64,000 bases of DNA from Segatella maculosa DSM 19339 = JCM 15638. Lineage in GTDB: Bacteria > Bacteroidota > Bacteroidia > Bacteroidales > Bacteroidaceae. Both the position numbers and the translations under genes were made by a program. The notes beneath the pieces were generated by a model. That model did not search any database and was not told the origin of the DNA. It saw only the letters and a program-made list of their open reading frames with translations. Each line of letters starts with the position of its first letter. The first letter of the stretch is position 1. The stretch lies in the NCBI RefSeq assembly GCF_000382385.1, contig NZ_KB908319.1, positions 310,001 through 374,000 on the forward strand, given 5' to 3'. This document shows positions 1-64,000 of the stretch, piece after piece.

Positions 1-701
1 TTGGCCAGCAAGAAATAGGCCACAGGGCGCGTAAAGCGGCCATAATAGTTACCTTCATGGTTGCTATGGGCATCGGAAAGATAGGGAATTGCGGCCTGAA
101 GTTCGGCAATAAGCGTCGTTGTCACGTCCTTTCTTGTCGATTGCTTCACGTCTTTCAGCGATACATTTTCCTGCATCATGAGGGGCACATTGCCCCACAT
201 ATCCATGATATAAAAGTAGAATAGCGCACGAAGACCGCGAGCTTCGGCCGTGAATTCCTTGTATTGTAGGTCGGTAAGCAGCTGTTTATGGCGGTCAATC
301 TCCTTGAGGGCGTGGTTGCAAAGGCCCACGCTTTTGTAGAGATAGTTCCAAGTATTGAGCAAAGGAAGGTCGGTTTCGGTCCATTGATGCAGGTATAAAT
401 TCTGCCAATATCCGCCATCATACCAGTCACCGCCACGAATCGGGAGCATAGCTTCATCAGTTGTGAACGTATTATAGTCGTAAACGCCGCGGTAAGTGCC
501 CTGTAATCCCTGGCTATCTGCATGACCTCCTATCTGAAGGTAAAGGTTTCCCACGGTATTAAGATAGAGCGTGGTGGCCGAAGTGTAGGCTTTATCCTCC
601 TCCATGAGGCCTTTCGGGTGTTCGTCCAAGCAGGCATTGAGGAGCAACGACAAGGCGATTGCCGTGAAGAAACGGCCGAAGTATTTCATTGGTTCATTCA
701 T
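1..701 (-). CDS. SusD/RagB-family outer-membrane lipoprotein (5' part only)
   Basis: Surface lipoprotein that forms the lid over a SusC-type TonB-dependent channel and captures glycans or peptides outside the cell. The start codon is ATG at 701, or the in-frame ATG at 689. A signal peptide ends in the lipobox LLNAC (Cys about residue 24 from 701), followed by LDEHPKG, typical of the mature SusD N-terminus. About 230 residues are visible, including the helical segment ARGLRALFYFYIMDMWGNVPL that marks the family's TPR-like core; the 3' part lies beyond base 1. It starts 12 bases after the stop of the SusC gene, so the two are co-transcribed. The ligand cannot be read from the sequence. Confidence 0.9.
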   Translation of the reverse strand, partial: MNEPMKYFGRFFTAIALSLLLNACLDEHPKGLMEEDKAYTSATTLYLNTVGNLYLQIGGHADSQGLQGTYRGVYDYNTFTTDEAMLPIRGGDWYDGGYWQNLYLHQWTETDLPLLNTWNYLYKSVGLCNHALKEIDRHKQLLTDLQYKEFTAEARGLRALFYFYIMDMWGNVPLMMQENVSLKDVKQSTRKDVTTTLIAELQAAIPYLSDAHSNHEGNYYGRFTRPVAYFLLA

Positions 702-713
702 ATTTCAAGGCAC

Positions 714-3422
714 TTAGAATTGAATACTGACGCCGAAAGAGTAGGCTCGATACGGAGGATAGCTGCGCTTGTCGTCAATCCCCAGCGTGTTGTTGACGAT
801 ATAGCTGTTGATCATCGGCGTTTGGCCGCTATAGCCCGTTAAGGTGGCCAAGTTATTGACGGAACATGAAAGCCGAAGCGCGCTGACATGGCGTGACTTG
901 AGGGGTATGTTCCAGCCGATGGTGAGGTAATCCACGTTGAGATAGTCGCCTCGTTCAAGCCAATAGTCGGTGGCAATCTGGTCTTTGATGTTCATTCCGG
1001 GCGCTTTGGCCATGACATTATAGTCGGGAAAGCTCGTCATGTTCATGTAAGTGAGACTCGTTCCGTTGTAGATTTTGTGCCCAAATGCACCATTTATCTG
1101 CATAGAAACATCGAAATCACGGTATCGAAAGCTGATGTTTGAACCCAAAGTCCACTTAGGTGTGGCCTGTCCGGCAATGTAACGGTCGCCTCCATCCTCT
1201 ATGTTAACACGCCCATTGTGGTCAAGATCGGCAATGTCATAGCTGTAACTGCCGTCCGGGTTCCGCCTTAATCCCGTGCAATGTGGCAGATAGAACACGC
1301 CCAATGGCTGACCTACGATCTGATAAACAATGTTGTTGTTGCCACCATGAAAGCCTGCGCCGTTCAATTGCCCTATCGTTGTGATGTCAGCTGCAGAAAG
1401 TCGCACGCCGTTGTAGTCACCTGACAGCGAGATGAGCTTGTTCTTTTGGAAAGCTACGTTCATATTGACGTTCAACTCCATGTCCTTTGTGACAATAGGT
1501 GTGACACCTAACCCGATTTCCAAGCCGCTATTGCTCATCTTTCCCAAGTTGGCAAGGAACTTATCAAACGTGAATGGCGGCACGGGCACGTCATATTGAT
1601 AGAGCATATTGGTGGTTAAGCTGTAGTAATACTCTGCCGTGAGCACGATACGGTTGTGAAACAGGCCGACATCCGTGCCGATATTGAACGTGCTTCTCGT
1701 CTCCCATCGCAGGTCAGGATTGGTGTTTCGGAACTGTCCCAAGGTGATTGTGGGCGTTCCTTGATAGCTAATGATGCCCAAGGGCCGCAGAAGAGGGAGC
1801 GAATTATAGGAGTCTATGCCCCCTTGATTGCCGCTTTGGCCATATCCGGTGCGTAGTTTCCAAAGGCTGACCACCCCATTCAAGGGCGCAAAAAAGGACT
1901 CTTGACCGACATTCCATGTGAGGGAAGCAGACGGAAAGAAGCCCCATTTGTTGGCATTCCCAAACAAACTGCTACCGTCGGCCCGCAGGTTTACGTCCAA
2001 ACTGTAGCGTTTAAGCAACGTATAACCGATGCTTCCCAACACCGAAGCCACGGAGGGAGCACTGTAATCCGAGCCGGTTCCGCCGTAAGGACGCAGTGAA
2101 CCGGCCCCGAGATTGTCGTATCCAAAGTCGTTAGATGTAAAGCCTTTGACGGTAGTCCAGAAGCCCCTGCGTTGGCTTTTCTGGTATTCTGTCATGGCAG
2201 TTGCGCTGAATTCGTGTGCACCTTGGCAGAAATGATATTCCAATGTGGCGTTTCCCAGCCACGCTTCGCCCTTATGTTCGCCCCGAAAAGCTTGGCCTTG
2301 GGCCCACACCCACGTTGGAAAGAACGTGGCATTCTCAAGGGAATTGTAGCTATAGCTGCCGAAAAGCTTCAGCAAAAGCGCCTTGTCGAGCGTGAACGTA
2401 AGGCCTAAATGGGTGTTGAAATTCAGGTTTTTGTCGTCGTCTTTCTGCTTGAGTAGGGCCAAAGGCGAGGCGATTTGGCTCGCAGTAGGGTTGCGGTCCC
2501 AACCTCCCTGCGCGTTCTTTCCGGCGGGAAACGTGGGGTTTTGCGTGGCAGTACTGTAGAAAAGCTTTTGCTCATCGGGCAGGTATGCGTTCTTTTGTGA
2601 CGAACCAAACACGCCAAAATCAATGAGAAGAACGTCGTCGAAGGCCTTTTGTGAAAGGTCAAACTTGGCAACGAAGTTGTTACTTTCAATCACTTTGACC
2701 ACCATGTTGTGCTGCATTACGCCGATAGATGCGCGATAATTGCTGTTAAGTGCACCGCCACTGAAGGCCACATGATGGTTTTGTACGAAGCCTATTCGGG
2801 TGATAGCGTCTTGAAAATCAGTAGTATAACCACCGTCAACATAATGGAGTTGCAATCGCTTCGCCGTGTTTTTGTAGTCGGATGCCGACAACATTTCGAG
2901 GTTACCGAACTTATGTTCGAAGCCGATATTGCCGTCATAGCTGATGTGAAACAGGCTTCCACTGCCCTTTTTCGTGGTGACTTGAATGACACCCGAAGCT
3001 CCTCTGGAGCCATATTTGGCCGTTTCCGTGGCATTCTTCAGGATAACAAAGCGTTCAATATCGGCAGGATAGACCGTTGAAAGCGTGCTTAAGTCACTGT
3101 AAACACCATCAATTATCACCAAAGGGTCATTGCCTGCGGTGAGCGAAGTGGTGCCCCGGACGCGCACACTGTTGAGTTGTGCCATGCGATTCTCGCCAGA
3201 TGAAATGCTCACACCGGCCACCTGACCGCTCAAAGCATTCAAAGAGCTGGTCACCAAGCCCTTGTTCATCTGCTTTTCTGTGATGATGTCCACCGTTCCG
3301 GCAATGGTTTTAGGGGCCAGTTTCCTTATGGTTGCCGTGTCAATCCGCGAACTTACGCTTTGTGCCATCGCGGAATTCGCCGACAAAAGCAGTCCGCAAA
3401 GAAGAGTTTTCCAATGTATCAT
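714..3422 (-). CDS. SusC/RagA-family TonB-linked outer-membrane transporter
   Basis: TonB-dependent outer-membrane channel working with the SusD partner encoded next. I place the start at 3422 (MIHWK), which gives a normal signal peptide ending NSAMAQ; the frame stays open upstream to 3545, but that extension is Arg/His-rich and not signal-like. The product is about 902 residues. The plug domain follows the signal peptide almost at once (residues about 30-150, with LNALSGQVAGV and VRVRGTTS), and the rest is a 22-strand barrel ending in Phe (GVSIQF). Most Bacteroidetes homologues carry an N-terminal carboxypeptidase-regulatory-like domain before the plug; it is missing here. The visible part of the operon is susC-susD. 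The substrate is unknown. Confidence 0.92.
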   Translation of the reverse strand: MIHWKTLLCGLLLSANSAMAQSVSSRIDTATIRKLAPKTIAGTVDIITEKQMNKGLVTSSLNALSGQVAGVSISSGENRMAQLNSVRVRGTTSLTAGNDPLVIIDGVYSDLSTLSTVYPADIERFVILKNATETAKYGSRGASGVIQVTTKKGSGSLFHISYDGNIGFEHKFGNLEMLSASDYKNTAKRLQLHYVDGGYTTDFQDAITRIGFVQNHHVAFSGGALNSNYRASIGVMQHNMVVKVIESNNFVAKFDLSQKAFDDVLLIDFGVFGSSQKNAYLPDEQKLFYSTATQNPTFPAGKNAQGGWDRNPTASQIASPLALLKQKDDDKNLNFNTHLGLTFTLDKALLLKLFGSYSYNSLENATFFPTWVWAQGQAFRGEHKGEAWLGNATLEYHFCQGAHEFSATAMTEYQKSQRRGFWTTVKGFTSNDFGYDNLGAGSLRPYGGTGSDYSAPSVASVLGSIGYTLLKRYSLDVNLRADGSSLFGNANKWGFFPSASLTWNVGQESFFAPLNGVVSLWKLRTGYGQSGNQGGIDSYNSLPLLRPLGIISYQGTPTITLGQFRNTNPDLRWETRSTFNIGTDVGLFHNRIVLTAEYYYSLTTNMLYQYDVPVPPFTFDKFLANLGKMSNSGLEIGLGVTPIVTKDMELNVNMNVAFQKNKLISLSGDYNGVRLSAADITTIGQLNGAGFHGGNNNIVYQIVGQPLGVFYLPHCTGLRRNPDGSYSYDIADLDHNGRVNIEDGGDRYIAGQATPKWTLGSNISFRYRDFDVSMQINGAFGHKIYNGTSLTYMNMTSFPDYNVMAKAPGMNIKDQIATDYWLERGDYLNVDYLTIGWNIPLKSRHVSALRLSCSVNNLATLTGYSGQTPMINSYIVNNTLGIDDKRSYPPYRAYSFGVSIQF

Positions 3423-3720
3423 GTCCCGATAATCTATCATAAAGTGAGGCGATTGATATACATTCAGCAGCCTTTTAACAGGAACAACCCTACGAAAGGG
3501 TGTGTCTTGCGAACGATTGTCCGCATGATGAGCACGCAATATCACGGCTCATGCGAACACTCACAGCTGCTATGTTTGACAAATATAGCTAAAATTTTCC
3601 AATTGCAAGGCCGATGTGATAAAAAAACAAAATAATTTGGCGCGTGATCCCATGCAGATTGCAAAACCATTCGGGGCATGTTGCGCGGCAAAATGGCCAT
3701 GCCGGCGATGTAGGGGCCTG

Positions 3721-3804
3721 GACTTTGAACTTTGAACTTTGAATATTGAACTTTAGGATTTGTTGACTTTGAACTTTGAACTTTGAATATTGAACTTTAG
3801 GATT
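3721..3804. repeat. 44-bp tandem repeat (TTTGAACTTTGAA type)
   Basis: Two almost identical copies start at 3721 and 3765, each built from AACTTTGAA sub-units and ending TTGAACTTTAGGATT. The period of 44 is twice the 22 bp seen in other arrays of this window. Related sequence occurs in reverse orientation at about 18350-18390 and in degenerate form between rpsI and rpsB (7913-8103). It adjoins the palindromic element at 3838. Confidence 0.85.
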
Positions 3805-3837
3805 AGGCGAATGGCAGGATGATTTGCGGGCAAGAGG

Positions 3838-3954
3838 TATGTAGGGACGCACGGTTCGTGCGTCCGTCCCATTCAAAATGCGTGCACATATACGTGGTTT
3901 TGCGAGCGGACGCACGGGCCGTGCGTCCCTACATGCATTCATATTGATAATCAA
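3838..3954. repeat. REP-like palindromic pair with spacer and TTGATNATCAA tail
   Basis: Two inverted copies of a palindrome with core GGACGCACGG..CGTGCGTCC, flanked by TGTAG on the outside, enclose about 38 bases of spacer. The outer edge carries TTGATAATCAA at 3944-3954. The same composite recurs at 10.5, 18.2, 28.5, 38.6 and 45.3 kb. Each palindrome can form a 9-10 bp hairpin in either strand. No transposase of the RAYT kind is present in the window. Confidence 0.85.
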
Positions 3955-3973
3955 CGACTTGCACCTTGCATTC

Positions 3974-4061
3974 CAATCTCAGCCATTTTACCGTGCAATC
4001 TCACCCATTTCACCACCTAATATGGCCCATATTACCGCGCAATATGGGTGATATTGAAAAC
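3974..4061. repeat. Four-unit 22-bp array (CAATCTCAGCC type)
   Basis: Four contiguous 22-base units start at 3974, 3996, 4018 and 4040. Consensus in this orientation is CAATcTcrsCCATwTtACCG. The last unit contains the dyad CAATATgggtgATATTG. It is the reverse complement of the arrays at 10356, 28383, 38447 and 45130, and joins the palindromic element through the TTGATAATCAA tail. Confidence 0.85.
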
Positions 4062-4092
4062 CGAAACGACCGACATTGCCCGCAAGCTCGGC

Positions 4093-4130
4093 CTCCCCTC
4101 CCTCGGGAGGGGAGGGGGTGGGCTCCCCGT
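4093..4130. repeat. GC-rich hairpin repeat (CTCCCCTCC..GGAGGGGNNGGGGG type)
   Basis: A C-run/G-run hairpin followed by GGGGGTGGGC and CTCCCC. The same family occurs at about 18692-18764, 51893-51928, 53485-53644 and 54876-54913. The G-rich arm has four G-tracts and could form a two-tier quadruplex. Confidence 0.75.
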
Positions 4131-4182
4131 TCCATGCTTATTGCCTCACTTTCTTAAAAAGTATGAAATGTTGGCAAGGCTG

Positions 4183-4214
4183 TTTGGCTGTCTCAAAGAA
4201 TATGTTTACTTTTG
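4183..4214 (+). promoter_or_regulatory. Promoter of tRNA-Val
   Basis: A -33 TTTG (4183-4186) lies 20 bases before a -7 TACTTTTG (4207-4214), matching the Bacteroidetes sigma-70 consensus TTTG-N19-21-TAnnTTTG. The tRNA begins 24 bases after the -7 element. Confidence 0.85.
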
Positions 4215-4238
4215 CAATATAATTCAACACACGGGACA

Positions 4239-4313
4239 GGGCGTTTAGCGCAGCTGGTTTAGAGCATCTGCCTTACAAGCAGAGGGTCGGCGGTTCGAAT
4301 CCGTCAACGCCCA
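4239..4313 (+). tRNA. tRNA-Val (anticodon TAC)
   Basis: Full cloverleaf. The acceptor stem GGGCGTT (4239-4245) pairs with AACGCCC (4306-4312), the anticodon stem TCTGC/GCAGA encloses CTTACAA with anticodon TAC at 4274-4276, and the T-loop is TTCGAAT. CCA is not encoded. The D-stem reads GCGC against GAGC, which leaves a G-A mismatch (4250 and 4263). The second copy at 18594 has GCTC there and pairs perfectly; that is the only difference between the two genes. Confidence 0.95.
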
Positions 4314-4319
4314 CATGAG

Positions 4320-4353
4320 AAAGAGATTTGATAGGTTTCAAATCTCTTTTTTT
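4320..4353 (+). terminator. Intrinsic terminator after tRNA-Val
   Basis: Perfect 11-bp stem AAAGAGATTTG / CAAATCTCTTT with an 8-base loop, running into a T7 tract, six bases after the tRNA. Confidence 0.9.
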
Positions 4354-4376
4354 ATGATGTAACCCAAAAAAAAGAT

Positions 4377-4384
4377 TATTTTTG
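4377..4384 (+). promoter_or_regulatory. -7 element of the ECF sigma operon
   Basis: TATTTTTG matches TAnnTTTG and lies 54 bases before the sigma-factor start. No good TTTG sits at -33, so this promoter may be weak or may need another factor. Confidence 0.45.
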
Positions 4385-4438
4385 TGTCACAAAATGCTTC
4401 ATCCTGCGTATGAAGAATAAAGAAACGAGTCAACAACG

Positions 4439-4906
4439 ATGACCATCGAGGAATATAAAAGCGAGGTGGAACGCAACCGAAACCACATGCTGAACACTGC
4501 CCGAAGCTATCTGAAGGACGGTGACGAGGCTGAAGATGTGGTGCAGGATGTGCTGTTGAAGCTCTGGCAATTGCTGGATTCACTGCGCTTGCCCATGGGT
4601 CCTCTGGCCTTGGTGCTGGTGAAAAACCGTTGCATTGACCGCTTGCGGCGACGCCAACCCACTGTCAGCATGCCTGAAAATGTGGCAGAAAGCGAGTCAA
4701 CATGGGACGAACGCTATGAGAAAGTGATGCAAATCATCGACGAATTGCCCACAATGCAGCAGACCATCATGCGGCTTCGGCACATGGAAGGCATGGAAAT
4801 GAGCGCGATTGCCGCACTCACAGGAAGCAAAGAGGCTGCGGTGAGGAAGGTGTTGAGCCGTGCGCGACAAGCGGTCAGGCTGAAATTCTTAAAACAACAA
4901 CAATGA
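4439..4906 (+). CDS. ECF-type RNA polymerase sigma factor
   Basis: Alternative sigma factor of 155 residues, the usual ECF length. Region 2 is seen around residues 25-55 (DEAEDVVQDVLLKLW, the core-binding and -10 recognition helices) and region 4 in the last 50 residues, with the helix-turn-helix MEMSAIAALTGSKEAAVRKVLSRAR. Its stop overlaps the next start (ATGA at 4903-4906), so the downstream membrane-anchored protein is translationally coupled and is its likely anti-sigma partner. The two further genes downstream are probably its operon and perhaps its targets. The signal sensed is unknown. Confidence 0.92.
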   Translation: MTIEEYKSEVERNRNHMLNTARSYLKDGDEAEDVVQDVLLKLWQLLDSLRLPMGPLALVLVKNRCIDRLRRRQPTVSMPENVAESESTWDERYEKVMQIIDELPTMQQTIMRLRHMEGMEMSAIAALTGSKEAAVRKVLSRARQAVRLKFLKQQQ

Positions 4907-5346
4907 ATAAGGACGAAGAAATCAGAATGTTGGCAGCCCGTTTCATGGCGGGTGAAACCTCACTTGACGAGGAACGGCGGCTCTACCGCTATTTTTCGGG
5001 CAACGAGGTGGCTGCGGATTTACTGCCGATGCGCGAGTTTTTCTGTTCGCTCTCGGCCATGATGCCGCTTGAAAAGCCTGAAACGGAGCGCAAACGGCAG
5101 CCGGTTCGTCTGCTTTCACGGCAGACATTCATCGGCATAGCAGCCTCGGTGGCCTTGCTATTGGCAGTGGGAAGCCTGCTGTGGAGCCCCGAACGGCAGG
5201 ACTATTGCGAGGCTTATATCTATAATCGGCACGTGACCGATCCTGCCACAGTGATGAAAGAGGTGGACGGAACACTGCAAAGCATTCACGGAAATGATGG
5301 CGCCAACGTTGAAAACCAGCTGCGCGACATCTTCGGAAACGAGTAA
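4903..5346 (+). CDS. Single-pass membrane protein, probable anti-sigma factor
   Basis: 147 residues. A cytoplasmic N-terminal part of about 75 residues (MNKDEEIRMLAARFMAGETS, with the pattern of a zinc-less anti-sigma domain) is followed by one membrane helix (about residues 78-97, FIGIAASVALLLAVGSLL) and a short periplasmic tail. This layout, and overlap with the ECF sigma gene, is how Bacteroidetes anti-sigma factors are arranged. Sequence identity to a named anti-sigma family is not obvious to me, so the role rests on context. Confidence 0.65.
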   Translation: MNKDEEIRMLAARFMAGETSLDEERRLYRYFSGNEVAADLLPMREFFCSLSAMMPLEKPETERKRQPVRLLSRQTFIGIAASVALLLAVGSLLWSPERQDYCEAYIYNRHVTDPATVMKEVDGTLQSIHGNDGANVENQLRDIFGNE

Positions 5347-5377
5347 AACGGAAAGGAACATCATCAAATATAGCGTT

Positions 5378-5815
5378 ATGAAACATCGCATTTTCTTGAC
5401 AATCGCATTGGGATTGCTTGCCTTTGCGGCCCATGCACAGCAGGGATTGAGCGTGAATTCGCTCTTTCAAGGCAAGGTTGTGCCGCGCGAAAACATGGTG
5501 GAAGTGCGCGTAAAAGGGCGTGCCATCAGCAAATACGGGCTCGAATTCTATCGCAGTGTGCGTTTTAATGCCACCGAACAGCAGTGGAAAACGGTAGACG
5601 AACTCGTGGAACGCGACGGCAAAACGGCCACGAGTACGGAGCAGACCAAGCGGAACGGAACGGTGACGCTCATCATGACATTGCCCCGGCAAGGCGATTT
5701 GTACCGCTATCTGTGCTACCTCACGCTGCGAAAAGGGCGCACGGCCGTACTTACCGTGGTCTATATGGAAGGTAAGGTGGCGAGTGTGGCCGAACTAAGG
5801 AAACTCATACATTAA
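5378..5815 (+). CDS. Secreted protein of unknown function
   Basis: 145 residues from ATG 5378, chosen because it gives a clear signal peptide (MKHRIFLTIALGLLAFAAHAQ). The frame is open further upstream, but that stretch overlaps the preceding gene. The mature part is a small beta-rich domain with VEVRVKGRAISKYGLEFYRS. It may belong to DUF6108, which I recall from similar sigma/anti-sigma operons in Bacteroidales, but that is from memory. It lies 31 bases after the probable anti-sigma gene and 10 before the barrel gene, in the same operon. Confidence 0.7.
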   Translation: MKHRIFLTIALGLLAFAAHAQQGLSVNSLFQGKVVPRENMVEVRVKGRAISKYGLEFYRSVRFNATEQQWKTVDELVERDGKTATSTEQTKRNGTVTLIMTLPRQGDLYRYLCYLTLRKGRTAVLTVVYMEGKVASVAELRKLIH

Positions 5816-5825
5816 ACATAAACAT

Positions 5826-6689
5826 ATGAAAACAATCTTCGTTTGCATGGCATTGGCCTTCAGTTTGACGGCCGGTGCGACACCATCTGACAATGACACC
5901 GTGGTCATAGAGAAGCCCCGGCGGGTGAAAATCATCGTGGGCGACTCCTTACAGCACGTGGAAGTGTGGGGAAGCGAGGGCAATCCGGCCTATCATTACG
6001 AGAACAGTATCCAATTGGTCGACAGCAATTACGTGAGTACTTCGGCCATTAACGACGAGACATGGAAGTTTTCTATCGCCGGTTTCAGCAAGAAACGCGG
6101 GCGAAAAGCACAGACAGAGTGCTCCATGAACTTTGCCGCGGGCTTCAATAACGCCGTGGGAATGCCTTCAGGTGCCGACATTCAGCCCTTCAAGTCTTGG
6201 GAATTGTGGTGGATTGTGGCAGATTGGGCCTATCGTCCATGGCGCAATCAGCACGCTTTCTCCATCGGATTGGGCCTCGATTGGCGCAATTATCGCATGA
6301 CCGATGACCTGCGTTTCGTGAAAGACAAGCGTGCCGTGGCCCTCGATGCCTATCCTTCGGGTAGCCAACCACGCTTCTCTCGCATCAAAGTTTTCAGCAT
6401 CAACGTGCCCATCAGCTATCGGTTTGAAGGCAAACGGATAGGGTTCAGCATCGGTCCGGTGGTCAATTTCAACACCTACGGCAGCCTGAAGACGCGCTAC
6501 ACGCTGAACAATCACAAGGTGAAAGACGTAGACACAGATGTCCGTATCAGCCCCGTTACCGTCGATTTTATGGGAAAACTCCTCCTTCATGGGCTGCCCG
6601 ACGTCTATTTCAAATATAGTCCTTGCAACTTATTGCGCGATGGTTACGGGCCAAAGTTCAGGACATTGTCGTTCGGTCTCATGTTCTAA
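5826..6689 (+). CDS. Outer-membrane beta-barrel protein, function unknown
   Basis: 287 residues with a signal peptide (MKTIFVCMALAFSLTAGA). A long hydrophilic segment (about 25-95) is followed by alternating amphipathic strands (NQHAFSIGLGLDW, FSINVPISYRF, IGFSIGPVVNF) and a C-terminal strand ending LSFGLMF, as expected of a small PorT/OMP_b-brl type barrel. Last gene of the ECF sigma operon; a hairpin follows. It may report or respond to envelope stress, by context only. Confidence 0.75.
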   Translation: MKTIFVCMALAFSLTAGATPSDNDTVVIEKPRRVKIIVGDSLQHVEVWGSEGNPAYHYENSIQLVDSNYVSTSAINDETWKFSIAGFSKKRGRKAQTECSMNFAAGFNNAVGMPSGADIQPFKSWELWWIVADWAYRPWRNQHAFSIGLGLDWRNYRMTDDLRFVKDKRAVALDAYPSGSQPRFSRIKVFSINVPISYRFEGKRIGFSIGPVVNFNTYGSLKTRYTLNNHKVKDVDTDVRISPVTVDFMGKLLLHGLPDVYFKYSPCNLLRDGYGPKFRTLSFGLMF

Positions 6690-6706
6690 GCCGTCAGGTC
6701 CCTATA

Positions 6707-6747
6707 TATAATAAGGTGAAAGCCATGAAGGTTTTCACCTTATTATA
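6707..6747 (+). terminator. Hairpin after the sigma-factor operon
   Basis: Stem of about 15 bp, TATAATAAGGTGAAA / TTTTCACCTTATTATA, with a short loop. It is nearly symmetric and lacks a long T tract, so it may be a weak or bidirectional terminator. Confidence 0.6.
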
Positions 6748-6835
6748 TGCCGTTAACGGCCGACCTTACTGTTAAAAGTTTCTAATTCAGCCGTTATTGA
6801 TGGATAGAGACGCGCGTTTCTATCCATAAAATATG

Positions 6836-7050
6836 TAACTTTGCAAACCGATTGTCGGGAATAAGCTTAGAATTCCCGGCAGTTTGGCAGTGTTAATAGC
6901 CTTTTCTTTGGCCGGAATTGGCGGTTAGTGAATCTGTCAGACAGCAGAAAGAAAGCTGTGGATGGTCTCTTTTAGACTGGAGGCGCCGCGAGGTTTCTGT
7001 TATCAAAGCATCAAAACATTGTTTTTTAGTAGTAAAATTAAATTTTAGAA
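6836..7050 (+). promoter_or_regulatory. Promoter and 200-base leader of rplM-rpsI
   Basis: The -7 element TAACTTTG is at 6836-6843; I see no convincing -33 TTTG. About 200 bases of untranslated leader follow before rplM. It contains a hairpin (CGGGAAT / ATTCCCG, about 6856-6886) and further short stems, then an A/T-rich stretch before the start codon. Long leaders of ribosomal-protein operons often bind an encoded r-protein for autoregulation; here that is inference. Confidence 0.55.
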
Positions 7051-7512
7051 ATGGACACTTTAAGTTACAAGACTATTTCCGCAAACAAGGAAACAGCTAA
7101 GAAAGAGTGGGTGGTAGTAGATGCCAGCGACCAGATTGTAGGTCGTTTATGCTCTAAAGTAGCCAAGTTGATTCGCGGAAAGTACAAACCCAACTTCACT
7201 CCTAACGTCGATTGCGGTGACAATGTCATCATTATTAATGCCGAAAAAGTGGTCTTTTCGGGCAAAAAAGAGACCGATAAGGTCTACACACGCTATACTG
7301 GTTATCCCGGAGGTCAGCGTTTCAACACGCCAGCAGAGCTGCGTACGCGCAAGAACGGCATTGACAAAATCATCCGACATGCTGTAAAAGGCATGCTTCC
7401 CAAGGGCCGTTTGGGTCGCACTTTGTTGGATAACCTTTACGTATTCGAGGGCTCTGAGCACGATAAACAGGCGCAGAAGCCGAAGACAATCGATATTAAC
7501 CAGTACAAATAA
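7051..7512 (+). CDS. rplM: 50S ribosomal protein L13
   Basis: Large-subunit protein L13 (uL13), 153 residues, typical length. Family hallmarks are KEWVVVDASDQIVGRLCSKVAKLIRGK near the N-terminus (residues about 18-42), VDCGDNVIIINAEKV, and the signature KGMLPKGRLGR at about 113-123. It starts with ATG at 7051, 11 bases before rpsI, the conserved L13-S9 pairing. Confidence 0.98.
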   Translation: MDTLSYKTISANKETAKKEWVVVDASDQIVGRLCSKVAKLIRGKYKPNFTPNVDCGDNVIIINAEKVVFSGKKETDKVYTRYTGYPGGQRFNTPAELRTRKNGIDKIIRHAVKGMLPKGRLGRTLLDNLYVFEGSEHDKQAQKPKTIDINQYK

Positions 7513-7523
7513 TAAGGATTAAG

Positions 7524-7910
7524 ATGGAAGTATTAAATGCAATTGGTCGCCGTAAGAGTGCAGTAGCTCGTGTATACCTCGCTGAAGGAACAGGCAAGAT
7601 CACTATCAATAAGAAGGATTTAACCGAATTCTTCCCCTCAGCTATTCTGCAATATGTGGTTAAACAGCCCTTGTTGCTGCTCGAAGCTGATGGGAAATAC
7701 GACATAAAAGCAAACCTTGACGGTGGCGGTTTCACTGGTCAAAGCCAGGCACTTCGCCTTGCTATCGCCCGAGCTCTCGTCAAAGTGAATGCCGAAGACA
7801 AGAAGGTTCTGAAAGACGCAGGCTTCCTTACGCGCGATAGTCGTGCAGTTGAACGCAAGAAACCGGGACAACCGAAGGCTCGTCGCCGCTTCCAGTTCAG
7901 CAAGCGTTAA
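7524..7910 (+). CDS. rpsI: 30S ribosomal protein S9
   Basis: Small-subunit protein S9 (uS9), 128 residues. The N-terminal AIGRRKSAVARVYL and the family signature GGGFTGQSQALRLAIARAL (about 68-86) are present. The basic C-terminal tail KPGQPKARRRFQFSKR is the one that reaches the P-site tRNA. Co-transcribed with rplM. Bacteroidales usually continue closely into rpsB-tsf; here a 354-base repeat-bearing gap intervenes. Confidence 0.98.
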   Translation: MEVLNAIGRRKSAVARVYLAEGTGKITINKKDLTEFFPSAILQYVVKQPLLLLEADGKYDIKANLDGGGFTGQSQALRLAIARALVKVNAEDKKVLKDAGFLTRDSRAVERKKPGQPKARRRFQFSKR

Positions 7911-8264
7911 TGACTTTGAACTCTTTTTCTTTGAACTTTGGAGTTCAGGATATGCTAAATGAGATTGGCTTATTGCTGATAATAGCACTCCAAAAGCGTA
8001 ATCATGAAGTTCAGTATTCAATCTTCAAAGTTCAAAGTTAACTGAGCATGAACTTCAAAGTTCTATGTTCAAACTTCAAAAGAAAAGCGTTCAAAGCTCA
8101 AAGGAAAGTGAGTTTAGTATCTAAACCGGGCAGACTCTGAGGCTAAAAACAGATTACTGCCGGGTTGGTTCTGAGCAAAATAGAGCTTGTTCACAGCCAT
8201 ATTGCGACCGTGAACAGCCGAAAGAATTAACAAAGAAAGTAAACAAATTAAAACAACAAAAGAA
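7911..8264 (+). other. Gap between rpsI and rpsB: degenerate repeats and rpsB leader
   Basis: No gene seen. Bases 7913-8103 hold scattered copies of TTTGAACTT / AAGTTCAAAG in both orientations, related to the 44-bp repeat at 3721; such inverted copies can pair with each other. Bases 8115-8264 look like a leader: a hairpin TGTTCAC / GTGAACA (about 8190-8218) and a GGCAG/CTGCC stem (about 8129-8155), then an A-rich stretch before rpsB. I see no clear TAnnTTTG promoter here. Confidence 0.5.
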
Positions 8265-9107
8265 ATGTCAAGAACAAATTTCGACCAATTACTCCAAGCA
8301 GGTTGCCACTTTGGGCACCTTAAACGCAAGTGGAATCCCGCCATGGCTCCTTATATTTTCATGGAGCGTAACGGCATTCACATCATTGACCTCCACAAAA
8401 CGGTTGCCAAAATCGATGATGCTGCCGAGGCTCTCAAGGCAATTGCAAAGTCAGGAAAGAAGATTCTGTTTGTCGCTACTAAGAAACAAGCTAAGGAAAT
8501 CATAGCAGATAAGGCCGCATCTGTTAACATGCCGTACGTAAGTGAGCGTTGGGCAGGTGGTATGTTGACCAACTTCCCAACCATTCGCAAGGCAGTTAAG
8601 AAGATGACTAACATCGATAAGCTGATGAACGACGGCACTTTTGCAAACCTATCTAAGCGTGAATTGCTGCAAATCACACGTCAACGCGCCAAGTTGGAGA
8701 AGAACCTTGGTTCCATTTCCGACCTGACTCGTCTGCCAAGCGCACTCTTTATCGTCGACGTAATGAAAGAACATATCGCCGTGAAAGAGGCAAATCGTCT
8801 CGGTATTCCTGTGTTTGCAATCGTCGATACGAACTCCGATCCGAAGAATATCGACTTCGTTATCCCTGCAAACGACGACGCCAAGGACAGTGTAGAGGTG
8901 ATTCTCACTGCTGTTTGCGGTGCTATTGCCGAGGGACTTGAGGAACGTAAGGCCGAAAAAGCTGACGAAAAGGCAGCTGCTGCGCAGCCCGAAGAGGCCG
9001 TAGAGGTGAAGAAACGCACCCGAAAGGCCCGCAAAGAGACCGAAGCTGCGCCCGTTGCAGACGAAGCCGCAGCTGAACCCGAGGCCGAAGAAGCCAAGGC
9101 AGAGTAA
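8265..9107 (+). CDS. rpsB: 30S ribosomal protein S2
   Basis: Small-subunit protein S2 (uS2), 280 residues. The N-terminal block LLQAGCHFGHLKRKWNPAMAPYIF and the second signature PSALFIVDVMKEHIAVKEANRLGIPVF (about residues 158-184) are diagnostic. After about residue 230 there is a 45-50 residue Ala/Glu/Lys-rich tail (AAAAQPEEAVEVKKR, then a run of A/E to the end) not needed for the S2 fold and common in Bacteroidetes. Followed by tsf after a 110-base gap. Confidence 0.98.
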   Translation: MSRTNFDQLLQAGCHFGHLKRKWNPAMAPYIFMERNGIHIIDLHKTVAKIDDAAEALKAIAKSGKKILFVATKKQAKEIIADKAASVNMPYVSERWAGGMLTNFPTIRKAVKKMTNIDKLMNDGTFANLSKRELLQITRQRAKLEKNLGSISDLTRLPSALFIVDVMKEHIAVKEANRLGIPVFAIVDTNSDPKNIDFVIPANDDAKDSVEVILTAVCGAIAEGLEERKAEKADEKAAAAQPEEAVEVKKRTRKARKETEAAPVADEAAAEPEAEEAKAE

Positions 9108-9217
9108 CTAATCATAGGGTCTTATTGATAAGGATAGGCTCCTATAAGCCCCTATACCATGTCAATAAGTCCCTATTTGTTTTTAAATTCATAAAGAAGA
9201 AGAAAGGAATTACAATT

Positions 9218-10213
9218 ATGGCTATTACAATTGAGGATATAAAGAAACTGCGTTCCATGACCGGTGCAGGTCTGGCAGACGTTAAAAAGGCCCTGACCGA
9301 GGCCGAAGGTGACTTCGATAAGGCAAAAGACTTGCTGCGCGAGCGTGGCTTGGCCATTGCAGCAAAGCGGTCAGACCGCGAAACTTCCAACGGTTGCGTG
9401 CTCGTTAAGTGCGTCAATGGCTTTGCCGCTATGGTCGCAGTGAAGTGCGAAACCGACTTTGTGGCTGCAGGTAAGGACTTCATTCAGCTCACTCAAGACA
9501 TTCTTGACGCAGCAATCGCTGCAAAATGCAAGACACTTGACGAGGTGAAAGCACTCAAATTGGCTAACGGAGACGATGCCGCAACAAACGTACAGCACCG
9601 TTCCGGCATCACAGGAGAGAAGATGGAGATCGACGGTTACAGCTTCCTTGAGGGCGAAAACATCTCTGTTTACGACCACATGGGCCGACATACGCTGGCA
9701 ACAATGGTGCAACTGAGTGCCAACAACGAAGAAGCCGGCCACAAAATCGCCATGCAGGTGGCTGCAATGAAGCCCGTTGCGCTCGATGAAGCCTCAGTTC
9801 CGCAGGCAGTTAAGGACGAAGAGTTCAAGGTTGCCATTGAAAAGACCAAGGAAGAGATGGTAGAAAAGGCCGTCAACGCAGCCTTAAAGAAAGCCGGAAT
9901 CAATCCCGCGCACGTCGATTCAGATGATCATATCGAGAGCAACACGAAGAAGGGATGGCTCACGCAAGAAGATGCCGACAAAGCTCGCCAGATAAAGGCA
10001 ACCGTTGGCGCAGAGAAGGCAGCCAGCCTCAATGAGGATATGATTCAAAACATCGCAAAGGGCCGGCTCAACAAGTTCTTCAAGGAGAACTGTCTCGTTG
10101 ATCAAGAGTTCCAATTCGGCGATGATGAGAAGCTGAGCGTCAGCGAATGGCTGAAGAAACAGGGCGATGTGAAGATTGTGGCCTACAAACGCTTCACGCT
10201 TGTGGCTGAGTAA
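9218..10213 (+). CDS. tsf: Elongation factor Ts
   Basis: Guanine-nucleotide exchange factor for EF-Tu, 331 residues. The start is ATG 9218 (MAITIEDIKKLRSMTGAG); an upstream in-frame ATG at 9125 would add a 31-residue non-conserved extension. The N-terminal UBA-like helix block ends in LADVKKALTEAEGDFDKA, and the signature CETDFVAAGKDF lies at about residues 78-89. Two further exchange-domain segments follow. Usual partner of rpsB, closed by a strong terminator. Confidence 0.97.
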   Translation: MAITIEDIKKLRSMTGAGLADVKKALTEAEGDFDKAKDLLRERGLAIAAKRSDRETSNGCVLVKCVNGFAAMVAVKCETDFVAAGKDFIQLTQDILDAAIAAKCKTLDEVKALKLANGDDAATNVQHRSGITGEKMEIDGYSFLEGENISVYDHMGRHTLATMVQLSANNEEAGHKIAMQVAAMKPVALDEASVPQAVKDEEFKVAIEKTKEEMVEKAVNAALKKAGINPAHVDSDDHIESNTKKGWLTQEDADKARQIKATVGAEKAASLNEDMIQNIAKGRLNKFFKENCLVDQEFQFGDDEKLSVSEWLKKQGDVKIVAYKRFTLVAE

Positions 10214-10242
10214 GCCCGCGAAAATCGCAGTCAATCAAATAT

Positions 10243-10279
10243 AAAACGGGTGTCCCACGTCATGTGGGACACCCGTTTT
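10243..10279 (+). terminator. Strong intrinsic terminator after tsf
   Basis: Near-perfect palindrome: AAAACGGGTGTCCCAC, a four-base CGTCATG loop region, then GTGGGACACCCGTTTT. It can act in both directions. Confidence 0.93.
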
Positions 10280-10355
10280 CGTATTCCGTCCGGCCTGCCT
10301 TGTTCGGCAATCTTTTGTACCTTACGGATAATGGCGTTCATTTCGGTTTTCAATA

Positions 10356-10443
10356 TCACCCATATTGCGCAGTAAAATGGGCCATATTAGGCGGTAAAAT
10401 GGCTGCGATTGCACGGCGAAATGGGTGAGATTGAAATGTAAAG
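10356..10443. repeat. Four-unit 22-bp array
   Basis: Units start at 10356, 10378, 10400 and 10422, consensus TGGGTGAGATTGCGCGGTAAAA. The first unit is partly inverted (TCACCCAT), so it can pair with the later ATGGGTGA. The tail after it carries TTGATTATCAA (about 10452) and leads into the palindromic cluster. Confidence 0.88.
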
Positions 10444-10469
10444 TGCAAGTCGTTGATTATCAAATCAAA

Positions 10470-11068
10470 TTATGTGGGGACGCACGGCCTGTGCGTCCGC
10501 CCACATTGCAGCTGAAGTTAATAAGTAAACGAGTGAACAAGTTGATTGTTATACGGTATGTAGGGATACACAGCCAGTGCATTTGCGACTTCATTCACAT
10601 GGAGCGGACGCACGAACCGTGCGTCCCTACATACCCATACAGGCCGAATTAATGTGTGAAATGGAGGAGAAAGCGAACTGCTCGAATGCATGTAGGGACG
10701 CACGGCTCGTGCGTCCGTCCACATTTCAGTTGACAGTTAATAAGTAAACGAGTGAACAAGTTGATTGTTATACGGTATGTAGGGATACACAGCCTGTGCA
10801 TTTGCGACTTTATTCATATGGAGCGGACGCACGAACCGTGTGTCCCTACATTCCCATACAGGCCGAATTGATGTGTGAAATGGAGGGGAGGGCGAGCTAC
10901 TCGAATGCATGTGGGGACGCACGGCCTGTGCATTTGGATTTCATTCACATGGAGCGGACGCACGAACCGTGCGTCCCTACATACTCATACAAGCCGAATT
11001 AATGTGCAAAATGGAGGAGAGGGCGAGCTGCTCGAATACATGTAGGGACGCACGGCTCGTGCGTCCGC
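10470..11068. repeat. Cluster of REP-like palindromes with a 219-bp tandem duplication
   Basis: At least six palindromes of the GGACGCACGG..CGTGCGTCC family in alternating orientation. A 219-base unit beginning GTTAATAAGTAAACGAGTG is repeated in tandem (10517 and 10736), with a third partial copy to about 11068 that lacks the GTTAATAAG part. Open frames here encode only repeat translations such as RTHEPCVPT and are not genes. Together with the preceding array this fills the 940-base gap between tsf and the next gene. Confidence 0.85.
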
Positions 11069-11150
11069 TCAAAAAACGAGTAAGGCACGGAAGTAAAAAC
11101 AAGCGGATGGCCTCTTTCCATCGCAAATATCAAGTGGTAAGGACCTGCGG

Positions 11151-11408
11151 TCAGAGCAACTGTTCCAGCTTCTCAACAGCCGAACGCATATCGTCCGGAA
11201 AGGAAGTATGGGTCAACAAGAAGCCCTCTTTGCCGTCGGAAAGCCAGCCATAGAGGGAAGGATCCATCTCATAAACATATTCACTGATGGCATATTCGAT
11301 GTCATCTTTTTGGCGTTCGCTGTGAGAAAAGGCGTAAACCTGCCATTTCTGGTGGAAGAAACAATAGGCTGCTTCGATGCTGTCTCGGCTGAATTGGGGC
11401 GTATTCAT
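11151..11408 (-). CDS. Small conserved protein downstream of lptD
   Basis: 85 residues from ATG 11408 (MNTPQFSRDSIEAAY), which follows the lptD-like stop by only four bases; an ATG at 11432 would overlap that gene. Soluble and acidic, rich in Tyr and Trp (CFFHQKWQVYAFS, DDIEYAISEYVYEM), with no signal peptide, membrane helix or Cys motif. I do not recognise the family. The tight linkage suggests it is made with the LPS-assembly protein, but nothing in the sequence gives a function. Confidence 0.72.
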   Translation of the reverse strand: MNTPQFSRDSIEAAYCFFHQKWQVYAFSHSERQKDDIEYAISEYVYEMDPSLYGWLSDGKEGFLLTHTSFPDDMRSAVEKLEQLL

Positions 11409-11412
11409 AGGC

Positions 11413-14244
11413 TTAATACCATTGCACGGCATTGCTGTAGCCGCTTCGTTTGTCGTATTTCAGGGCGTCGGTCAGCGTACTTGCGTTGCATCGGAAGCTG
11501 AAGTTGTAGCTCGTATAAGGTGCAAGTACCACCTGACAGCTCATGTTGAAGCAGTGAAGGTCGCGTTGCAGGCTGGCCGTTGTCATACTAATTGCGTGGT
11601 TCTCAAAGTCATATCCCGATGAGAAACTGATGTTCCAGCCATCGCTAATGCGCAGGTTTCCGCTGAAATTCAAGGTCTGTGTGAACATATAAGGATAGCG
11701 CATGGTGCGGTAGTTGAACTTTCTGACGTCGGTATTCTCGCGCATTGTGATGCCATAACCAACGGTTAGCGACCACGGCATGGAGAACATCATGTAGCCA
11801 TCGTCGTCGGTTTCGGCCTTTCCTGTGGCTTTCTTCTTGCGTACACTGCGCTGTCCTTCGATCATATCGTCGTCAACATTCGACTCAACATTGGTGTCCA
11901 CGCCTTCTGCTTCGGGGTCGTTGCGCTTGCCTTTCGGCTCATCTTCGTTGCTACTTCCACCGAAAATCTTTTTCAATTTCTCGGGTGTGAGGGTGAAAGA
12001 AACGTTCTGTGACATGCCTTGGAAGCGGCCCCACTTGCCCATTCCCCAGTAGGTATGGTTGCCGACGTAGGGCTGTCCGTTCGCATCCAACTCGTAAGCG
12101 TAGGACGCAAAGACCGCATTCATGTTGAAAGTATAGTTCTTCCACCACTTCAGACGCAGGTTCATGCTGAGGTCGCTCCATGGTTTTTCCTTGGCAGCCA
12201 TGTTATATGACATGTTGAAACCAAGGTTATCGATGATGCTTATCTTGCGGATGCCGGTTGAATCCTTGTCGGATTTAATCTTCATCTCAATGTTGTTGTC
12301 GAACGAAAAACTTACATTTCCCGTCTTTCCCCGGCCGGGAACGCTGTAAAGACCATTGGAATAAGGTGAATAGTCAACGAGTTCGACGCTGCCGTCGGCA
12401 TTGGTTCGCTGGTAAGTGGCATAGTAACCGTAGCGCGAAGTGCCGAAGTCGGGGGCGTAACTGAAGCTGACCGACGGCGTGATGACATGACGAATGGCCT
12501 GTATTTTGTCGCCGAAAAGCTTGCGATTCGGTATAAACATGCCGTAGAGTTTGGTGCTTGCACCGAGGCTAAAGTCCCAGTTATAGATGTTATGGAAGCC
12601 ATATGTGGTGTCGGCGACTTCCTTTTTGGCTACCTTGTCCCATGATCTTGTGACCTTATTGGTGTACATTCGGTCGGTGAAATTGAAAGAAGGAGTCACG
12701 TTAATGTAGTTGAACAGCGTGAAACTTCCGCTGACCGGAATGCGATGTTGCATGCCGTTGCGCCAGTCTTTGATGAGATTTGAACGGAAAAGTCGGTCTT
12801 CTTTCGTGTTGATAGAGTTGCTTATCTGTCCCGTATAGCTTACGGCAATCTTCTCATACCAGCGTTCTGCGCCTGCCGCATGCGCCCTTTTGAAGGGGTA
12901 AAAGCGGCTGATATTGATGTTAAGATCAGGCAAAGTGAGGGCTATACTCGAGTCGCGCATGTTCTGATTCAGGTTGGCTGTGGAGCTAAGAGAGAGGCCG
13001 ATGCTCGAGAAAGTGGTGCTCCAACTGACCGAAGATGTGCGGGTAGACTGCGTAAGCGTCTGCGGATTGTAGAGGCTTCCCATGTTATTTCGCTCGTAAC
13101 TCGACGAAGCAAAGTTCACACTTGCAGCCAAAGAGCTGAACGGATTGGCCTTTTGATCCTGCCGATGGCTCCATTGTATCTTGAAACTTTGCTGGCGGGT
13201 GAAGTCCGGAAGCCCCTTATCTCCGGTCTTGGTGTCTTGATATGCGGCGTAGAAAGTGCCGCTATAGCGATAGCGTTTGTGGTAGTTGGTGGCCGCACTT
13301 AAGCCCCATGAGCCTCGAGTATAAATCTCTCCGAGGAGCTTTAAGTCCCATTTATCGCTCATAGCAAAGTAATATCCGCCGTCTCGAAGATAGAAACCGC
13401 GGGTGCTTTCATCGCCATATGTGGGCATAATAAAGCCGCTTGAGTAACTCTTTGTGAATGGAAAAAAGCCGTAAGGTATGGCTAATGGCAACGGAACATC
13501 AGCCACAACGAGATAGGCAGGCCCGAAAACAACGTCCTTTCCCGGGCGAACCTTGGCCCGCGAAAGGGCAATATAGAAGTCAGGATGGGGCTCGTCGCAG
13601 GTGGTATAGCGGCCATGTTGCAGGAAAATCTCGCCCTTGTCGTTGCGCTTGGAGAGCTTACTTTGCAGGAAACCTTCCTCCTGTTGGGTGGCAACATTCT
13701 GTATCAAGCCCTTCTTGGTCTTGAAATTAAAGGACATAGTATCACTCTCATAGTTGTCCGATCCCATTGAAAATACGGGCGTACCCTTTAGCCCTTTGCT
13801 CGCAGTATCGCTCACTCCGGTAGCATGAACGAGGCTACTGTCCATGTTCAAGTGGATACGTTCGCTCTTGAGGTCCATGTTTTCGTACTTTACATTCGAC
13901 GATCCATAGAGGAAAGCCGTCTTGTTTCGTGCGTCATATACCATGGAATCGTTGGCCGAAAAGTTCACCGGAGCGTCTATTCCGTTCTTTTTCTGCCGGT
14001 TAAGTGAGTCAAGATGAATGGAGTCGTCAATGGTTTTGTTGTGCCGATAGATGGCCAGTTGCAGGGAATCCATCGTAGTTGTGTCGATGATTTCACGGCC
14101 CAAGGAGTCTCGTTTCATGGCTTTGTCTACAGCAACACTGTCAGAAGAGGCACGTTTATGCCTCTTTCGGGACTGATAGTCGGCGTTGGCCAGCATGAAA
14201 AAGAAGGCACAAAGCAACAGAACTGTAAACGAAATTCTCCTCAT
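11413..14244 (-). CDS. LptD/OstA-like LPS-assembly outer-membrane protein
   Basis: Large outer-membrane protein (943 residues) of the LptD type, which inserts lipopolysaccharide into the outer leaflet. It has a signal peptide (MRRISFTVLLLCAFFFMLANA), then an OstA/jellyroll region at about 90-230 (FSANDSMVYDARNKTAFLYGSSNVKYENMDL), then the block CDEPHPDFYIALSRAKV and DVPLPLAIPYGFFPFT that is highly conserved in Bacteroidetes LptD proteins. A beta-barrel fills the rest. A charged segment (about 765-810, rich in E, D, K, R) interrupts the barrel and is probably a loop. The OstA-like protein at 21.0-22.7 kb is a likely periplasmic partner. First gene of a two-gene unit. Confidence 0.88.
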   Translation of the reverse strand: MRRISFTVLLLCAFFFMLANADYQSRKRHKRASSDSVAVDKAMKRDSLGREIIDTTTMDSLQLAIYRHNKTIDDSIHLDSLNRQKKNGIDAPVNFSANDSMVYDARNKTAFLYGSSNVKYENMDLKSERIHLNMDSSLVHATGVSDTASKGLKGTPVFSMGSDNYESDTMSFNFKTKKGLIQNVATQQEEGFLQSKLSKRNDKGEIFLQHGRYTTCDEPHPDFYIALSRAKVRPGKDVVFGPAYLVVADVPLPLAIPYGFFPFTKSYSSGFIMPTYGDESTRGFYLRDGGYYFAMSDKWDLKLLGEIYTRGSWGLSAATNYHKRYRYSGTFYAAYQDTKTGDKGLPDFTRQQSFKIQWSHRQDQKANPFSSLAASVNFASSSYERNNMGSLYNPQTLTQSTRTSSVSWSTTFSSIGLSLSSTANLNQNMRDSSIALTLPDLNINISRFYPFKRAHAAGAERWYEKIAVSYTGQISNSINTKEDRLFRSNLIKDWRNGMQHRIPVSGSFTLFNYINVTPSFNFTDRMYTNKVTRSWDKVAKKEVADTTYGFHNIYNWDFSLGASTKLYGMFIPNRKLFGDKIQAIRHVITPSVSFSYAPDFGTSRYGYYATYQRTNADGSVELVDYSPYSNGLYSVPGRGKTGNVSFSFDNNIEMKIKSDKDSTGIRKISIIDNLGFNMSYNMAAKEKPWSDLSMNLRLKWWKNYTFNMNAVFASYAYELDANGQPYVGNHTYWGMGKWGRFQGMSQNVSFTLTPEKLKKIFGGSSNEDEPKGKRNDPEAEGVDTNVESNVDDDMIEGQRSVRKKKATGKAETDDDGYMMFSMPWSLTVGYGITMRENTDVRKFNYRTMRYPYMFTQTLNFSGNLRISDGWNISFSSGYDFENHAISMTTASLQRDLHCFNMSCQVVLAPYTSYNFSFRCNASTLTDALKYDKRSGYSNAVQWY

Positions 14245-14307
14245 TTAGGGTGCAAAGATAGTAATAAATCGCTGAAACAGTCTGCCTTTCAGCGTTAAAA
14301 GATATTT

Positions 14308-14844
14308 TTATTCGAACTGTCTTTCCCACGATTTGAAGCGTTCCAATCCCGCTTCTCCAAAGCGTTGAAGACTCTTTTCGGCCTGTTCTATCGTCTTTTC
14401 TTGTTCAGGTCGGGTCTTTGAATAGAACTTATCGGCATAGCAAATGACCTTTTCTTCCATCGTTTCGGGCAGAAAATCCTGCGGTGGAAGCGGAAGATTG
14501 AGACGCAATATCTCCTCTTTTGTGATACCGGCCCCCGTGTGTCTTTCACACACTCTCGCATGTTTCGGAAGCCCTTCTGCCCGAAGTAGCTCCGCACCTA
14601 TGTGGCCGTGAGTAAGGTAAGGAGCCTTTCCAAAGCATTGAATGCCTGGTGCATCGCACTTAAAGATACCTATATCGTGGAGCATGGCGGCCTCAATAAT
14701 GAACTGACGGTCAAGGTTTAGTTCGGGATGATGGTCACAAATGCGCACAGCACGCTTCATTACAAGCGTGCTGTGTGTCATATATATGTTCCTAAGACGG
14801 TTGTCTTCGGGATAGTATTTATCAATGATTTGCTGATAATCCAT
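14308..14844 (-). CDS. HD-domain phosphohydrolase
   Basis: 178 residues. The HD metal-binding set can be read: His in YMTHSTLVMKRA (about 24), the paired HD in AAMLHDIGIF (about 55-56), His residues in LTHGHIGAELL (about 80) and CERHTG (about 100), and Asp in CYADKFYSK (about 137). Such proteins hydrolyse nucleotides or related phosphoesters; the substrate is not evident. It begins six bases after the carboxyltransferase gene, so both are in one operon. Confidence 0.88.
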   Translation of the reverse strand: MDYQQIIDKYYPEDNRLRNIYMTHSTLVMKRAVRICDHHPELNLDRQFIIEAAMLHDIGIFKCDAPGIQCFGKAPYLTHGHIGAELLRAEGLPKHARVCERHTGAGITKEEILRLNLPLPPQDFLPETMEEKVICYADKFYSKTRPEQEKTIEQAEKSLQRFGEAGLERFKSWERQFE

Positions 14845-14850
14845 GTTTGA

Positions 14851-16626
14851 TTATGCCTCAGGACGCTGGATATAGGCAATCACATCGCCCTTTCCTACCT
14901 TGCTACCTTGCTTGGCATTGATCTCAACAAGCTGTCCGCCGAGGGCCGAAGGAATAGAAACAAACTCGCCCCAAGAGGTGAGAATGTAACAGAAGATGTC
15001 GTCTTTTGCATACTCTTTTCCAATGAATGGCTCCACAGCGGGGGCTGCTTCGCCCTCTCCTTGGAACTCCCAAAAGAGCTGACCCTTTACAGGTGAGACG
15101 ATAGCATCAGCCTTTGCGTGCTTGAATGCGGCTGCCTCTTCGGGGCTTACCTGCGCACCCAACTTTGCATCCTTAGCCTTTTGGAGGTCTGAAAGGAAGT
15201 TCTTTTTGGCCTGACCGCTCTTATAATTGCGGTATTGTTCAGGGTGCATGGCCAGCTCAAAGAGCTCTTCATCGTCCTGACCATAGTCCCATCCGTTCTC
15301 ATCCATTTCCTTTTTGAAGTCCTCAAGCGCGTTGGTAAGTAGCGTATGTGGGTCGGCATCGGTGAACTCGCGGCCTTGTTTCTTGGCCAATTCCACCAAT
15401 TCGGGGTCGATATCTCCAGGCACTTTGCCGCTCTTTCCCAGTATCATGCCCCACATGGACTCGTCCATCATGACGAAACGTCCCTTACCTTGCTCCATTG
15501 TTAACAGGTTCATAAGAGCTATGTTCTTTACATATTGGCTGAAAGGAGTAACCAAAGGGGGATACCCAACACGTGGCCAAACGTGCTCAACCTCGCTGAA
15601 TAGCTTCACAAGCATATCGTCCATGGAGAGCTCTTCCTCCCCTTTCTTCTTGCGAAGGTTGTTAATTGTCTGTCGAATACCACCCAAATCGGCCATCATT
15701 GAGCCCATCATTCCACCGGGAAGTCCGCAACCTAAGAGCAGAGAAGACATGATTTTGTTGGCCGGATTGATGAAATATCCAAGCCATTCATCAATGAATT
15801 CCTGTGTCAAAGCACGTGCTTTCATGTAGGCATTCATATTGATTTGCGGCACATCGAAGCCCTCATTGCGCAGCATACTCAATACAGATATGATGTCAGG
15901 ATGCACCTTTCCCCATGACAAAGGCTCCATAGCTGTGTCGATAATGTCGGCACCATTGTTGCAAACCTCAAGGATCGAGGCCATCGAAAGCCCTGGTCCT
16001 GAATGCCCATGATACTCAATCAAGATGTCAGGATACTTGGTTTTGATAGCCTTTGTCAGCTTACCCAGCAGGGCTGGTTGGCCGATACCGGCCATGTCTT
16101 TCAGGCAGATTTCCTCGGCACCTGCCTCAATCAGCTCATCAGCAATACGTGTATAGTATTCCAAAGTGTGTACCGGTGAGGTGGTGATACACAGTGTTCC
16201 CTGTGCTGTCATGCCTGCTTCCTTGGCCCATTTGATGGAAGGTATGATGTTACGCACGTCATTTAGGCCGTCAAAAATACGTGTTATGTCGGTCCCTTGT
16301 GCATGTTTTACCTTATACATTAAGGCGCGAACGTCGTCCGGAACGGGGTACATTCGAAGGGCATTCAGCCCACGATCAAGCATATGGGTCTTGATTCCGG
16401 CCGCATGAAGTGGCTTACAAAAGGCGCGAACTGCCTCATTTGGGTTCTCTCCGGCAAGGAGATTGACCTGCTCAAAGGCCCCTCCATTGGTTTCAACACG
16501 CGCGAAACAACCCATCTCAACAAAGACAGGAGCGATGCGTTCCAGCTGATCTTTGCGAGGTTGGAACTTGCCTGAGCTCTGCCACATATCCCGATAAACG
16601 AGACTGAACTGTATTTTCTTTCCCAT
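14851..16626 (-). CDS. Oxaloacetate decarboxylase alpha / pyruvate carboxylase B-like carboxyltransferase, degenerate biotin domain
   Basis: Carboxyltransferase of the OadA/PycB family, 591 residues. The HMGL-like TIM barrel (about 1-300) has the start motif RDMWQS, the carbamylated-lysine motif EICLKDMAG and the metal-binding YHGHSGPG. The conserved PYC_OADA domain follows (about 310-480, PLVTPFSQYV). The C-terminal biotinyl-like domain (about 520-590) keeps SPVKG and GDVIAYIQ, but where a biotin Lys in AMKM is expected it reads ILTSWGEF, so no biotinylatable lysine is seen. Either the carrier lies on another protein or the domain has another role. Substrate (oxaloacetate, pyruvate or methylmalonyl-CoA) cannot be fixed from the sequence. 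Confidence 0.85.
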   Translation of the reverse strand: MGKKIQFSLVYRDMWQSSGKFQPRKDQLERIAPVFVEMGCFARVETNGGAFEQVNLLAGENPNEAVRAFCKPLHAAGIKTHMLDRGLNALRMYPVPDDVRALMYKVKHAQGTDITRIFDGLNDVRNIIPSIKWAKEAGMTAQGTLCITTSPVHTLEYYTRIADELIEAGAEEICLKDMAGIGQPALLGKLTKAIKTKYPDILIEYHGHSGPGLSMASILEVCNNGADIIDTAMEPLSWGKVHPDIISVLSMLRNEGFDVPQINMNAYMKARALTQEFIDEWLGYFINPANKIMSSLLLGCGLPGGMMGSMMADLGGIRQTINNLRKKKGEEELSMDDMLVKLFSEVEHVWPRVGYPPLVTPFSQYVKNIALMNLLTMEQGKGRFVMMDESMWGMILGKSGKVPGDIDPELVELAKKQGREFTDADPHTLLTNALEDFKKEMDENGWDYGQDDEELFELAMHPEQYRNYKSGQAKKNFLSDLQKAKDAKLGAQVSPEEAAAFKHAKADAIVSPVKGQLFWEFQGEGEAAPAVEPFIGKEYAKDDIFCYILTSWGEFVSIPSALGGQLVEINAKQGSKVGKGDVIAYIQRPEA

Positions 16627-16723
16627 TATAATAATAAAATATGTATTTGATATCCTTGTCCTAAAAAGGGAACCTTCAAGCCGTTGCTTTCCAACAAGGG
16701 CATGATAGGCACCCGTTAGGCTG

Positions 16724-16731
16724 CAAAATTA
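16724..16731 (-). promoter_or_regulatory. -7 element of the carboxyltransferase operon
   Basis: TAATTTTG on the minus strand, about 98 bases before the start codon. No clear -33 element at the usual distance. Confidence 0.5.
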
Positions 16732-16785
16732 GATAAAAAATTCCAAAAACGACCGCATTACATCTATTTTTTGCAAATATTGCTT

Positions 16786-16793
16786 TATATTTG
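16786..16793 (+). promoter_or_regulatory. -7 element of the lipoprotein gene
   Basis: TATATTTG on the plus strand, 16 bases before the ATG at 16810, giving a very short leader. It supports that start rather than the ATG at 16771. Confidence 0.6.
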
Positions 16794-16809
16794 CACAAAA
16801 TTTGAAGCA

Positions 16810-17655
16810 ATGAAATTGAAGACTTGGATGGCTGCCGTTTGCGCCGTTATGGGCCTGATGGCCTGCGGAGACAAGGAGAAACAGCCCACTAAACGCAAGG
16901 GATACCTCAACGAAGAACTGCGTATCAAGGGCGACAGCACCGTCTATGGCTTGGCATGTGAGGGATGTAACGACTCAACCATCGTGCTTTTGCCCACCGA
17001 CGGACGCGATCCTGTGCCCTATGATATTATCGATGCGCACCGCAACGGCCGTATTTTGGGCGACATACAGATAGGAGATTGGATTGGAATAGTGGTCAAC
17101 AAGCAAGACAAACACATGGCGGACGAGGTGGTAAATCTCGACGAATTGAAAGGCATTTGGTGCTATATTGTCATGCCACAAATGCGCGATTACAAGAAAA
17201 TGAGCAAGAAATTGCAACAGAGAATGATGCGCGACATGCCCGATTCCATCAAGCAAACCTACCTTATTCCACGCGAATACGGCTTTTGGTTGCGTCGTCA
17301 ATGGGCGGCACAAAGCGTGGGTTACGTCAGTGAACAGTCGTCGTTGGAGCAAGAAAGCCCTGTGGTTTATCCGCAACTCAGCTTTTTCACGGGCTGGCAT
17401 ATATGGAACGGACAGCTTATTGTGGAGAGTGCAACGCCCGTATTCAGCAAGGACAACACCATCACCACCATCAATCCGCGCAAGGATACCTGCATTATTG
17501 TCTACTTGGGACGCGACTCTCTCGTGCTTAGCGACGGCATCGACTCGCGCAGTTACTATCGAAAACGCAGCATCAATGACGTTAATGTCAAGGCCAGATA
17601 CATAGCTAAGAAACTCAAGAAAGAGGCTTTGAAGAAGGCGATGCGGCAGGAATAG
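16810..17655 (+). CDS. Lipoprotein of unknown function
   Basis: 281 residues from ATG 16810. Signal peptide MKLKTWMAAVCAVMGLMAC with a good lipobox (LMAC, Cys 19), followed by GDKEKQ, so it is a probable outer-membrane lipoprotein. The mature part has a beta-rich segment with CEGCNDSTIVLLPTDG and DIQIGDWIGIVVN (about 40-100), a charged helix (MRDYKKMSKKLQQRMMRDM), and a C-terminal beta domain before a Lys-rich end. I recall similar conserved Prevotella lipoproteins but no named family. Monocistronic, with its own promoter. Confidence 0.72.
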   Translation: MKLKTWMAAVCAVMGLMACGDKEKQPTKRKGYLNEELRIKGDSTVYGLACEGCNDSTIVLLPTDGRDPVPYDIIDAHRNGRILGDIQIGDWIGIVVNKQDKHMADEVVNLDELKGIWCYIVMPQMRDYKKMSKKLQQRMMRDMPDSIKQTYLIPREYGFWLRRQWAAQSVGYVSEQSSLEQESPVVYPQLSFFTGWHIWNGQLIVESATPVFSKDNTITTINPRKDTCIIVYLGRDSLVLSDGIDSRSYYRKRSINDVNVKARYIAKKLKKEALKKAMRQE

Positions 17656-17809
17656 AAGCCCAAAAGCCTCACTCTCGACCCCTCTTCCAAGGAGAGAGGA
17701 GCCAAATACCTTATTGAATAGCGATTAAAAGCGGGGATTTTGGTTGCTTTTTGCAAGGGATGACGAGCTTATCTCTTAAAGTAAGAATGTCAACGAAATT
17801 CATATTGGA
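17656..17809. other. Intergenic stretch, mostly featureless
   Basis: Contains only a degenerate GC-rich hairpin (CCTCTTCCAAGGAGAGAGG, about 17681-17699) that could terminate the lipoprotein transcript. Nothing else supported. Confidence 0.4.
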
Positions 17810-17841
17810 TTTGCATTCGCCTGTAAAAAGTATTATATTTG
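17810..17841 (+). promoter_or_regulatory. Orphan consensus promoter
   Basis: TTTG (17810-17813), 20 bases, TATATTTG (17834-17841): a full-consensus Bacteroidetes promoter with no gene after it. Its predicted start, about six bases past the -7 element, falls at the base of a terminator hairpin. Confidence 0.7.
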
Positions 17842-17846
17842 CATCA

Positions 17847-17876
17847 GGGAAGGTCGTGAAAGGCCTTCCCTTTTTT
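17847..17876 (+). terminator. Intrinsic terminator directly behind the orphan promoter
   Basis: GGGAAGG / CCTTCCC stem with a 10-base loop and a T6 tract. The only transcription unit it could end is the one begun by the promoter five bases upstream, or read-through from the lipoprotein gene. Confidence 0.8.
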
Positions 17877-18218
17877 CGTACAAGCCGTAGAAACGGGCTT
17901 CAAGATGACTGAAACAACACATTAATATCAGCCATTTTGATTGCCGAAGTGGCTCATTTCGGCTTACAAAACAGCTCGAATTGACCAGCGAAGTAAGTCA
18001 TATTGTAAAATAAGATGATAGAGAATGCAAAATCACCGTGCACATGTTGCAACCCCAACCAGCTTTTTTTGTCCGCTTTTTTGATTTCTTTCTTAAAAAA
18101 CATTAACCAAGGAAATGCGCTCCAAAAGTCCGGTTTGTGTGACAGAACGAACCGTTTTACACAGCCATACAGACGAGATTGCATTACAAAAGGAATGAGA
18201 TTAGACCAAGTCCACGGC

Positions 18219-18431
18219 ATGTAGGGACGCACGGCTCGTGCGTCCCCTTAATAAGCCACGTGTATATACTTTTCAATATGAATGGAACGGACGCACGAGC
18301 CGTACGTCCCTACATGCCTCTTGCCCACAAATCATCTTATCCTTCGATTAACCTTAAAGTTCAATATTCAAAGCTCAAAGTTCAAAGGCAAAGTCCCCAC
18401 ATTGCTATCTCTGCCATATTACGCGATAATA
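18219..18431. repeat. REP-like pair, TTTGAACTT repeats and a partial 22-bp array
   Basis: The reverse-oriented counterpart of the composite at 3721-4061. An inverted palindrome pair (18219-18245 and 18288-18316) with spacer is followed by the same linker (TCTTGCCCACAAATCATC), then AAAGTTCAATATTCAAAG repeats (about 18355-18390) and roughly one 22-bp unit (TCTGCCATATTACGCG). The flanking stretch 17880-18215 shows no gene. Confidence 0.75.
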
Positions 18432-18471
18432 GCTGTGCTGAGGTTATTCAAGGTGGGCCTCGGTGCGGGGC

Positions 18472-18507
18472 AAAAAAATATCCCTGCAGTCCCGAAAGAC
18501 CACAGGG
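18472..18507 (-). terminator. Intrinsic terminator of the second tRNA-Val
   Basis: On the minus strand CCCTG..GTC..GAC..CAGGG followed by ATATTTTTTT, about 13 bases after the tRNA end. Confidence 0.75.
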
Positions 18508-18519
18508 AAACACCCCATG

Positions 18520-18594
18520 TGGGCGTTGACGGATTCGAACCGCCGACCCTCTGCTTGTAAGGCAGATGCTCTAAACCAGCTGAGCTAAACGCCC
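18520..18594 (-). tRNA. tRNA-Val (anticodon TAC), second copy
   Basis: Same 75-base cloverleaf as the tRNA at 4239 with one base difference: the D-stem here is GCTC/GAGC and fully paired. Anticodon TAC in the loop CTTACAA. CCA is not encoded. It faces the first copy in inverted orientation 14.2 kb away. Confidence 0.96.
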
Positions 18595-18613
18595 TTGTGC
18601 TCAAAAGCGATTG

Positions 18614-18645
18614 CAAAAGTAGGTATTTTATTTGAAAGTAGCAAA
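18614..18645 (-). promoter_or_regulatory. Promoter of the second tRNA-Val
   Basis: Minus strand TTTG (18645-18642), 20 bases, TACTTTTG (18621-18614), the same -33 and -7 sequences and spacing as at the first tRNA-Val. Confidence 0.85.
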
Positions 18646-18691
18646 TAAAAAGGCAAAAAAAACAATCGAAATCAAAGATTTTGCAGGAAAA

Positions 18692-18764
18692 AGTGGGAGG
18701 GGAAGCCCAGCTATATCCCCTCTAAAGCCCACCCCTAACCCCGCCCAAGGGAGGGGAATGCGGC
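18692..18764. repeat. GC-rich hairpin repeat
   Basis: Two C-run/G-run blocks (GGGAGGGGAAGCCC and CCCACCCCTAACCCCGCCC..GGGAGGGG) of the family also seen at 4093 and 53485. It lies between tRNA-Val and the end of mutL; nothing else is seen in 18646-18890. Confidence 0.65.
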
Positions 18765-18895
18765 TTCCAAGCGGGAAGATATGGATTGTTATGGCATTCT
18801 TCTTGGGCGGAATTAGGAGTCGATTTTTCTCTATTCTAATAGCTATTCCATCTGAAACACCTGACAACAAAATGATTATTGCGACAGCTTCTGCC

Positions 18896-20728
18896 CTAAT
18901 CCAAGAGATGTTCTATCTCGCTTTGTTTCAAGATACAAAGGATATTCTTGCCATCGGGCGTGTAATTGGGGTTGGAAGAGCTGAAAAGCGAGTTGAAAAT
19001 GTTCTCCATTTCGTCGTTACTCAGCACCTGTCCCATGGGAATGGCAGCCTTTCGGGCCATGGTGAGGGCCAAAGTGCTGTTGATTTCGTCGTGAATGGCG
19101 GTGGTTTTCTCTTGTGCCGAGGCGATCATATCACGCAAAAGATCGGGAACATTCAGTCCTTCGAGGCCTGCAGGAACCGCCTGAACGGCATAACTCGAGC
19201 CACCCATGGCACTGATTTCAAAGCCAAGGTCTTGCAATTCGGCCGAGATTTTCGAAAAGGTAACCTCCTCCGAGGCCGAAAGATGAATGTTTTCGGGGAA
19301 CAAAATCTTCTGTGCCACCACCTCACGCCGCCGCAATTGCTCCACATAACGGTCGAAAAGAATGCGGACATGCGCCCGATGTTGGTCGATAATCATCAGT
19401 CCCGACTTCACAGCCGTCATCATGTAGCGGCCTTTATACTGATAATGGGCCGGCGATTTCTCGGCAATGACGCTCGCAATCGACAAAGGTTCGTCTGCCG
19501 GCTCGGGCATTGTCAACTCTGAGGAGAAGAGTTCCGACTCCTGACTCGGCTGACTTTGGGCCGCTTCATAGAGCTTTTCCCAACGATTGGCAGATGAAGG
19601 TTTAGCAGAACCGCCGCTCATACGGAAGGGATTGTAGTCGGGATTGTACTTCAAAGTGGGGGCCTCGACCTGCTCATTTGGGCTGTAGACCGGGATATCG
19701 GGGCGTCCTTCGGTGTCGAAATCTATTGCAGGAATGTCGTTGAACATGCCGACAGCCTCCTTTACCGCAGCGGAAAGGACTTGCCAAATAGGCACTTCGT
19801 TCTCGAATTTTATCTCAGTTTTGGTGGGATGAATATTGACATCGATATCTTCGGGAGCCACTTCGAAGTACAAGAAATAAGGTATTTGCTCGCCAGAAGG
19901 CACAAGTCGCTCGAAAGCATTCATCACTGCCTTGTGAAAATAAGGGTGTTTCATGTAGCGACCATTGACAAAGAAGTATTGATGTGCGCCTTTCTTGCGG
20001 GCCGATTGCGGCTTTCCTACGTATCCATTGATGCGACACATCGTCGTATCCACCTTGACTTGAAGCAGATCTTGGTTGAGTCGCTTGCCGAAAATGTCGA
20101 TGATACGCTGTCGAAGTACGCCGGCTTTGAGGTTAAAAAGCTCCGTTCCGTTGCTGTGAAGACTGAAAGCGATGTCGGGATAGACCAAGGCTATGCGCTC
20201 GAAAGCCGCGATAATGTTGTTCAATTCAGTGGCGTTCGACTTCAGAAACTTGCGGCGTGCCGGCACGTTATAGAAGAGATTGTTGATCGAGAAATTGCTT
20301 CCTACGGGGCAGGAACACGGCTCTTGGCCCGTGAAACGGCTGCCCGCGATAAACAGTTGCGTCCCGACTTCGTCCTTTTCCTGCCGGGTTCGCAGTTCCA
20401 CCTGCGCCACCGCGGCAATCGAAGCCAAGGCTTCTCCGCGGAAACCCATCGTGTGTAAGGCAAACAAATCATCGGCTTTGCGAATCTTTGACGTGGCATG
20501 TCGCTCGAAAGAAAGGCGTGCATCGGTCTCCGACATACCCTTTCCGTCGTCGATGACCTGTATGGATGTCTTGCCAGCGTCGATGACTTGCACCCTGATG
20601 TTCTTGGCTCCGGCGTCAACGGCATTCTCAACCAATTCCTTGATGACCGATGCGGGCCGCTGAATGACCTCACCTGCGGCGATCTGATTGGCCACAGAAT
20701 CGGGCAAGAGTTGTATGATATCACTCAT
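18896..20728 (-). CDS. mutL: DNA mismatch repair protein MutL
   Basis: 610 residues. The N-terminal GHKL ATPase is clear: [33 protein letters not shown], and [13 protein letters not shown] (motifs I-III, within the first 110 residues), then the transducer domain. The C-terminal dimerisation domain (about 420-610) has [14 protein letters not shown] where endonuclease-type MutL has DQHAxxE; the catalytic Glu is Val here, and the other endonuclease motifs are not found. It therefore looks nuclease-less. Last gene of the guaB-to-mutL operon, four bases after the small membrane protein gene. Confidence 0.97.
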
Positions 20729-20732
20729 AAAG

Positions 20733-21020
20733 CTATAGTAAAAACATCAATAATAAACTGAACAGCACGAGCAGGAAGGCCAAAAAGCCCGTTTCTAACA
20801 ACTGCCTTGCCGGACTATGACGGCGTTTTCGGCATGCCATGTGGGGCATGGCGGCCTTGAAAGTCTCGTGCAATTGCTCGCGATCCAAGGGCCGGTGCGT
20901 CGCAAGGCCAAGCGTTTCCTTGGCCCGTTGTTCGATTCTTTGCAGGCGTTCCTTGCGCTCATCGACATAGATATACTCGTGATGGAAGCGTCGGGGACGT
21001 GGTTGTCGGAAGAAACTCAT
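20733..21020 (-). CDS. Small membrane-anchored protein
   Basis: 95 residues. A basic, Arg-rich N-terminal half ([18 protein letters not shown]) precedes one C-terminal membrane helix (about 74-95, [21 protein letters not shown]), a tail-anchored arrangement. The start overlaps the stop of the OstA-like gene (ATGA). I recall this small protein between ostA and mutL in other Bacteroidales but know no function for it. Confidence 0.75.
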
Positions 21021-22681
21021 GGCGTTGTGTCGGCTAAGTTCTGCAATGGCGCCTGATGACGCTTGATGATTTTCAACGCATTGTCTTCTCCTTTACCTCG
21101 CCAAACGAACACATCTTGCGGGTCGGTTGGGCGTAGTTCCTCGAACCAAGCAAACTCTGGGAGCTTCAATTTCGATGCAGGTATTTGCGTCATGGGCAAC
21201 ATTACGCCCGTATTCTTAGGCGTCCATATCTTTTCCAGCCTCCTTTCGGGCGAGATATACATCTTGATAGTGTCGGTTTCAATGTAAATGTGGCCTTGTA
21301 AGGTTGAATCTTTGTCGTCAACAGGGTAAAATATGGCCTTTGCATTGCCCGAAGCGACGGTGCGCCTTATCTTTCCGTCCGTGAAATAGGCGGAAATCTC
21401 CTTCGACGACAGCTGGTTGAAGTACTTTTGTTGCGGAATACGCTCCACACTCAAGGCCTGATTGATGACGTGGGCCTCTCGAACTGTGCTGTCGTTCATG
21501 TAGATTTTGATCACTTCGCCAAGGATTTGGCGGTCGCCACTCCATGCAATTGGGTCGTGATACATTGTTATGCAGGAGTCTTTGCTGCTGAACACCAACG
21601 AATCGCAAATGGCTTGGACGTCTTTCCGATAGATTTTTACGTGATTGAAGCCATGCACCTTGCGGTACATGGAGTCGGTATTGAGGTGGAAAGTGAAGAG
21701 TTTCATGGAGTCGGCATGCAGATATAGCGTGTCACGCTGCGAATAATCCTTCACCAAAGCCCGTCCGGTGGCAAAGCCATAGCCTGTCTTTTCATTGTAA
21801 AACAGCCGTTGTCCGGTCAATTCGTTCTTGTTCAGCTTGTCCACATAGACCACATTGCCTAACCCGCTCGCCAATCCTGTCCGCTTATTATAGTACAAAC
21901 TGTCGCCGGTTATCTCTTTATCCTTTTCGGTTACAGTGGAACGGCCGTACATTTCGGCCTTGTCGGTCTTGCTGTTGAAGTAAGCATCCGACGTATGAAT
22001 AATGCTTCCGTTCTGCACAATCGTGCTCGGACCGACGACATGTGCCTTAGATTGCCGCGTATCGTAGTGCAATTCGTCGGTTGTTATCGTCCGATTGGCA
22101 CTCTTCATCCTTACATTATACCAGAAAGTTGCCTCACGTGTCTTCAGATTATAGTCGCCCCAATCGGACACTAACCGGTCTTTTCCGTCGATTAATCGGC
22201 CACCTTCGAAGAAATAAGCATAGTCATTGAAGCGGTCATAATCAAGACTATCGGTGTAAAGTGTCTTACCTGAATGATGAAGAACAACGTTTTTGCGAGC
22301 TTCCAACAGCTGTCTCATACCATCATAAGCAGCGCGATCGGCCTTCAACGACAGCTCTTTTCCCTTCACATATCGCACGTTTCCGAAGGCTTTCACAGAG
22401 TTTGAAGTTTGATAAAAGTAGGCACTGTCACACCAAAGGCTTGAACCTTGGTGCGTGAAATGCACACGTCCTTTCACGATTTGGGCATCGCCTGTGGGGC
22501 CAAATTGGTCATATCGCAATTCATCGGCATGGACCAAATAAATCATTTCGTCGGCTTTGAGGCGCTTGTTTTTCCTGTTTTCCGCCTCAATCCACTGAAA
22601 CATACTTAGCCCAAACAGGCATAGAGCCACCCTGATGACGACACTATGCCCGCAAAGATGTATGATATTGCTATGCTTCAT
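21017..22681 (-). CDS. OstA/LptA-like periplasmic protein
   Basis: 554 residues. The N-terminus has a hydrophobic signal region (VVIRVALCLFGLSMFQWIEA). The rest is a long series of LptA/OstA-type beta strands with repeated patterns such as LRYDQFGPTGDAQIVKGRVHF, SAYFYQTSNSVKAFGNVRYV and SLYYNKRTGLASGLGNVVY. LptA-type proteins bridge lipopolysaccharide across the periplasm toward LptD; a related role with the protein at 11.4-14.2 kb is inference. It is much longer than proteobacterial LptA (about 185), as Bacteroidetes OstA-like proteins generally are. Spaced three bases from the SurA-like gene. Confidence 0.83.
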   Translation of the reverse strand: MKHSNIIHLCGHSVVIRVALCLFGLSMFQWIEAENRKNKRLKADEMIYLVHADELRYDQFGPTGDAQIVKGRVHFTHQGSSLWCDSAYFYQTSNSVKAFGNVRYVKGKELSLKADRAAYDGMRQLLEARKNVVLHHSGKTLYTDSLDYDRFNDYAYFFEGGRLIDGKDRLVSDWGDYNLKTREATFWYNVRMKSANRTITTDELHYDTRQSKAHVVGPSTIVQNGSIIHTSDAYFNSKTDKAEMYGRSTVTEKDKEITGDSLYYNKRTGLASGLGNVVYVDKLNKNELTGQRLFYNEKTGYGFATGRALVKDYSQRDTLYLHADSMKLFTFHLNTDSMYRKVHGFNHVKIYRKDVQAICDSLVFSSKDSCITMYHDPIAWSGDRQILGEVIKIYMNDSTVREAHVINQALSVERIPQQKYFNQLSSKEISAYFTDGKIRRTVASGNAKAIFYPVDDKDSTLQGHIYIETDTIKMYISPERRLEKIWTPKNTGVMLPMTQIPASKLKLPEFAWFEELRPTDPQDVFVWRGKGEDNALKIIKRHQAPLQNLADTTP

Positions 22682-22684
22682 TCA

Positions 22685-24118
22685 CTATTTTATCCACCCT
22701 TGATACTCAAAGTCGCAGTTTTTATAGCGGTCGTTCATACGGACATACGTGTTCTTTATCTTGTTGACCACCCAATCATGCAGTTTTCGTTCACTCTCTT
22801 TCTGCGTCACAACCTCCTGCATGGTTTGGAAATCCTCGGTGATTTTGGCGCGATGGCCATCGACTCGGTTCACCAACTTAATGATGGCAGCAACGGTCTT
22901 CCCTTTATTGTCGGTCATTTTGAACGGTGCTGAGATTTCATTCACCTTCATTGTGTCGACAACGGCAGCTATCTCGGTGGGCAGATTACGCATTTGGAAC
23001 CGCGAAGTAATCTTTCCTGTCTGGTTATCGCTATAAGCCATGAGTCCATGATTGTTGCGTGTGTCTTTATCTTCAGACAAATAAGAGCACGCTTCCTCAA
23101 AGGTAAACTTACCGGCCTTGATATCTTTGCCGATAGAATCCAATCTTTCCAATGCCTGTGTCAATGCTTCACCCGACACTTTCGGCTTCAACAAGATATG
23201 ACGCACCTTGACTTTGTCGCCCCGTTTGTCTACCAATTGAATGATATGATAGCCGAATTCCGACTCAACAATCTTTGAAATCTTCTTGGGGTCGGTCAGA
23301 TTAAAGGCCACACTCGCGAAGGCTGGGTCGAGGGTTCCACGCCCTGAATAGTCCAACTCGCCACCTTGACGAGCCGAACCGGGGTCTTCAGAATACAATC
23401 GGGCCAATGTGCTGAACGAAGTTTCGCCTTTATTCACCCTATCCGTAAAGGTTCTCAGTTGGTCTTTGACCCGATTTATCTCGCTTTGTGGGATACGTGG
23501 CTTCCTAACCAACACTTCTACTTCAACTTCTGTCGGTACAAATGGGATGCTATCTTTAGGCAAATCCTTGAAATAACGGCGCACATCGGCCGGAGTCACG
23601 CTGACATCAGCCATGATTTTCTTCTTCATTTGCTGAATCATCTTGCTGTTTTTCACGTCATCATGCAGGTCGGCGCGAATTTGGTTCAGGCTTTTACCTT
23701 GGTATTCCTCTAATTTCTCGCGCGAACCGGCCGAGTTGATCCAGAAGTTTATCTGTTGTTCCACCGTTTGGGCAATGTCTGACTCCGTCACTTCAATGGA
23801 ATCAAGGGCGGCTTGATGCAGAAACAGCTTCTGAACGGCTATCTGTTCGGGTATCCGACAGTCGGGATTGCCACCCCATTTCATGCCTTCCATCTCGCCT
23901 TGCAGGCGCATCTGTTCGACATCGGACTTCAAAATGGGTTCGTCACCCACTATCCATACCACCTCATCTACGACACAATGCTCCGGAACCTTCACTTCCG
24001 TTTTTACGAAATCCTTGACTTCGGCCGCATTGCCGCCTACTTTATTGGCCTGCGCCGTGACACCTGCCAACAACAGCAGGCCGATGAAGCCACCAAAAAG
24101 TTTATATTCGTTGCTCAT
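22685..24118 (-). CDS. SurA-like peptidylprolyl isomerase / chaperone
   Basis: 477 residues with a signal peptide (FIGGLLLLAGVTAQA region). The N-terminal SurA chaperone domain starts with VVDEVVWIVGDEPILKSDVEQM (about 48-69). Two parvulin (PPIC) domains follow: the first around 190-300 (FSTLARLYSEDPGSARQGGELDYSG and EFGYHIIQL), the second around 305-405 (VRHILLKP, EDKDTRNNHG). SurA escorts unfolded outer-membrane proteins through the periplasm. Located with another PPIC foldase and the OstA-like gene, consistent with an envelope-assembly operon. Confidence 0.9.
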   Translation of the reverse strand: MSNEYKLFGGFIGLLLLAGVTAQANKVGGNAAEVKDFVKTEVKVPEHCVVDEVVWIVGDEPILKSDVEQMRLQGEMEGMKWGGNPDCRIPEQIAVQKLFLHQAALDSIEVTESDIAQTVEQQINFWINSAGSREKLEEYQGKSLNQIRADLHDDVKNSKMIQQMKKKIMADVSVTPADVRRYFKDLPKDSIPFVPTEVEVEVLVRKPRIPQSEINRVKDQLRTFTDRVNKGETSFSTLARLYSEDPGSARQGGELDYSGRGTLDPAFASVAFNLTDPKKISKIVESEFGYHIIQLVDKRGDKVKVRHILLKPKVSGEALTQALERLDSIGKDIKAGKFTFEEACSYLSEDKDTRNNHGLMAYSDNQTGKITSRFQMRNLPTEIAAVVDTMKVNEISAPFKMTDNKGKTVAAIIKLVNRVDGHRAKITEDFQTMQEVVTQKESERKLHDWVVNKIKNTYVRMNDRYKNCDFEYQGWIK

Positions 24119-24147
24119 ATTTATATGATTTCTTTATTTTATTCCTG

Positions 24148-25578
24148 TCATTGCTGTTCTTTCACTGTAGCCAAGACCGTTTGATCGATGCTGAAAGGAT
24201 ACTTGGTTCGCAAGGTTGCCACCCATTGTGCCTCCTGTTCCTCCTGATAGTCGGCAATTACCACCTGACGCACATCATCCAACGTCTTGGGAGCCTTGAG
24301 CTTCTTGCCGTAAACGGCCGTGAAAGGATAGTCATTCTCGGGCTTTGGACTGCCTTGCTTAAACACTTTGTGGTCTACAATGGCGTTGTCGCCCTGCTTG
24401 AAGAGCCCTTTCTTGGCCTTCACACGGGCCATCCCGTTCCCGTTGAACTGTGTTTCAATCACCTCATCCCACTGTTCGAAGGGCACTCGTTTCAGGGCCT
24501 TGGCCACATTCTTCACGTCTTCGGGCGCTTTCACGCTGTAAGCGACACCCTTATAACGGGGCGATTCCCATTTATATTTCTTCTTATTGCGGTTGAAATA
24601 AGCTGTCAATCCGGCCTCATCATGTGCAGCTTTGTCCCAAACGACACGATTGATGATTTCAAACAGTAGCAAACCGTCGTGATATTCCTGTATCAAATAC
24701 TTCAATGACGGGTCTTTCGACTCCATTTCCTTTTGATGTTGTTCCAGCACGGCAGCCGGTGTGGCATGCGTTTCACGGGCTTTTTCGTTCAGACGGGCCT
24801 CGATCAGCTGCTCCCTTAGATGGCGTTGGTCGATATAACGCAAGATATCGGTTCGCAAGGAGTCATAAGGAAAGAAGTTCCGGCGGTCCTCTAATATAAT
24901 AATGTGGTAGCCGGCGGGAGACAAGAAAGGCTCACTCATCTGACCTTTTTGCAGACTATAGGCCCGAAGTTCGAATTCTGGCAACGTTTGCCCGGGCTGT
25001 ATCCAAGGTAAACTGCCTCCGGTTTCGGCCGAAACCCTGTCGTCTGAATATTTCTTTGCCAATGTTGCGAAGTCAGCGCCATGCCGTAAGGCCTCATAAA
25101 TAGAGTCTATGCGCTGTTTGGCCTGTACTTCTGCACTTTGCGGAGCGCGTTGTCCCAGTCTTAACAGGATATGTCGCAACTTAACCAAGCCGCCTAACGA
25201 GTCTACCCGCTGCCGGGTTTGCTCGTAAAGCCGGTGGGCTTCGTTCTCCATATCGGCCTCGTCGACCAACGAAGACCGCACCTGTCGGTCGCGATATTCC
25301 GCAAACTCCTGTTTGAACGAGGTCAAAGTGTCGAGCCGTGCCTCGAGTGCTGCCTCCACTTTCAGCTTATAATTCACGAACAAGTCGGCGTATTCGGCCA
25401 CCGTTTTCCGGTCGATGACACCGTTCGTATTGCTCTTTTGATAAGCATATTCGAATTCTGAGCGCAGAACGGGCTTGCCGTTGACCGTCATCACCACGGG
25501 ATCGCCGGCCTGACCAAAAGCCATGCTCCCGCAAAGAAGCATGGCCAATGACACGATGACAGTCTTTTCTCTCTGCAT
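24148..25578 (-). CDS. PPIC-type peptidylprolyl isomerase (periplasmic foldase)
   Basis: 476 residues, signal peptide MQREKTVIVSLAMLLCGSMAFGQ. One clear parvulin domain at about 130-230 (VKLRHILLRLGQRAP, FATLAKKYSDDRVSAETGGSLPWI, AGYHIIILEDRR), flanked by helical chaperone segments and a diverged C-terminal half. Likely folds secreted or outer-membrane proteins alongside SurA. It follows guaB by five bases. Confidence 0.88.
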   Translation of the reverse strand: MQREKTVIVSLAMLLCGSMAFGQAGDPVVMTVNGKPVLRSEFEYAYQKSNTNGVIDRKTVAEYADLFVNYKLKVEAALEARLDTLTSFKQEFAEYRDRQVRSSLVDEADMENEAHRLYEQTRQRVDSLGGLVKLRHILLRLGQRAPQSAEVQAKQRIDSIYEALRHGADFATLAKKYSDDRVSAETGGSLPWIQPGQTLPEFELRAYSLQKGQMSEPFLSPAGYHIIILEDRRNFFPYDSLRTDILRYIDQRHLREQLIEARLNEKARETHATPAAVLEQHQKEMESKDPSLKYLIQEYHDGLLLFEIINRVVWDKAAHDEAGLTAYFNRNKKKYKWESPRYKGVAYSVKAPEDVKNVAKALKRVPFEQWDEVIETQFNGNGMARVKAKKGLFKQGDNAIVDHKVFKQGSPKPENDYPFTAVYGKKLKAPKTLDDVRQVVIADYQEEQEAQWVATLRTKYPFSIDQTVLATVKEQQ

Positions 25579-25583
25579 AAGCC

Positions 25584-27083
<1,500 letters not shown>

Positions 27084-27093
27084 TTATTGCATG

Positions 27094-27101
27094 CAAATAT
27101 A
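27094..27101 (-). promoter_or_regulatory. -7 element of the guaB operon
   Basis: TATATTTG on the minus strand, 26-33 bases before the guaB start. The -33 region is not clear. Confidence 0.6.
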
Positions 27102-27156
27102 GCAATATTTCTTTGGTTATCGAATGGTTTTACGACATTTATAAAACCTGTTAAAG

Positions 27157-28035
27157 CTATTTAACGAGGGAGGCAATCAGGTGTAAACCGTCTGCCTCAA
27201 TGCTGATTAAATGCCGCTTATAAAGGTCACCTATGGCCTTTTTGAACACCTTTTTGCTCACCTGAAACAGCCGTTTAACGACCTCGGGGTCGCTTTTATC
27301 GCCCAAAGGACAATAGCCGTTGTGTTCTTCGATATACTGCAACAGCACCGAAGAGAAGTCCTCGGCGGCAGCCATTCCCGTGGGTTGGAGCGTCAAATCG
27401 AGCTTTCCGTCGGGGCGAATGCTGCTGATATAGGCCTTCATTCGGTCGCCCGTGTGCACATATTTGAATATCTGATCACGGTAAATGAGGCCCGGATAGC
27501 GGTTGTTCACAATGACTTTGAAACCCAATTCTGTCTTCTGCCAAACGAGAATGTCCACTTCCTGATGGCGTTTCAGGCCGGTTTGCGTGTCGTTTTTCAG
27601 GAAATGCTCCACCTTGGCACTTGCCACAATGCGATAACTCTCCTCGTCTATATGCACATGCACAATGTAACTGTTGCCGATTTCCATGCGTTTCTTCTGC
27701 TCACGGAACGGACAAAAGAGGTCTTTTGTCAGGCCCCAGTTCAGGAAAGCACCGTATTCATTGACCCAAGCACACTCCAAATAGGCGAAATCCCCTACTG
27801 TTGCCAACGGCTTTTCAGTGGTGGCAATGGGCCGTTCGTCTTGATCCAAGTAGACGAAACACTCGATTTCGTCGCCCGGTTTGGCTCCTTCGGGCACGTA
27901 TTTCTGTGGCATGAGAATCTCACCCTCGCGTCCTCCGTCCAAATAGAGGCCGAACACCTCGCCAAAACCCTCGCGACGGGCCAGCTCTTTCACGCGCAAG
28001 AGATTATAGGTCCCCAATTTCAATTCGTTTGCCAT
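27157..28035 (-). CDS. CvfB-like S1 RNA-binding protein
   Basis: 292 residues from ATG 28035 (MANELKLG); ATGs at 28062 and 28083 are in frame but add a non-conserved leader. The CvfB plan is visible: tandem S1-type OB folds (YNLLRVKELARREGFGEVFGLYLDG; FAYLECAWVNEYGAFLNWGL; then IVNNRYPGLIYRDQIFKYVHTGDRMKAYISSIRPDGKLDLTLQ) and a C-terminal winged helix (LLQYIEEHNGYCPLGDKSDPEVVKRLF). Homologues bind RNA and affect post-transcriptional control. It stands alone between guaB and a repeat region. Confidence 0.87.
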   Translation of the reverse strand: MANELKLGTYNLLRVKELARREGFGEVFGLYLDGGREGEILMPQKYVPEGAKPGDEIECFVYLDQDERPIATTEKPLATVGDFAYLECAWVNEYGAFLNWGLTKDLFCPFREQKKRMEIGNSYIVHVHIDEESYRIVASAKVEHFLKNDTQTGLKRHQEVDILVWQKTELGFKVIVNNRYPGLIYRDQIFKYVHTGDRMKAYISSIRPDGKLDLTLQPTGMAAAEDFSSVLLQYIEEHNGYCPLGDKSDPEVVKRLFQVSKKVFKKAIGDLYKRHLISIEADGLHLIASLVK

Positions 28036-28126
28036 ATCGTTTTGATTTTCAGTTTCATGCATAGGCTTTGCCGAAAGGGCCACATCAACGGCGGACCCGA
28101 GTTACCCTGCGCAGCGATATGCCCCA

Positions 28127-28134
28127 CAAAGTTA
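28127..28134 (-). promoter_or_regulatory. -7 element of the CvfB-like gene
   Basis: TAACTTTG on the minus strand, about 65-92 bases before the candidate starts; no clear -33 element. Confidence 0.45.
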
Positions 28135-28382
28135 ATCATTTCTTTTGGAATGCCGGACCTTTTAGGGCCGAATATTCTTCGGTTCTCGGCCGCATTCGAC
28201 GGCAAGTCGACGTGTTTCATGTTGCAAGAAGTTCCTGATGAGAGAGGATTCTACGTCGTATTTGCTTGTCAATCGGCTTGTTCTCGCCCGTATTTTGGGC
28301 GAAATCAACGTATCGTCGTCTCATATTAAACTCCCATTGTTTCCTTTCCGCCTTTTTGTTATAGTCATATCGCAACGCAATA

Positions 28383-28470
28383 CCAGCCATATTACGCGGC
28401 AAAATGGGTGAGATTAGACGGTAAAATGGGTGAGATTGCGCAGTGAAATGGCTGAGATTGGAACGCAAGC
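28383..28470. repeat. Four-unit 22-bp array
   Basis: Units start at 28383, 28405, 28427 and 28449; consensus TGGGTGAGATTGCGCGGTAAAA, first unit partly inverted (CCAGCCAT). A TTGATTATCAA tail follows at about 28483 and leads into the palindromes at 28521. The 250 bases before the array, 28135-28382, hold no gene I can support. Confidence 0.88.
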
Positions 28471-28520
28471 CATAAGTAATTGATTATCAAAACGAATGAT
28501 ATAACAAATCACTTTGATTG

Positions 28521-28795
28521 CATGTAGGGACGCACGGCTCGTGCGTCCGCCCACATTTCAGTTGACAGTTGACAAGTAAACGAATGAAAAAGGTGATTGT
28601 TCCGTGTCGAACGGACGCACGAACCGTGCGTCCCTACATACCAATCACGGCCGGATTGATGTATAAAATGGTTGATAGAACGAGTTGCTCGAATGCATGT
28701 AGGGACGCACGGCTCGTGCGTCCGCCCACAAAACCACGTATATATGCATACATTTTGAATGGAACGGACGCACGAACCGTGCGTCCCTACATGCC
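28521..28795. repeat. Two REP-like palindrome pairs
   Basis: Four palindromes of the GGACGCACGG..CGTGCGTCC family, in alternating orientation, at about 28521-28551, 28609-28640, 28697-28723 and 28762-28794. Spacers match those at 10.5 and 18.2 kb (for example CCACGTATATATGCATACAT). Confidence 0.85.
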
Positions 28796-28844
28796 GTTTC
28801 AACCCTATTGATGTCTTTCTTGACCTATCACGGCTGCCAACGAT

Positions 28845-28873
28845 AAAAGGCTTGTCTCACGACAAGCCTTTTT
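28845..28873. terminator. Bidirectional terminator
   Basis: Perfect 12-bp stem AAAAGGCTTGTC / GACAAGCCTTTT with loop TCAC and T-runs on both strands. On the minus strand it would end the flavodoxin-DUF2023 transcript, about 145 bases after that gene. The stretch 28874-29018 shows nothing else. Confidence 0.8.
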
Positions 28874-29018
28874 CATTATACAAAAACATTATGAAATCTA
28901 TGTAGCGAACAAGATTATTCGAATTGATAATGGTAATCTGATATGTCAAACAGAGGCGAGCAGACTTTCACAAGCGGGCTCTCTCTGCATCTGTTATGGC
29001 TAAACAAGTCTGCAAGGA

Positions 29019-29363
29019 CTATGCCTTGCGTTTGCAATAACGCTCACACTGGCCGCAGATGTCATACCCCAGCAGTGTACCGAGAATGAAATCCTCTTCA
29101 GGCGTAAGGTTACTGAGTGGCTGTTTCACGAAGTTTCGTATGGCATCCATGCACTCCTTGCGTCCAAAGAACAGGTTGATGCGTTTGTTTCCTACAGGCT
29201 GAATGAGATAATCAATGCCTTGCCGTTCCAATTTGCCCACAGCTAACTGCTGATAACGCTCAGGAAAGGTGTAAAGCACCATATTTCGCACCCCTTTCTT
29301 ATACTGATAGATCTGCTCGGCGAGCACTCTCATGTCGGTAGGCATCACTTCAGTCTGCAGCAT
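29019..29363 (-). CDS. DUF2023 family protein
   Basis: 114 residues. It matches my recollection of the DUF2023 family, small proteins encoded next to flavodoxin in Bacteroidetes (VLYTFPERYQQLAVGKLERQGIDYLIQPVGNKRINLFFGRKEC). The C-terminus has a GYDICGQCERYCKRK cluster with three cysteines that could bind metal. The function is unknown. It lies 15 bases after the flavodoxin stop, in the same transcript. Confidence 0.8.
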   Translation of the reverse strand: MLQTEVMPTDMRVLAEQIYQYKKGVRNMVLYTFPERYQQLAVGKLERQGIDYLIQPVGNKRINLFFGRKECMDAIRNFVKQPLSNLTPEEDFILGTLLGYDICGQCERYCKRKA

Positions 29364-29378
29364 GATGGATATTGGCGT

Positions 29379-29882
29379 TTAAAGTTCTGGTTTTATGGCG
29401 GCAACCCACGCGTCGATGCGTTCATCGGTCTTGTCGTCTTCGTTCACTTCATCAAGAGCGAGTCCCACGAACTGCCCATCAACGACGGCTTCTGAGTCAT
29501 CATAGGTGTAACCATCAGTTGAAACCTGACCAATAACCTTGGCTCCGGCCTCCTTAGCAGCGTTGTAAAGCTCGCCCATACCGCCACAGAACGTGTCACT
29601 GTAGCCTTCTGAGTCGCCACAACCAAAGATTGCGACCGTTTTTCCATTGAGATTGGCGGCCTTAACGGCTTTCACTCCGTCGTACCAGTCGTCTTGCATT
29701 TCGCCAGCGCCCCATGTTGACGTGCCAAGAACAAGGTTTTGATAACCTTCAAGCTGCTCGGCAGAGATGCTACCTGCGTCGAATACGTCGGCATTGTCTA
29801 CGCCGAGTTTTGCTGCAATACGTGAAGCGAGGTCCTGACATGTGCCAGTTGACGAGCCATAGATGATACAAGTCTTATTCAT
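29379..29882 (-). CDS. fldA: Flavodoxin
   Basis: FMN-binding electron carrier of 167 residues, long-chain type. The phosphate loop IIYGSSTGTCQDLA (residues about 5-18) and the FMN-contact loops TSTWGAGEMQDDW and FGCGDSEGYSDTFCGGM are clear. Flavodoxins typically replace ferredoxin when iron is scarce. Its promoter carries the TTTTTAGGTATTG motif shared with the metal-related operons at 30.2 and 38.8 kb, which fits iron control. Confidence 0.95.
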   Translation of the reverse strand: MNKTCIIYGSSTGTCQDLASRIAAKLGVDNADVFDAGSISAEQLEGYQNLVLGTSTWGAGEMQDDWYDGVKAVKAANLNGKTVAIFGCGDSEGYSDTFCGGMGELYNAAKEAGAKVIGQVSTDGYTYDDSEAVVDGQFVGLALDEVNEDDKTDERIDAWVAAIKPEL

Positions 29883-29945
29883 CTTTAATTTCCTTTCTTG
29901 TTTTTATTGTTGTTATTGAATTGATATCTGGTTTAATCACGGTTG

Positions 29946-29987
29946 CAAAATTAACGGCTTTCCGATGAAGTTGCAATACCTAAAAAG
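29946..29987 (-). promoter_or_regulatory. Flavodoxin promoter with TTTTTAGGTATTG element
   Basis: On the minus strand CTTTTTAGGTATTG (29987-29974), 20 bases, TAATTTTG (29953-29946). The final TATTG takes the place of the -33 TTTG, and TTTTTAGG extends it upstream. The same arrangement is found at two other promoters in the window. Confidence 0.75.
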
Positions 29988-30017
29988 AATGAAAAACGCA
30001 GGTTTGGCATTTCATTA

Positions 30018-30058
30018 CTTTTAGGTATTGATGGAAATAACTATTTCAACTACCTTTG
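30018..30058 (+). promoter_or_regulatory. Promoter of the porin-imelysin-cytochrome operon with the shared element
   Basis: CTTTTAGGTATTG (30018-30030), 20 bases, TACCTTTG (30051-30058). It diverges from the flavodoxin promoter; the two elements face away from each other with 30 bases between them. Confidence 0.75.
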
Positions 30059-30067
30059 CAAGCGAAT

Positions 30068-30174
30068 AAGTGCAGTGGTGATTGTCCTCCTTGAATTTCT
30101 TCGAAGGTCGCTTTGCTATCCAATAGGGGTGCCTCTTTCGTGAGACATGGTTCACAATCAGATAGTCTGCACTT
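30068..30174 (+). ncRNA. Candidate structured 5' leader of the porin operon
   Basis: An 8-bp closing stem AAGTGCAG (30068-30075) / CTGCACTT (30167-30174) encloses a second stem TGATTGT (30079-30085) / ACAATCA (30154-30160), inside which at least two hairpins can form (CCTTGAA/TTCGAAGG at 30089-30107; TGCCTC/GAGACA near 30130-30146). The closing stem is followed by TTTTCTTTATT. The fold was found by eye; I do not recognise a known riboswitch class. Confidence 0.4.
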
Positions 30175-30214
30175 TTCTTTATTAAATAAATGTACCTTAA
30201 TTTAAAGGGAATAA

Positions 30215-31522
30215 ATGAGAAGTTGTAAGTTTAGATTAGTGACAAGCATTCTTTTAGTGGGGATAGCAGTGCAGTCACATGCGCAAGTAAACGCTTCAGA
30301 CTCGGTGATGAGTCATGCGAAAGGTAACCGGTTTAGCGTGGGAGGTTATGGAGAAGCCACCTTTTCACGCATGTACTACAGTGACAACGGCAATCGTTAT
30401 ACGACGCCAGGTTCGTACAAGAAAGACCCAAGTCATGGGCGTTTCGACATTCCGCACGCTGTTATCTATCTCGGATACGACTTCGGCAAAGGCTGGTCCA
30501 TGGGTTCTGAGATCGAATTTGAGCATGGTGGCACCGGAGCTTCCATAGAATATGAAGCCGATGAGGCTATAGAATTCGAGCACGAAACGGAGAAAGGCGG
30601 CGAAGTTGAGTTGGAACAGTTCTGGATTCAGAAGACTTTCGGACGTGCTTTGAACATTAAGGCCGGCCATATCGTTGTTCCTTTAGGACTAACCAATGCA
30701 CATCACGAACCATTGAACTTCTTTACGGTGTATCGGCCTGAAGGTGAGAACACCATTCTGCCCTGTACGTGGCATCAGACGGGTGTTTCTGTCTGGGGAC
30801 GCACGGGAGATTTCCGTTATGAAGCACAGATGGTGGCCGGTTTGGACGCCTATCATTTCAGCCGAAGCAATTGGATTCAAGGTGGAAGTTCCACGCCGTT
30901 CGAGTTTGAAGTGGCCAACAAATACGGCTTCCTGCTGCGTGTTGACAACTATACCGTTCCCGGATTGCGCATCGGAGTCAGCGGTTATGCGGGCCAATCC
31001 ATGCATAACAACATACCACATGACAGTGAACGAGGCGAGAAAAAGAAGATCAAGGGCAACGTTTACGTGGGAAGTGTGGACTTTACCTACAACCGTTACA
31101 ACTGGATTGTTAGAGGAAACGCCGATTATGGCTATGTCAGCGATGCAAACAAGATATCCCAACTGACTTATCCGAATGTCCAATACGTCAAACCTTACCA
31201 ATCCGGCAATGGAAAAAACTTCGGAAGCCATGCCATGGCCATGATGCTTGAGGCCGGTTATGACGTCTTTTCGCAAATCAAAAAGCTTCGCTCAGACAAC
31301 CAAAAGCTTTATGTCTTCGGGCATATTGAGCACTATGACTCCTATGTTCACGGGACAACGAAGCAATGGACCAATAAAACTATCTTCGCAGGTGGCATTA
31401 ATTATCACCCAGTTCCACAGATAGCGATTAAAGCAGAGTATCATTATCGCAAGCTGAAAAGCGGATATAATGATGAACCTTCAGTCAATATAGGAATCGC
31501 TTACGAGGGTTTCTTCTTATAA
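30215..31522 (+). CDS. Outer-membrane porin-like protein
   Basis: 435 residues with a signal peptide (VTSILLVGIAVQSHAQ). The beta-barrel begins FSVGGYGEATFSRMYY and ends VNIGIAYEGFFL with aromatic terminal residues. An acidic stretch (EYEADEAIEFEHETEKGGEVELEQ region, about 110-133) is probably an extracellular or constriction loop and could attract cations. Similar porins precede imelysin genes in Bacteroidetes. The stop TAA at 31520-31522 lies in the same frame as the imelysin that follows, with no intervening stop. Confidence 0.85.
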   Translation: MRSCKFRLVTSILLVGIAVQSHAQVNASDSVMSHAKGNRFSVGGYGEATFSRMYYSDNGNRYTTPGSYKKDPSHGRFDIPHAVIYLGYDFGKGWSMGSEIEFEHGGTGASIEYEADEAIEFEHETEKGGEVELEQFWIQKTFGRALNIKAGHIVVPLGLTNAHHEPLNFFTVYRPEGENTILPCTWHQTGVSVWGRTGDFRYEAQMVAGLDAYHFSRSNWIQGGSSTPFEFEVANKYGFLLRVDNYTVPGLRIGVSGYAGQSMHNNIPHDSERGEKKKIKGNVYVGSVDFTYNRYNWIVRGNADYGYVSDANKISQLTYPNVQYVKPYQSGNGKNFGSHAMAMMLEAGYDVFSQIKKLRSDNQKLYVFGHIEHYDSYVHGTTKQWTNKTIFAGGINYHPVPQIAIKAEYHYRKLKSGYNDEPSVNIGIAYEGFFL

Positions 31523-31576
31523 GACAACCTGAAAAAGGTTGAAAGTGACGCTAATTCGAATGCCGAAAAGACGGCA

Positions 31577-32761
31577 ATGGGCAAGGTGGTTGCCAACTAT
31601 TTGGAGGCAGTCATCAAGCCAACCTATCAGGATTTGGCCAACAAGGCCGACAAACTCTACGAGGCTTGCCAGAACCTTTACGCCAAACGTAAGGCTAAAA
31701 CACTGACACAGGCCGACATTGACGCAGCTTGTGAGGCGTTCAAAGATGCAAGAAGGGATTGGGAACAAAGCGAAGCATTCCTTTACGGAGCTGCTTCCGA
31801 CAATGAAATCGACCCGCATATCGACTCATGGCCGCTGGATCACGACCAATTGGTAAAGGCCTTGAACAACAAAGACGTGATAGCTGGCATCAACGGCAAC
31901 AATCCTGTCGAGTATGTTTACAATGCACACAAGGATTTCGACAGTGTTATAGGCTTCCATGGACTGGAGTTCGTGCTGTTCCGCAATGGGGCAAACCGCA
32001 AGCTCAGCGATTTCATGTCAGAAAATGAGAAGGAAAATGGTCTGACCAGCGTGAAGACGGTGAACGAAGCTGCTTTTGCTGCAGCCGTTTCCGGTGACCT
32101 TCGCAACATGACTTACCTGCTGGAATATGGCTGGTTGGGCTCAGGTGCAGCCGTATCTCACCAGAATCAGCTTGCTAAATCCATGTGGGTCATCAAAGCA
32201 CTGCGTAATAAAGGACTCTCTCCAAAGGGTATTCCCTATCGTGATTACGTGAAGAGCGCGGGAACAGACAAGGGAATGTATCCAACATGGCACGAAACAT
32301 TGCAGAATATCTTTGTCGGTGGCTGCTCAAACATCTGTGAAGAGGTTGCAACACAGAAGTTGGGACAGGCTTATCGCACTGCAACGGGAACCGGAACAAA
32401 GGATGATGCAGCCAATTATATCGAGTCTCCTTACAGTAAACGGTCTTTCCAAGATTATCAAGACAATATTTATTCCATCAAGAATTCGCTCTATGGCGTC
32501 CGTGGCACTGAGAACATCTCTACTCCGGCAGCCAATTCAATCATGACTTACTTGAAGAACAAGGGCTATACCAAGTATAACGACTTGAACAATGCCCTCA
32601 ACGAGGCCATCAATGCATTGGAAAAGGCAAAGAAGAGCGGCGTGGCTTTCATCGACAAACCCGGTGCTCCTCAGGTGAAGACCTGCATCGACAAGGTTGA
32701 TGCGCTCAACGAGGCACTGAACGAAGCAGGAAAGTGGATCAACATGCAGGCAGATGAATAA
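31577..32761 (+). CDS. Imelysin-family protein lacking a signal peptide
   Basis: Imelysin (peptidase M75/EfeO-like) domain; secreted members act in iron uptake. The signature GFHGLEF fits GxHxxE, and DNEIDPHIDSWPLD, GGCSNICEEVA and a four-helix-repeat pattern are present. The first ATG (31577, MGKVVANYLEAVIKP) is already inside the mature domain. The frame upstream is DNLKKVESDANSNAEKTA and then the porin stop, so the usual signal peptide and lipobox are absent and there is no room for them. 394 residues from that ATG. The protein may stay in the cytoplasm, be made as a read-through fusion, or be a damaged gene. Confidence 0.82.
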   Translation: MGKVVANYLEAVIKPTYQDLANKADKLYEACQNLYAKRKAKTLTQADIDAACEAFKDARRDWEQSEAFLYGAASDNEIDPHIDSWPLDHDQLVKALNNKDVIAGINGNNPVEYVYNAHKDFDSVIGFHGLEFVLFRNGANRKLSDFMSENEKENGLTSVKTVNEAAFAAAVSGDLRNMTYLLEYGWLGSGAAVSHQNQLAKSMWVIKALRNKGLSPKGIPYRDYVKSAGTDKGMYPTWHETLQNIFVGGCSNICEEVATQKLGQAYRTATGTGTKDDAANYIESPYSKRSFQDYQDNIYSIKNSLYGVRGTENISTPAANSIMTYLKNKGYTKYNDLNNALNEAINALEKAKKSGVAFIDKPGAPQVKTCIDKVDALNEALNEAGKWINMQADE

Positions 32762-32813
32762 GAAAAAACGCATGCCTTGATAGACAACACTTGAAACATT
32801 AAGAACGAACGTG

Positions 32814-32835
32814 GCTTTGCCTGAAAAGGCAAGGC
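32814..32835 (+). promoter_or_regulatory. GAAA-loop hairpin between imelysin and oxidoreductase genes
   Basis: GCTTTGCCT / AGGCAAGGC, 9 bp with one G-U pair and a GAAA tetraloop, followed by TGCGTTT. It may trim or attenuate the operon transcript. Confidence 0.5.
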
Positions 32836-32871
32836 TGCGTTTCATACGTTTAATCAACAAATGATGACATT

Positions 32872-34566
32872 ATGAAAATCAACAGCTATCGCGTGCCATT
32901 GGCCTCTTTGGCTTTGTTATGCCTGTTCTCTGCTTGCTCGGATGACGACAGTGACCCCGTTGTACCCGAGAAACAAGAACCCGAAGCCAAGTACATCGGG
33001 CAGGCCGTGGGCAATTTTACCGCAGAGGAATGGTATCCCGGCGGCGCACTCGGCACGACACAGAACACCTCTTCCAACTGTTATGAAGACAATACGCCTG
33101 CAGTTGACGACCAAGGATTGAGCGATTTGTTCAACCAAGGCGACCTTATGGCAAGCGCAAAATACACACTGAACACCGAACCTTACAAAGGTTGGGGGCC
33201 AATTGCCTCGCGTCGGTCATGCGAATACTGCCATTCGGGCGGTTATGCCCATGGACACAGCCGCAGCGACATGGACCCCGTGAAGGGAAACGGCTATATC
33301 GTTTCGGTTTATTACCCAGATGCCCCCGGAAGCAACAACGGAACGCCCGTCGATCAGCTGACAACGTTCACCATGCTTCAGGCCGTAGAGCCGTTCCTTC
33401 CGCCACTCGACCCCACAAAAATCAAGATTACGTGGCATGATGTGACTGCAATGCCGAGCGGACTTCCCATGAAATTCCCCGATGGTGAGGCTTTCCGGCT
33501 GCGTTATCCATCGGTAGAGATACCCCAATCGGCCTTTAATACCAATCCAAAGCCCAGCAACTATGCCGTAAGACTCATCGCTTCGTGCAATTTCCAAGGG
33601 CTTGGGCTGATCGATGCCATCTCAAATGAAGACTTGGAAGCGCAATATAAGGCCGAAGGAAAGTTCGTTCAGCTGAACCCGGAGCTGTGGGATAACGCGG
33701 CAAAGAGGCTGAAAGCCGACGCATACGCCAGCGATTACTTTGGAAAGAAGTTCATCAAGCGCTTCAATTACGACCTGCTCGACGGCTGTCTTGAGAACGA
33801 TGTCGCACTGTGGGACGAACTTAACGTGCTTCGTTCAGACATCAAGCACATCTGTTCCACTGAAGCATGGGCCAAAGCCATGTCAGAAAACAGCGCAGTC
33901 ATCGACTATATACAACGCAACGGCAAGAGTCCTTTCTCCGATGTTCACCCTTATTACAACGACGGAACACGCGAAGGCATCAAGAAAGCAGTGGCTTATC
34001 TGCTCTCGCCGGGCGACCATGTGAACCTATACAACAACCCTTACTTCAATTTCAAGCCCGAAATGACCGATGATGCCTATCATGCTTTCATGGTATGGCA
34101 TAGAGGTATCGCCGTTCCGCGCGCCAGAAACCTGAACGACAAGGCTGTGCAACGTGGCAAAGAGCTCTTTACCGGTGCCCTTGGTTGCGTGAATTGTCAC
34201 CGTGCCTCATGGACCACGGGGGCCGACAATCATGGTTCTTCTCGCATTCTGGGCAGCAAACAACTGCCTAAGTACGCCAAACAGAAGATTTATCCCTACT
34301 CGGATTTCATTCAACACAAGCTTGATATGAAGAACGACATACACGGTTCGTGGTGTCGCACCACGCCGTTGTGGGGCAGAGGCCTGTCGCTCATCAACTC
34401 AGGAGCCGAAGACCGACTGCACGATGCGCGTGCCCGCAACGAAGTCGAGGCCATCATGTGGCATGCCTACAGCAAGAACAGCCAGGCTTACCGGGCTGCC
34501 GAGAAGTTCTACAAGCTGCCGAAGAAAGACAGGGACGCTGTCGTGAAGTTCATTCGCTCGATTTAA
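32872..34566 (+). CDS. Di-heme oxidoreductase (DHOR / thiol oxidoreductase-like) lipoprotein
   Basis: 564 residues. Lipoprotein signal MKINSYRVPLASLALLCLFSAC (Cys about 22). Two c-type heme motifs are visible: CEYCH at residue 117 and CVNCH at residue 439, with a Met/His-rich region between. The closing block RTTPLWGRGL..HDARARNEVEAIMWH is characteristic of the DHOR family (related to cytochrome c peroxidases), which regularly accompanies imelysin. It needs periplasmic heme attachment, which the next gene (CcsBA) supplies. It could oxidise or reduce a metal substrate at the outer membrane; that is inference. Confidence 0.88.
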   Translation: MKINSYRVPLASLALLCLFSACSDDDSDPVVPEKQEPEAKYIGQAVGNFTAEEWYPGGALGTTQNTSSNCYEDNTPAVDDQGLSDLFNQGDLMASAKYTLNTEPYKGWGPIASRRSCEYCHSGGYAHGHSRSDMDPVKGNGYIVSVYYPDAPGSNNGTPVDQLTTFTMLQAVEPFLPPLDPTKIKITWHDVTAMPSGLPMKFPDGEAFRLRYPSVEIPQSAFNTNPKPSNYAVRLIASCNFQGLGLIDAISNEDLEAQYKAEGKFVQLNPELWDNAAKRLKADAYASDYFGKKFIKRFNYDLLDGCLENDVALWDELNVLRSDIKHICSTEAWAKAMSENSAVIDYIQRNGKSPFSDVHPYYNDGTREGIKKAVAYLLSPGDHVNLYNNPYFNFKPEMTDDAYHAFMVWHRGIAVPRARNLNDKAVQRGKELFTGALGCVNCHRASWTTGADNHGSSRILGSKQLPKYAKQKIYPYSDFIQHKLDMKNDIHGSWCRTTPLWGRGLSLINSGAEDRLHDARARNEVEAIMWHAYSKNSQAYRAAEKFYKLPKKDRDAVVKFIRSI

Positions 34567-34588
34567 GGCGAACCATCAAGCACGGGTA

Positions 34589-34808
34589 CGGGGCCGATAC
34601 TTGTCAAGTAGAGGTCCTATACCCGTGAGGCACAAGTCCTATACTTGTCGACTACAAGTCCTATACTTGTGGGGCACAAGTCCTATACTTGTCAAATTCG
34701 AGTCCAGATGCAGGTTCCGTCTACTCCTACTTTAGATAAGATGTAGTCCTACTTTAGACATGATGTAGTCCTACTTCACACAAGATGTAGTCCTACTTTA
34801 GACGGAAC
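34589..34808 (+). repeat. Ten-unit 22-bp dyad array within the operon
   Basis: Ten units of exactly 22 bases from 34589 to 34808. Units 3-5 are CAAGTCCTATACTTGT plus six variable bases, and units 7-10 are (C/G)TA(C/G)TCCTACTT plus variable bases. Each has its own small dyad (ACAAGT..ACTTGT or GTAG..CTAC). AGGTTCCGTCTA (34712-34723) and TAGACGGAACCT (34799-34810) form a perfect 12-bp inverted repeat around the last block; CACGGGTA (34581-34588) and TACCCGTG (34620-34627) form another. It fills most of the 264 bases between the oxidoreductase and ccsBA genes. Confidence 0.9.
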
Positions 34809-34830
34809 CTCTTCCTTTTTCATTTGAAAC

Positions 34831-37008
34831 ATGCAACTAAAAAAGACATTACAAGCCGTCTATGTCCTCATTATCGGCGTGATGGCCATGGGAACAGTCG
34901 TAGGAAAGTATGCCGGGCAAGCCGATGCGGCCGACCATGTGTTCGGTTCGTGGTGGTTTTGCCTGCTTTGGGCAGTGGGATTGGCCGTCGCCGTGGCCTA
35001 CTTCGTCCGCCAAAAAGTGCGCCGTCCCGTCCTTGTCGTCCTGCACCTGTCGTTCGCCGTCATTCTCTTGGGCGCCTTTCTCACCCATATCACGGCCCGA
35101 CGCGGCATGATTCACCTCCGTCAGGGGCAATGGGTCGCCAGCTATATCACCAAGGACGGGGCCGAAAAGCCGTTGCCTTTCACCATCAGGTTAGACAAAT
35201 TCAGCATCAGCTACCATGCCGGCAACGCCGCCGCCATGGACTATACGTCGGAGGTGACGCTGAACGACGACGGAAACGAGACACATTGCCGCATTTCCAT
35301 GAACAAAATCTACGACAACTACGGCATACGTCTCTACCAAAGCAGCTTCGATGACGATCTGAAAGGCTCTTACTTGTCGGTCAATGCCGACCCTTTCGGC
35401 ATTCCGGTCACCTATTTGGGCTACGCTTTGCTCTTTATGGGCTTGATAGGTATGCTGATTGACCGGCAAGGAACGTTCCGCCGGCTGCTGAAGAGCGACT
35501 TGATGGCGCGCCCAACCGTGGCATTATTGCTGCTGATGTCTGCCTTTTCGTCGCTGAAAGCACAGCCCGCGTTGCCCAAGGCCACGGCCGAGGCGTTCGG
35601 AAAAGCCTTTATCGTCTACAACGGACGCATCTGTCCCGTGGAAACCTTTGCCATTGACTTCACGAAAAAGCTCTATGGAAAGGCCCATTACAAGGATTTC
35701 ACGCCGTGCCAAGTGCTCACAGGCTTCATGTTTTGGCGTAATGAGTGGCTGCAGGAGCCCGTTCTCCGACTGAAAGGCAGCGAACTGCGTACCCACTTTC
35801 AGCTCGATGAATATGTGGCGCCCATGCGATTGTTCGGCCGACAAGGCTATATCCTCGGCCCATATCTCCAAAATGCGCAGGAAAACCAAGACGCTTTTTC
35901 ACGCCAAGTGCTTGACATCGACGACAAGATGGCGTTGCTGATGGACCTTGCACAGGGCAGAACGCTCAAGATGTTCCCTTATGCGCAGCGAAACGGCCGT
36001 GTAGATTGGTTCTCCCCAGCCGACCGGCTGCCCCGTTCCATGCCGAAAGCGCAGCAACAATACGTCCGTTCCATCATTGGCTTGGCCGGAGAACTGGCCG
36101 TTCAGGGCAAGATTGACATGCTGAACGACCTCTTTCATCGGCTACGGAAGTATCAATACCGGTTCGGAGACAGCACCGTTCCGTCGCAAACCAAGGTGTG
36201 GGCGGAGAAGGTCTACAACCATGTGCCCTTTGCCACGCTGCTTTTCATCTTCAATCTCACGCTCGGTCTTGTTTCCATCGGCTTCCTCACGCGCCGGAAA
36301 GGCTACGCCTGCTTTGCTTGGCTCATGGCATTGTCGTGGAGTGTCCTTACGTTCACCTTGGCACTTCGCTGGATTATCAGCGGAACGGTCCCCATTGGCA
36401 ACGGATATGAGACGATGCTCTTCCTTGCATGGCTCGTCATGCTGCTGTCGATGCCCATCATGCGACGCATACGCCTGATGACTACCTTCGGATTGCTGAT
36501 GAGTGGCTTCATGCTTTTGGTGAGTCACATCGCCCAAATGGACCCCGCTATCACGCCACGCATGCCGGTTTTGAACAGTCCGTTGCTAAGTTTGCACGTC
36601 AGCATCATCATGATTGCCTACGCACTCTTCTCACTTACGTTCGTCAGTGCCGTTGCCTATTTTCTAACGGCACGCAGTCAGCGGCCGCAGGTGGCCAAGG
36701 TCAACGCCCAACTCACCGGTCTTTCGCAACTGTTCCTCTATCCTGCCGTCACAACCTTGGGGCTTGGCATCTTCATCGGCGCCGTTTGGGCCAACATCAG
36801 TTGGGGAACTTACTGGTCGTGGGACCCGAAAGAGACATGGGCCCTCATCACTTTCATGGTCTATGCCGTGCCGCTTCACGCGCAAAGTCTGCCTGCTTTG
36901 CGTCGCCCGGTGGGCTATCATCTCTACACACTCTTGGCATTTCTCTCCATCATCATGACCTATTTCGGCGTGAACTACGTGCTCGGCGGCATGCACAGTT
37001 ATGCATAA
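34831..37008 (+). CDS. Cytochrome c biogenesis protein, ResB-CcsA fusion
   Basis: System II heme exporter/lyase, 725 residues, that attaches heme to CxxCH proteins in the periplasm. An N-terminal ResB-like part (membrane helices near 8-25, 40-60, 68-86, then a periplasmic domain and another helix about 190-210) is fused to a CcsA part with six or more helices in the last 260 residues. The heme-handling motif WGTYWSWDPKETWAL (about 655-669) and conserved His in HVSIIMIAYAL are present. The di-heme oxidoreductase just upstream is the obvious client. Last gene of the operon. Confidence 0.92.
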   Translation: MQLKKTLQAVYVLIIGVMAMGTVVGKYAGQADAADHVFGSWWFCLLWAVGLAVAVAYFVRQKVRRPVLVVLHLSFAVILLGAFLTHITARRGMIHLRQGQWVASYITKDGAEKPLPFTIRLDKFSISYHAGNAAAMDYTSEVTLNDDGNETHCRISMNKIYDNYGIRLYQSSFDDDLKGSYLSVNADPFGIPVTYLGYALLFMGLIGMLIDRQGTFRRLLKSDLMARPTVALLLLMSAFSSLKAQPALPKATAEAFGKAFIVYNGRICPVETFAIDFTKKLYGKAHYKDFTPCQVLTGFMFWRNEWLQEPVLRLKGSELRTHFQLDEYVAPMRLFGRQGYILGPYLQNAQENQDAFSRQVLDIDDKMALLMDLAQGRTLKMFPYAQRNGRVDWFSPADRLPRSMPKAQQQYVRSIIGLAGELAVQGKIDMLNDLFHRLRKYQYRFGDSTVPSQTKVWAEKVYNHVPFATLLFIFNLTLGLVSIGFLTRRKGYACFAWLMALSWSVLTFTLALRWIISGTVPIGNGYETMLFLAWLVMLLSMPIMRRIRLMTTFGLLMSGFMLLVSHIAQMDPAITPRMPVLNSPLLSLHVSIIMIAYALFSLTFVSAVAYFLTARSQRPQVAKVNAQLTGLSQLFLYPAVTTLGLGIFIGAVWANISWGTYWSWDPKETWALITFMVYAVPLHAQSLPALRRPVGYHLYTLLAFLSIIMTYFGVNYVLGGMHSYA

Positions 37009-37041
37009 AAGCGGCCCGAAGGCCTTGTTCAACCATGCAGA

Positions 37042-37080
37042 AAAAGGGAAAGCGCACACCGTGATTGCGCTTTCCCTTTT
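37042..37080. terminator. Bidirectional intrinsic terminator
   Basis: AAAAGGGAAAGCGC / GCGCTTTCCCTTTT with an 11-base loop. It lies between the convergent ccsBA and alanine dehydrogenase genes and can stop both. Confidence 0.9.
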
Positions 37081-37116
37081 CAATGACAGCCTTTCTTTAC
37101 CGGAATATACCTTATA

Positions 37117-38217
37117 TTATATAGGCGTATAGGCCAGACCGTAGACATCGGCCACGGCTTTGTAGGTAACTTTACCGTTGACGATGTTCAATCCCTTGCG
37201 CAAAGCCTCGTCTTCTCGGCAAGCTTGCTGCCAACCTTTATCAGCCAAGGCCACCGCATAACGTAAAGTTGCGTTCGTAAGTGCCGTAGTCGAGGTGTTA
37301 GGAACGGCTCCCGGAATGTTCGCCACACAGTAGTGAAGCACGCCATCCACCTCATATACGGGTTCGGAATGGGTGGTCGGACGCGACGTTTCGAAGCATC
37401 CTCCTTGGTCAATAGCCACATCTACGAGCACCGAACCACGTTGCATGAGGCGCAACATGTCGCGGGTGACGAGCTTGGGTGCCTTGTCTCCGGGCACAAG
37501 AACGGAGCCGATGACGATGTCGGCCATGGGAATTTGCCGGCGAATGTTGTAGTCCGACGAGTAGAGCGTGTGCACATTGGCCGGCAATTCAAGGTCCAAT
37601 TGGCGCAAACGCGGCAGACTTACGTCGGTAATCGTGACCTCGGCGCCCATTCCGGCGGCCACTCTTGCGGCGGCTTCTCCCACGGTTCCGCCACCAAGCA
37701 CAAGTACATTGGCCGGCTTCACGCCCGGAACTCCACTGAAAAGTTTACCATTTCCGCCTTTCGTCGTCTGCAAATAGTAGGCCCCATTGAGTGTAGCCAT
37801 GCGGCCGGCAACCTCACTCATGGGGACTAAAAGGGGCAAAGAGCCGTCCGGTTTCTGCACGGTTTCATAGGCAATGCACACAGCTCCGCTCTCAATCATA
37901 GCCTCGGTGAGGGCCCGTTCGCAGGCGAAATGGAAGTAAGTGAACACAACTTGGTCTTTTCGGACAAGCGAATACTCCGGCTCGATGGGTTCTTTCACCT
38001 TCACGATCAGGTCGGCCTGCCGGTAAACCTCGGCAATGTCGGACAGTATTTTAGCCCCCACGGCCTCGTAGTCGCCGTCTTGAAAGCCGCTGTTCTCGCC
38101 CGCTTTGTGCTGCACGAAGACCTCATGTCCGTGCCTTAACAGCTCACTTACGCCCGCAGGAGTCATGCCCACGCGGTTCTCATTGTCCTTGATTTCTTTT
38201 GGAATACCGATTTTCAT
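37117..38217 (-). CDS. ald: Alanine dehydrogenase
   Basis: NAD-dependent interconversion of alanine and pyruvate plus ammonia. 366 residues, normal length. N-terminal MKIGIPKEIKDNENRVGMTP, substrate-site KVKEP (Lys about 75) and FTYFHFA (His about 96), the Rossmann motif VLVLGGGTVGEAAARVA (about 170-186), and the conserved VDVAIDQGGCFETSRPTTHSEP. Monocistronic, convergent with the cytochrome operon. Confidence 0.96.
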   Translation of the reverse strand: MKIGIPKEIKDNENRVGMTPAGVSELLRHGHEVFVQHKAGENSGFQDGDYEAVGAKILSDIAEVYRQADLIVKVKEPIEPEYSLVRKDQVVFTYFHFACERALTEAMIESGAVCIAYETVQKPDGSLPLLVPMSEVAGRMATLNGAYYLQTTKGGNGKLFSGVPGVKPANVLVLGGGTVGEAAARVAAGMGAEVTITDVSLPRLRQLDLELPANVHTLYSSDYNIRRQIPMADIVIGSVLVPGDKAPKLVTRDMLRLMQRGSVLVDVAIDQGGCFETSRPTTHSEPVYEVDGVLHYCVANIPGAVPNTSTTALTNATLRYAVALADKGWQQACREDEALRKGLNIVNGKVTYKAVADVYGLAYTPI

Positions 38218-38264
38218 AGTTGTTTCCCTTTCGTTATTAAAGTTCGTGTCATGTTTTCTCGTAA

Positions 38265-38272
38265 CAAATATA
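38265..38272 (-). promoter_or_regulatory. -7 element of ald
   Basis: TATATTTG on the minus strand, 48-55 bases before the ald start; no convincing -33 TTTG. Confidence 0.55.
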
Positions 38273-38446
38273 GCGATTTATTCGATTGGTTGTCACGCGA
38301 AAAGGAAATTTAACAAAAGAGAATGGCAGTGCAATGTCCTTTCCGTTGCGCCGCAAAAAAGCGGCCTTTCAAGTCGGGTTTCGCACGCCTTACGACATGT
38401 GTTGTTTCCTATTGAACCATCATCACGCTCATTTCGTTTTTCAATC

Positions 38447-38534
38447 TCAGCCATATTGCGCAGTAAAATAGCTGAGATTGCGTGGTAAAATGGCTGAAAT
38501 TGCACCGCAAAATGGCTGAGATTGGAACGCAAGG
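38447..38534. repeat. Four-unit 22-bp array
   Basis: Units start at 38447, 38469, 38491 and 38513; consensus TGGCTGAGATTGCGTGGTAAAA, the first unit partly inverted (TCAGCCAT). The tail AACGCAAGGTGTAAGCCG and TTGATTATCAA lead to the palindrome pair at 38583. No gene in 38273-38446. Confidence 0.9.
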
Positions 38535-38582
38535 TGTAAGCCGTTGATTATCAATGTGGCCGACGCCTCGGTTCGTTTGATT

Positions 38583-38683
38583 GCATGTAGGGACGCACGG
38601 CTCGTGCGTCCGCTCCAATAATCATGTATTTGCGTTTCCATTCACCTTGAACGGACGCACGGTTCGTGCGTCCCTACATGCCT
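38583..38683. repeat. REP-like palindrome pair
   Basis: Two inverted copies of the GGACGCACGG..CGTGCGTCC palindrome with a 40-base spacer related to the other loci. It lies just upstream of the HMA-operon promoter. Confidence 0.87.
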
Positions 38684-38742
38684 CCCCTGCCCTATTGCGT
38701 GGCAATAGGACTGAGATGGATACTTAAATACAATGTCATTAT

Positions 38743-38805
38743 TATTAGGTATGAGAAAGACTAATTTTTAGGTATTGCATATTGCAAGGAAGGAACGTAT
38801 CTTTG
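38743..38805 (+). promoter_or_regulatory. Promoter of the HMA-TonB operon with the shared element
   Basis: TTTTTAGGTATTG (38765-38777), 20 bases, TATCTTTG (38798-38805). A second, weaker copy TATTAGGTATG lies 23 bases further upstream (38745-38755), so the site may be bound by two protein units in tandem. Confidence 0.75.
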
Positions 38806-38840
38806 CATTCGGAAAAACAATTTAACAACCAAACAATAAC

Positions 38841-39245
38841 ATGAAAAAAATGGTGATGATGCTGTTTGCCTGCTTGTTCACCACAAGCATTTGGGCAGAC
38901 AATGTGAGATTTGAAATAAGCAACATGCACTGTCAGAACTGTGCAAATCGCGTGGAAAAGGCCCTGAAAGCCAATAAGGCTGTCGGCGAAGTGAAGGTGG
39001 ATCTTGCCTGCAAGGCTGTCAATGTGAGCTATGATGCGGCAAAAACCAATGTCGAGGCACTGCAAAAGGCACTGACCGAGGCCAAGTTCGAGGCCAAAGT
39101 GGCTGCACCTTGCGACCAAAAGGGCGATTGCAAGCACAAAGGAAAGGCGCCGGAGCATCGCTGCAGTACGAAAACGAAGCAACAAAAAGCCGGCGAACAC
39201 AAGTGTGGCGGCGAAGGTTGCGGACATGATAAGGAAACCAAGTAA
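38841..39245 (+). CDS. Secreted heavy-metal-associated (HMA) domain protein with Cys/His tail
   Basis: 134 residues. Signal peptide MKKMVMMLFACLFTTSIWA, then a ferredoxin-like HMA fold (about 22-88) with the metal site MHCQNC (MxCxxC). After it comes a Lys-rich tail of about 45 residues containing CDQKGDCKH, HRC, EHKC and GEGCGH: about five Cys and five His that could bind extra metal. It probably acts as a periplasmic or surface metal chaperone feeding the TonB receptor encoded downstream. Which metal is carried is not evident; the shared promoter motif suggests iron or another scarce transition metal. Confidence 0.88.
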   Translation: MKKMVMMLFACLFTTSIWADNVRFEISNMHCQNCANRVEKALKANKAVGEVKVDLACKAVNVSYDAAKTNVEALQKALTEAKFEAKVAAPCDQKGDCKHKGKAPEHRCSTKTKQQKAGEHKCGGEGCGHDKETK

Positions 39246-39267
39246 ACAATCTATAATTTATTACTGT

Positions 39268-40548
39268 ATGAATCGATTAATAAAAATTGCATGGGTAGTG
39301 CTTCTCTGCCCGTTGTTCCTCGTTTCTTGCTCTTCAGACGACGAGGGTGAGAAGAAAATTGACCTGACATTCAACGCCGTTCCGAGGGTTTCGGGGGCAT
39401 TGGATATCGCAAGTTTGGCGGGAACACCCGTCAAGTTCACCGAGGTGCGCAGCCAAAACACGAGCCAGTTCCCGCTCGATGCCACCGGAAAGGCACTTGT
39501 TTCGCTGCCGATGGGCGTCTATGACATTGCCATAGACAAGGAGATTACCAACGCACAAGGCGAAAAAGTGATGATTTCCTTACGCATGGAGAATGTCAAT
39601 GTGAACGCCGCAGGGCAGAAAATCGAGGGCTATGTGAACTCACTTCCAGCCAGTGCGCTTGGCAAGGACTTTATTTTCAGCGAGGTTTTCTTCAATGGTG
39701 AGACCAATTCAAGGCGTATGATGCACCCCGATCAGTACATTGTGCTGTTCAATCCGACTGAGAATGTGCTCTATGCCGACGGTGTGAGCATCGGTGTTAC
39801 CATGCATGCGGCTTTTCAAGACCCGCAATTGTGGTACAATAAATACTATCCTACCCGCGTACCCATAGGAGGTTTCATCACAATTCCAGGCAATGGGAAA
39901 GACCATCCCGTGCAACCGGGCGAGAAACTCGTGATAGCTTTCACCGCAATCAACCATCATGAGATTGTAAACGGAGGCATTGCCTATGAGAATTCCGTTG
40001 ATTTAAGCGGCGCAGACTTTGAGATTTACTACGGTCCTAAGAGCAAAGACGTGGACAATCCAGCTGTTCCAAACGTGCTACTCACAGAGAATGGCGACAC
40101 TTATGGGTTCTTCTTACACCCCAGAGGCTATTGGTCTCCGGTGATGTTCCGCTTGGAAAACGGCCAACAGTCAACCGTTGATGCCTTCGTCAAGAGCCAT
40201 ACTACGACATCGAAGACCCATGTAAAGGCAACAAAGGACACGCCCGAAGGCGACATCGACATTCATATCCTCGCCATTGAGACGGATAAAATCATCGATG
40301 GCATTCAAACCAGCGACGAAAATCAGAAGGTAAAGACCCGCGTAGTGCCTGAAGTTGTAGACCGCGGCCAGTTCCTTGTCAGCGGATGTCACCAGCAAGA
40401 GCTTTGTATCCGCAAGGAAATAAAAGTGGGCAACAAGATATTCTACAAAGATACCAATAATAGTGTTGAGGATATGCAGAACGCGAAAGCAAGAAAAGCA
40501 GCCGGACACTTCCAAAATGCCTTCCCTATTGGCTGGCGAAACAAGTAA
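39268..40548 (+). CDS. DUF4876 family surface lipoprotein
   Basis: 426 residues from ATG 39268; signal MNRLIKIAWVVLLCPLFLVSC with lipobox LVSC then SSDDEGE, a negative stretch typical of surface-exposed Bacteroidetes lipoproteins. An N-terminal beta-sandwich-like part (about 25-150) precedes the DUF4876 region (FIFSEVFFNGETN, DQYIVLFNPTENVLYADGVSI, about 155-400). It lies between an HMA protein and a TonB receptor, so capture of a metal or metal complex at the cell surface is plausible. The family assignment is from recollection of DUF4876-TonB-DUF6850 neighbourhoods. Confidence 0.78.
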   Translation: MNRLIKIAWVVLLCPLFLVSCSSDDEGEKKIDLTFNAVPRVSGALDIASLAGTPVKFTEVRSQNTSQFPLDATGKALVSLPMGVYDIAIDKEITNAQGEKVMISLRMENVNVNAAGQKIEGYVNSLPASALGKDFIFSEVFFNGETNSRRMMHPDQYIVLFNPTENVLYADGVSIGVTMHAAFQDPQLWYNKYYPTRVPIGGFITIPGNGKDHPVQPGEKLVIAFTAINHHEIVNGGIAYENSVDLSGADFEIYYGPKSKDVDNPAVPNVLLTENGDTYGFFLHPRGYWSPVMFRLENGQQSTVDAFVKSHTTTSKTHVKATKDTPEGDIDIHILAIETDKIIDGIQTSDENQKVKTRVVPEVVDRGQFLVSGCHQQELCIRKEIKVGNKIFYKDTNNSVEDMQNAKARKAAGHFQNAFPIGWRNK

Positions 40549-40587
40549 ACCCGCCAGTCGATCTAGGGGAAACAACGACAAAACACT

Positions 40588-43353
40588 TTGAAAAATAGAA
40601 CACTACTTTTTACACTTTCCCTGCTTTGCATGGTGATTTCGGCCGTAGGACAGACGTGCACGGTGAAGGGAAAGATTGTAACTGACCACGATGGCGAGGC
40701 AGCAAGCTTCGCCATCGTCAGTATCCGGAACCAAGAACTGCGCACCTTGTCTGACGTCAACGGCTACTTTGAACTCCGTAATGTACCGATTGGCAAACAT
40801 ACCATCGAGGTGGAGTGTCTGGGCTACGTCAAATTGCAGCATCAGTTCATGGCCATGAAAGACGTCAGCCTGTCGCTTCGGTTGCAAAGCAACAGTTTCA
40901 CCCTACCGGAGTTTGAGATAATGGCAAGGAAAAGCCGCAAGGGAAAAGTCGTTGTCGACGAGGCTGCATTGGAATATATCCAACCTACCTCGCTGGCCGA
41001 CGTGATGTTGCTACTTCCGGGCAGTGTTTATAAAGAAAACAACCTGACACAATTCGCGCAAATCAGTAGCCGTCAGGTAGGAACTGACGCCAACACGTCG
41101 CTCGGTGTGGGTATCGTTACCGACGGAGCGCCAGTGACAAACGACGGTATTCGCTCTCAATTGGTGGGCATTACCGAGGGAAGCGAACACTATGATGGCG
41201 AAGTTCGCAGTCGAACGGGCATCAACCAAGGGGCCGATATGCGCATGATTTCCACCGATCATATCCAAAGTGTGGAGTTCACGCGTGGCATCTCGTCTTC
41301 ACGTTACGGCAATCTGTCGAGCGGAATGATAAGTATTTCGTCGAAACATGGCGTGACTCCGCTGCGTGTACGCCTGAAAAGCGATCTAAAGAACACGCTC
41401 TTGTATGCAGGGAAAGGCTGGCGACTCGGCGAAAAGGCTGGTTCGCTCCACGCAGGCATTGACTTTCTGCACTCAATTGATGACATTCGCGAGGAAATGG
41501 ACAAGTTCTCGCGTCTGACGGGACAGCTTTATTATAATAATAAGGTGAAGCTTGGCAGCTATACCCTCGACCTTGACGGTCGATTAAGCCAGACCCTCAC
41601 TGCCAATAAGATGAAGAAAGACGAGCTGACCTATGAATATAACGAGTCTTACAAGGCCGATTACAGTCGCACGGCCCTGATGATGAAGGGCCTGTTGACG
41701 CTCGGTAAGCCGTGGTTGAGCCAATTGGAGTTGATCATGTCAGCCGATTACACGCGCGATAGGATAACTCGTCATCGCATGGTCCTATCAGGTTCGGGTC
41801 CATTGAACATGCCTTTGGCTCACGAAGCGGGCGAACATGAGGGCATATATCTGCCCCGTAAGTACTATAGTGACTTCTATATCGACAATCAACCGCTGAA
41901 CTTCTATGCCCAACTCAATGCCGTTTCACGCATTCAGCTGCTGAAGAACACGATGCTCAACCTGCAATACGGTGCAGAATACAGCAATGTGAAGAACCAC
42001 GGAGCTGGAGCTGTCATCGAAGATGAGTCACGTCCGCCCTTTCCTTACGACAATTCGTACATGAGACCAAGGCCTAATTGGGCCATACCTGCCTTAGGTA
42101 ACGGCGCAATCTACGCACAGGCAGACTTCATTTACGATGATAACAACAGCAATGTCCTGCAACTCTCCGTCGGGGGCCGTGCTTCTATGTTGCTAAATCT
42201 GCCCCGTGACTATTATTTGCATGGCTATTTGCTGAAAGACCCACGCTTGAACCTCTCTTATATCATGGGAAAAGCGTTCAAAAATACGTTCCGTGTGGGC
42301 TATGGTGAGGAAAGTAAGACGCCGACGCTTGACTATCTCTATCCCGAAAAGCTGTATAAAGACTTCTATATGCTCAATGCTTACACGATAGACCCGCGCT
42401 ATCGCCACCTCATCACATACACCAACATCTACGATGTAGCTAACCGCGACCTGCATGTCAACAAGAATCGCAAGATGGAAGCAGGCTGGGACATCGACTA
42501 TCGCGGCTTCAGTCTATCGCTTACTGCCTTTTATGAGCAGTCGGATGCAGGCTTTGAGTACTTCACGACCTACCATCCTTTGACCTATGACCTCTACTCT
42601 CAGTTGAAACCCGGGGCGAACATCGAGGGCCGAACGCCCCAAAAGAGCGACTACATACAAGAGAAATACAGCATCTTCACCACGTCGCAACAGGTCAAGA
42701 ACTCCCAAAAAGTCACCAAACGAGGGATAGAATACCGCCTGATATTGCCGAAACTAAAACCATTGCTCACGACAATAGAAATCAACGGCGCCTATTATCA
42801 GACTGATTACGCCTCTTCTCTGCCGCTCTACTACTATCCTGACGTGAAAATCGGCGGAAAAGAGTATCCATATGTGTGCATTTACGACAATGGAGCACGA
42901 AACCAATACCGCCGTTTCAACTCCAACGTGTGGCTTAACACGCATATTCCGAAGTTCAAACTGTTCCTGACGAACTTCTTTCAGGTCGTTTGGCTCAATA
43001 CTTCGCAGTATAAGGACAACCACGACTATATCCCAACGGCGTATATCGACATGCAAGGGAACCGACGGCCTGTAGATGAGCGGATACGTTCACTTATCGA
43101 GGCCGACGACGGCACGTTCCGCTACTTCCGTCGCACGATTCTTCCCGTGAAATATGCCTGCAACAAGATGCCGATATCCCTGCTTTGGAACATCAAGGCC
43201 ACCAAAGAGTTCGCGAAAGGCACCAAGTTGTCGTTCTTTGTCAATGGTTTGCTCGACGTCAGTCCTAAATATCTCTCAGGAAGCAAGATAACCAAGCGCG
43301 AATGGCACGACCCTTATTTCGGACTTGAACTGTATTTTAACTTCAATCTATGA
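40588..43353 (+). CDS. TonB-dependent receptor
   Basis: 921 residues starting at TTG 40588, chosen because it alone yields the full signal peptide (MKNRTLLFTLSLLCMVISAVGQ); the first ATG at 40630 would cut it. A carboxypeptidase-regulatory-like domain (about 23-105, KGKIVTDHDGEAASFAIVSI) precedes the plug (about 120-240, with TPLSLADV-like LADVMLLLPGS and GISSSRYGNLSSGMISI) and a barrel ending LELYFNFNL. No SusD gene accompanies it, which fits a metal or siderophore/heme receptor better than a glycan importer. The ligand is unknown. Confidence 0.9.
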   Translation: MKNRTLLFTLSLLCMVISAVGQTCTVKGKIVTDHDGEAASFAIVSIRNQELRTLSDVNGYFELRNVPIGKHTIEVECLGYVKLQHQFMAMKDVSLSLRLQSNSFTLPEFEIMARKSRKGKVVVDEAALEYIQPTSLADVMLLLPGSVYKENNLTQFAQISSRQVGTDANTSLGVGIVTDGAPVTNDGIRSQLVGITEGSEHYDGEVRSRTGINQGADMRMISTDHIQSVEFTRGISSSRYGNLSSGMISISSKHGVTPLRVRLKSDLKNTLLYAGKGWRLGEKAGSLHAGIDFLHSIDDIREEMDKFSRLTGQLYYNNKVKLGSYTLDLDGRLSQTLTANKMKKDELTYEYNESYKADYSRTALMMKGLLTLGKPWLSQLELIMSADYTRDRITRHRMVLSGSGPLNMPLAHEAGEHEGIYLPRKYYSDFYIDNQPLNFYAQLNAVSRIQLLKNTMLNLQYGAEYSNVKNHGAGAVIEDESRPPFPYDNSYMRPRPNWAIPALGNGAIYAQADFIYDDNNSNVLQLSVGGRASMLLNLPRDYYLHGYLLKDPRLNLSYIMGKAFKNTFRVGYGEESKTPTLDYLYPEKLYKDFYMLNAYTIDPRYRHLITYTNIYDVANRDLHVNKNRKMEAGWDIDYRGFSLSLTAFYEQSDAGFEYFTTYHPLTYDLYSQLKPGANIEGRTPQKSDYIQEKYSIFTTSQQVKNSQKVTKRGIEYRLILPKLKPLLTTIEINGAYYQTDYASSLPLYYYPDVKIGGKEYPYVCIYDNGARNQYRRFNSNVWLNTHIPKFKLFLTNFFQVVWLNTSQYKDNHDYIPTAYIDMQGNRRPVDERIRSLIEADDGTFRYFRRTILPVKYACNKMPISLLWNIKATKEFAKGTKLSFFVNGLLDVSPKYLSGSKITKREWHDPYFGLELYFNFNL

Positions 43354-45017
43354 CACGTAACCTACGAATATACCTGCTCTCGTCTGTCTTGATGGCCTGC
43401 AATCAGCTCTATTCTCAAGCACTTCTCGACCGTGCGAACCGCAGTTTGTCGCCAACCGAGACGCGTTTCCATGCCAACAACGCCGACTTCGCGCTGGCCG
43501 GAGCCAAGACTGCCTATGCAAACCCCGCATTCACGCGATGGAACAACGTAAATGACACCGCCACGCACAAGCGTTCGGCCATCGTTTACGCAGGATTGGC
43601 CGGTGCCGACAGCAAGGGAGACTTCATGCCCTATGAAGGCAGCGGCTCAACCGACTATCGTGCCGGGGCTTATGGCGAATATGACACGCCTAAAAGCGGC
43701 ACTTTGTCGGGTTGTATCCAGTATGCACAAGGCAAACATCGCCACATCGGGTGGAGTGCCATGCGGCTTCCGGAGTTTTATTTGCCTTATATCTCGACCG
43801 ATTCCTGCGGTGGAGACTTCAAATTCGACACTTATTTCGCCGAAGGAAACTATGCGTTCACACTCAACCAATGGACTTTGGGCATGAAAGCCTCCTTTTA
43901 CGGCGAGCAAGCTTACCGTCTGACCGACCCACGTGCGCTGAACAACACCACATGGTTGCGCTTCAATGCCGGCGTGGCCCGCCATTTGGGACACCATCTG
44001 CTGTTGCTTGATGCCGGATATGGCCGCAACAAGCAGCACGTGCGGCTGCGTTACTGGCGTCCGGGCCAGCAAGACAGGTTCTTCGTTTGCTATGGTTTCG
44101 GGCTATACGACACGCGTCAGAGTACGGTTTCATTCGGAAAGTCACGTATGTACTACGTCGATGAGTTCAATGCACGGCTACAATACCTGTCAACACAGGC
44201 CGGACCGTTGCACATACATGCGGCGCTGGGCTACGCTTTCGCCCATATGAAGACCGAAGAGAGCGATATCTATAACCTATATGAGTCGCGTAGCCACCGA
44301 TTGTCGCCACTCTTGCGCCTGACATACGCCTTTCGGGGCGACTGGCAATTGGAATTGGCTGCCACGGGCGACATCATGCTGCGCAAAGGCTATGAAAACA
44401 TCATCGAGGAATACCTGATTGACAGGGAAAATAACATTTATGACTTCCGAACCATCGACACTCGGCAGCACTATAGCTGCAATACGGGCCGGTTTTCGGG
44501 CGCATTGAAGGTGTCAAAACGGCTTACCCGGTTTGAAATCAGCCTGCAGGGAGGAGCCACGACGGAGCTTTTTGAGGAGAAATACAAGGCAAACAACCAC
44601 AAAATCAGGGTGCGCACGCTGACGCCCCACGTCAAATTGGGCATCGACCGACAGGGCATTCGGGACGACATTGGGCTAAGTCTGCTGTTTGCCCGGCAGC
44701 ATGTGGCCGACCATGTCTATGATGTGACGCTTCAGCGCGGGGGGATTGAGCGCCTCGACTTCCAACATGCCTTTGCTCCTTACGCTTTTCGGTGTGCCGA
44801 ACTCCATGAGATTGCGGTGGACATCACGTGGCTACACCGCCTGAAGAAAATGGATATAGGTTTGAATGCCAAGCTTTATCTGGCCGACGGTGACCGAAAA
44901 AGCGATGTTTCCTACAGTGGAACCATCGGCTTTCCCGCTACGGCTCCGATGCTAAAGCCCATGCCCGACAAGCATCAAGAGCGTTGGGCGGCCCTGACGG
45001 CATTCGTTTCGTTTTGA
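43350..45017 (+). CDS. DUF6850-type outer-membrane beta-barrel protein
   Basis: 555 residues, starting inside the receptor's stop (ATGA overlap), so translationally coupled. Signal peptide MTRNLRIYLLSSVLMACNQLYSQ. The rest is a barrel of many short strands (GAYGEYDTPKSGTLSGCIQY, FDTYFAEGNYAFTLNQWTLGM, LHIHAALGYAFAH) ending WAALTAFVSF. I recall it as DUF6850, found after DUF4876 and TonB receptor genes. Function unknown; last gene of the operon. Confidence 0.75.
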   Translation: MTRNLRIYLLSSVLMACNQLYSQALLDRANRSLSPTETRFHANNADFALAGAKTAYANPAFTRWNNVNDTATHKRSAIVYAGLAGADSKGDFMPYEGSGSTDYRAGAYGEYDTPKSGTLSGCIQYAQGKHRHIGWSAMRLPEFYLPYISTDSCGGDFKFDTYFAEGNYAFTLNQWTLGMKASFYGEQAYRLTDPRALNNTTWLRFNAGVARHLGHHLLLLDAGYGRNKQHVRLRYWRPGQQDRFFVCYGFGLYDTRQSTVSFGKSRMYYVDEFNARLQYLSTQAGPLHIHAALGYAFAHMKTEESDIYNLYESRSHRLSPLLRLTYAFRGDWQLELAATGDIMLRKGYENIIEEYLIDRENNIYDFRTIDTRQHYSCNTGRFSGALKVSKRLTRFEISLQGGATTELFEEKYKANNHKIRVRTLTPHVKLGIDRQGIRDDIGLSLLFARQHVADHVYDVTLQRGGIERLDFQHAFAPYAFRCAELHEIAVDITWLHRLKKMDIGLNAKLYLADGDRKSDVSYSGTIGFPATAPMLKPMPDKHQERWAALTAFVSF

Positions 45018-45129
45018 TTGCACCTTGCGCAAGGCCCCGCTTCTTCGTGGTATGGCGACGTATGATGGGCCACTTGCATGGCGCTTTCCATGCGGTGGTT
45101 TGTGGCTTCGCCCATTTCGCTTTTCAATC

Positions 45130-45217
45130 TCAGCTATATTGTGCGGTAAAGTCAGCCATATTGCCGCGCAATAGGGCTGAGATTGCATGGTAAAATGGGT
45201 GAGATTGAAACACAAGG
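45130..45217. repeat. Four-unit 22-bp array
   Basis: Units start at 45130, 45152, 45174 and 45196; the first two are in the TCAGCCATATTG form and the last two in the GGGCTGAGATTG form. The tail and TTGATTATCAA (about 45226) are nearly identical to those at 38.5 kb. Confidence 0.9.
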
Positions 45218-45264
45218 TGTAAGCCGTTGATTATCAATGTGGCCGATGCCTCGGTTCGTTTGAT

Positions 45265-45535
45265 TGCATGTAGGGACGCACGGCTCGTGCGTCCGCTCCA
45301 TCAACCATACTATTTGCTTTCAATTCTCACTGGGCGGACGCACGAACCGTGCGTCCCTACATGCCGCAAAGCAGGCAACTCGTTCACAAGGCAACTTGTT
45401 TACTCGTCAAACGCATTGGAGCGGACGCACGAACCGTGCGTCCCTACATGCCGCAAAGCAAGCAACTCGTTCACAAGGCAACTTATTTACTCGTCAAACG
45501 CATTGGAACGGACGCACGAACCGTGCGTCCCTACA
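45265..45535. repeat. REP-like palindromes with an 87-bp tandem repeat
   Basis: One forward palindrome (about 45267-45296), then three reverse ones at about 45333, 45420 and 45507, exactly 87 bases apart, separated by near-identical spacers (CAACTCGTTCACAAGGCAAC). A lone 22-bp-like unit follows near 45548. The rest of the gap to 45692 contains only a GCGACA/TGTCGC hairpin (about 45646-45660). Confidence 0.87.
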
Positions 45536-45692
45536 TCGCTTCTCCTACCATATTACCCGCTAAAATGATTGATTTTTCCGATAGACCGCTTGCGGACAAG
45601 AGACTCTCCTTGCGGTTTCGTCACGCAATCATGGGTGAATCACGCGACAACCTGTCGCACAACAGGCGGTTTTATACTTGCCCAAAGCCGGC

Positions 45693-46691
45693 CTATCGCG
45701 TGCCGTCGCGCTTCTTCCAATCGTCTTTCGTGTAGCTGTCCGGGTAGGTTGTCGGGCAAAGCACGCGGCCGCCACGCTCTCGGATATACGTATCCAGCTT
45801 GCGTTGGTCCTCATAAAGCACGATAATGCGGGCGCCATTGCGCAGGTGATTGTACTCGGTATTGCCGCCAGAAAAGCGACCATAGGCCAGAAGCACCTGA
45901 TAATACATCGTCGAATAGTCGTTGTCATGGTCGTGACCGCAGAAGACTCCCATCACATCCCCACCCTCTTTGAGGGCCGTAAACATGCCGCTATTGAGAC
46001 AAGGTGAGCAGTTTTTCTCCAGTCTTATGCCGTAAAGGGGCACTTGATTGCTGGTTACAGCCTGGTCATATTCGGGCAATGGGTAGTGCATAAACATCAA
46101 AGCAGGCAGCGGTTTGCCCCCGTTCTGCTTGGTAAATGCGGCAGACCAGTCGCGATAACGGCCGATTTGGTCGAACGAAAGCCATTGATAAAGCCCCACA
46201 TCTTCCATCTTACAGTAGGCATGCGTGTCCATACAATAAAGCACGGCGGCCGTCTTTGCACCGTCACCCGACTTGATCGGCACCGCATAGTCAAGGACAT
46301 TGCCATCGCGTTTTGGCTGCACACAGAAGCTATTTTGGGCTGCTTGGTCATACAATTTGCCCACAGCTATGCCCTGTTCCGGGTCATGATTGCCCAGAAG
46401 ATAGCAGAAAGGACGTTTCAAATCCGTTAAAACATTGAGGATTTGTTGCAGGCAGGCGTCGCCCGGTTTGGCGTAAATGACGTCGCCAGTGAGCACAATC
46501 AAGTCGGGATTTTCAGCCTTTACGACTTCATACATGCAATCGGTTGCCTGCTTAGATGCGGGATTTCCCAACTTATAATGCAGGTCGGTGAACTGCACAA
46601 TCTTGAATTTCCCGTCTTTGAAACGCAAATCCTGTGCCCGCATTCCCAGTACGACGCACAGCAAAATCAAACTGATTAAACTTTTTTTCAT
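45693..46691 (-). CDS. Secreted calcineurin-like metallophosphoesterase
   Basis: About 332 residues from ATG 46691 (MKKSLISLILLCVVLGMRAQ signal peptide); an ATG six bases upstream is also possible. The metallophosphatase motifs are in order: QFTDLHYK (DxH), LTGDVIY (GDxx), LLGNHDPE (GNHD), MFMHYPLPE and FCGHDHDNDY (GHxH). Two metal ions would be bound in the periplasm. Homologous to Bacteroidetes purple-acid-like phosphoesterases; the substrate is unknown. Monocistronic and divergent from the Crp-like gene. Confidence 0.88.
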   Translation of the reverse strand: MKKSLISLILLCVVLGMRAQDLRFKDGKFKIVQFTDLHYKLGNPASKQATDCMYEVVKAENPDLIVLTGDVIYAKPGDACLQQILNVLTDLKRPFCYLLGNHDPEQGIAVGKLYDQAAQNSFCVQPKRDGNVLDYAVPIKSGDGAKTAAVLYCMDTHAYCKMEDVGLYQWLSFDQIGRYRDWSAAFTKQNGGKPLPALMFMHYPLPEYDQAVTSNQVPLYGIRLEKNCSPCLNSGMFTALKEGGDVMGVFCGHDHDNDYSTMYYQVLLAYGRFSGGNTEYNHLRNGARIIVLYEDQRKLDTYIRERGGRVLCPTTYPDSYTKDDWKKRDGTR

Positions 46692-46767
46692 ATGCAAATA
46701 CTACTCATTTGTCGGTAAAGTTACTGCTTTTTTGCTTACGATGTACCTTTTATCACCTTTTTATTGC

Positions 46768-46775
46768 TAATTTTG
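46768..46775 (+). promoter_or_regulatory. -7 element of the Crp/Fnr-like gene
   Basis: TAATTTTG 30 bases before the start codon; the -33 region is not clear. Confidence 0.55.
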
Positions 46776-46804
46776 CACATCTACATTAAAAAGCAACCTA
46801 CAGG

Positions 46805-47476
46805 ATGATAAACGACCAAGTGATGCAGGCACTGCAGAAGTGTCCCCTATTTGCCGGCATGAACGAGCTCAGCATAGAATTGGCTTTGGGCAATGTTGCC
46901 TATCAAATCGTTGGCTATGACAAGCGAGATGTCTATGCTTTGGCGGGTATGCCCTGCCGGTTTGCCGACATTATCATCAGCGGAAGCCTCATCTGCCGCA
47001 TGGTTTCGCTCAGCGGAAAGCAAGTAGAAGTGAGCCGGTTGCGCCCGGGTAACCTCGTTGCCCCAGCCTTTATCTTTGCCAAAGACACTACGCTCCCCGT
47101 CAGTGTGGAGACAGATTCGAAGGTAAATATCCTGCGCATGACCCCCGAAACGCTGAAGACTCTGATCGATAAAGACGAAGATATCCGTATGAACTTTATC
47201 CATACGCTGTCGAACATTGATGTTTTCCTGACGCAAAAGATGAAGGTTTTGAGCCTGTTCACGGTCAGGGAGAAGGTTGCCTACCTGCTTTTAGAACGCG
47301 CAGGTGAGCAGAATTCCAACACCATTCACCTTGAAAGAAGTCGCCAAGAGATAGCCGACTCGTTCGGAATTCAGAAGTTTTCGCTCCTTAGAGTGCTCAG
47401 CGACTTTGAGAAAGAGGGCATTATAAGGGTCGATGGCAAGACGATTGAAATCCTCGACCGCAACAAATTGAAATGA
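46805..47476 (+). CDS. Crp/Fnr-family transcription regulator
   Basis: 223 residues. An N-terminal cyclic-nucleotide-binding-like beta-roll (about 15-125, DIIISGSLICRMVSLSGKQVEVSRL) is joined by a long dimer helix (IDVFLTQKMKVLSL) to a winged helix-turn-helix (about 170-215, SRQEIADSFGIQKFSLLRVLSDFEKEGII). No Fnr-type iron-sulfur cysteine set; residues for cAMP are not conserved enough to claim binding. Its stop overlaps the start of the RluA gene. Targets cannot be inferred from position. Confidence 0.88.
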   Translation: MINDQVMQALQKCPLFAGMNELSIELALGNVAYQIVGYDKRDVYALAGMPCRFADIIISGSLICRMVSLSGKQVEVSRLRPGNLVAPAFIFAKDTTLPVSVETDSKVNILRMTPETLKTLIDKDEDIRMNFIHTLSNIDVFLTQKMKVLSLFTVREKVAYLLLERAGEQNSNTIHLERSRQEIADSFGIQKFSLLRVLSDFEKEGIIRVDGKTIEILDRNKLK

Positions 47477-49038
47477 TATTCCACCCACTTCGCCTGCCCG
47501 TCACAGCCCTTCCGGCCCACATGAACAATCCGTTCTGCTACGAGCCCGATGTGTTTTGCCGCGCAGCCGTGGACGAAGTGAAACGCTGGATTACAGAGGC
47601 TCCGCTCGAATTCAAGGCCGAAGCTGACCAAGGCAAGATGTTCGGCGTGCTCATTGTCAGGCGGAAGCACGATATCGGCTTTGTGGCCGGCTACAGCGGA
47701 CAGCTGAACGGGCGCAGCAATTGGCCGGGATTCGTGCCTGCCGTCTTTGATTATCTGCAGCCCGACGGCTATTTCAAACGGCATGAGACAGCCATAACGG
47801 CACTCAACAAGCGTATCGAAGCATTGGAACAAAGCAAGGATTTAGCAACTGCACGCCGCGAATGGGAGGGCGCAACGCATGAGGCTGAAAGGCAACTTGC
47901 GGCATTCAAGATTGAAATCAAGCGCGAAAAGGAAGGTCGCCCCAAGGAGTTGACGCCCGAAATGATACGCCGTTCGCAGTTTCTGAAGGCCGAATTGCAT
48001 CGCATGAAGCAGCGTCTGGCCCTTCAAATTGCCGATAGAAAAACAGTAGTTGACAAGATGGAAGCCGAGATAATCACCCTGAAAGCGCAGCGACGGCAGC
48101 AGAGTGACGCCCTGCAACGCTGGTTGTTCGGTCACTTTGTCATGCTTGACAGCCACAGAACTCGAAAGGATTTACTTCGCATTTTCGCCCCTTTTACACC
48201 GCCGGCAGGCAGCGGTGAGTGTTGTGAACCCAAGCTGTTGCAATACGCTTTCAGCCAAGGTTGGCAGCCATTGCGCATGGCTATGTTCTGGTGGGGGGCG
48301 AGTCCGCGCGACGAAATACGCCATCATCTTCACTTCTATCCGGCCTGTAACGGTAAATGCAAGCCTATATTGAAATGGATGTTGAACGATATTGCCATCG
48401 AAGAGCACCCATTGGAGGCCGAAACAAAGCAGGAATTGGAATGGATTTACGAGGACAATGACATCGCCGTTGTGTGCAAACCGGCCGGAATGTTGAGCGT
48501 TCCGGGAAAGAACGGACGTGAAAGTGTGCTTTCACTTGTCCGCAAACGTCACCCCGAAGCCACGGGACCGGTTATCGTTCACCGCCTCGATATGGCGACA
48601 AGCGGGTTACTTGTTGTGGCACTCCGCATGGAATCGTACCTCAACCTGCAACGCCAATTCAAGGAACACAGCGTCGAAAAACGCTACATCGCACAACTTG
48701 AGCGACCCATTGAAGCAAACGAAGGACGAATAAGCTTGGCCTTGCGCCCTGACCCCTGCGACCGTCCGCGCCAAGTTGTCGATACTTTGCATGGCAAAAC
48801 GGCCGTGACTGTTTATCAACATGAGGGAAACGGCCGCATGATTCTCAGGCCGCTGACAGGCAGGACCCATCAACTGCGCGTGCATTGTGCCCACCCCGAC
48901 GGGCTGAACGACCCCATCAAGGGCGACGAACTCTATGGCACCAAGGCCGACCGCCTGTATCTTCACGCCGAAGCACTGTCGTTCACGCACCCAACGACGG
49001 GCAAACGAATGACTTTCGAGCGTGAGGCTGCGTTCTAA
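47473..49038 (+). CDS. RluA-family pseudouridine synthase with long N-terminal extension
   Basis: 521 residues. The C-terminal 210 residues are an RluA-type synthase: YEDNDIAVVCKPAGMLSVPGK, the catalytic-Asp motif VHRLDMATSGLL (Asp about 375), and TGRTHQLRVHCAHP. About 305 residues precede it, including a coiled coil at about 110-215 (ALNKRIEALEQSKDLATARREWEGA) between globular parts; this extension is seen in Bacteroidetes homologues but its role is unknown. Start codon overlaps the Crp-like stop. The rRNA or tRNA target is not evident. Confidence 0.9.
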   Translation: MIFHPLRLPVTALPAHMNNPFCYEPDVFCRAAVDEVKRWITEAPLEFKAEADQGKMFGVLIVRRKHDIGFVAGYSGQLNGRSNWPGFVPAVFDYLQPDGYFKRHETAITALNKRIEALEQSKDLATARREWEGATHEAERQLAAFKIEIKREKEGRPKELTPEMIRRSQFLKAELHRMKQRLALQIADRKTVVDKMEAEIITLKAQRRQQSDALQRWLFGHFVMLDSHRTRKDLLRIFAPFTPPAGSGECCEPKLLQYAFSQGWQPLRMAMFWWGASPRDEIRHHLHFYPACNGKCKPILKWMLNDIAIEEHPLEAETKQELEWIYEDNDIAVVCKPAGMLSVPGKNGRESVLSLVRKRHPEATGPVIVHRLDMATSGLLVVALRMESYLNLQRQFKEHSVEKRYIAQLERPIEANEGRISLALRPDPCDRPRQVVDTLHGKTAVTVYQHEGNGRMILRPLTGRTHQLRVHCAHPDGLNDPIKGDELYGTKADRLYLHAEALSFTHPTTGKRMTFEREAAF

Positions 49039-49181
49039 AGTGGCCGCGGCAGGCTTCGGCCACATATGTTACCGATGGGCAATGCGGCATCATTCTTGCT
49101 GCAATATCGATGAAAAAGAAAGAGAAAGACCATGCTGATGGTCGCTATCATATCTTCCATAACCAATTAAAAATAATAAGT

Positions 49182-49505
49182 ATGACTAAGTTTGAAAAAG
49201 GAAAAGTATTCAAGGCAACCGAAGTAATCGACTATACTGACGGTGGTGTGGTCAGTAAAGAGTTCATTCACAGCAATGCGGGCAGCGTTACTGTGTTCAG
49301 TTTTGACGCAGGTCAGGGGCTTTCGGAGCACACTGCGCCGTACGATGCACTGTTGCAAGTGATCGATGGCGTGATGGAATTGACCGTTGAAGACAAGGTT
49401 TTCGACATCAAGGCAGGTGAGTCTTTCGTCATTCCAAGCGGCGCCCGTCACTCTGTAAAGGCCAACGAGCGTTTCAAAATGGTGATTACGATGATCCGAG
49501 GATAA
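49182..49505 (+). CDS. Cupin-domain protein
   Basis: 107 residues from ATG 49182. A single small cupin barrel: motif 1 SFDAGQGLSEHTAPYDALLQVIDGVMEL and motif 2 AGESFVIPSGARHSVKANERF carry the His/Glu/His positions for one metal. No signal peptide. Function unknown. A GC-rich wobble hairpin (49516-49549) follows, before pflB. Confidence 0.85.
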   Translation: MTKFEKGKVFKATEVIDYTDGGVVSKEFIHSNAGSVTVFSFDAGQGLSEHTAPYDALLQVIDGVMELTVEDKVFDIKAGESFVIPSGARHSVKANERFKMVITMIRG

Positions 49506-49515
49506 CGGAACAAGG

Positions 49516-49549
49516 AGCGGGGGAATGACTTTCAGGTCGTTTTCCCGCT
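49516..49549 (+). terminator. Probable terminator after the cupin gene
   Basis: A 14-bp stem AGCGGGGGAATGAC / GTCGTTTTCCCGCT, fully paired if G-U wobbles are allowed, followed by ACCTTTAAA. Confidence 0.5.
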
Positions 49550-49596
49550 ACCTTTAAATGCAACAACAGCTATTTTTTAATCATAAATTTTACTGA

Positions 49597-51846
49597 ATGA
49601 TGAGAACAGAATGGAGAGGTTTCAAAGGAAACAAGTGGCAGACAGAAGTGAACCTGCGGGATTTCATTCAAAATAACTATACGGGCTACACCGGCGATGA
49701 GCATTTCTTGGCTCAACCTACGCGTGCCACGGAGATATTGTGGCAGAAATTGCGCGCACTTCAAAAGGAAGAGCGGGCCAAGGGCGGCGTGCTCGACATG
49801 GAGACTGAGGTGGTTTCGGGACTGACGGCATACGGACCGGGCTACATCGACCATGAGACGAAAGACTTGGAACGCGTAGTCGGCCTGCAAACCGACAAGC
49901 CATTGAAACGCGCTTTCATGCCTTATGGCGGTATTAAAATGGCCGAACAGGCTTGCACAACCTATGGTTATCAGCCGTCGGAGCAGCTGCATGACATCTT
50001 CACACGCTATGTCAAGACCCACAACGACGGCGTGTTTGATGCCTATACCAGCGAGATGAAGCGCGTGCGCCACAATCATATTCTGACCGGTTTGCCTGAT
50101 ACTTACGGCCGAGGACGCATCGTTGGCGACTACAGACGCGTGGCCTTGTATGGCGTCGACTATCTGATTGCCGAGAAAAAGCGCGACCTTGAGAACCTTG
50201 GCGACCGCGAAATGATTGACGAAGTCATTCGTTTGCGCGAGGAAGTGTCCATGCAAATCCGCGCACTCCAAGGCTTGAAGGAGATGGCTTCCATCTATGG
50301 TTTCGACATATCACAGCCGGCCAACGACGCGCGCGAAGCCGTTCAGTGGCTCTATTTCGGCTATCTTGGCGCAGTGAAGACGCAGAATGGCGCGGCAATG
50401 TCGGTGGGGCGCATCTCAACCTTCCTCGACATCTACTTCGAACGCGACTTCAAGGAAGGCAAACTGACCGAGGAGGAGGCGCAAGAGCTTATCGATCATC
50501 TCGTGATGAAGTTCAGAATGGTGAAGTTCGCACGCATTCCGTCCTACAACCAGCTGTTCTCCGGCGACCCGGTTTGGGCTACGCTCGAAGTTGCTGGCAT
50601 GGGGCAAGACGGCCGTTCGATGGTGACGAAGAACGACTTCCGCTTCCTTCACACGCTTGAAAACATGGGACCGTCGCCCGAACCCAACCTCACGGTGCTC
50701 TATTGCAGCCGACTTCCCGAGGCATTTCGCCATTACGCCGCAAAGATTTCGGTTACGACAAGCTCCATACAGTATGAAAATGACGATGTGATGCGACCGA
50801 TTTGGGGAGACGACTATTCGATATGTTGTTGCGTGAGTGCGACGCAAACAGGAAAGGAAATGCAGTTCTTCGGCGCGCGGGCGAACCTCGCAAAGGCCCT
50901 TCTTTATGCCATTAATGGTGGTGTCGACGGCCGCACACGCGAGCAGGTCGGTCCGGCTTACCGTCCGATTACGGCCGACGTGCTCACCTACGACGAATTC
51001 ATGCCGCGTTTCGACGCCATGCTCGAGTGGCTGGCCGGCACCTACGTGAAGACGCTCAACCTCATCCATTACATGCACGACAAGTACTTCTACGAGGCAG
51101 CAGAAATGGCACTTATCGACACCCACGTGCGCCGGACGTTCGCAACGGGCATCGCAGGCTTCAGTCACGTCGTGGATTCCATCAGCGCCATCAAGTATGC
51201 GAAGGTACACATCGTGCGAGACGAGACAGGATTCGCCAAGGACTATAAAACCGAAGGCGATTTCCCCCGCTACGGCAACGACGACGAGCGCGCCGACGCG
51301 ATTGCCGTCTGGCTGCTTAAGGCCTTCATGAACAAGATACGAAAATACCACACTTACCGCAATTCGGAGCCCACGACCAGTATCCTGACCATCACGTCAA
51401 ACGTTGTCTACGGAAAATACACCGGAAACATGCCCGACGGACGCAGGGCCGAAACACCGCTCGCGCCCGGAGCCAACCCATCGTATGGCGCCGAGCAGAA
51501 CGGACTGCTGGCCTCCCTCAACTCCGTGGCCAAGCTTCCCTACGAGTATGCGCTCGACGGCATCTCTAACACGCAAACCATCTCGCCCGGAGCCTTAGGA
51601 AACGACGACGAGCAACGTTCGCGCACGCTTGTCGGCGTCATGGACGGCTATTTCGACCAAGGCGCACACCACCTGAACGTAAACGTCTTCGGCGTCGAAA
51701 AATTGAAAGACGCCATGGAGCACCCAGAGAAAGAGGCCTACCAGAGCTTCACCATACGCGTCAGCGGCTACGCCGTTAAGTTCATCGACCTGACCCGAGA
51801 ACAGCAACTCGACGTGATTGCCCGTCAGGCACACGGAAGATTATAA
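49597..51846 (+). CDS. pflB: Formate C-acetyltransferase (pyruvate formate-lyase)
   Basis: Splits pyruvate to acetyl-CoA and formate under anaerobic conditions. 749 residues. The catalytic cysteine pair is in [12 protein letters not shown] (about residues 409-411), and the glycyl-radical site RVSGYAVKF lies about 20 residues from the C-terminus. Start [14 protein letters not shown] with [15 protein letters not shown] is canonical. Its activase gene follows after a GC-rich repeat. Marks a fermentative, anaerobic lifestyle. Confidence 0.98.
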
Positions 51847-51892
51847 GACACCCCGGACGGCTGCACAAAAGCACCGCCCGAACCCCACCCTC

Positions 51893-51928
51893 GCCCCCTG
51901 TCCTTCCCCCTCGGGAGAGCGACAGGGG
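51893..51928. repeat. GC-rich repeat between pflB and pflA
   Basis: CCTCGCCCCCTGTCC..GACAGGGGGCG forms a hairpin of the same general C-run/G-run type as at 53485. It could separate pflB and pflA expression. Confidence 0.6.
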
Positions 51929-51965
51929 GCGAAACATAAACCGCCGACAAAACATTCAGAAATTT

Positions 51966-52757
51966 ATGAACAACAACAACACACAGCACCCCGCCGCCAC
52001 GCACGACGCGCAGCAAAACACAGCCCGCGTCCATTCCATCGAAACATTCGGCTCCGTAGACGGACCGGGCATCCGCTTCGTCATCTTCCTGCAAGGCTGC
52101 CCCATGCGCTGCCAATTCTGCCACAATCCCGACACCTGGCCCATCGAAAGCACCAACGAAACCACAGCCGACGAGCTGCTCGACAAAGCCGAACGCTTTC
52201 GCGCCTATTGGGCCGGCACCGGAGGCATCACCGTCAGCGGCGGCGAAGCATTATTGCAGCTCGACTTCCTCATCGAACTCTTCGAGCATGCCCACGACCG
52301 CGGCATCAACACGTGCCTCGATACATCGGCCCAGCCCTTCACACGCAACGGCAGTTGGTTCAGAAAGTTCGAACGACTGATGCGCGCAACCGACACCGTG
52401 CTGCTCGACATCAAACACATTCGCGACAACGAGCACCGCCGACTAACCAAGTGGACCAACCGCAACATTCTCGACTGCGCCCACTATCTTTCCGAAATCG
52501 ACAAGCCCGTGTGGATACGCCACGTGCTTATCCCCGGGCTGACCGACAACGACACCTATCTGCGCGAACTTTCAGCCTTTCTGAAAACCCTCCACAACAT
52601 CGAGCGCATCGAAATCCTGCCCTACCACACGCTCGGCACCTATAAATACGAACAACTCCGAATAAAATATCCGCTCGCCGGCGTCATGCCCCCGTCGCAA
52701 GCACGCATCGACAACGCCAACCGCATCATGCGCTCCGTGCCGCTAAGAGAAAAGTAG
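51966..52757 (+). CDS. pflA: Pyruvate formate-lyase activating enzyme
   Basis: Radical SAM enzyme that installs the glycyl radical on PflB. 263 residues. SIETFGSVDGPGIRFVIFLQGC leads to the cluster motif CPMRCQFC (CX3CX2C, about residues 38-45), with HNPDTW, the SAM-binding GGEAL and LLDIKH further on. A 15-residue Asn/Ala/His-rich extension precedes the usual start. Codons end in C unusually often compared with the genes around it. Confidence 0.96.
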   Translation: MNNNNTQHPAATHDAQQNTARVHSIETFGSVDGPGIRFVIFLQGCPMRCQFCHNPDTWPIESTNETTADELLDKAERFRAYWAGTGGITVSGGEALLQLDFLIELFEHAHDRGINTCLDTSAQPFTRNGSWFRKFERLMRATDTVLLDIKHIRDNEHRRLTKWTNRNILDCAHYLSEIDKPVWIRHVLIPGLTDNDTYLRELSAFLKTLHNIERIEILPYHTLGTYKYEQLRIKYPLAGVMPPSQARIDNANRIMRSVPLREK

Positions 52758-52808
52758 AAATACACGCTACGCGCATTTCCACTCCGCGCGAAACACGCAC
52801 AACGTCAA

Positions 52809-53484
52809 TTTCCATCAAAAAACTCGAGTTTCTGAGCAGCCAACAACAATTTATGATGAAAAACTCGAGTTTCTGAACGGCCAACAACAATTTTCGATGA
52901 AAAACTGCAGTTTTTTGTCAGAAAACGAAAAAATCTGATGAAAAACTCCAGTTTTTTGATAGAAAACAGCGATTTTTGATGAAAAACTGCAGTTTTTTGA
53001 TAAAATACGGCTATTTCTGACGAAAAACTGCAGTTTCTGAACAAAATCCAGCGATTTCTGACGAAAAACTGCAGTTTCTGAACAAAATATAGCGATTTCT
53101 GACGAAAAACATGCGTTTCTGAACAAAACACAGCGATTTCTGACGAAAAACATGCGTTTCTGAACAGAAAACAGAAATTTTTGATGAAAAACATGCGTTT
53201 CTGAACAGAAAACAGAAATTTTTGATGAAAAACATGCGTTTCTGAGCAGAAAACAGAAATTTTTGATGAAAAACATGCGTTTCTGAACAAAATACAGCGA
53301 TTTCTGATGAAAAACATGCGTTTCTGAACAAAATACAGCAATTTCTGATGAAAAACACGCGTTTCTGAGCAGAAAACAGAAATTTCTGATGAAAAACACG
53401 CGTTTCTGAACAAAATCCAGCAATTTTTGATGAAAAACATGCGTTTCTGAACAGAATACAGCAATTTCTGACGAAAAACGCGCG
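52809..53484. repeat. 41-bp tandem array, about 17 units
   Basis: Units of 41 bases begin at 52809 and keep register to the unit at 53465. Consensus: TTTCTGATGAAAAAC, a variable 5-mer (ATGCG, TGCAG or TCGAG), then TTTCTGAACAGAAAACAGCAA. Each half unit starts TTTCTGA, giving a 20/21-base sub-period, and TTTCTGAACAGAAA is itself a palindrome. The minus strand is open in all three frames because 41 is not a multiple of three, giving long repeat-encoded frames (QKRMFFIKN, FRNACFSS, CSETHVFHQ) that I do not regard as genes. It lies between convergent pflA and the efflux operon. Confidence 0.93.
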
Positions 53485-53644
53485 TTTCTGCTCCCCTCCT
53501 TCGGAGGGGCTGGGGGAGGTTCCCGTTTCTTCTCCCTCCCTTTGGGAGGGTCGGGGGAGGTTCCCGTTTCCGCTCCCCTCCTTCGGAGGGGCCGGGGGAG
53601 GCTCCCCTTTCTTCTCCCTCCTTCGGGAAGGCCGAGGTGGGCTC
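53485..53644. repeat. GC-rich 41-bp units continuing the array
   Basis: Four units start at 53485, 53526, 53567 and 53608, each TTTCtkCTCCCCTCC, a 3-base loop, GGAGGGG, then GGGGGAGG and TTCCCG. The 41-base period continues that of the preceding array, offset by half a unit (20 bases). The C-arm/G-arm stem could be a strong terminator for either neighbour, and the G arm has quadruplex potential. Confidence 0.88.
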
Positions 53645-54739
53645 TTAATTTCTTTCCGGCCCGCGAACGCGGTCCTTCGTCGTCAAGCCCTGCTTAACCT
53701 CTATATTGATGCCGTCGCTCAAACCCGTCGTCACTTTGCGCCGCTCGTAAGTTTGCTGTTCTCCACGCCCTTTGATAACGTAAACATAAGTACTGCCGCC
53801 CGTAAACTCGATAGAACTTTCAGGCACCGTGAGCACGTGGCTGGCCTGCGCGAGCACAATCTCCGCATTCGCGCTGTAGCCCGAGCGGAGCCGTGTGCGA
53901 CCCAACCCCGTGACGGCGGCCTTGAGCTCAAACTGATTCGCGCCATTACTCTCAACCGCCTTGGGCGATATATACTCGAGATTTGCCCGCAGCTTCTCGT
54001 TTTGAAGCGCCCCCACCGTAATCTTCATGGCCATTCCCGTCACGAGACTTCCAACCTCGGTTTCATCGATGTTCCCCCGGAAGATGAGGTCGTTCATGTT
54101 GGCTACCGTGGCAATCGTCGTCCCGTCGTTGAAAGTATTGCTAAGAATTACTGTGTTCCCAACCTTCACGGGTATATCGAGTATGATTCCGCTCACCGTG
54201 GAGCGAATGAGCGTCGAGCTACTGTTAGCGCTACGCTTCGACACACCGTCGCGCACCACTTCGAGGTTGTCGCCGGCCGCCCGCACCTCTTCTTGCGCCT
54301 GTCGGAGCGCCTGTCTCACCTTATCATACTCGTCGGCGCTGACCAAACCCTTGTCGAAGAGCACCCGCTCGCGCTGGTGGTCCGTCGCAGCCTGCTTCAC
54401 GTTGACCTCCGCCAAGCGCACCCTCGCCTGCGCCGCACTAAGTTGCTGCATGTCGGGAATTACCTTTATCTTAGCGATAATCTCGCCAGCCTGCACCGTT
54501 TGCCCCGCTTCTTTCGTGATTTCTGTGATGATTCCGCTGATTTGCGGCTTCACACTCACTTCATTGCGCGGTTCAATCTTGCCCGTCACCACCGTTGTCT
54601 TCTTCAGGTCCATCACCTTCGGTGTGAACTCATCGTAGGCAATTGCCTCCGGCCGGGACTTCATCCAGAGGAATACAAAGGTGAAAATGAACACCAAAGC
54701 GATGATGCCTGCAATGATAAACTTCAAATATTTCTTCAT
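53645..54739 (-). CDS. Efflux periplasmic adaptor (MacA/HlyD family)
   Basis: About 364 residues from ATG 54739 (MKKYLKFIIAGIIALVFIF, one N-terminal membrane helix). Membrane-fusion protein that joins an inner-membrane ABC permease to an outer-membrane exit duct. The lipoyl-like halves flank a coiled-coil hairpin: PQISGIITEITKEAGQTVQAGEIIAKI at about 65-90, helices at about 95-175 (QLSAAQARVRLAEVNVKQ), then IRSTVSGIILDIPVKVGNTV. Works with the two permeases and the ATPase upstream. No TolC-type gene is in the window. Confidence 0.92.
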   Translation of the reverse strand: MKKYLKFIIAGIIALVFIFTFVFLWMKSRPEAIAYDEFTPKVMDLKKTTVVTGKIEPRNEVSVKPQISGIITEITKEAGQTVQAGEIIAKIKVIPDMQQLSAAQARVRLAEVNVKQAATDHQRERVLFDKGLVSADEYDKVRQALRQAQEEVRAAGDNLEVVRDGVSKRSANSSSTLIRSTVSGIILDIPVKVGNTVILSNTFNDGTTIATVANMNDLIFRGNIDETEVGSLVTGMAMKITVGALQNEKLRANLEYISPKAVESNGANQFELKAAVTGLGRTRLRSGYSANAEIVLAQASHVLTVPESSIEFTGGSTYVYVIKGRGEQQTYERRKVTTGLSDGINIEVKQGLTTKDRVRGPERN

Positions 54740-54875
54740 AAGCCTGACCCCTGCCCTTCCCGAAAGAAGGGAGCGCATCGCCACGGGGATTTGTTTTTAG
54801 TTGTTGTTTGTATTTAATTATCTCATTATAAATATTTCTCTATCTCACTATTTGCATGAAATTCGCTGCAAGTTT

Positions 54876-54913
54876 GGGCTCCCCTCCCCTGGGGAGGGGC
54901 TGGGGGTGGGTGC
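54876..54913. repeat. GC-rich hairpin repeat
   Basis: GGGCTCCCCTCCCCTGGGGAGGGGCTGGGGGTGGG-type block between adaptor and permease genes, of the same family as 4093 and 53485. It sits within the operon and might reduce adaptor expression. Confidence 0.7.
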
Positions 54914-56158
54914 TTATTCGTCCCTCATTGCGTCCACGGGCTTGACGGACATCGCTCTCGCGGCCGGCGCAAGACCGGCCAGAATGCCCAAGAAGCTCAG
55001 CAGAACTACGGCGCCTATAGCCGTCCAAAAACCGATTTGGAAATGCGAGTTCACGATACCGTCGCTTGTATTTGCAAGCTCGGCGAGTTGCAAAATGACC
55101 ACGGCAAAGAGGATACCACTCATGCCTGAGACCGCAGTAAGAATGATACTCTCACTGATTATCTGGCTTAATATATTCTTAGGTGTCGCGCCGATGGCCC
55201 GCCGAATGCCTATTTCCGTGGTACGTTCCCGCACGGTTACCATCATGATATTCGACACACCAATGGCCCCCGCCAGCAAAGTTCCGATACCAACGAGCCA
55301 AATCAGGAAGTTAACGCCTGCGAAAAGACTGTCCAACATGCCGAACATCACCTCGCTATTGAACACGGTTATCGCCTTTTCATCAGTAGGATCTACTTGG
55401 TGAGCACGGGCTATTACACTGCGCATTTGCTGTGAAATGCTGCTCATGGTGACCCCGGGTCGACCCGTGACACATATCAAATGCACCGTATTTCCATAGT
55501 TATAGGCCTGCTGCATGAGCGTAAGTGGAATGGAAACGCCCTCTTCTGCGTCGCCTCCGATGCTCATATTGCCCGATTGATAATCCACACCTACGACGCT
55601 ATAATAAATGGAATCGATGCGCACAAGCTGTCCGCATGGATCGCCACCTCCTGGGAATAGCGACTTATAAAGCTTCTTTCCTATGACGCAAACCTTGCGA
55701 TGTTGCTGTATATCCATGGCGTTCAAGTAACGCCCGTACCGCAGTTTAGGGGTCTCAACCTTGGCATATTCGGGCAGAATACCCCTCACATTGCACGACG
55801 ATTTCTTGTCACCAAAAACGATATTGTTACCTCTCCCGAACAGCATCGGCGACACAATATCCAGCCCGGGCAGCTGTGCTTTGAGCCTTTCCACGTCTTT
55901 ATACTCCATCGTCCACTGCCGTCCTTTGCGGTAACCGCCATAGGCTTTCGTCGTAGGTTGGGCAAAAATGATGGCCGAATTGGTGGCAAATCCCTCGAAA
56001 TTCTTGGACAATAGTTCCTTCAAACCCTTGCCTCCACCAATCAATCCCACCAACATGAACACGCCCCAGAACACGCCGAAGCCTGTCAAGAACGACCGAC
56101 TTTTGTTGCGAGTCAGCGTGTCTAAGATTTCTTTATAGGTGTCAATGTCAATTCTCAT
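54914..56158 (-). CDS. MacB-like ABC transporter permease (FtsX-type)
   Basis: About 414 residues from ATG 56158 (MRIDIDTYKEILDTL); an ATG six codons upstream is also open. Four membrane helices in the MacB/FtsX arrangement: one near 20-42 (SFLTGFGVFWGVFMLVGLIGGG), a large periplasmic domain (about 45-280), then three at the C-terminus. The family signature REIGIR-like TEIGIRRAIGATPKNIL is at about 320. No ATPase domain is fused; the ATPase is the separate gene at 57.6-58.4 kb. Confidence 0.92.
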   Translation of the reverse strand: MRIDIDTYKEILDTLTRNKSRSFLTGFGVFWGVFMLVGLIGGGKGLKELLSKNFEGFATNSAIIFAQPTTKAYGGYRKGRQWTMEYKDVERLKAQLPGLDIVSPMLFGRGNNIVFGDKKSSCNVRGILPEYAKVETPKLRYGRYLNAMDIQQHRKVCVIGKKLYKSLFPGGGDPCGQLVRIDSIYYSVVGVDYQSGNMSIGGDAEEGVSIPLTLMQQAYNYGNTVHLICVTGRPGVTMSSISQQMRSVIARAHQVDPTDEKAITVFNSEVMFGMLDSLFAGVNFLIWLVGIGTLLAGAIGVSNIMMVTVRERTTEIGIRRAIGATPKNILSQIISESIILTAVSGMSGILFAVVILQLAELANTSDGIVNSHFQIGFWTAIGAVVLLSFLGILAGLAPAARAMSVKPVDAMRDE

Positions 56159-56187
56159 AGATAAATTAAAAAACATTTGTGACTTTT

Positions 56188-57447
56188 CTATTCCGCCCGC
56201 AACGCCTCTATCGGCCTGATTTTTGCCGCTTTTCGTGCCGGAATAAGGCCCGCCAGCGTACCCGCAATGACCATAACGAGCGTAGCTTCCACGCAGACAT
56301 CGAGGCCAACCGTGGGGTTAACGAACATCGTTGCCTTGAAGGCTCCCGCGTCAACCTGCTCATGTCCGATTGTCATATCCATGTATTCATTCGCCATAAT
56401 GCCCAATACCATGCCCGTATATCCAAAGAATGTGGTGATGATAACACTCTCGATGATGATGAGTTTCAGTATAGACCACGGTCTTGCTCCTATGGCTTTG
56501 CGAATTCCGAACTCTCTTGTTCGCTCCTTAACCGTGATGAGCATGATGTTAGAAACGCCCACAATGCCACTTAAAAGCGTGAAGACACCGATAATCCAAA
56601 GGGCAGTTCGAATGATACTCATGCCCGTTTCCATCTGCAAGGCCTGCGTGAATCGGTTTTCAATCCACACTGCACTGTTATCATCGGGTGCTGCATCATG
56701 GTTCTTATTGATGCTGGAACGAAGGCTCTTTTCAAAGGATTCATTATCTGCCTCGGTATCTAAACCATGAAAAGAAAAATTGATTTGCTCCATATTGTCG
56801 CCTCCACCATATAGTATTCTCAATGTGTTGAAAGGCGTATTCCCATAAGAAGAACTCCCCGATTGCTTCTTTTTGTAGATGCCCACCACCTGAAAAGCAT
56901 TACTCCCCACATCTACATACCGCCCAATAAGACTTTGAATAGGACGCGAAGTGAGCTCTTTTGCCTGTTCATCTGATATCACAATAACCTTTCGTTGCTG
57001 CTCATTATCGATGTTATTAATGAAGCGTCCATAGCACATCTCAATCTTATTGATGGCTTGATAGTTAGGAAATACACCTAAAACTGGGCTCGAAGTGTAG
57101 TTTTCTCCATAGGAAATGGTGAGTGGTCCCTGCGAAACAATGGCACCAACCTCTTCAATATGGGTGGCAAAACGGTTCTTTGTCAATCCAAAATCTCGGT
57201 CGTTTAATTGAATGGGACGCCCTTCTTTGAACCCTTTATAAGGCTTAGATGTCTCTCCACCGAATACAACCATGGAGTTATCCATGAATTGATTATTGTT
57301 CTGTTCGGTGGCATTGATGAGCCCGTTTCCCGCACCAAGCAGGAAAATCAACATGAAAATGCCCCACGCTACGGCAAATCCCGTGAGACCGGTCCGCAGC
57401 TTATTGCGCTTAGCCGTAGCCCATATTTCAGCAAAAATGTCTCTCAT
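56188..57447 (-). CDS. MacB-like ABC transporter permease (FtsX-type), paralogue
   Basis: 419 residues, a paralogue of the next gene with the same plan: helix at about 20-42 (TGLTGFAVAWGIFMLIFLLGAG), periplasmic MacB_PCD domain, three C-terminal helices with TREFGIRKAIGARPWSILKLI at about 305-325. The two permeases probably form a heterodimer served by the ATPase upstream. It ends 29 bases before the second permease start. Confidence 0.92.
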   Translation of the reverse strand: MRDIFAEIWATAKRNKLRTGLTGFAVAWGIFMLIFLLGAGNGLINATEQNNNQFMDNSMVVFGGETSKPYKGFKEGRPIQLNDRDFGLTKNRFATHIEEVGAIVSQGPLTISYGENYTSSPVLGVFPNYQAINKIEMCYGRFINNIDNEQQRKVIVISDEQAKELTSRPIQSLIGRYVDVGSNAFQVVGIYKKKQSGSSSYGNTPFNTLRILYGGGDNMEQINFSFHGLDTEADNESFEKSLRSSINKNHDAAPDDNSAVWIENRFTQALQMETGMSIIRTALWIIGVFTLLSGIVGVSNIMLITVKERTREFGIRKAIGARPWSILKLIIIESVIITTFFGYTGMVLGIMANEYMDMTIGHEQVDAGAFKATMFVNPTVGLDVCVEATLVMVIAGTLAGLIPARKAAKIRPIEALRAE

Positions 57448-57520
57448 TCCTTCACGTTTTGTTTTACATTGTTTTCCTTGCCCGGTCAGGGTGGTTTTTA
57501 AGAAGCCTTTCCTTCGTTTG

Positions 57521-57608
57521 CAATATGGCCCATTTTAGCGTCCAATATGGCTGATATTAGCGTGCAATTTGGGTCATTTTGCGCGGCAAGATGGGTCATA
57601 TTGCAACG
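57521..57608. repeat. Four-unit 22-bp array without palindromes
   Basis: Units start at 57521, 57543, 57565 and 57587, consensus CAATATGGGTCATATTGCGCGG. It lies between the ATPase and permease genes and has no TTGATTATCAA tail or palindrome pair, unlike most arrays of this type. Confidence 0.88.
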
Positions 57609-57643
57609 CAGTCCTTAACATCTTGCGTGTCAATCTCTTACAC

Positions 57644-58363
57644 CTACTTCATCACGCCGTTGATACCAAAGGGCGAAGCATGGTGATCCAAGTTCTCTTC
57701 AATGCGGCCGATGATGCCGTCTTTGATGTGGACAATCTTGTTGGTCTCGTTGGCCACGCCGCTTTCATGGGTCACAACAACAATCGTTTTATGCTCCTCG
57801 GCGTTGAGTTGCTTCAAGAGTTGCATCACTTCCACCGACGTTTTGCTGTCCAAAGCGCCCGTAGGTTCGTCGGCAAGTATGAGGCGTGGCTGCGTAATCA
57901 GGGCGCGGGCGATGGCCACACGCTGCTTCTGTCCGCCCGACATCTCGTTGGGATAGTGCTCGGCCCAAGGCAAAAGGCCGAGCCGTTCGAGGTATTCCAT
58001 GGCCATCTGATGGCGCTTTCGTCGGCCTACTCCCTGATAGAAGAGGGGCAGTTCCACGTTTTCAACGGCGGTTTTGAAGCCGATTAGGTTGAAACTTTGG
58101 AAGATAAAGCCGATCATTCTGTTGCGGTATGCCGCGGCACGCGACTCAGAAAGGTCCTTGATAAGGGCGCCGCCAAGCACGTATTCACCGCTGTCGTAGT
58201 TGTCAAGAATGCCGAGAATGTTCAAAAGTGTGGACTTTCCGGAACCCGAAGCACCCATAATGGAGACGAATTCGCCCTCGGCTATGTCAAGACTGATGCC
58301 TTTCAGCACGTGCAAAGGCTGTGCTCCCTGATAGGTTTTATTGATGTCTTTTAAATGAATCAT
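57644..58363 (-). CDS. ABC transporter ATP-binding protein (MacB/LolD type)
   Basis: 239 residues from ATG 58363 (MIHLKDINKTYQG); the frame is open further upstream, but that extension is not conserved. Walker A GASGSGKST (about 39-47), Q-loop FQSFNLIGF, signature MSGGQKQRVAIARAL, Walker B LILADEPTGALD and the switch His in VVVTHE. Powers the two FtsX-type permeases encoded downstream, to export a peptide, lipid or toxic compound. Confidence 0.94.
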   Translation of the reverse strand: MIHLKDINKTYQGAQPLHVLKGISLDIAEGEFVSIMGASGSGKSTLLNILGILDNYDSGEYVLGGALIKDLSESRAAAYRNRMIGFIFQSFNLIGFKTAVENVELPLFYQGVGRRKRHQMAMEYLERLGLLPWAEHYPNEMSGGQKQRVAIARALITQPRLILADEPTGALDSKTSVEVMQLLKQLNAEEHKTIVVVTHESGVANETNKIVHIKDGIIGRIEENLDHHASPFGINGVMK

Positions 58364-58398
58364 ACGCTTTAGACGCAAACAACAGGCATGAAGTTGCA

Positions 58399-60096
58399 CT
58401 ATTCGGCTGAGAAAGCGGGCTGTTTGCCATATTTTTCCAATTTCAAAGTCTGGTCGCAATAGTCAATTACGGCCGGGCGATGGGTGATAAAGATGATGGT
58501 TTTGTCGTGTCCCGACAGGATATTGCGAAGCAACTGCCGCTCGGTTTCGGGGTCGAGTGCGCTCGTTGCCTCGTCAAAAAGCATCACCGAGCGGTCGCGA
58601 AGCAGACTTCGGGCAATCGCAATGCGCTGGGCTTGCCCCTCACTCAAGCCTCCTCCCTGCTCTGAGCAGTAGGTGGAGAGGCCCTCGGGCAGCTCGCTGA
58701 CGAAGTCGGCACAGCTGGTGTGCAGGGCTTCGAGCATCTCCTCGTCGGTGGCATCCAGTCTTCCGAGGCGCAGGTTCTCGCGTATCGTACCGCTCATGAG
58801 CGTATTTCCCTGCGGCACATAAACGAAATTGCAGCGATGGCGGGGCGTTAACGTCTGACTGGCCGACCCATGATAGATTTCAACCTCGCCCTGCTGGGGT
58901 TGCAACAAGGCCAGTATCATGCGCACGAGTGTGGTCTTTCCGGCCCCCGTCTCACCAAGAACGGCCGTACAGCTGCCCGGTTTGAAGTCGAACGAAAGGT
59001 CGTCTATCACCCGGTCTTCGCCATCGGCATAGGTATAACCCACGTGATTGAGGCGTATGCCACATGGCCCTTTTACATAAATAGGTGTACCCTGCTCCTC
59101 AAGCGGGTCTTCTTCGAGTTCCATCAAACGCTCGGCTGCAGTGAAAACACTCACGAATGCCGGCACAAGCTTCGTCAGGTTGCGTGCCGGCCCCTGTATC
59201 TTGTTGACCAATTGCAGGAAAGCCGTCATGCCACCGAAGCTCAACGTGTGGGCAGCCATGCGCAAAGCAGCCCACAGAAAGGCCACGAGATAGCCGAAGG
59301 CAAAGCCGAAATTGACGATCACATTGCTGAAAACGCTGAACTTCGTGCGCCTGACAACACGCTGACGAAGCTCATTTTGCGTGCTTTCCAAGCGGCCGAC
59401 CATCTCCTCATCGCTCTCCAATGTCTTGATAAGCATGCGATATTGAATGGTTTCTTGCAGGACACTCTGCACCTTACTGTCGCTGTCACGCACCTGACGT
59501 GTCAGACTTCGCATCTTTCCGATGTAGACTTTACTCATCGCAATGAATGCCGGAAAGATGGCAATCACTGTCAATGCCAACCCTTTATCCATGGAAAAGA
59601 GATAGAAAAAGGCTCCGATGAACATGGCCAACACTGAAAGTGTGTTGGGAATGGTCTCGGTTAAGAAGTTCACAACGTTGTTTACATCGAACTCAAGTCG
59701 GTTGAGTACGTCGGCAGAATGATGGTATTCGCGTCCCCGCCACACCGACCTTAGAATGCGATCGAGCATGCGTTGCTGCATTCGATTCTGTGCTTTGATG
59801 CCCAAAATGTTGCGAATCCAGATGCCGGCAATGTTCAATACGAAGTCCGAAAGAATGAGAACGGCCATCAATCCCACGGCTCTGTAGATGTCACCTTCGA
59901 CGGTTCCCGAGGCCACATCAATGGCACGCTTCACCGCCCACACCTGTCCAAGACTGACACCTACCGATAACAGTCCGATGACAGCATTGAGAATAGCTTG
60001 CAATTGATTGCCTCTCCACGTGTGCCAAAGCCATTTCATCAACGTCTTGGCATCGTATTTGAATTCCGGAATCCTTAATAAGGCCTTGTAATTCAT
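58399..60096 (-). CDS. ABC-type exporter half-transporter (membrane plus ATPase)
   Basis: 565 residues. An N-terminal six-helix exporter domain (about 25-310) is fused to an ATPase (about 335-565): Walker [10 protein letters not shown], signature [15 protein letters not shown], Walker [13 protein letters not shown], switch FITHRP. Works as a homodimer or with an unseen partner. The start overlaps the nadK stop (ATGA), so it is translated with NAD kinase, an unusual pairing with no obvious functional link. Confidence 0.92.
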
Positions 60097-60920
60097 TGTC
60101 TGTTATCGGCTCCCCACATCAGTTTCTCGTGCAAGGTAGAGAAGTAACGCCGGTTTTTAAGTTTGATGATCTTCACAGTATAGGGTGCTTTGCGAATCGT
60201 AAGACGTGTTCCTTCGGCCATTTTCAGGCTGCGTCCGTCCACAGCCACAAGGAAATTGTGCGACCGCGACTCCACTTCAAGCTCGATGACTCCCGTGTCG
60301 TTGATGACAATCGGACGGATATTGAGACTGTGGGGAGCCACGGGCGTGATGCAAAGGCTGCCACTTTGGGGCACGATGATGGGACCGCCGTTCGACAAAC
60401 TGTAGGCCGTGCTGCCCGTCGGCGTGGCAATGATGAGCCCGTCGGCCCGATAGTTCACGAGAAAGTCGCCGTTGACGCGTGCCTTGATGCTGATCATTGA
60501 AGCGCTGTCACGCTTCAACACGGCAATATCATTCAGCGCAAAGGGATTGCACGAGACCGCTTCTCCGTCGCTTTCGAGCTTGATGACGGTATGGTCTTCT
60601 ATGATATAATCACCCGAAAGCACGCGGTCGAGGGTCGATTCTATCTCACTTGGCAACACATCGGCAAGGAAACCGAGTCGCCCCATGTTGATACCTAAGA
60701 TGGGAATTTGGCGGTTTCCGACCCTTCCGGCAGCCCGAAGAAAGGTTCCATCTCCGCCCATTGAGATCACAAAATCAGCGTCATTGAAGTCTTCGGGCTC
60801 CACTAAAGCTGTTGCATTATGGCTGTCGAGGTAGGTCAATATGCGCTCTTCGAAGGGCAAAGTCTCCTGCCGTTTGTCTGCATTGTCAAAGATAGCGAAT
60901 ACCTGTTTACGCGATGACAT
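60093..60920 (-). CDS. nadK: NAD kinase
   Basis: Makes NADP from NAD and ATP. 275 residues. The N-terminal part has [17 protein letters not shown] (GGDGT, about 49-65) and [14 protein letters not shown]; then LNDIAVLK (the N-E/D motif) and the nucleotide-binding [22 protein letters not shown] (about 157-178). Overlaps the downstream ABC gene. Its promoter shares bases with the divergent DJ-1 gene promoter. Confidence 0.97.
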
Positions 60921-60929
60921 GTTTTAATT

Positions 60930-60968
60930 TTTGTCGTTTCGGATTTTATTATTATATTTGCAAATATA
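60930..60968. promoter_or_regulatory. Overlapping divergent promoters of nadK and the DJ-1 gene
   Basis: Plus strand: TTTG (60930-60933), 19 bases, TATATTTG (60953-60960). Minus strand: TATATTTG at 60968-60961, with a possible CAAA-complement -33 22 bases away. Together the -7 elements form the perfect 16-bp palindrome TATATTTGCAAATATA, so only one polymerase can occupy the site at a time. Confidence 0.7.
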
Positions 60969-60986
60969 ACGAAAAAATCAGAAAGT

Positions 60987-61556
60987 ATGGCAAAAGTATA
61001 TGAATTTTTAGCAAACGGCTTTGAGGAAATCGAAGGTTTGGCCCCGGTTGACATTCTAAGAAGAGGCGGTGTGGACATCAAAACGGTCAGTATCACGGGC
61101 AACGCCTTTGTTGAAACGTCGCATGGTGTGACGGTCAAGGCCGATTTGCTGTTTGAAGAAGCGGGCGATTTCAGCGATGCCGACATGCTGTTGCTGCCGG
61201 GTGGCATGCCCGGCTCAACGAACTTGAAAGCCCATGAGGGCGTGAAAGCCGTCTTGAAACAGCAACATCGGGCCGGAAAACGCATCGGAGCAATCTGTGC
61301 AGCGCCTATGGTTTTGGCCGAATGTGGCATTCTTGACGGTAAGAAAGCGACCTGTAGTCCGGGCTTTGAACAGTATTTTAACGCCTCAACCACCTACACC
61401 GGAGCCCTCTATCAAGAGGATATGAACGTCATAACCGGCGAAGGTCCGGCCGCAACCCTGCCTTATGCGTATCGGATTTTGAGCTATTTCATCGGCGAAA
61501 CTGCCGTGAAAGAGCTCGAAACTAAAATGCAATTCGCTCACTTGATGGCTCGATAA
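60987..61556 (+). CDS. DJ-1/PfpI family protein (YajL/ThiJ-like)
   Basis: 189 residues. The conserved nucleophile elbow Cys is in IGAICAAPMVLAE (about residue 104), the acidic partner in FANGFEEIEGLAPVDILRR (Glu about 15-16), and MLLLPGGMPG in between. DJ-1 relatives protect against oxidative or carbonyl damage; the exact activity is debated in the field. First gene before ispD and recG. Confidence 0.92.
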   Translation: MAKVYEFLANGFEEIEGLAPVDILRRGGVDIKTVSITGNAFVETSHGVTVKADLLFEEAGDFSDADMLLLPGGMPGSTNLKAHEGVKAVLKQQHRAGKRIGAICAAPMVLAECGILDGKKATCSPGFEQYFNASTTYTGALYQEDMNVITGEGPAATLPYAYRILSYFIGETAVKELETKMQFAHLMAR

Positions 61557-61561
61557 GGCGC

Positions 61562-62230
61562 ATGGATTACATCATCATCGTAGCCGGAGGCAGGGGAATG
61601 CGCATGGGAGGAGACGTTCCCAAACAGTTTATTCCTATTGGTGGGAAGCCCGTTCTCATGCGTACTATCGAGCGGTTTTACGAATATAACCCCGCTTTGG
61701 GCATCATCTTGGTGCTTCCCGAAAGCCAACAAGCCTATTGGAAAAGCCTTTGTAAGGACTATGGTTTCACCATTCGGCACACGATTGTGAATGGCGGAGA
61801 GACGCGTTTTGAGTCATCTAAGAACGGACTTTCGGCCATTCCTGATGACGAAGAGGGCGTGGTCGGCATTCATGATGGCGTGCGTCCGTTTGCTTCTGTC
61901 AAGGTGATTGCCGATTGTTTTGAGGCAGCTCGCGACGAATATGCAGCCATTCCGGTCGTTCCTGTGGCCGAAACGCTCCGCTATATCGACCGCCAAGGCG
62001 GTGGAAAAAACGTCATGCGCAGCGATTACCGCATTGTACAAACACCGCAAGTCTTTGATATTTCGCTCCTGAAACAGGCTTTTTCGCAACCCTATCAAGC
62101 CCATTTCACCGACGATGCTTCCGTGGTCGAGGCCCTTGGTTGCCAGATATCAATGGTCGAAGGCAACCGCGAAAACATCAAACTCACCACGCCTTTTGAC
62201 CTCAAAATCGCCGAAACGCTCCTCGAATGA
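61562..62230 (+). CDS. ispD: 2-C-methyl-D-erythritol 4-phosphate cytidylyltransferase
   Basis: Third enzyme of the MEP isoprenoid pathway; forms CDP-methylerythritol. 222 residues. The nucleotide motif AGGRGMRMGGDVPKQF (about 7-22), NGGETRFESSKNGL, the DGVRPF motif and the TPQVFDISLLKQAF segment are typical. Five bases after the DJ-1 gene; its stop overlaps the recG start. Confidence 0.97.
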   Translation: MDYIIIVAGGRGMRMGGDVPKQFIPIGGKPVLMRTIERFYEYNPALGIILVLPESQQAYWKSLCKDYGFTIRHTIVNGGETRFESSKNGLSAIPDDEEGVVGIHDGVRPFASVKVIADCFEAARDEYAAIPVVPVAETLRYIDRQGGGKNVMRSDYRIVQTPQVFDISLLKQAFSQPYQAHFTDDASVVEALGCQISMVEGNRENIKLTTPFDLKIAETLLE

Positions 62231-64000
62231 CCGCTATTCTCGATCAGGATATCATGTATCTTCCGGGCGTAGGGCCCAAGCGTAAGGAGATATTAAGCAA
62301 GGAACTCCATGTCAATACATGGCGCGATCTGCTCGAATGCTACCCTTATAAATATGTAGACCGCAGCAAATTGTATGCTATCGACGAGCTGAATGGCACG
62401 ATGCCTTTCGTACAAATCAAAGGAAAGATACTCAGTTTCGAAGAGTTTTCGGCTGGAACAAGGAAGAAAAGAGTCGTTGCTCACTTCACAGATGGGCGGG
62501 GAGTGGTCGACTTAGTGTGGTTCCGTGGGGCGCAATATGTCTACAAAACCTACACCATAAACACCGAATACATCGTCTTCGGCAAGCCCGTTGTCTTCGG
62601 AGGACGCTATCAATTCGCCCATCCGGAGATAGAAAAGGCAACCGATCTGCAGCTCAATGAGATGGGCATGCAGCCTTATTACTCCACAACGGAGCGGATG
62701 AAGAACAACGGAATGACGAGCCGTGCGATTGAAAAGCTCACGAAGACGCTCATCAACCGACTGCCCGAAGGTTCGTTTTCCGAGACACTTCCGCCCTTTA
62801 TCACGCGCCCTTTGCACCTTATCTCGCGCGAAGCAGCCTTCCGAGGCATTCATTATCCCAAGTCACTCGACGAACTTCAGCGAGCACAAGTACGTCTGAA
62901 GTTCGAGGAACTCTTCTATGTTCAGCTCAATATCCTGCGTTATGCCAGCGATCATCGGCGCAAATACCGCGGCTATGTCTTCCAACATGTGGGCCGATAT
63001 TTCAATGATTTCTACCATAACAACCTCACTTTTGAACTCACCGGCGCCCAAAAACGCGTCATGCATGAGCTGCGTGCCGACATGGCGAGCGGCAAACAGA
63101 TGAACCGTTTGCTGCAAGGCGACGTGGGATCCGGCAAAACCTTAGTGGCATTGATGACCATGTTAATTGCCATTGACAATGGTTTTCAGGCCTGTATCAT
63201 GGCACCTACCGAGATATTGGCCGAGCAACACTTCGCCACAATCAAGGAGTTTCTGAAGGGAATGGACGTCCGTGTGGAGCTACTCACGGGCATCGTGAAA
63301 GGCAAAAGACGCAAGGAAGTGCTCAAATCGCTGGCCAATGGCGACGTGAAAATACTCGTCGGAACGCACGCCGTCATTGAGGATACCGTGCAATTTGCCC
63401 GACTTGGTCTTGCAGTTGTAGATGAACAACATCGCTTCGGCGTTGCCCAACGCGCCCGACTTTGGGCAAAAAGCGACAATCCTCCACACATATTAGTGAT
63501 GACAGCGACCCCTATTCCTCGCACACTTGCCATGACTATCTATGGCGATCTCGATGTAAGTGTCATCGATGAGCTGCCACCCGGTCGCAAACCCATACAG
63601 ACTTTGCATAAGTATGACACCCAGACAACGAGCCTTTATAATGGTATTCGGCAGCAAATCCGGCAGGGACGGCAGGTCTACATCGTGTTTCCACTCATCA
63701 AAGAAAATGAAAAAAAAGATTTAAAAGACCTTGAAAAAGGATACGAATCCCTGTTGGAAATCTTCCCGGAGTTCCGCATCAGCAAGGTACATGGCAAGAT
63801 GAAGCCGGCCGAAAAGGAAGAAGAAATGCGCCGTTTCGTCAGCGGTGAGACGCAAATCCTTGTGGCTACGACCGTTATTGAGGTGGGGGTGAACGTGCCG
63901 AACGCCTCGGTCATGGTGATACTCGACGCACAACGCTTCGGACTTTCACAGCTTCACCAGCTCCGGGGCCGCGTGGGAAGGGGCGCAAAACAGTCCTATT
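62227..64000 (+). CDS. recG: ATP-dependent DNA helicase RecG (5' part only)
   Basis: Branch-migrating helicase that regresses stalled forks. About 591 of the usual 690-700 residues are in the window. The N-terminal wedge/OB part has LPGVGPKRKEIL (about 13-24) and FTDGRGVVDLVWF; helicase motifs are Walker A GDVGSGKT, AVVDEQHRFGV (DEQH box), TATPIPRTLAM, then VATTVIEVGVNVPNA and QLHQLRGRVGRG. Start ATG 62227 overlaps the ispD stop. Confidence 0.97.
   Translation, partial: MTAILDQDIMYLPGVGPKRKEILSKELHVNTWRDLLECYPYKYVDRSKLYAIDELNGTMPFVQIKGKILSFEEFSAGTRKKRVVAHFTDGRGVVDLVWFRGAQYVYKTYTINTEYIVFGKPVVFGGRYQFAHPEIEKATDLQLNEMGMQPYYSTTERMKNNGMTSRAIEKLTKTLINRLPEGSFSETLPPFITRPLHLISREAAFRGIHYPKSLDELQRAQVRLKFEELFYVQLNILRYASDHRRKYRGYVFQHVGRYFNDFYHNNLTFELTGAQKRVMHELRADMASGKQMNRLLQGDVGSGKTLVALMTMLIAIDNGFQACIMAPTEILAEQHFATIKEFLKGMDVRVELLTGIVKGKRRKEVLKSLANGDVKILVGTHAVIEDTVQFARLGLAVVDEQHRFGVAQRARLWAKSDNPPHILVMTATPIPRTLAMTIYGDLDVSVIDELPPGRKPIQTLHKYDTQTTSLYNGIRQQIRQGRQVYIVFPLIKENEKKDLKDLEKGYESLLEIFPEFRISKVHGKMKPAEKEEEMRRFVSGETQILVATTVIEVGVNVPNASVMVILDAQRFGLSQLHQLRGRVGRGAKQSY

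Follow-up and report, generated by a model that had tools for sequence, protein, structure and literature searches.

Among described regulators, the closest to the system considered here are CdhR (PG1237) of Porphyromonas gingivalis with PG1236, BT_0519-0520 and the fused PIN17_RS10465 of Prevotella intermedia, which join a LuxR-type protein to a hemerythrin partner or fusion and which passages of PMC10434189 and PMC10101095 describe as induced by iron depletion and linked to heme and iron uptake. According to the passages of PMC10434189, iron depletion induced flavodoxin/DUF2023 159-164-fold in P. intermedia and, in B. thetaiotaomicron, 326- and 598-fold. For DUF4876-TonB loci the rise was 112-128-fold (BT3631-33) and up to 214-fold (PG1019-22), for hemerythrin-CdhR loci 16-20-fold (BT0519-20) and ~7-fold (PG1236-37); TetR/ABC loci were also strongly iron-induced. 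The split and fused forms of the regulator, which is fused in P. intermedia, are regarded there as equivalent and the mechanism is termed unclear; these passages mention neither imelysin nor enolase, and none of the terms 'promoter', 'binding motif' and 'regulon' occurs in the main text of that paper. In passages of other papers, CdhR is called an activator of hmuYR (PMC3832793; for hmu also PMC10101095); PMC2671838 describes the pg1237 product as repressing hmu, and PMC4082711 reports repression of mfa1 and luxS by CdhR. Regulator and stimulon are thus already known. The operator described below, its flipped use and the regulon assignment seem new relative to the literature searched, which excludes Wu 2009 and Chawla 2010, the primary reports on CdhR, and describes no operator for this regulator; the published passages on CdhR give none, whereas here we propose an asymmetric operator, a flipped copy and a wide target list.

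The window, that is, the whole stretch of 64,000 nucleotides that was analysed, carries this putative operator at three promoters (Table 1). At the HMA-DUF4876-TonB promoter, TTTTTAGGTATTG (38765-38777) and the -7 element TATCTTTG (38798-38805) are separated by exactly 20 bases, as the initial annotation had claimed. Its description of this site as the third copy of one element also holds: the composite TTAGGTATTG-N20-TANNTTTG, searched at up to three mismatches, has three matches in the window, all exact, whereas shuffled windows gave a mean of 0.27 and 0 of 100 shuffles reached three. With as many as two mismatches allowed, the 12-mer by itself was found 5 times against 5.02 expected in the window and was rejected as evidence for this reason; it is therefore the -7 box at fixed spacing that matters. 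When the window was scored with a weight matrix derived from 60 sites in other genomes, the three elements and an upstream copy (38732-38753, score 18.0) took the first four ranks, the next site scoring 8.9; in Markov sequence, scores of at least 18.0 arise at ~2e-7 per position and strand (a single site in 40 x 64 kb, with both strands counted). The weaker upstream copy that had been proposed is thus real, a full-length second element that ranks fourth in the window by a matrix from other genomes, and its AGG core lies 23 bases from the proximal one as claimed (38747 and 38770). Its start had been misplaced, however: TATTAGGTATG begins at 38743, which is 22 and not 20 bases before 38765. We take the ATTG end of the proximal element to be a -33 box, on the Bacteroidota -33 consensus. 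An Rfam scan of the window found two tRNAs and an L13 leader, with no match at the HMA-DUF4876-TonB promoter.

The three composites precede a flavodoxin-DUF2023 operon, an imelysin/di-haem oxidoreductase/ResB operon and the HMA-DUF4876-TonB-DUF6850 operon. Two neighbouring features were recorded: an inverted repeat on GTAGGGACGCACG / CGTGCGTCCCTAC (38585-38682), ~60 bases 5' of the distal element, which resembles a small mobile or REP-type repeat, and a Crp-family regulator gene (46805-47476) ~1.8 kb after the DUF4876-TonB-DUF6850 operon.

Table 1. Elements, promoter boxes and genes of the three operons in the window.
Feature	Position	Strand	Remarks
Composite match	29946-29983	-	pattern search of window
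Composite match	30021-30058	+	pattern search of window
Composite match	38768-38805	+	pattern search of window
DUF2023 protein	29019..29363	-	Pfam PF09633
Flavodoxin	29379..29882	-	Pfam PF00258
Flavodoxin-DUF2023 operon element TTTCATTCTTTTTAGGTATTG	29974..29994	-	-7 box TAATTTTG 29946-29953
Imelysin operon element TTTCATTACTTTTAGGTATTG	30010..30030	+	-7 box TACCTTTG 30051-30058
Imelysin operon, first gene	30215..31522	+	no Pfam match
Imelysin (Peptidase_M75)	31577..32761	+	Pfam PF09375
Di-haem oxidoreductase (DHOR)	32872..34566	+	Pfam PF06537
ResB / cytochrome c assembly protein	34831..37008	+	Pfam PF01578, PF05140
Distal second element TGTCATTATTATTAGGTATG	38734..38753	+	core 23 bp upstream; own weak arm; without -7 box
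Promoter-proximal element, HMA-DUF4876-TonB operon	38757..38777	+	weak arm AAGACTAA, spacer, strong arm TTAGGTATTG (38768-38777)
ATTG end of element, presumed -33 box	38774..38777	+	sequence
-7 box TATCTTTG	38798..38805	+	20 bases 3' of element
HMA-domain protein, first gene of operon	38841..39245	+	Pfam PF00403
DUF4876 protein	39205..40548	+	Pfam PF16215; ORF limits, true start probably further in
TonB-dependent receptor	40588..43353	+	Pfam PF07715, PF13715
DUF6850 protein	43350..45017	+	Pfam PF21012

Beyond the window, the genome of origin (3.31 Mb, 60 contigs) contains nine exact composites, seven with one mismatch and two with two mismatches. At up to three mismatches, 54 composites were found against 30 for a reversed-pattern control; most three-mismatch sites were therefore treated as noise. 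Downstream of the sites lie TonB receptor-like genes (L009, L011, L012, L017 and L020 by sequence; L012 was matched by tblastn with the window receptor as well), together with CbiX/ferrochelatase-like, calycin-like lipoprotein, DUF4929, LCM methyltransferase, TetR and hemerythrin-LuxR regulator genes. In the genus, the composite at up to one mismatch was present in 55 of 60 genomes and in all 33 of those at least 90% complete, with 227 sites in total (summed by hand) against 7 reversed-control sites. For 60 exact sites from other genus genomes, taken from among those listed, a first gene could be assigned at 58, and 55 of these 58 were scanned, the doubtful ORFs L126, L129 and L143 being left aside; the first genes encoded a TonB plug domain in 12 cases, flavodoxin in 11, DUF2023 in 3, CbiX, PepSY and enolase in 2 each, and FeoB in 1. 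Six further ones resemble the first gene of the imelysin operon, and beyond the first 25 Pfam rows the imelysin-operon, HMA, TetR, methyltransferase and regulator assignments rest on such resemblance to proteins of the genome of origin. FeoAB is preceded by the element in one genus genome (L178, G019). The element-bearing genes are thus of one physiological kind, and several of them match the iron-starvation stimulon in the passages of PMC10434189, which reports expression of the shared flavodoxin-DUF2023, DUF4876-TonB, TetR/ABC and hemerythrin-CdhR loci; the element would connect genes induced together by iron loss with one regulator.

The same association appeared when loci were picked by gene and not by site. 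Flavodoxin orthologs were selected by protein (30 loci of 48 matches); in the 900 bases preceding the gene, 29 of the 30 carried the element with no more than two mismatches, 27 of them exactly, as against 0 of 30 for a reversed control. In addition, 27 of the 30 were exact for a -7 box TANNTTTG and a TTG-like -33 box at N20 spacing, in line with the Bacteroidota consensus of a housekeeping-type promoter. DUF4876 genes fetched by protein gave 16 matches and 13 evaluable TonB- or HMA-linked operons, after SusC/D-like operons in G003 and G026 and a locus at a contig edge (G042) had been set aside; the G026 operon has a two-mismatch site and the G003 stretch ends close upstream. The element stood before 12 of these 13 orthologous operons (9 exact, 2 with one mismatch, 1 with two), including L199, where it lies 5' of a 690-residue ORF and HMA and is assigned to the operon on that arrangement; L204, a TonB/HMA-DUF4876 operon, is the one without it. 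These gene-picked sets bear out the earlier proposal of a regulon over chance similarity, and we regard it as very likely that a regulon with a defined operator exists.

Alignment of the 60 promoters revealed more than the strong arm. Columns -13 to -2 before TTAGGTATTG, which had played no part in site choice, are conserved as AAAA(T/C)C(A/C)(T/C)NATT, giving an operator consensus of AATC(A/C)TNATTT followed by TTAGGTATTG. The element is an asymmetric inverted repeat of ~20 bp, more than the direct repeat first described: its strong arm TAGGTATTG is fused to the -33 box and a weak AATCATTA-like arm lies 11 bp upstream. In some promoters a mirror arm AATACC completes the repeat to AATACCTA-N4-TAGGTATT, and a search of 198 genomes of the order gave 151 copies of the full dyad AATACC-N8-GGTATTG, the control giving 26. 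Such a repeat, TACCTAN-NN-NTAGGTA, is NarL-like and has the form of the NarL 7-2-7 sites. Counted from the two consensus boxes, the centre of the dyad falls near -42, the usual place of a class II activator. A perfect dyad was also seen in G259 (L074), ahead of an apparent operon of a RIC-like gene, an HTH gene and FeoAB.

The 23-bp direct repeat itself found no support as the working architecture. At the columns of the AGG 23 bases upstream nothing is conserved in the 60 promoters, the closest ortholog of the HMA-DUF4876-TonB operon (L203) lacks the second copy, and tandems elsewhere are spaced by 26-27 bp in 7 of 60 promoters and 60-61 bp in 4 of 60, or by 25-27 bp in 10 of the 30 flavodoxin promoters. 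A direct repeat as general architecture was rejected on these grounds, and the idea of two protein units on one DNA face is not supported by the recurring spacings of 25-27 or 60-61 bp, which do not keep one face. The distal copy is real and useful, its spacing not fixed and such tandems local.

A candidate for the binding protein is encoded 40 kb before the first base of the window, where a site (L014) precedes the gene of a 318-residue hemerythrin and GerE protein (G000:C1:268574-269527). A Fur-family gene (L348, C1:271450-271734) lies ~2 kb from it. The GerE helix-turn-helix was recognised by PF00196 (64.9 bits, cut-off 23.5), and the domain is shared with NarL/LiaR/VraR-type regulators by Pfam, sequence and fold. 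TIGR03652, the NCBIfam family of RIC iron-sulfur repair proteins, scored 52.6 bits, far under its cut-off of 204.7, so that the regulator would be classed as RIC-like and not as a RIC repair protein. Its AlphaFold model (mean pLDDT 81.8, pTM 0.65) superimposed on ScdA/RIC with Z 15.1 over 152 residues (rmsd 3.4) and on the LuxR-type HTHs of LiaR (Z 10.9) and NarL (Z 10.1-10.2). Because designed helical bundles reach Z 12.6 against the model, the bundle match alone is modest; a sequence-based PDB profile search matched the HTH half only, and Foldseek gave a best E-value of 0.0042, with none at or below 0.001.

Among 34 homologs, the would-be di-iron ligands H88, H131, E135, H209 and E213 are invariant and H164 is conserved in at least 90%. 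This set corresponds to the YtfE di-iron ligand pattern, and together with the fold match it suggests the four-helix bundle with conserved His/Glu ligands of RIC/YtfE/ScdA. The likeness to that family thus comprises fold, a weak family match and six His/Glu ligands, whereas the fusion to a DNA-binding domain sets the regulator apart; in comparison with NarL-type proteins, a RIC-type di-iron domain would take the place of the phosphorylated receiver. The Cys pair of the ScdA N-terminal domain is absent from the corresponding place, although C45 is invariant. In the genus the regulator was found in 53 of 60 genomes and in 32 of the 33 good ones. Elsewhere in the order, in many families, it is split into adjoining RIC-like and HTH genes, and so the CdhR-like pair of split hemerythrin and LuxR-type proteins recurs in Bacteroidales outside the genus; the fusion is apparently a relative of P. 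gingivalis CdhR, likened to it by published description. By eye, split HTH partners (e.g. L068:888-1496, minus strand) begin with a receiver-like region without the usual acidic pair, which suggests that this region may be unphosphorylated.

Distribution of sites and homologs across the order points to the same protein. Outside the genome of origin, 7 of 134 sites among the matches listed lie within 2 kb of a RIC-LuxR homolog, with 0.16 expected; they belong to G259, G374, G389, G533 and G536. Counting genomes individually, with kinship ignored and G440 (E 2.5e-40) placed in the strong group, the 37 genomes with a strong homolog averaged 1.76 sites (control 0.24), the 88 with a weak one 1.02 (control 0.53; 90 sites vs 47) and the 72 in which no homolog was detected 0.42 (control 0.21). 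Against the assignment count the raised controls in the weak group and two single genomes: G368 encodes a good fused homolog but lacks any site with one mismatch or fewer, and G034, 93% complete, has a site and no regulator match. It is nevertheless likely that the element is bound by the RIC-LuxR protein.

At the regulator's own promoter the element is turned round. Of 79 named Prevotellaceae regulator loci with enough upstream DNA, 68 had a core promoter before the gene and 11 none that was recognisable; the core promoter with the best arm-match sum was chosen per locus, which favours arms somewhat. AATACCTA (at least 6 of 8 positions) stood at the mirrored place in 61 of the 68 promoters, mostly with ATGATKATTG over the -33 box. 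A good forward strong arm was present in 13 of the 68, with both arms in 8 and neither in 2. AATACCTA-N3-ATGATGATT is the in-register reverse complement of AATCATTAT-TTT-TAGGTATT, the element of the target promoters; one asymmetric site thus serves in both directions. The forward element at up to two mismatches occurred in only 6 of 33 genus regulator promoters, which we count against our main reading.

That reading, which we hold to be probable as a whole, is an iron-starvation operator served by a class II activator of the RIC-LuxR type with di-iron sensing. The inverted repeat centred near -42 would be bound by a dimeric LuxR/NarL-type regulator, which is most likely the RIC/hemerythrin di-iron and GerE HTH fusion described above. 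Since the strong arm of the repeat continues into the -33 box of an otherwise ordinary TANNTTTG promoter, this protein most likely acts as a class II activator in contact with RNA polymerase at -33. Under iron scarcity the di-iron site would lose its metal, and the protein would turn on its own gene as well as the operons for flavodoxin, imelysin/cytochrome, HMA-DUF4876-TonB and further uptake systems. At the HMA-DUF4876-TonB promoter the distal copy (38734-38753) could take a second dimer for stronger occupancy; at the regulator's own promoter the turned element puts the weak arm over the -33 box and probably sets a different control strength. Activation as the mode of action appears likely, and for sensing of iron through the di-iron site of the regulator the chances seem evenly balanced.

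That the same protein at the same site represses, with relief on loss of iron, is unlikely. Overlap of the site with the -33 box would suit a repressor, as would the naming of the pg1237 product as hmu repressor in passages of PMC2671838 and the repression of mfa1 by CdhR in those of PMC4082711; against this, the centre near -42, as placed from the boxes, is the usual position of an activator. Passages of PMC3832793 and PMC10101095 call CdhR an hmu activator, and in those of PMC10434189 the regulator gene rises together with the targets in low iron. It is quite unlikely that another LuxR/NarL-type response regulator binds the element in place of the RIC-LuxR fusion. The genome of origin has three GerE matches (G000), and in distant class members exact or one-mismatch elements lie ~40-530 bases after unrelated GerE genes (G183:C9, G065:C47, G329:C179, G254:C103, G190:C37, G078:C49), so that the arm may be a wider LuxR-type operator. 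The flipped element at its own promoter nevertheless singles out the RIC-LuxR gene, sites adjoin that gene in other families, and passages of PMC10434189 report a gene of this type as induced by low iron.

Binding of a degenerate Fur operator by Fur or a Fur-like protein, with iron-loaded Fur blocking the -33 box, strikes us as improbable. Fur regulons control similar genes (flavodoxin, TonB receptors, FeoAB), the genome of origin has two Fur-family genes, one of them the neighbour of the RIC-LuxR gene, and the weak arm ATCATTATT resembles half of the E. coli Fur box consensus. Yet the motif is another one: the conserved core is AGGTATT and not a Fur arm, the 60 promoters hold no conserved second Fur arm 5' of the weak arm, and the full dyad has NarL-like geometry. 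Of 14 control genomes from many phyla, 13 have Fur-family matches, whereas within the order the number of elements tracks the RIC-LuxR gene; the mode would also differ, being probably activation in low iron and not repression in high iron. P. gingivalis does have PgFur, according to passages of PMC10101095. Least credible of all, and very improbable, is an extended core promoter, a stronger -33 region with no regulator of its own. The strong arm does end in the -33 box and, at every site counted, stands 20 bases 5' of the -7 box; an upstream arm conserved in columns unused for selection, flipped and duplicated elements, and downstream genes of one physiological kind all speak against it.

With the RIC-LuxR activator as the preferred reading, operator, target list and a single candidate protein are directly testable. 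If it is true, a di-iron activator would govern the response to iron starvation in abundant bacteria of the gut and mouth, and uptake systems important during inflammation could be predicted from the operator. A tentative extension, to which we give slightly less than an even chance, is that iron starvation in Bacteroidales is run mainly by the RIC/NarL-HTH activator and not by Fur repression, with the direction of the operator setting the output. On this view the RIC-type di-iron domain, fused to or paired with the NarL-type HTH, would on losing iron bind the one asymmetric operator at the -33 box and turn on all of the low-iron programme. Class-wide, a match was found in 126 of 296 genomes, most of which outside the order look by eye like background.

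Some individual sites stood apart. The exact element L005 in the genome of origin (C1:265495-265532, minus strand) has no ORF of at least 50 residues starting within 500 bases; it may be a flipped site that serves the opposite strand, or the promoter of a small RNA. A few one-mismatch sites there (enolase, dihydroorotate dehydrogenase electron transfer) may be chance. Enolase, an odd member of an iron regulon, is preceded by the element, exact or with one mismatch, in three genomes (L019 in contig C10 of the genome of origin, L139 in G024 and L147 in G016). In contig C20 of the genome of origin, a perfect palindrome AATACTTATTAATAAGTATT (L022) lies ahead of a TetR regulator.
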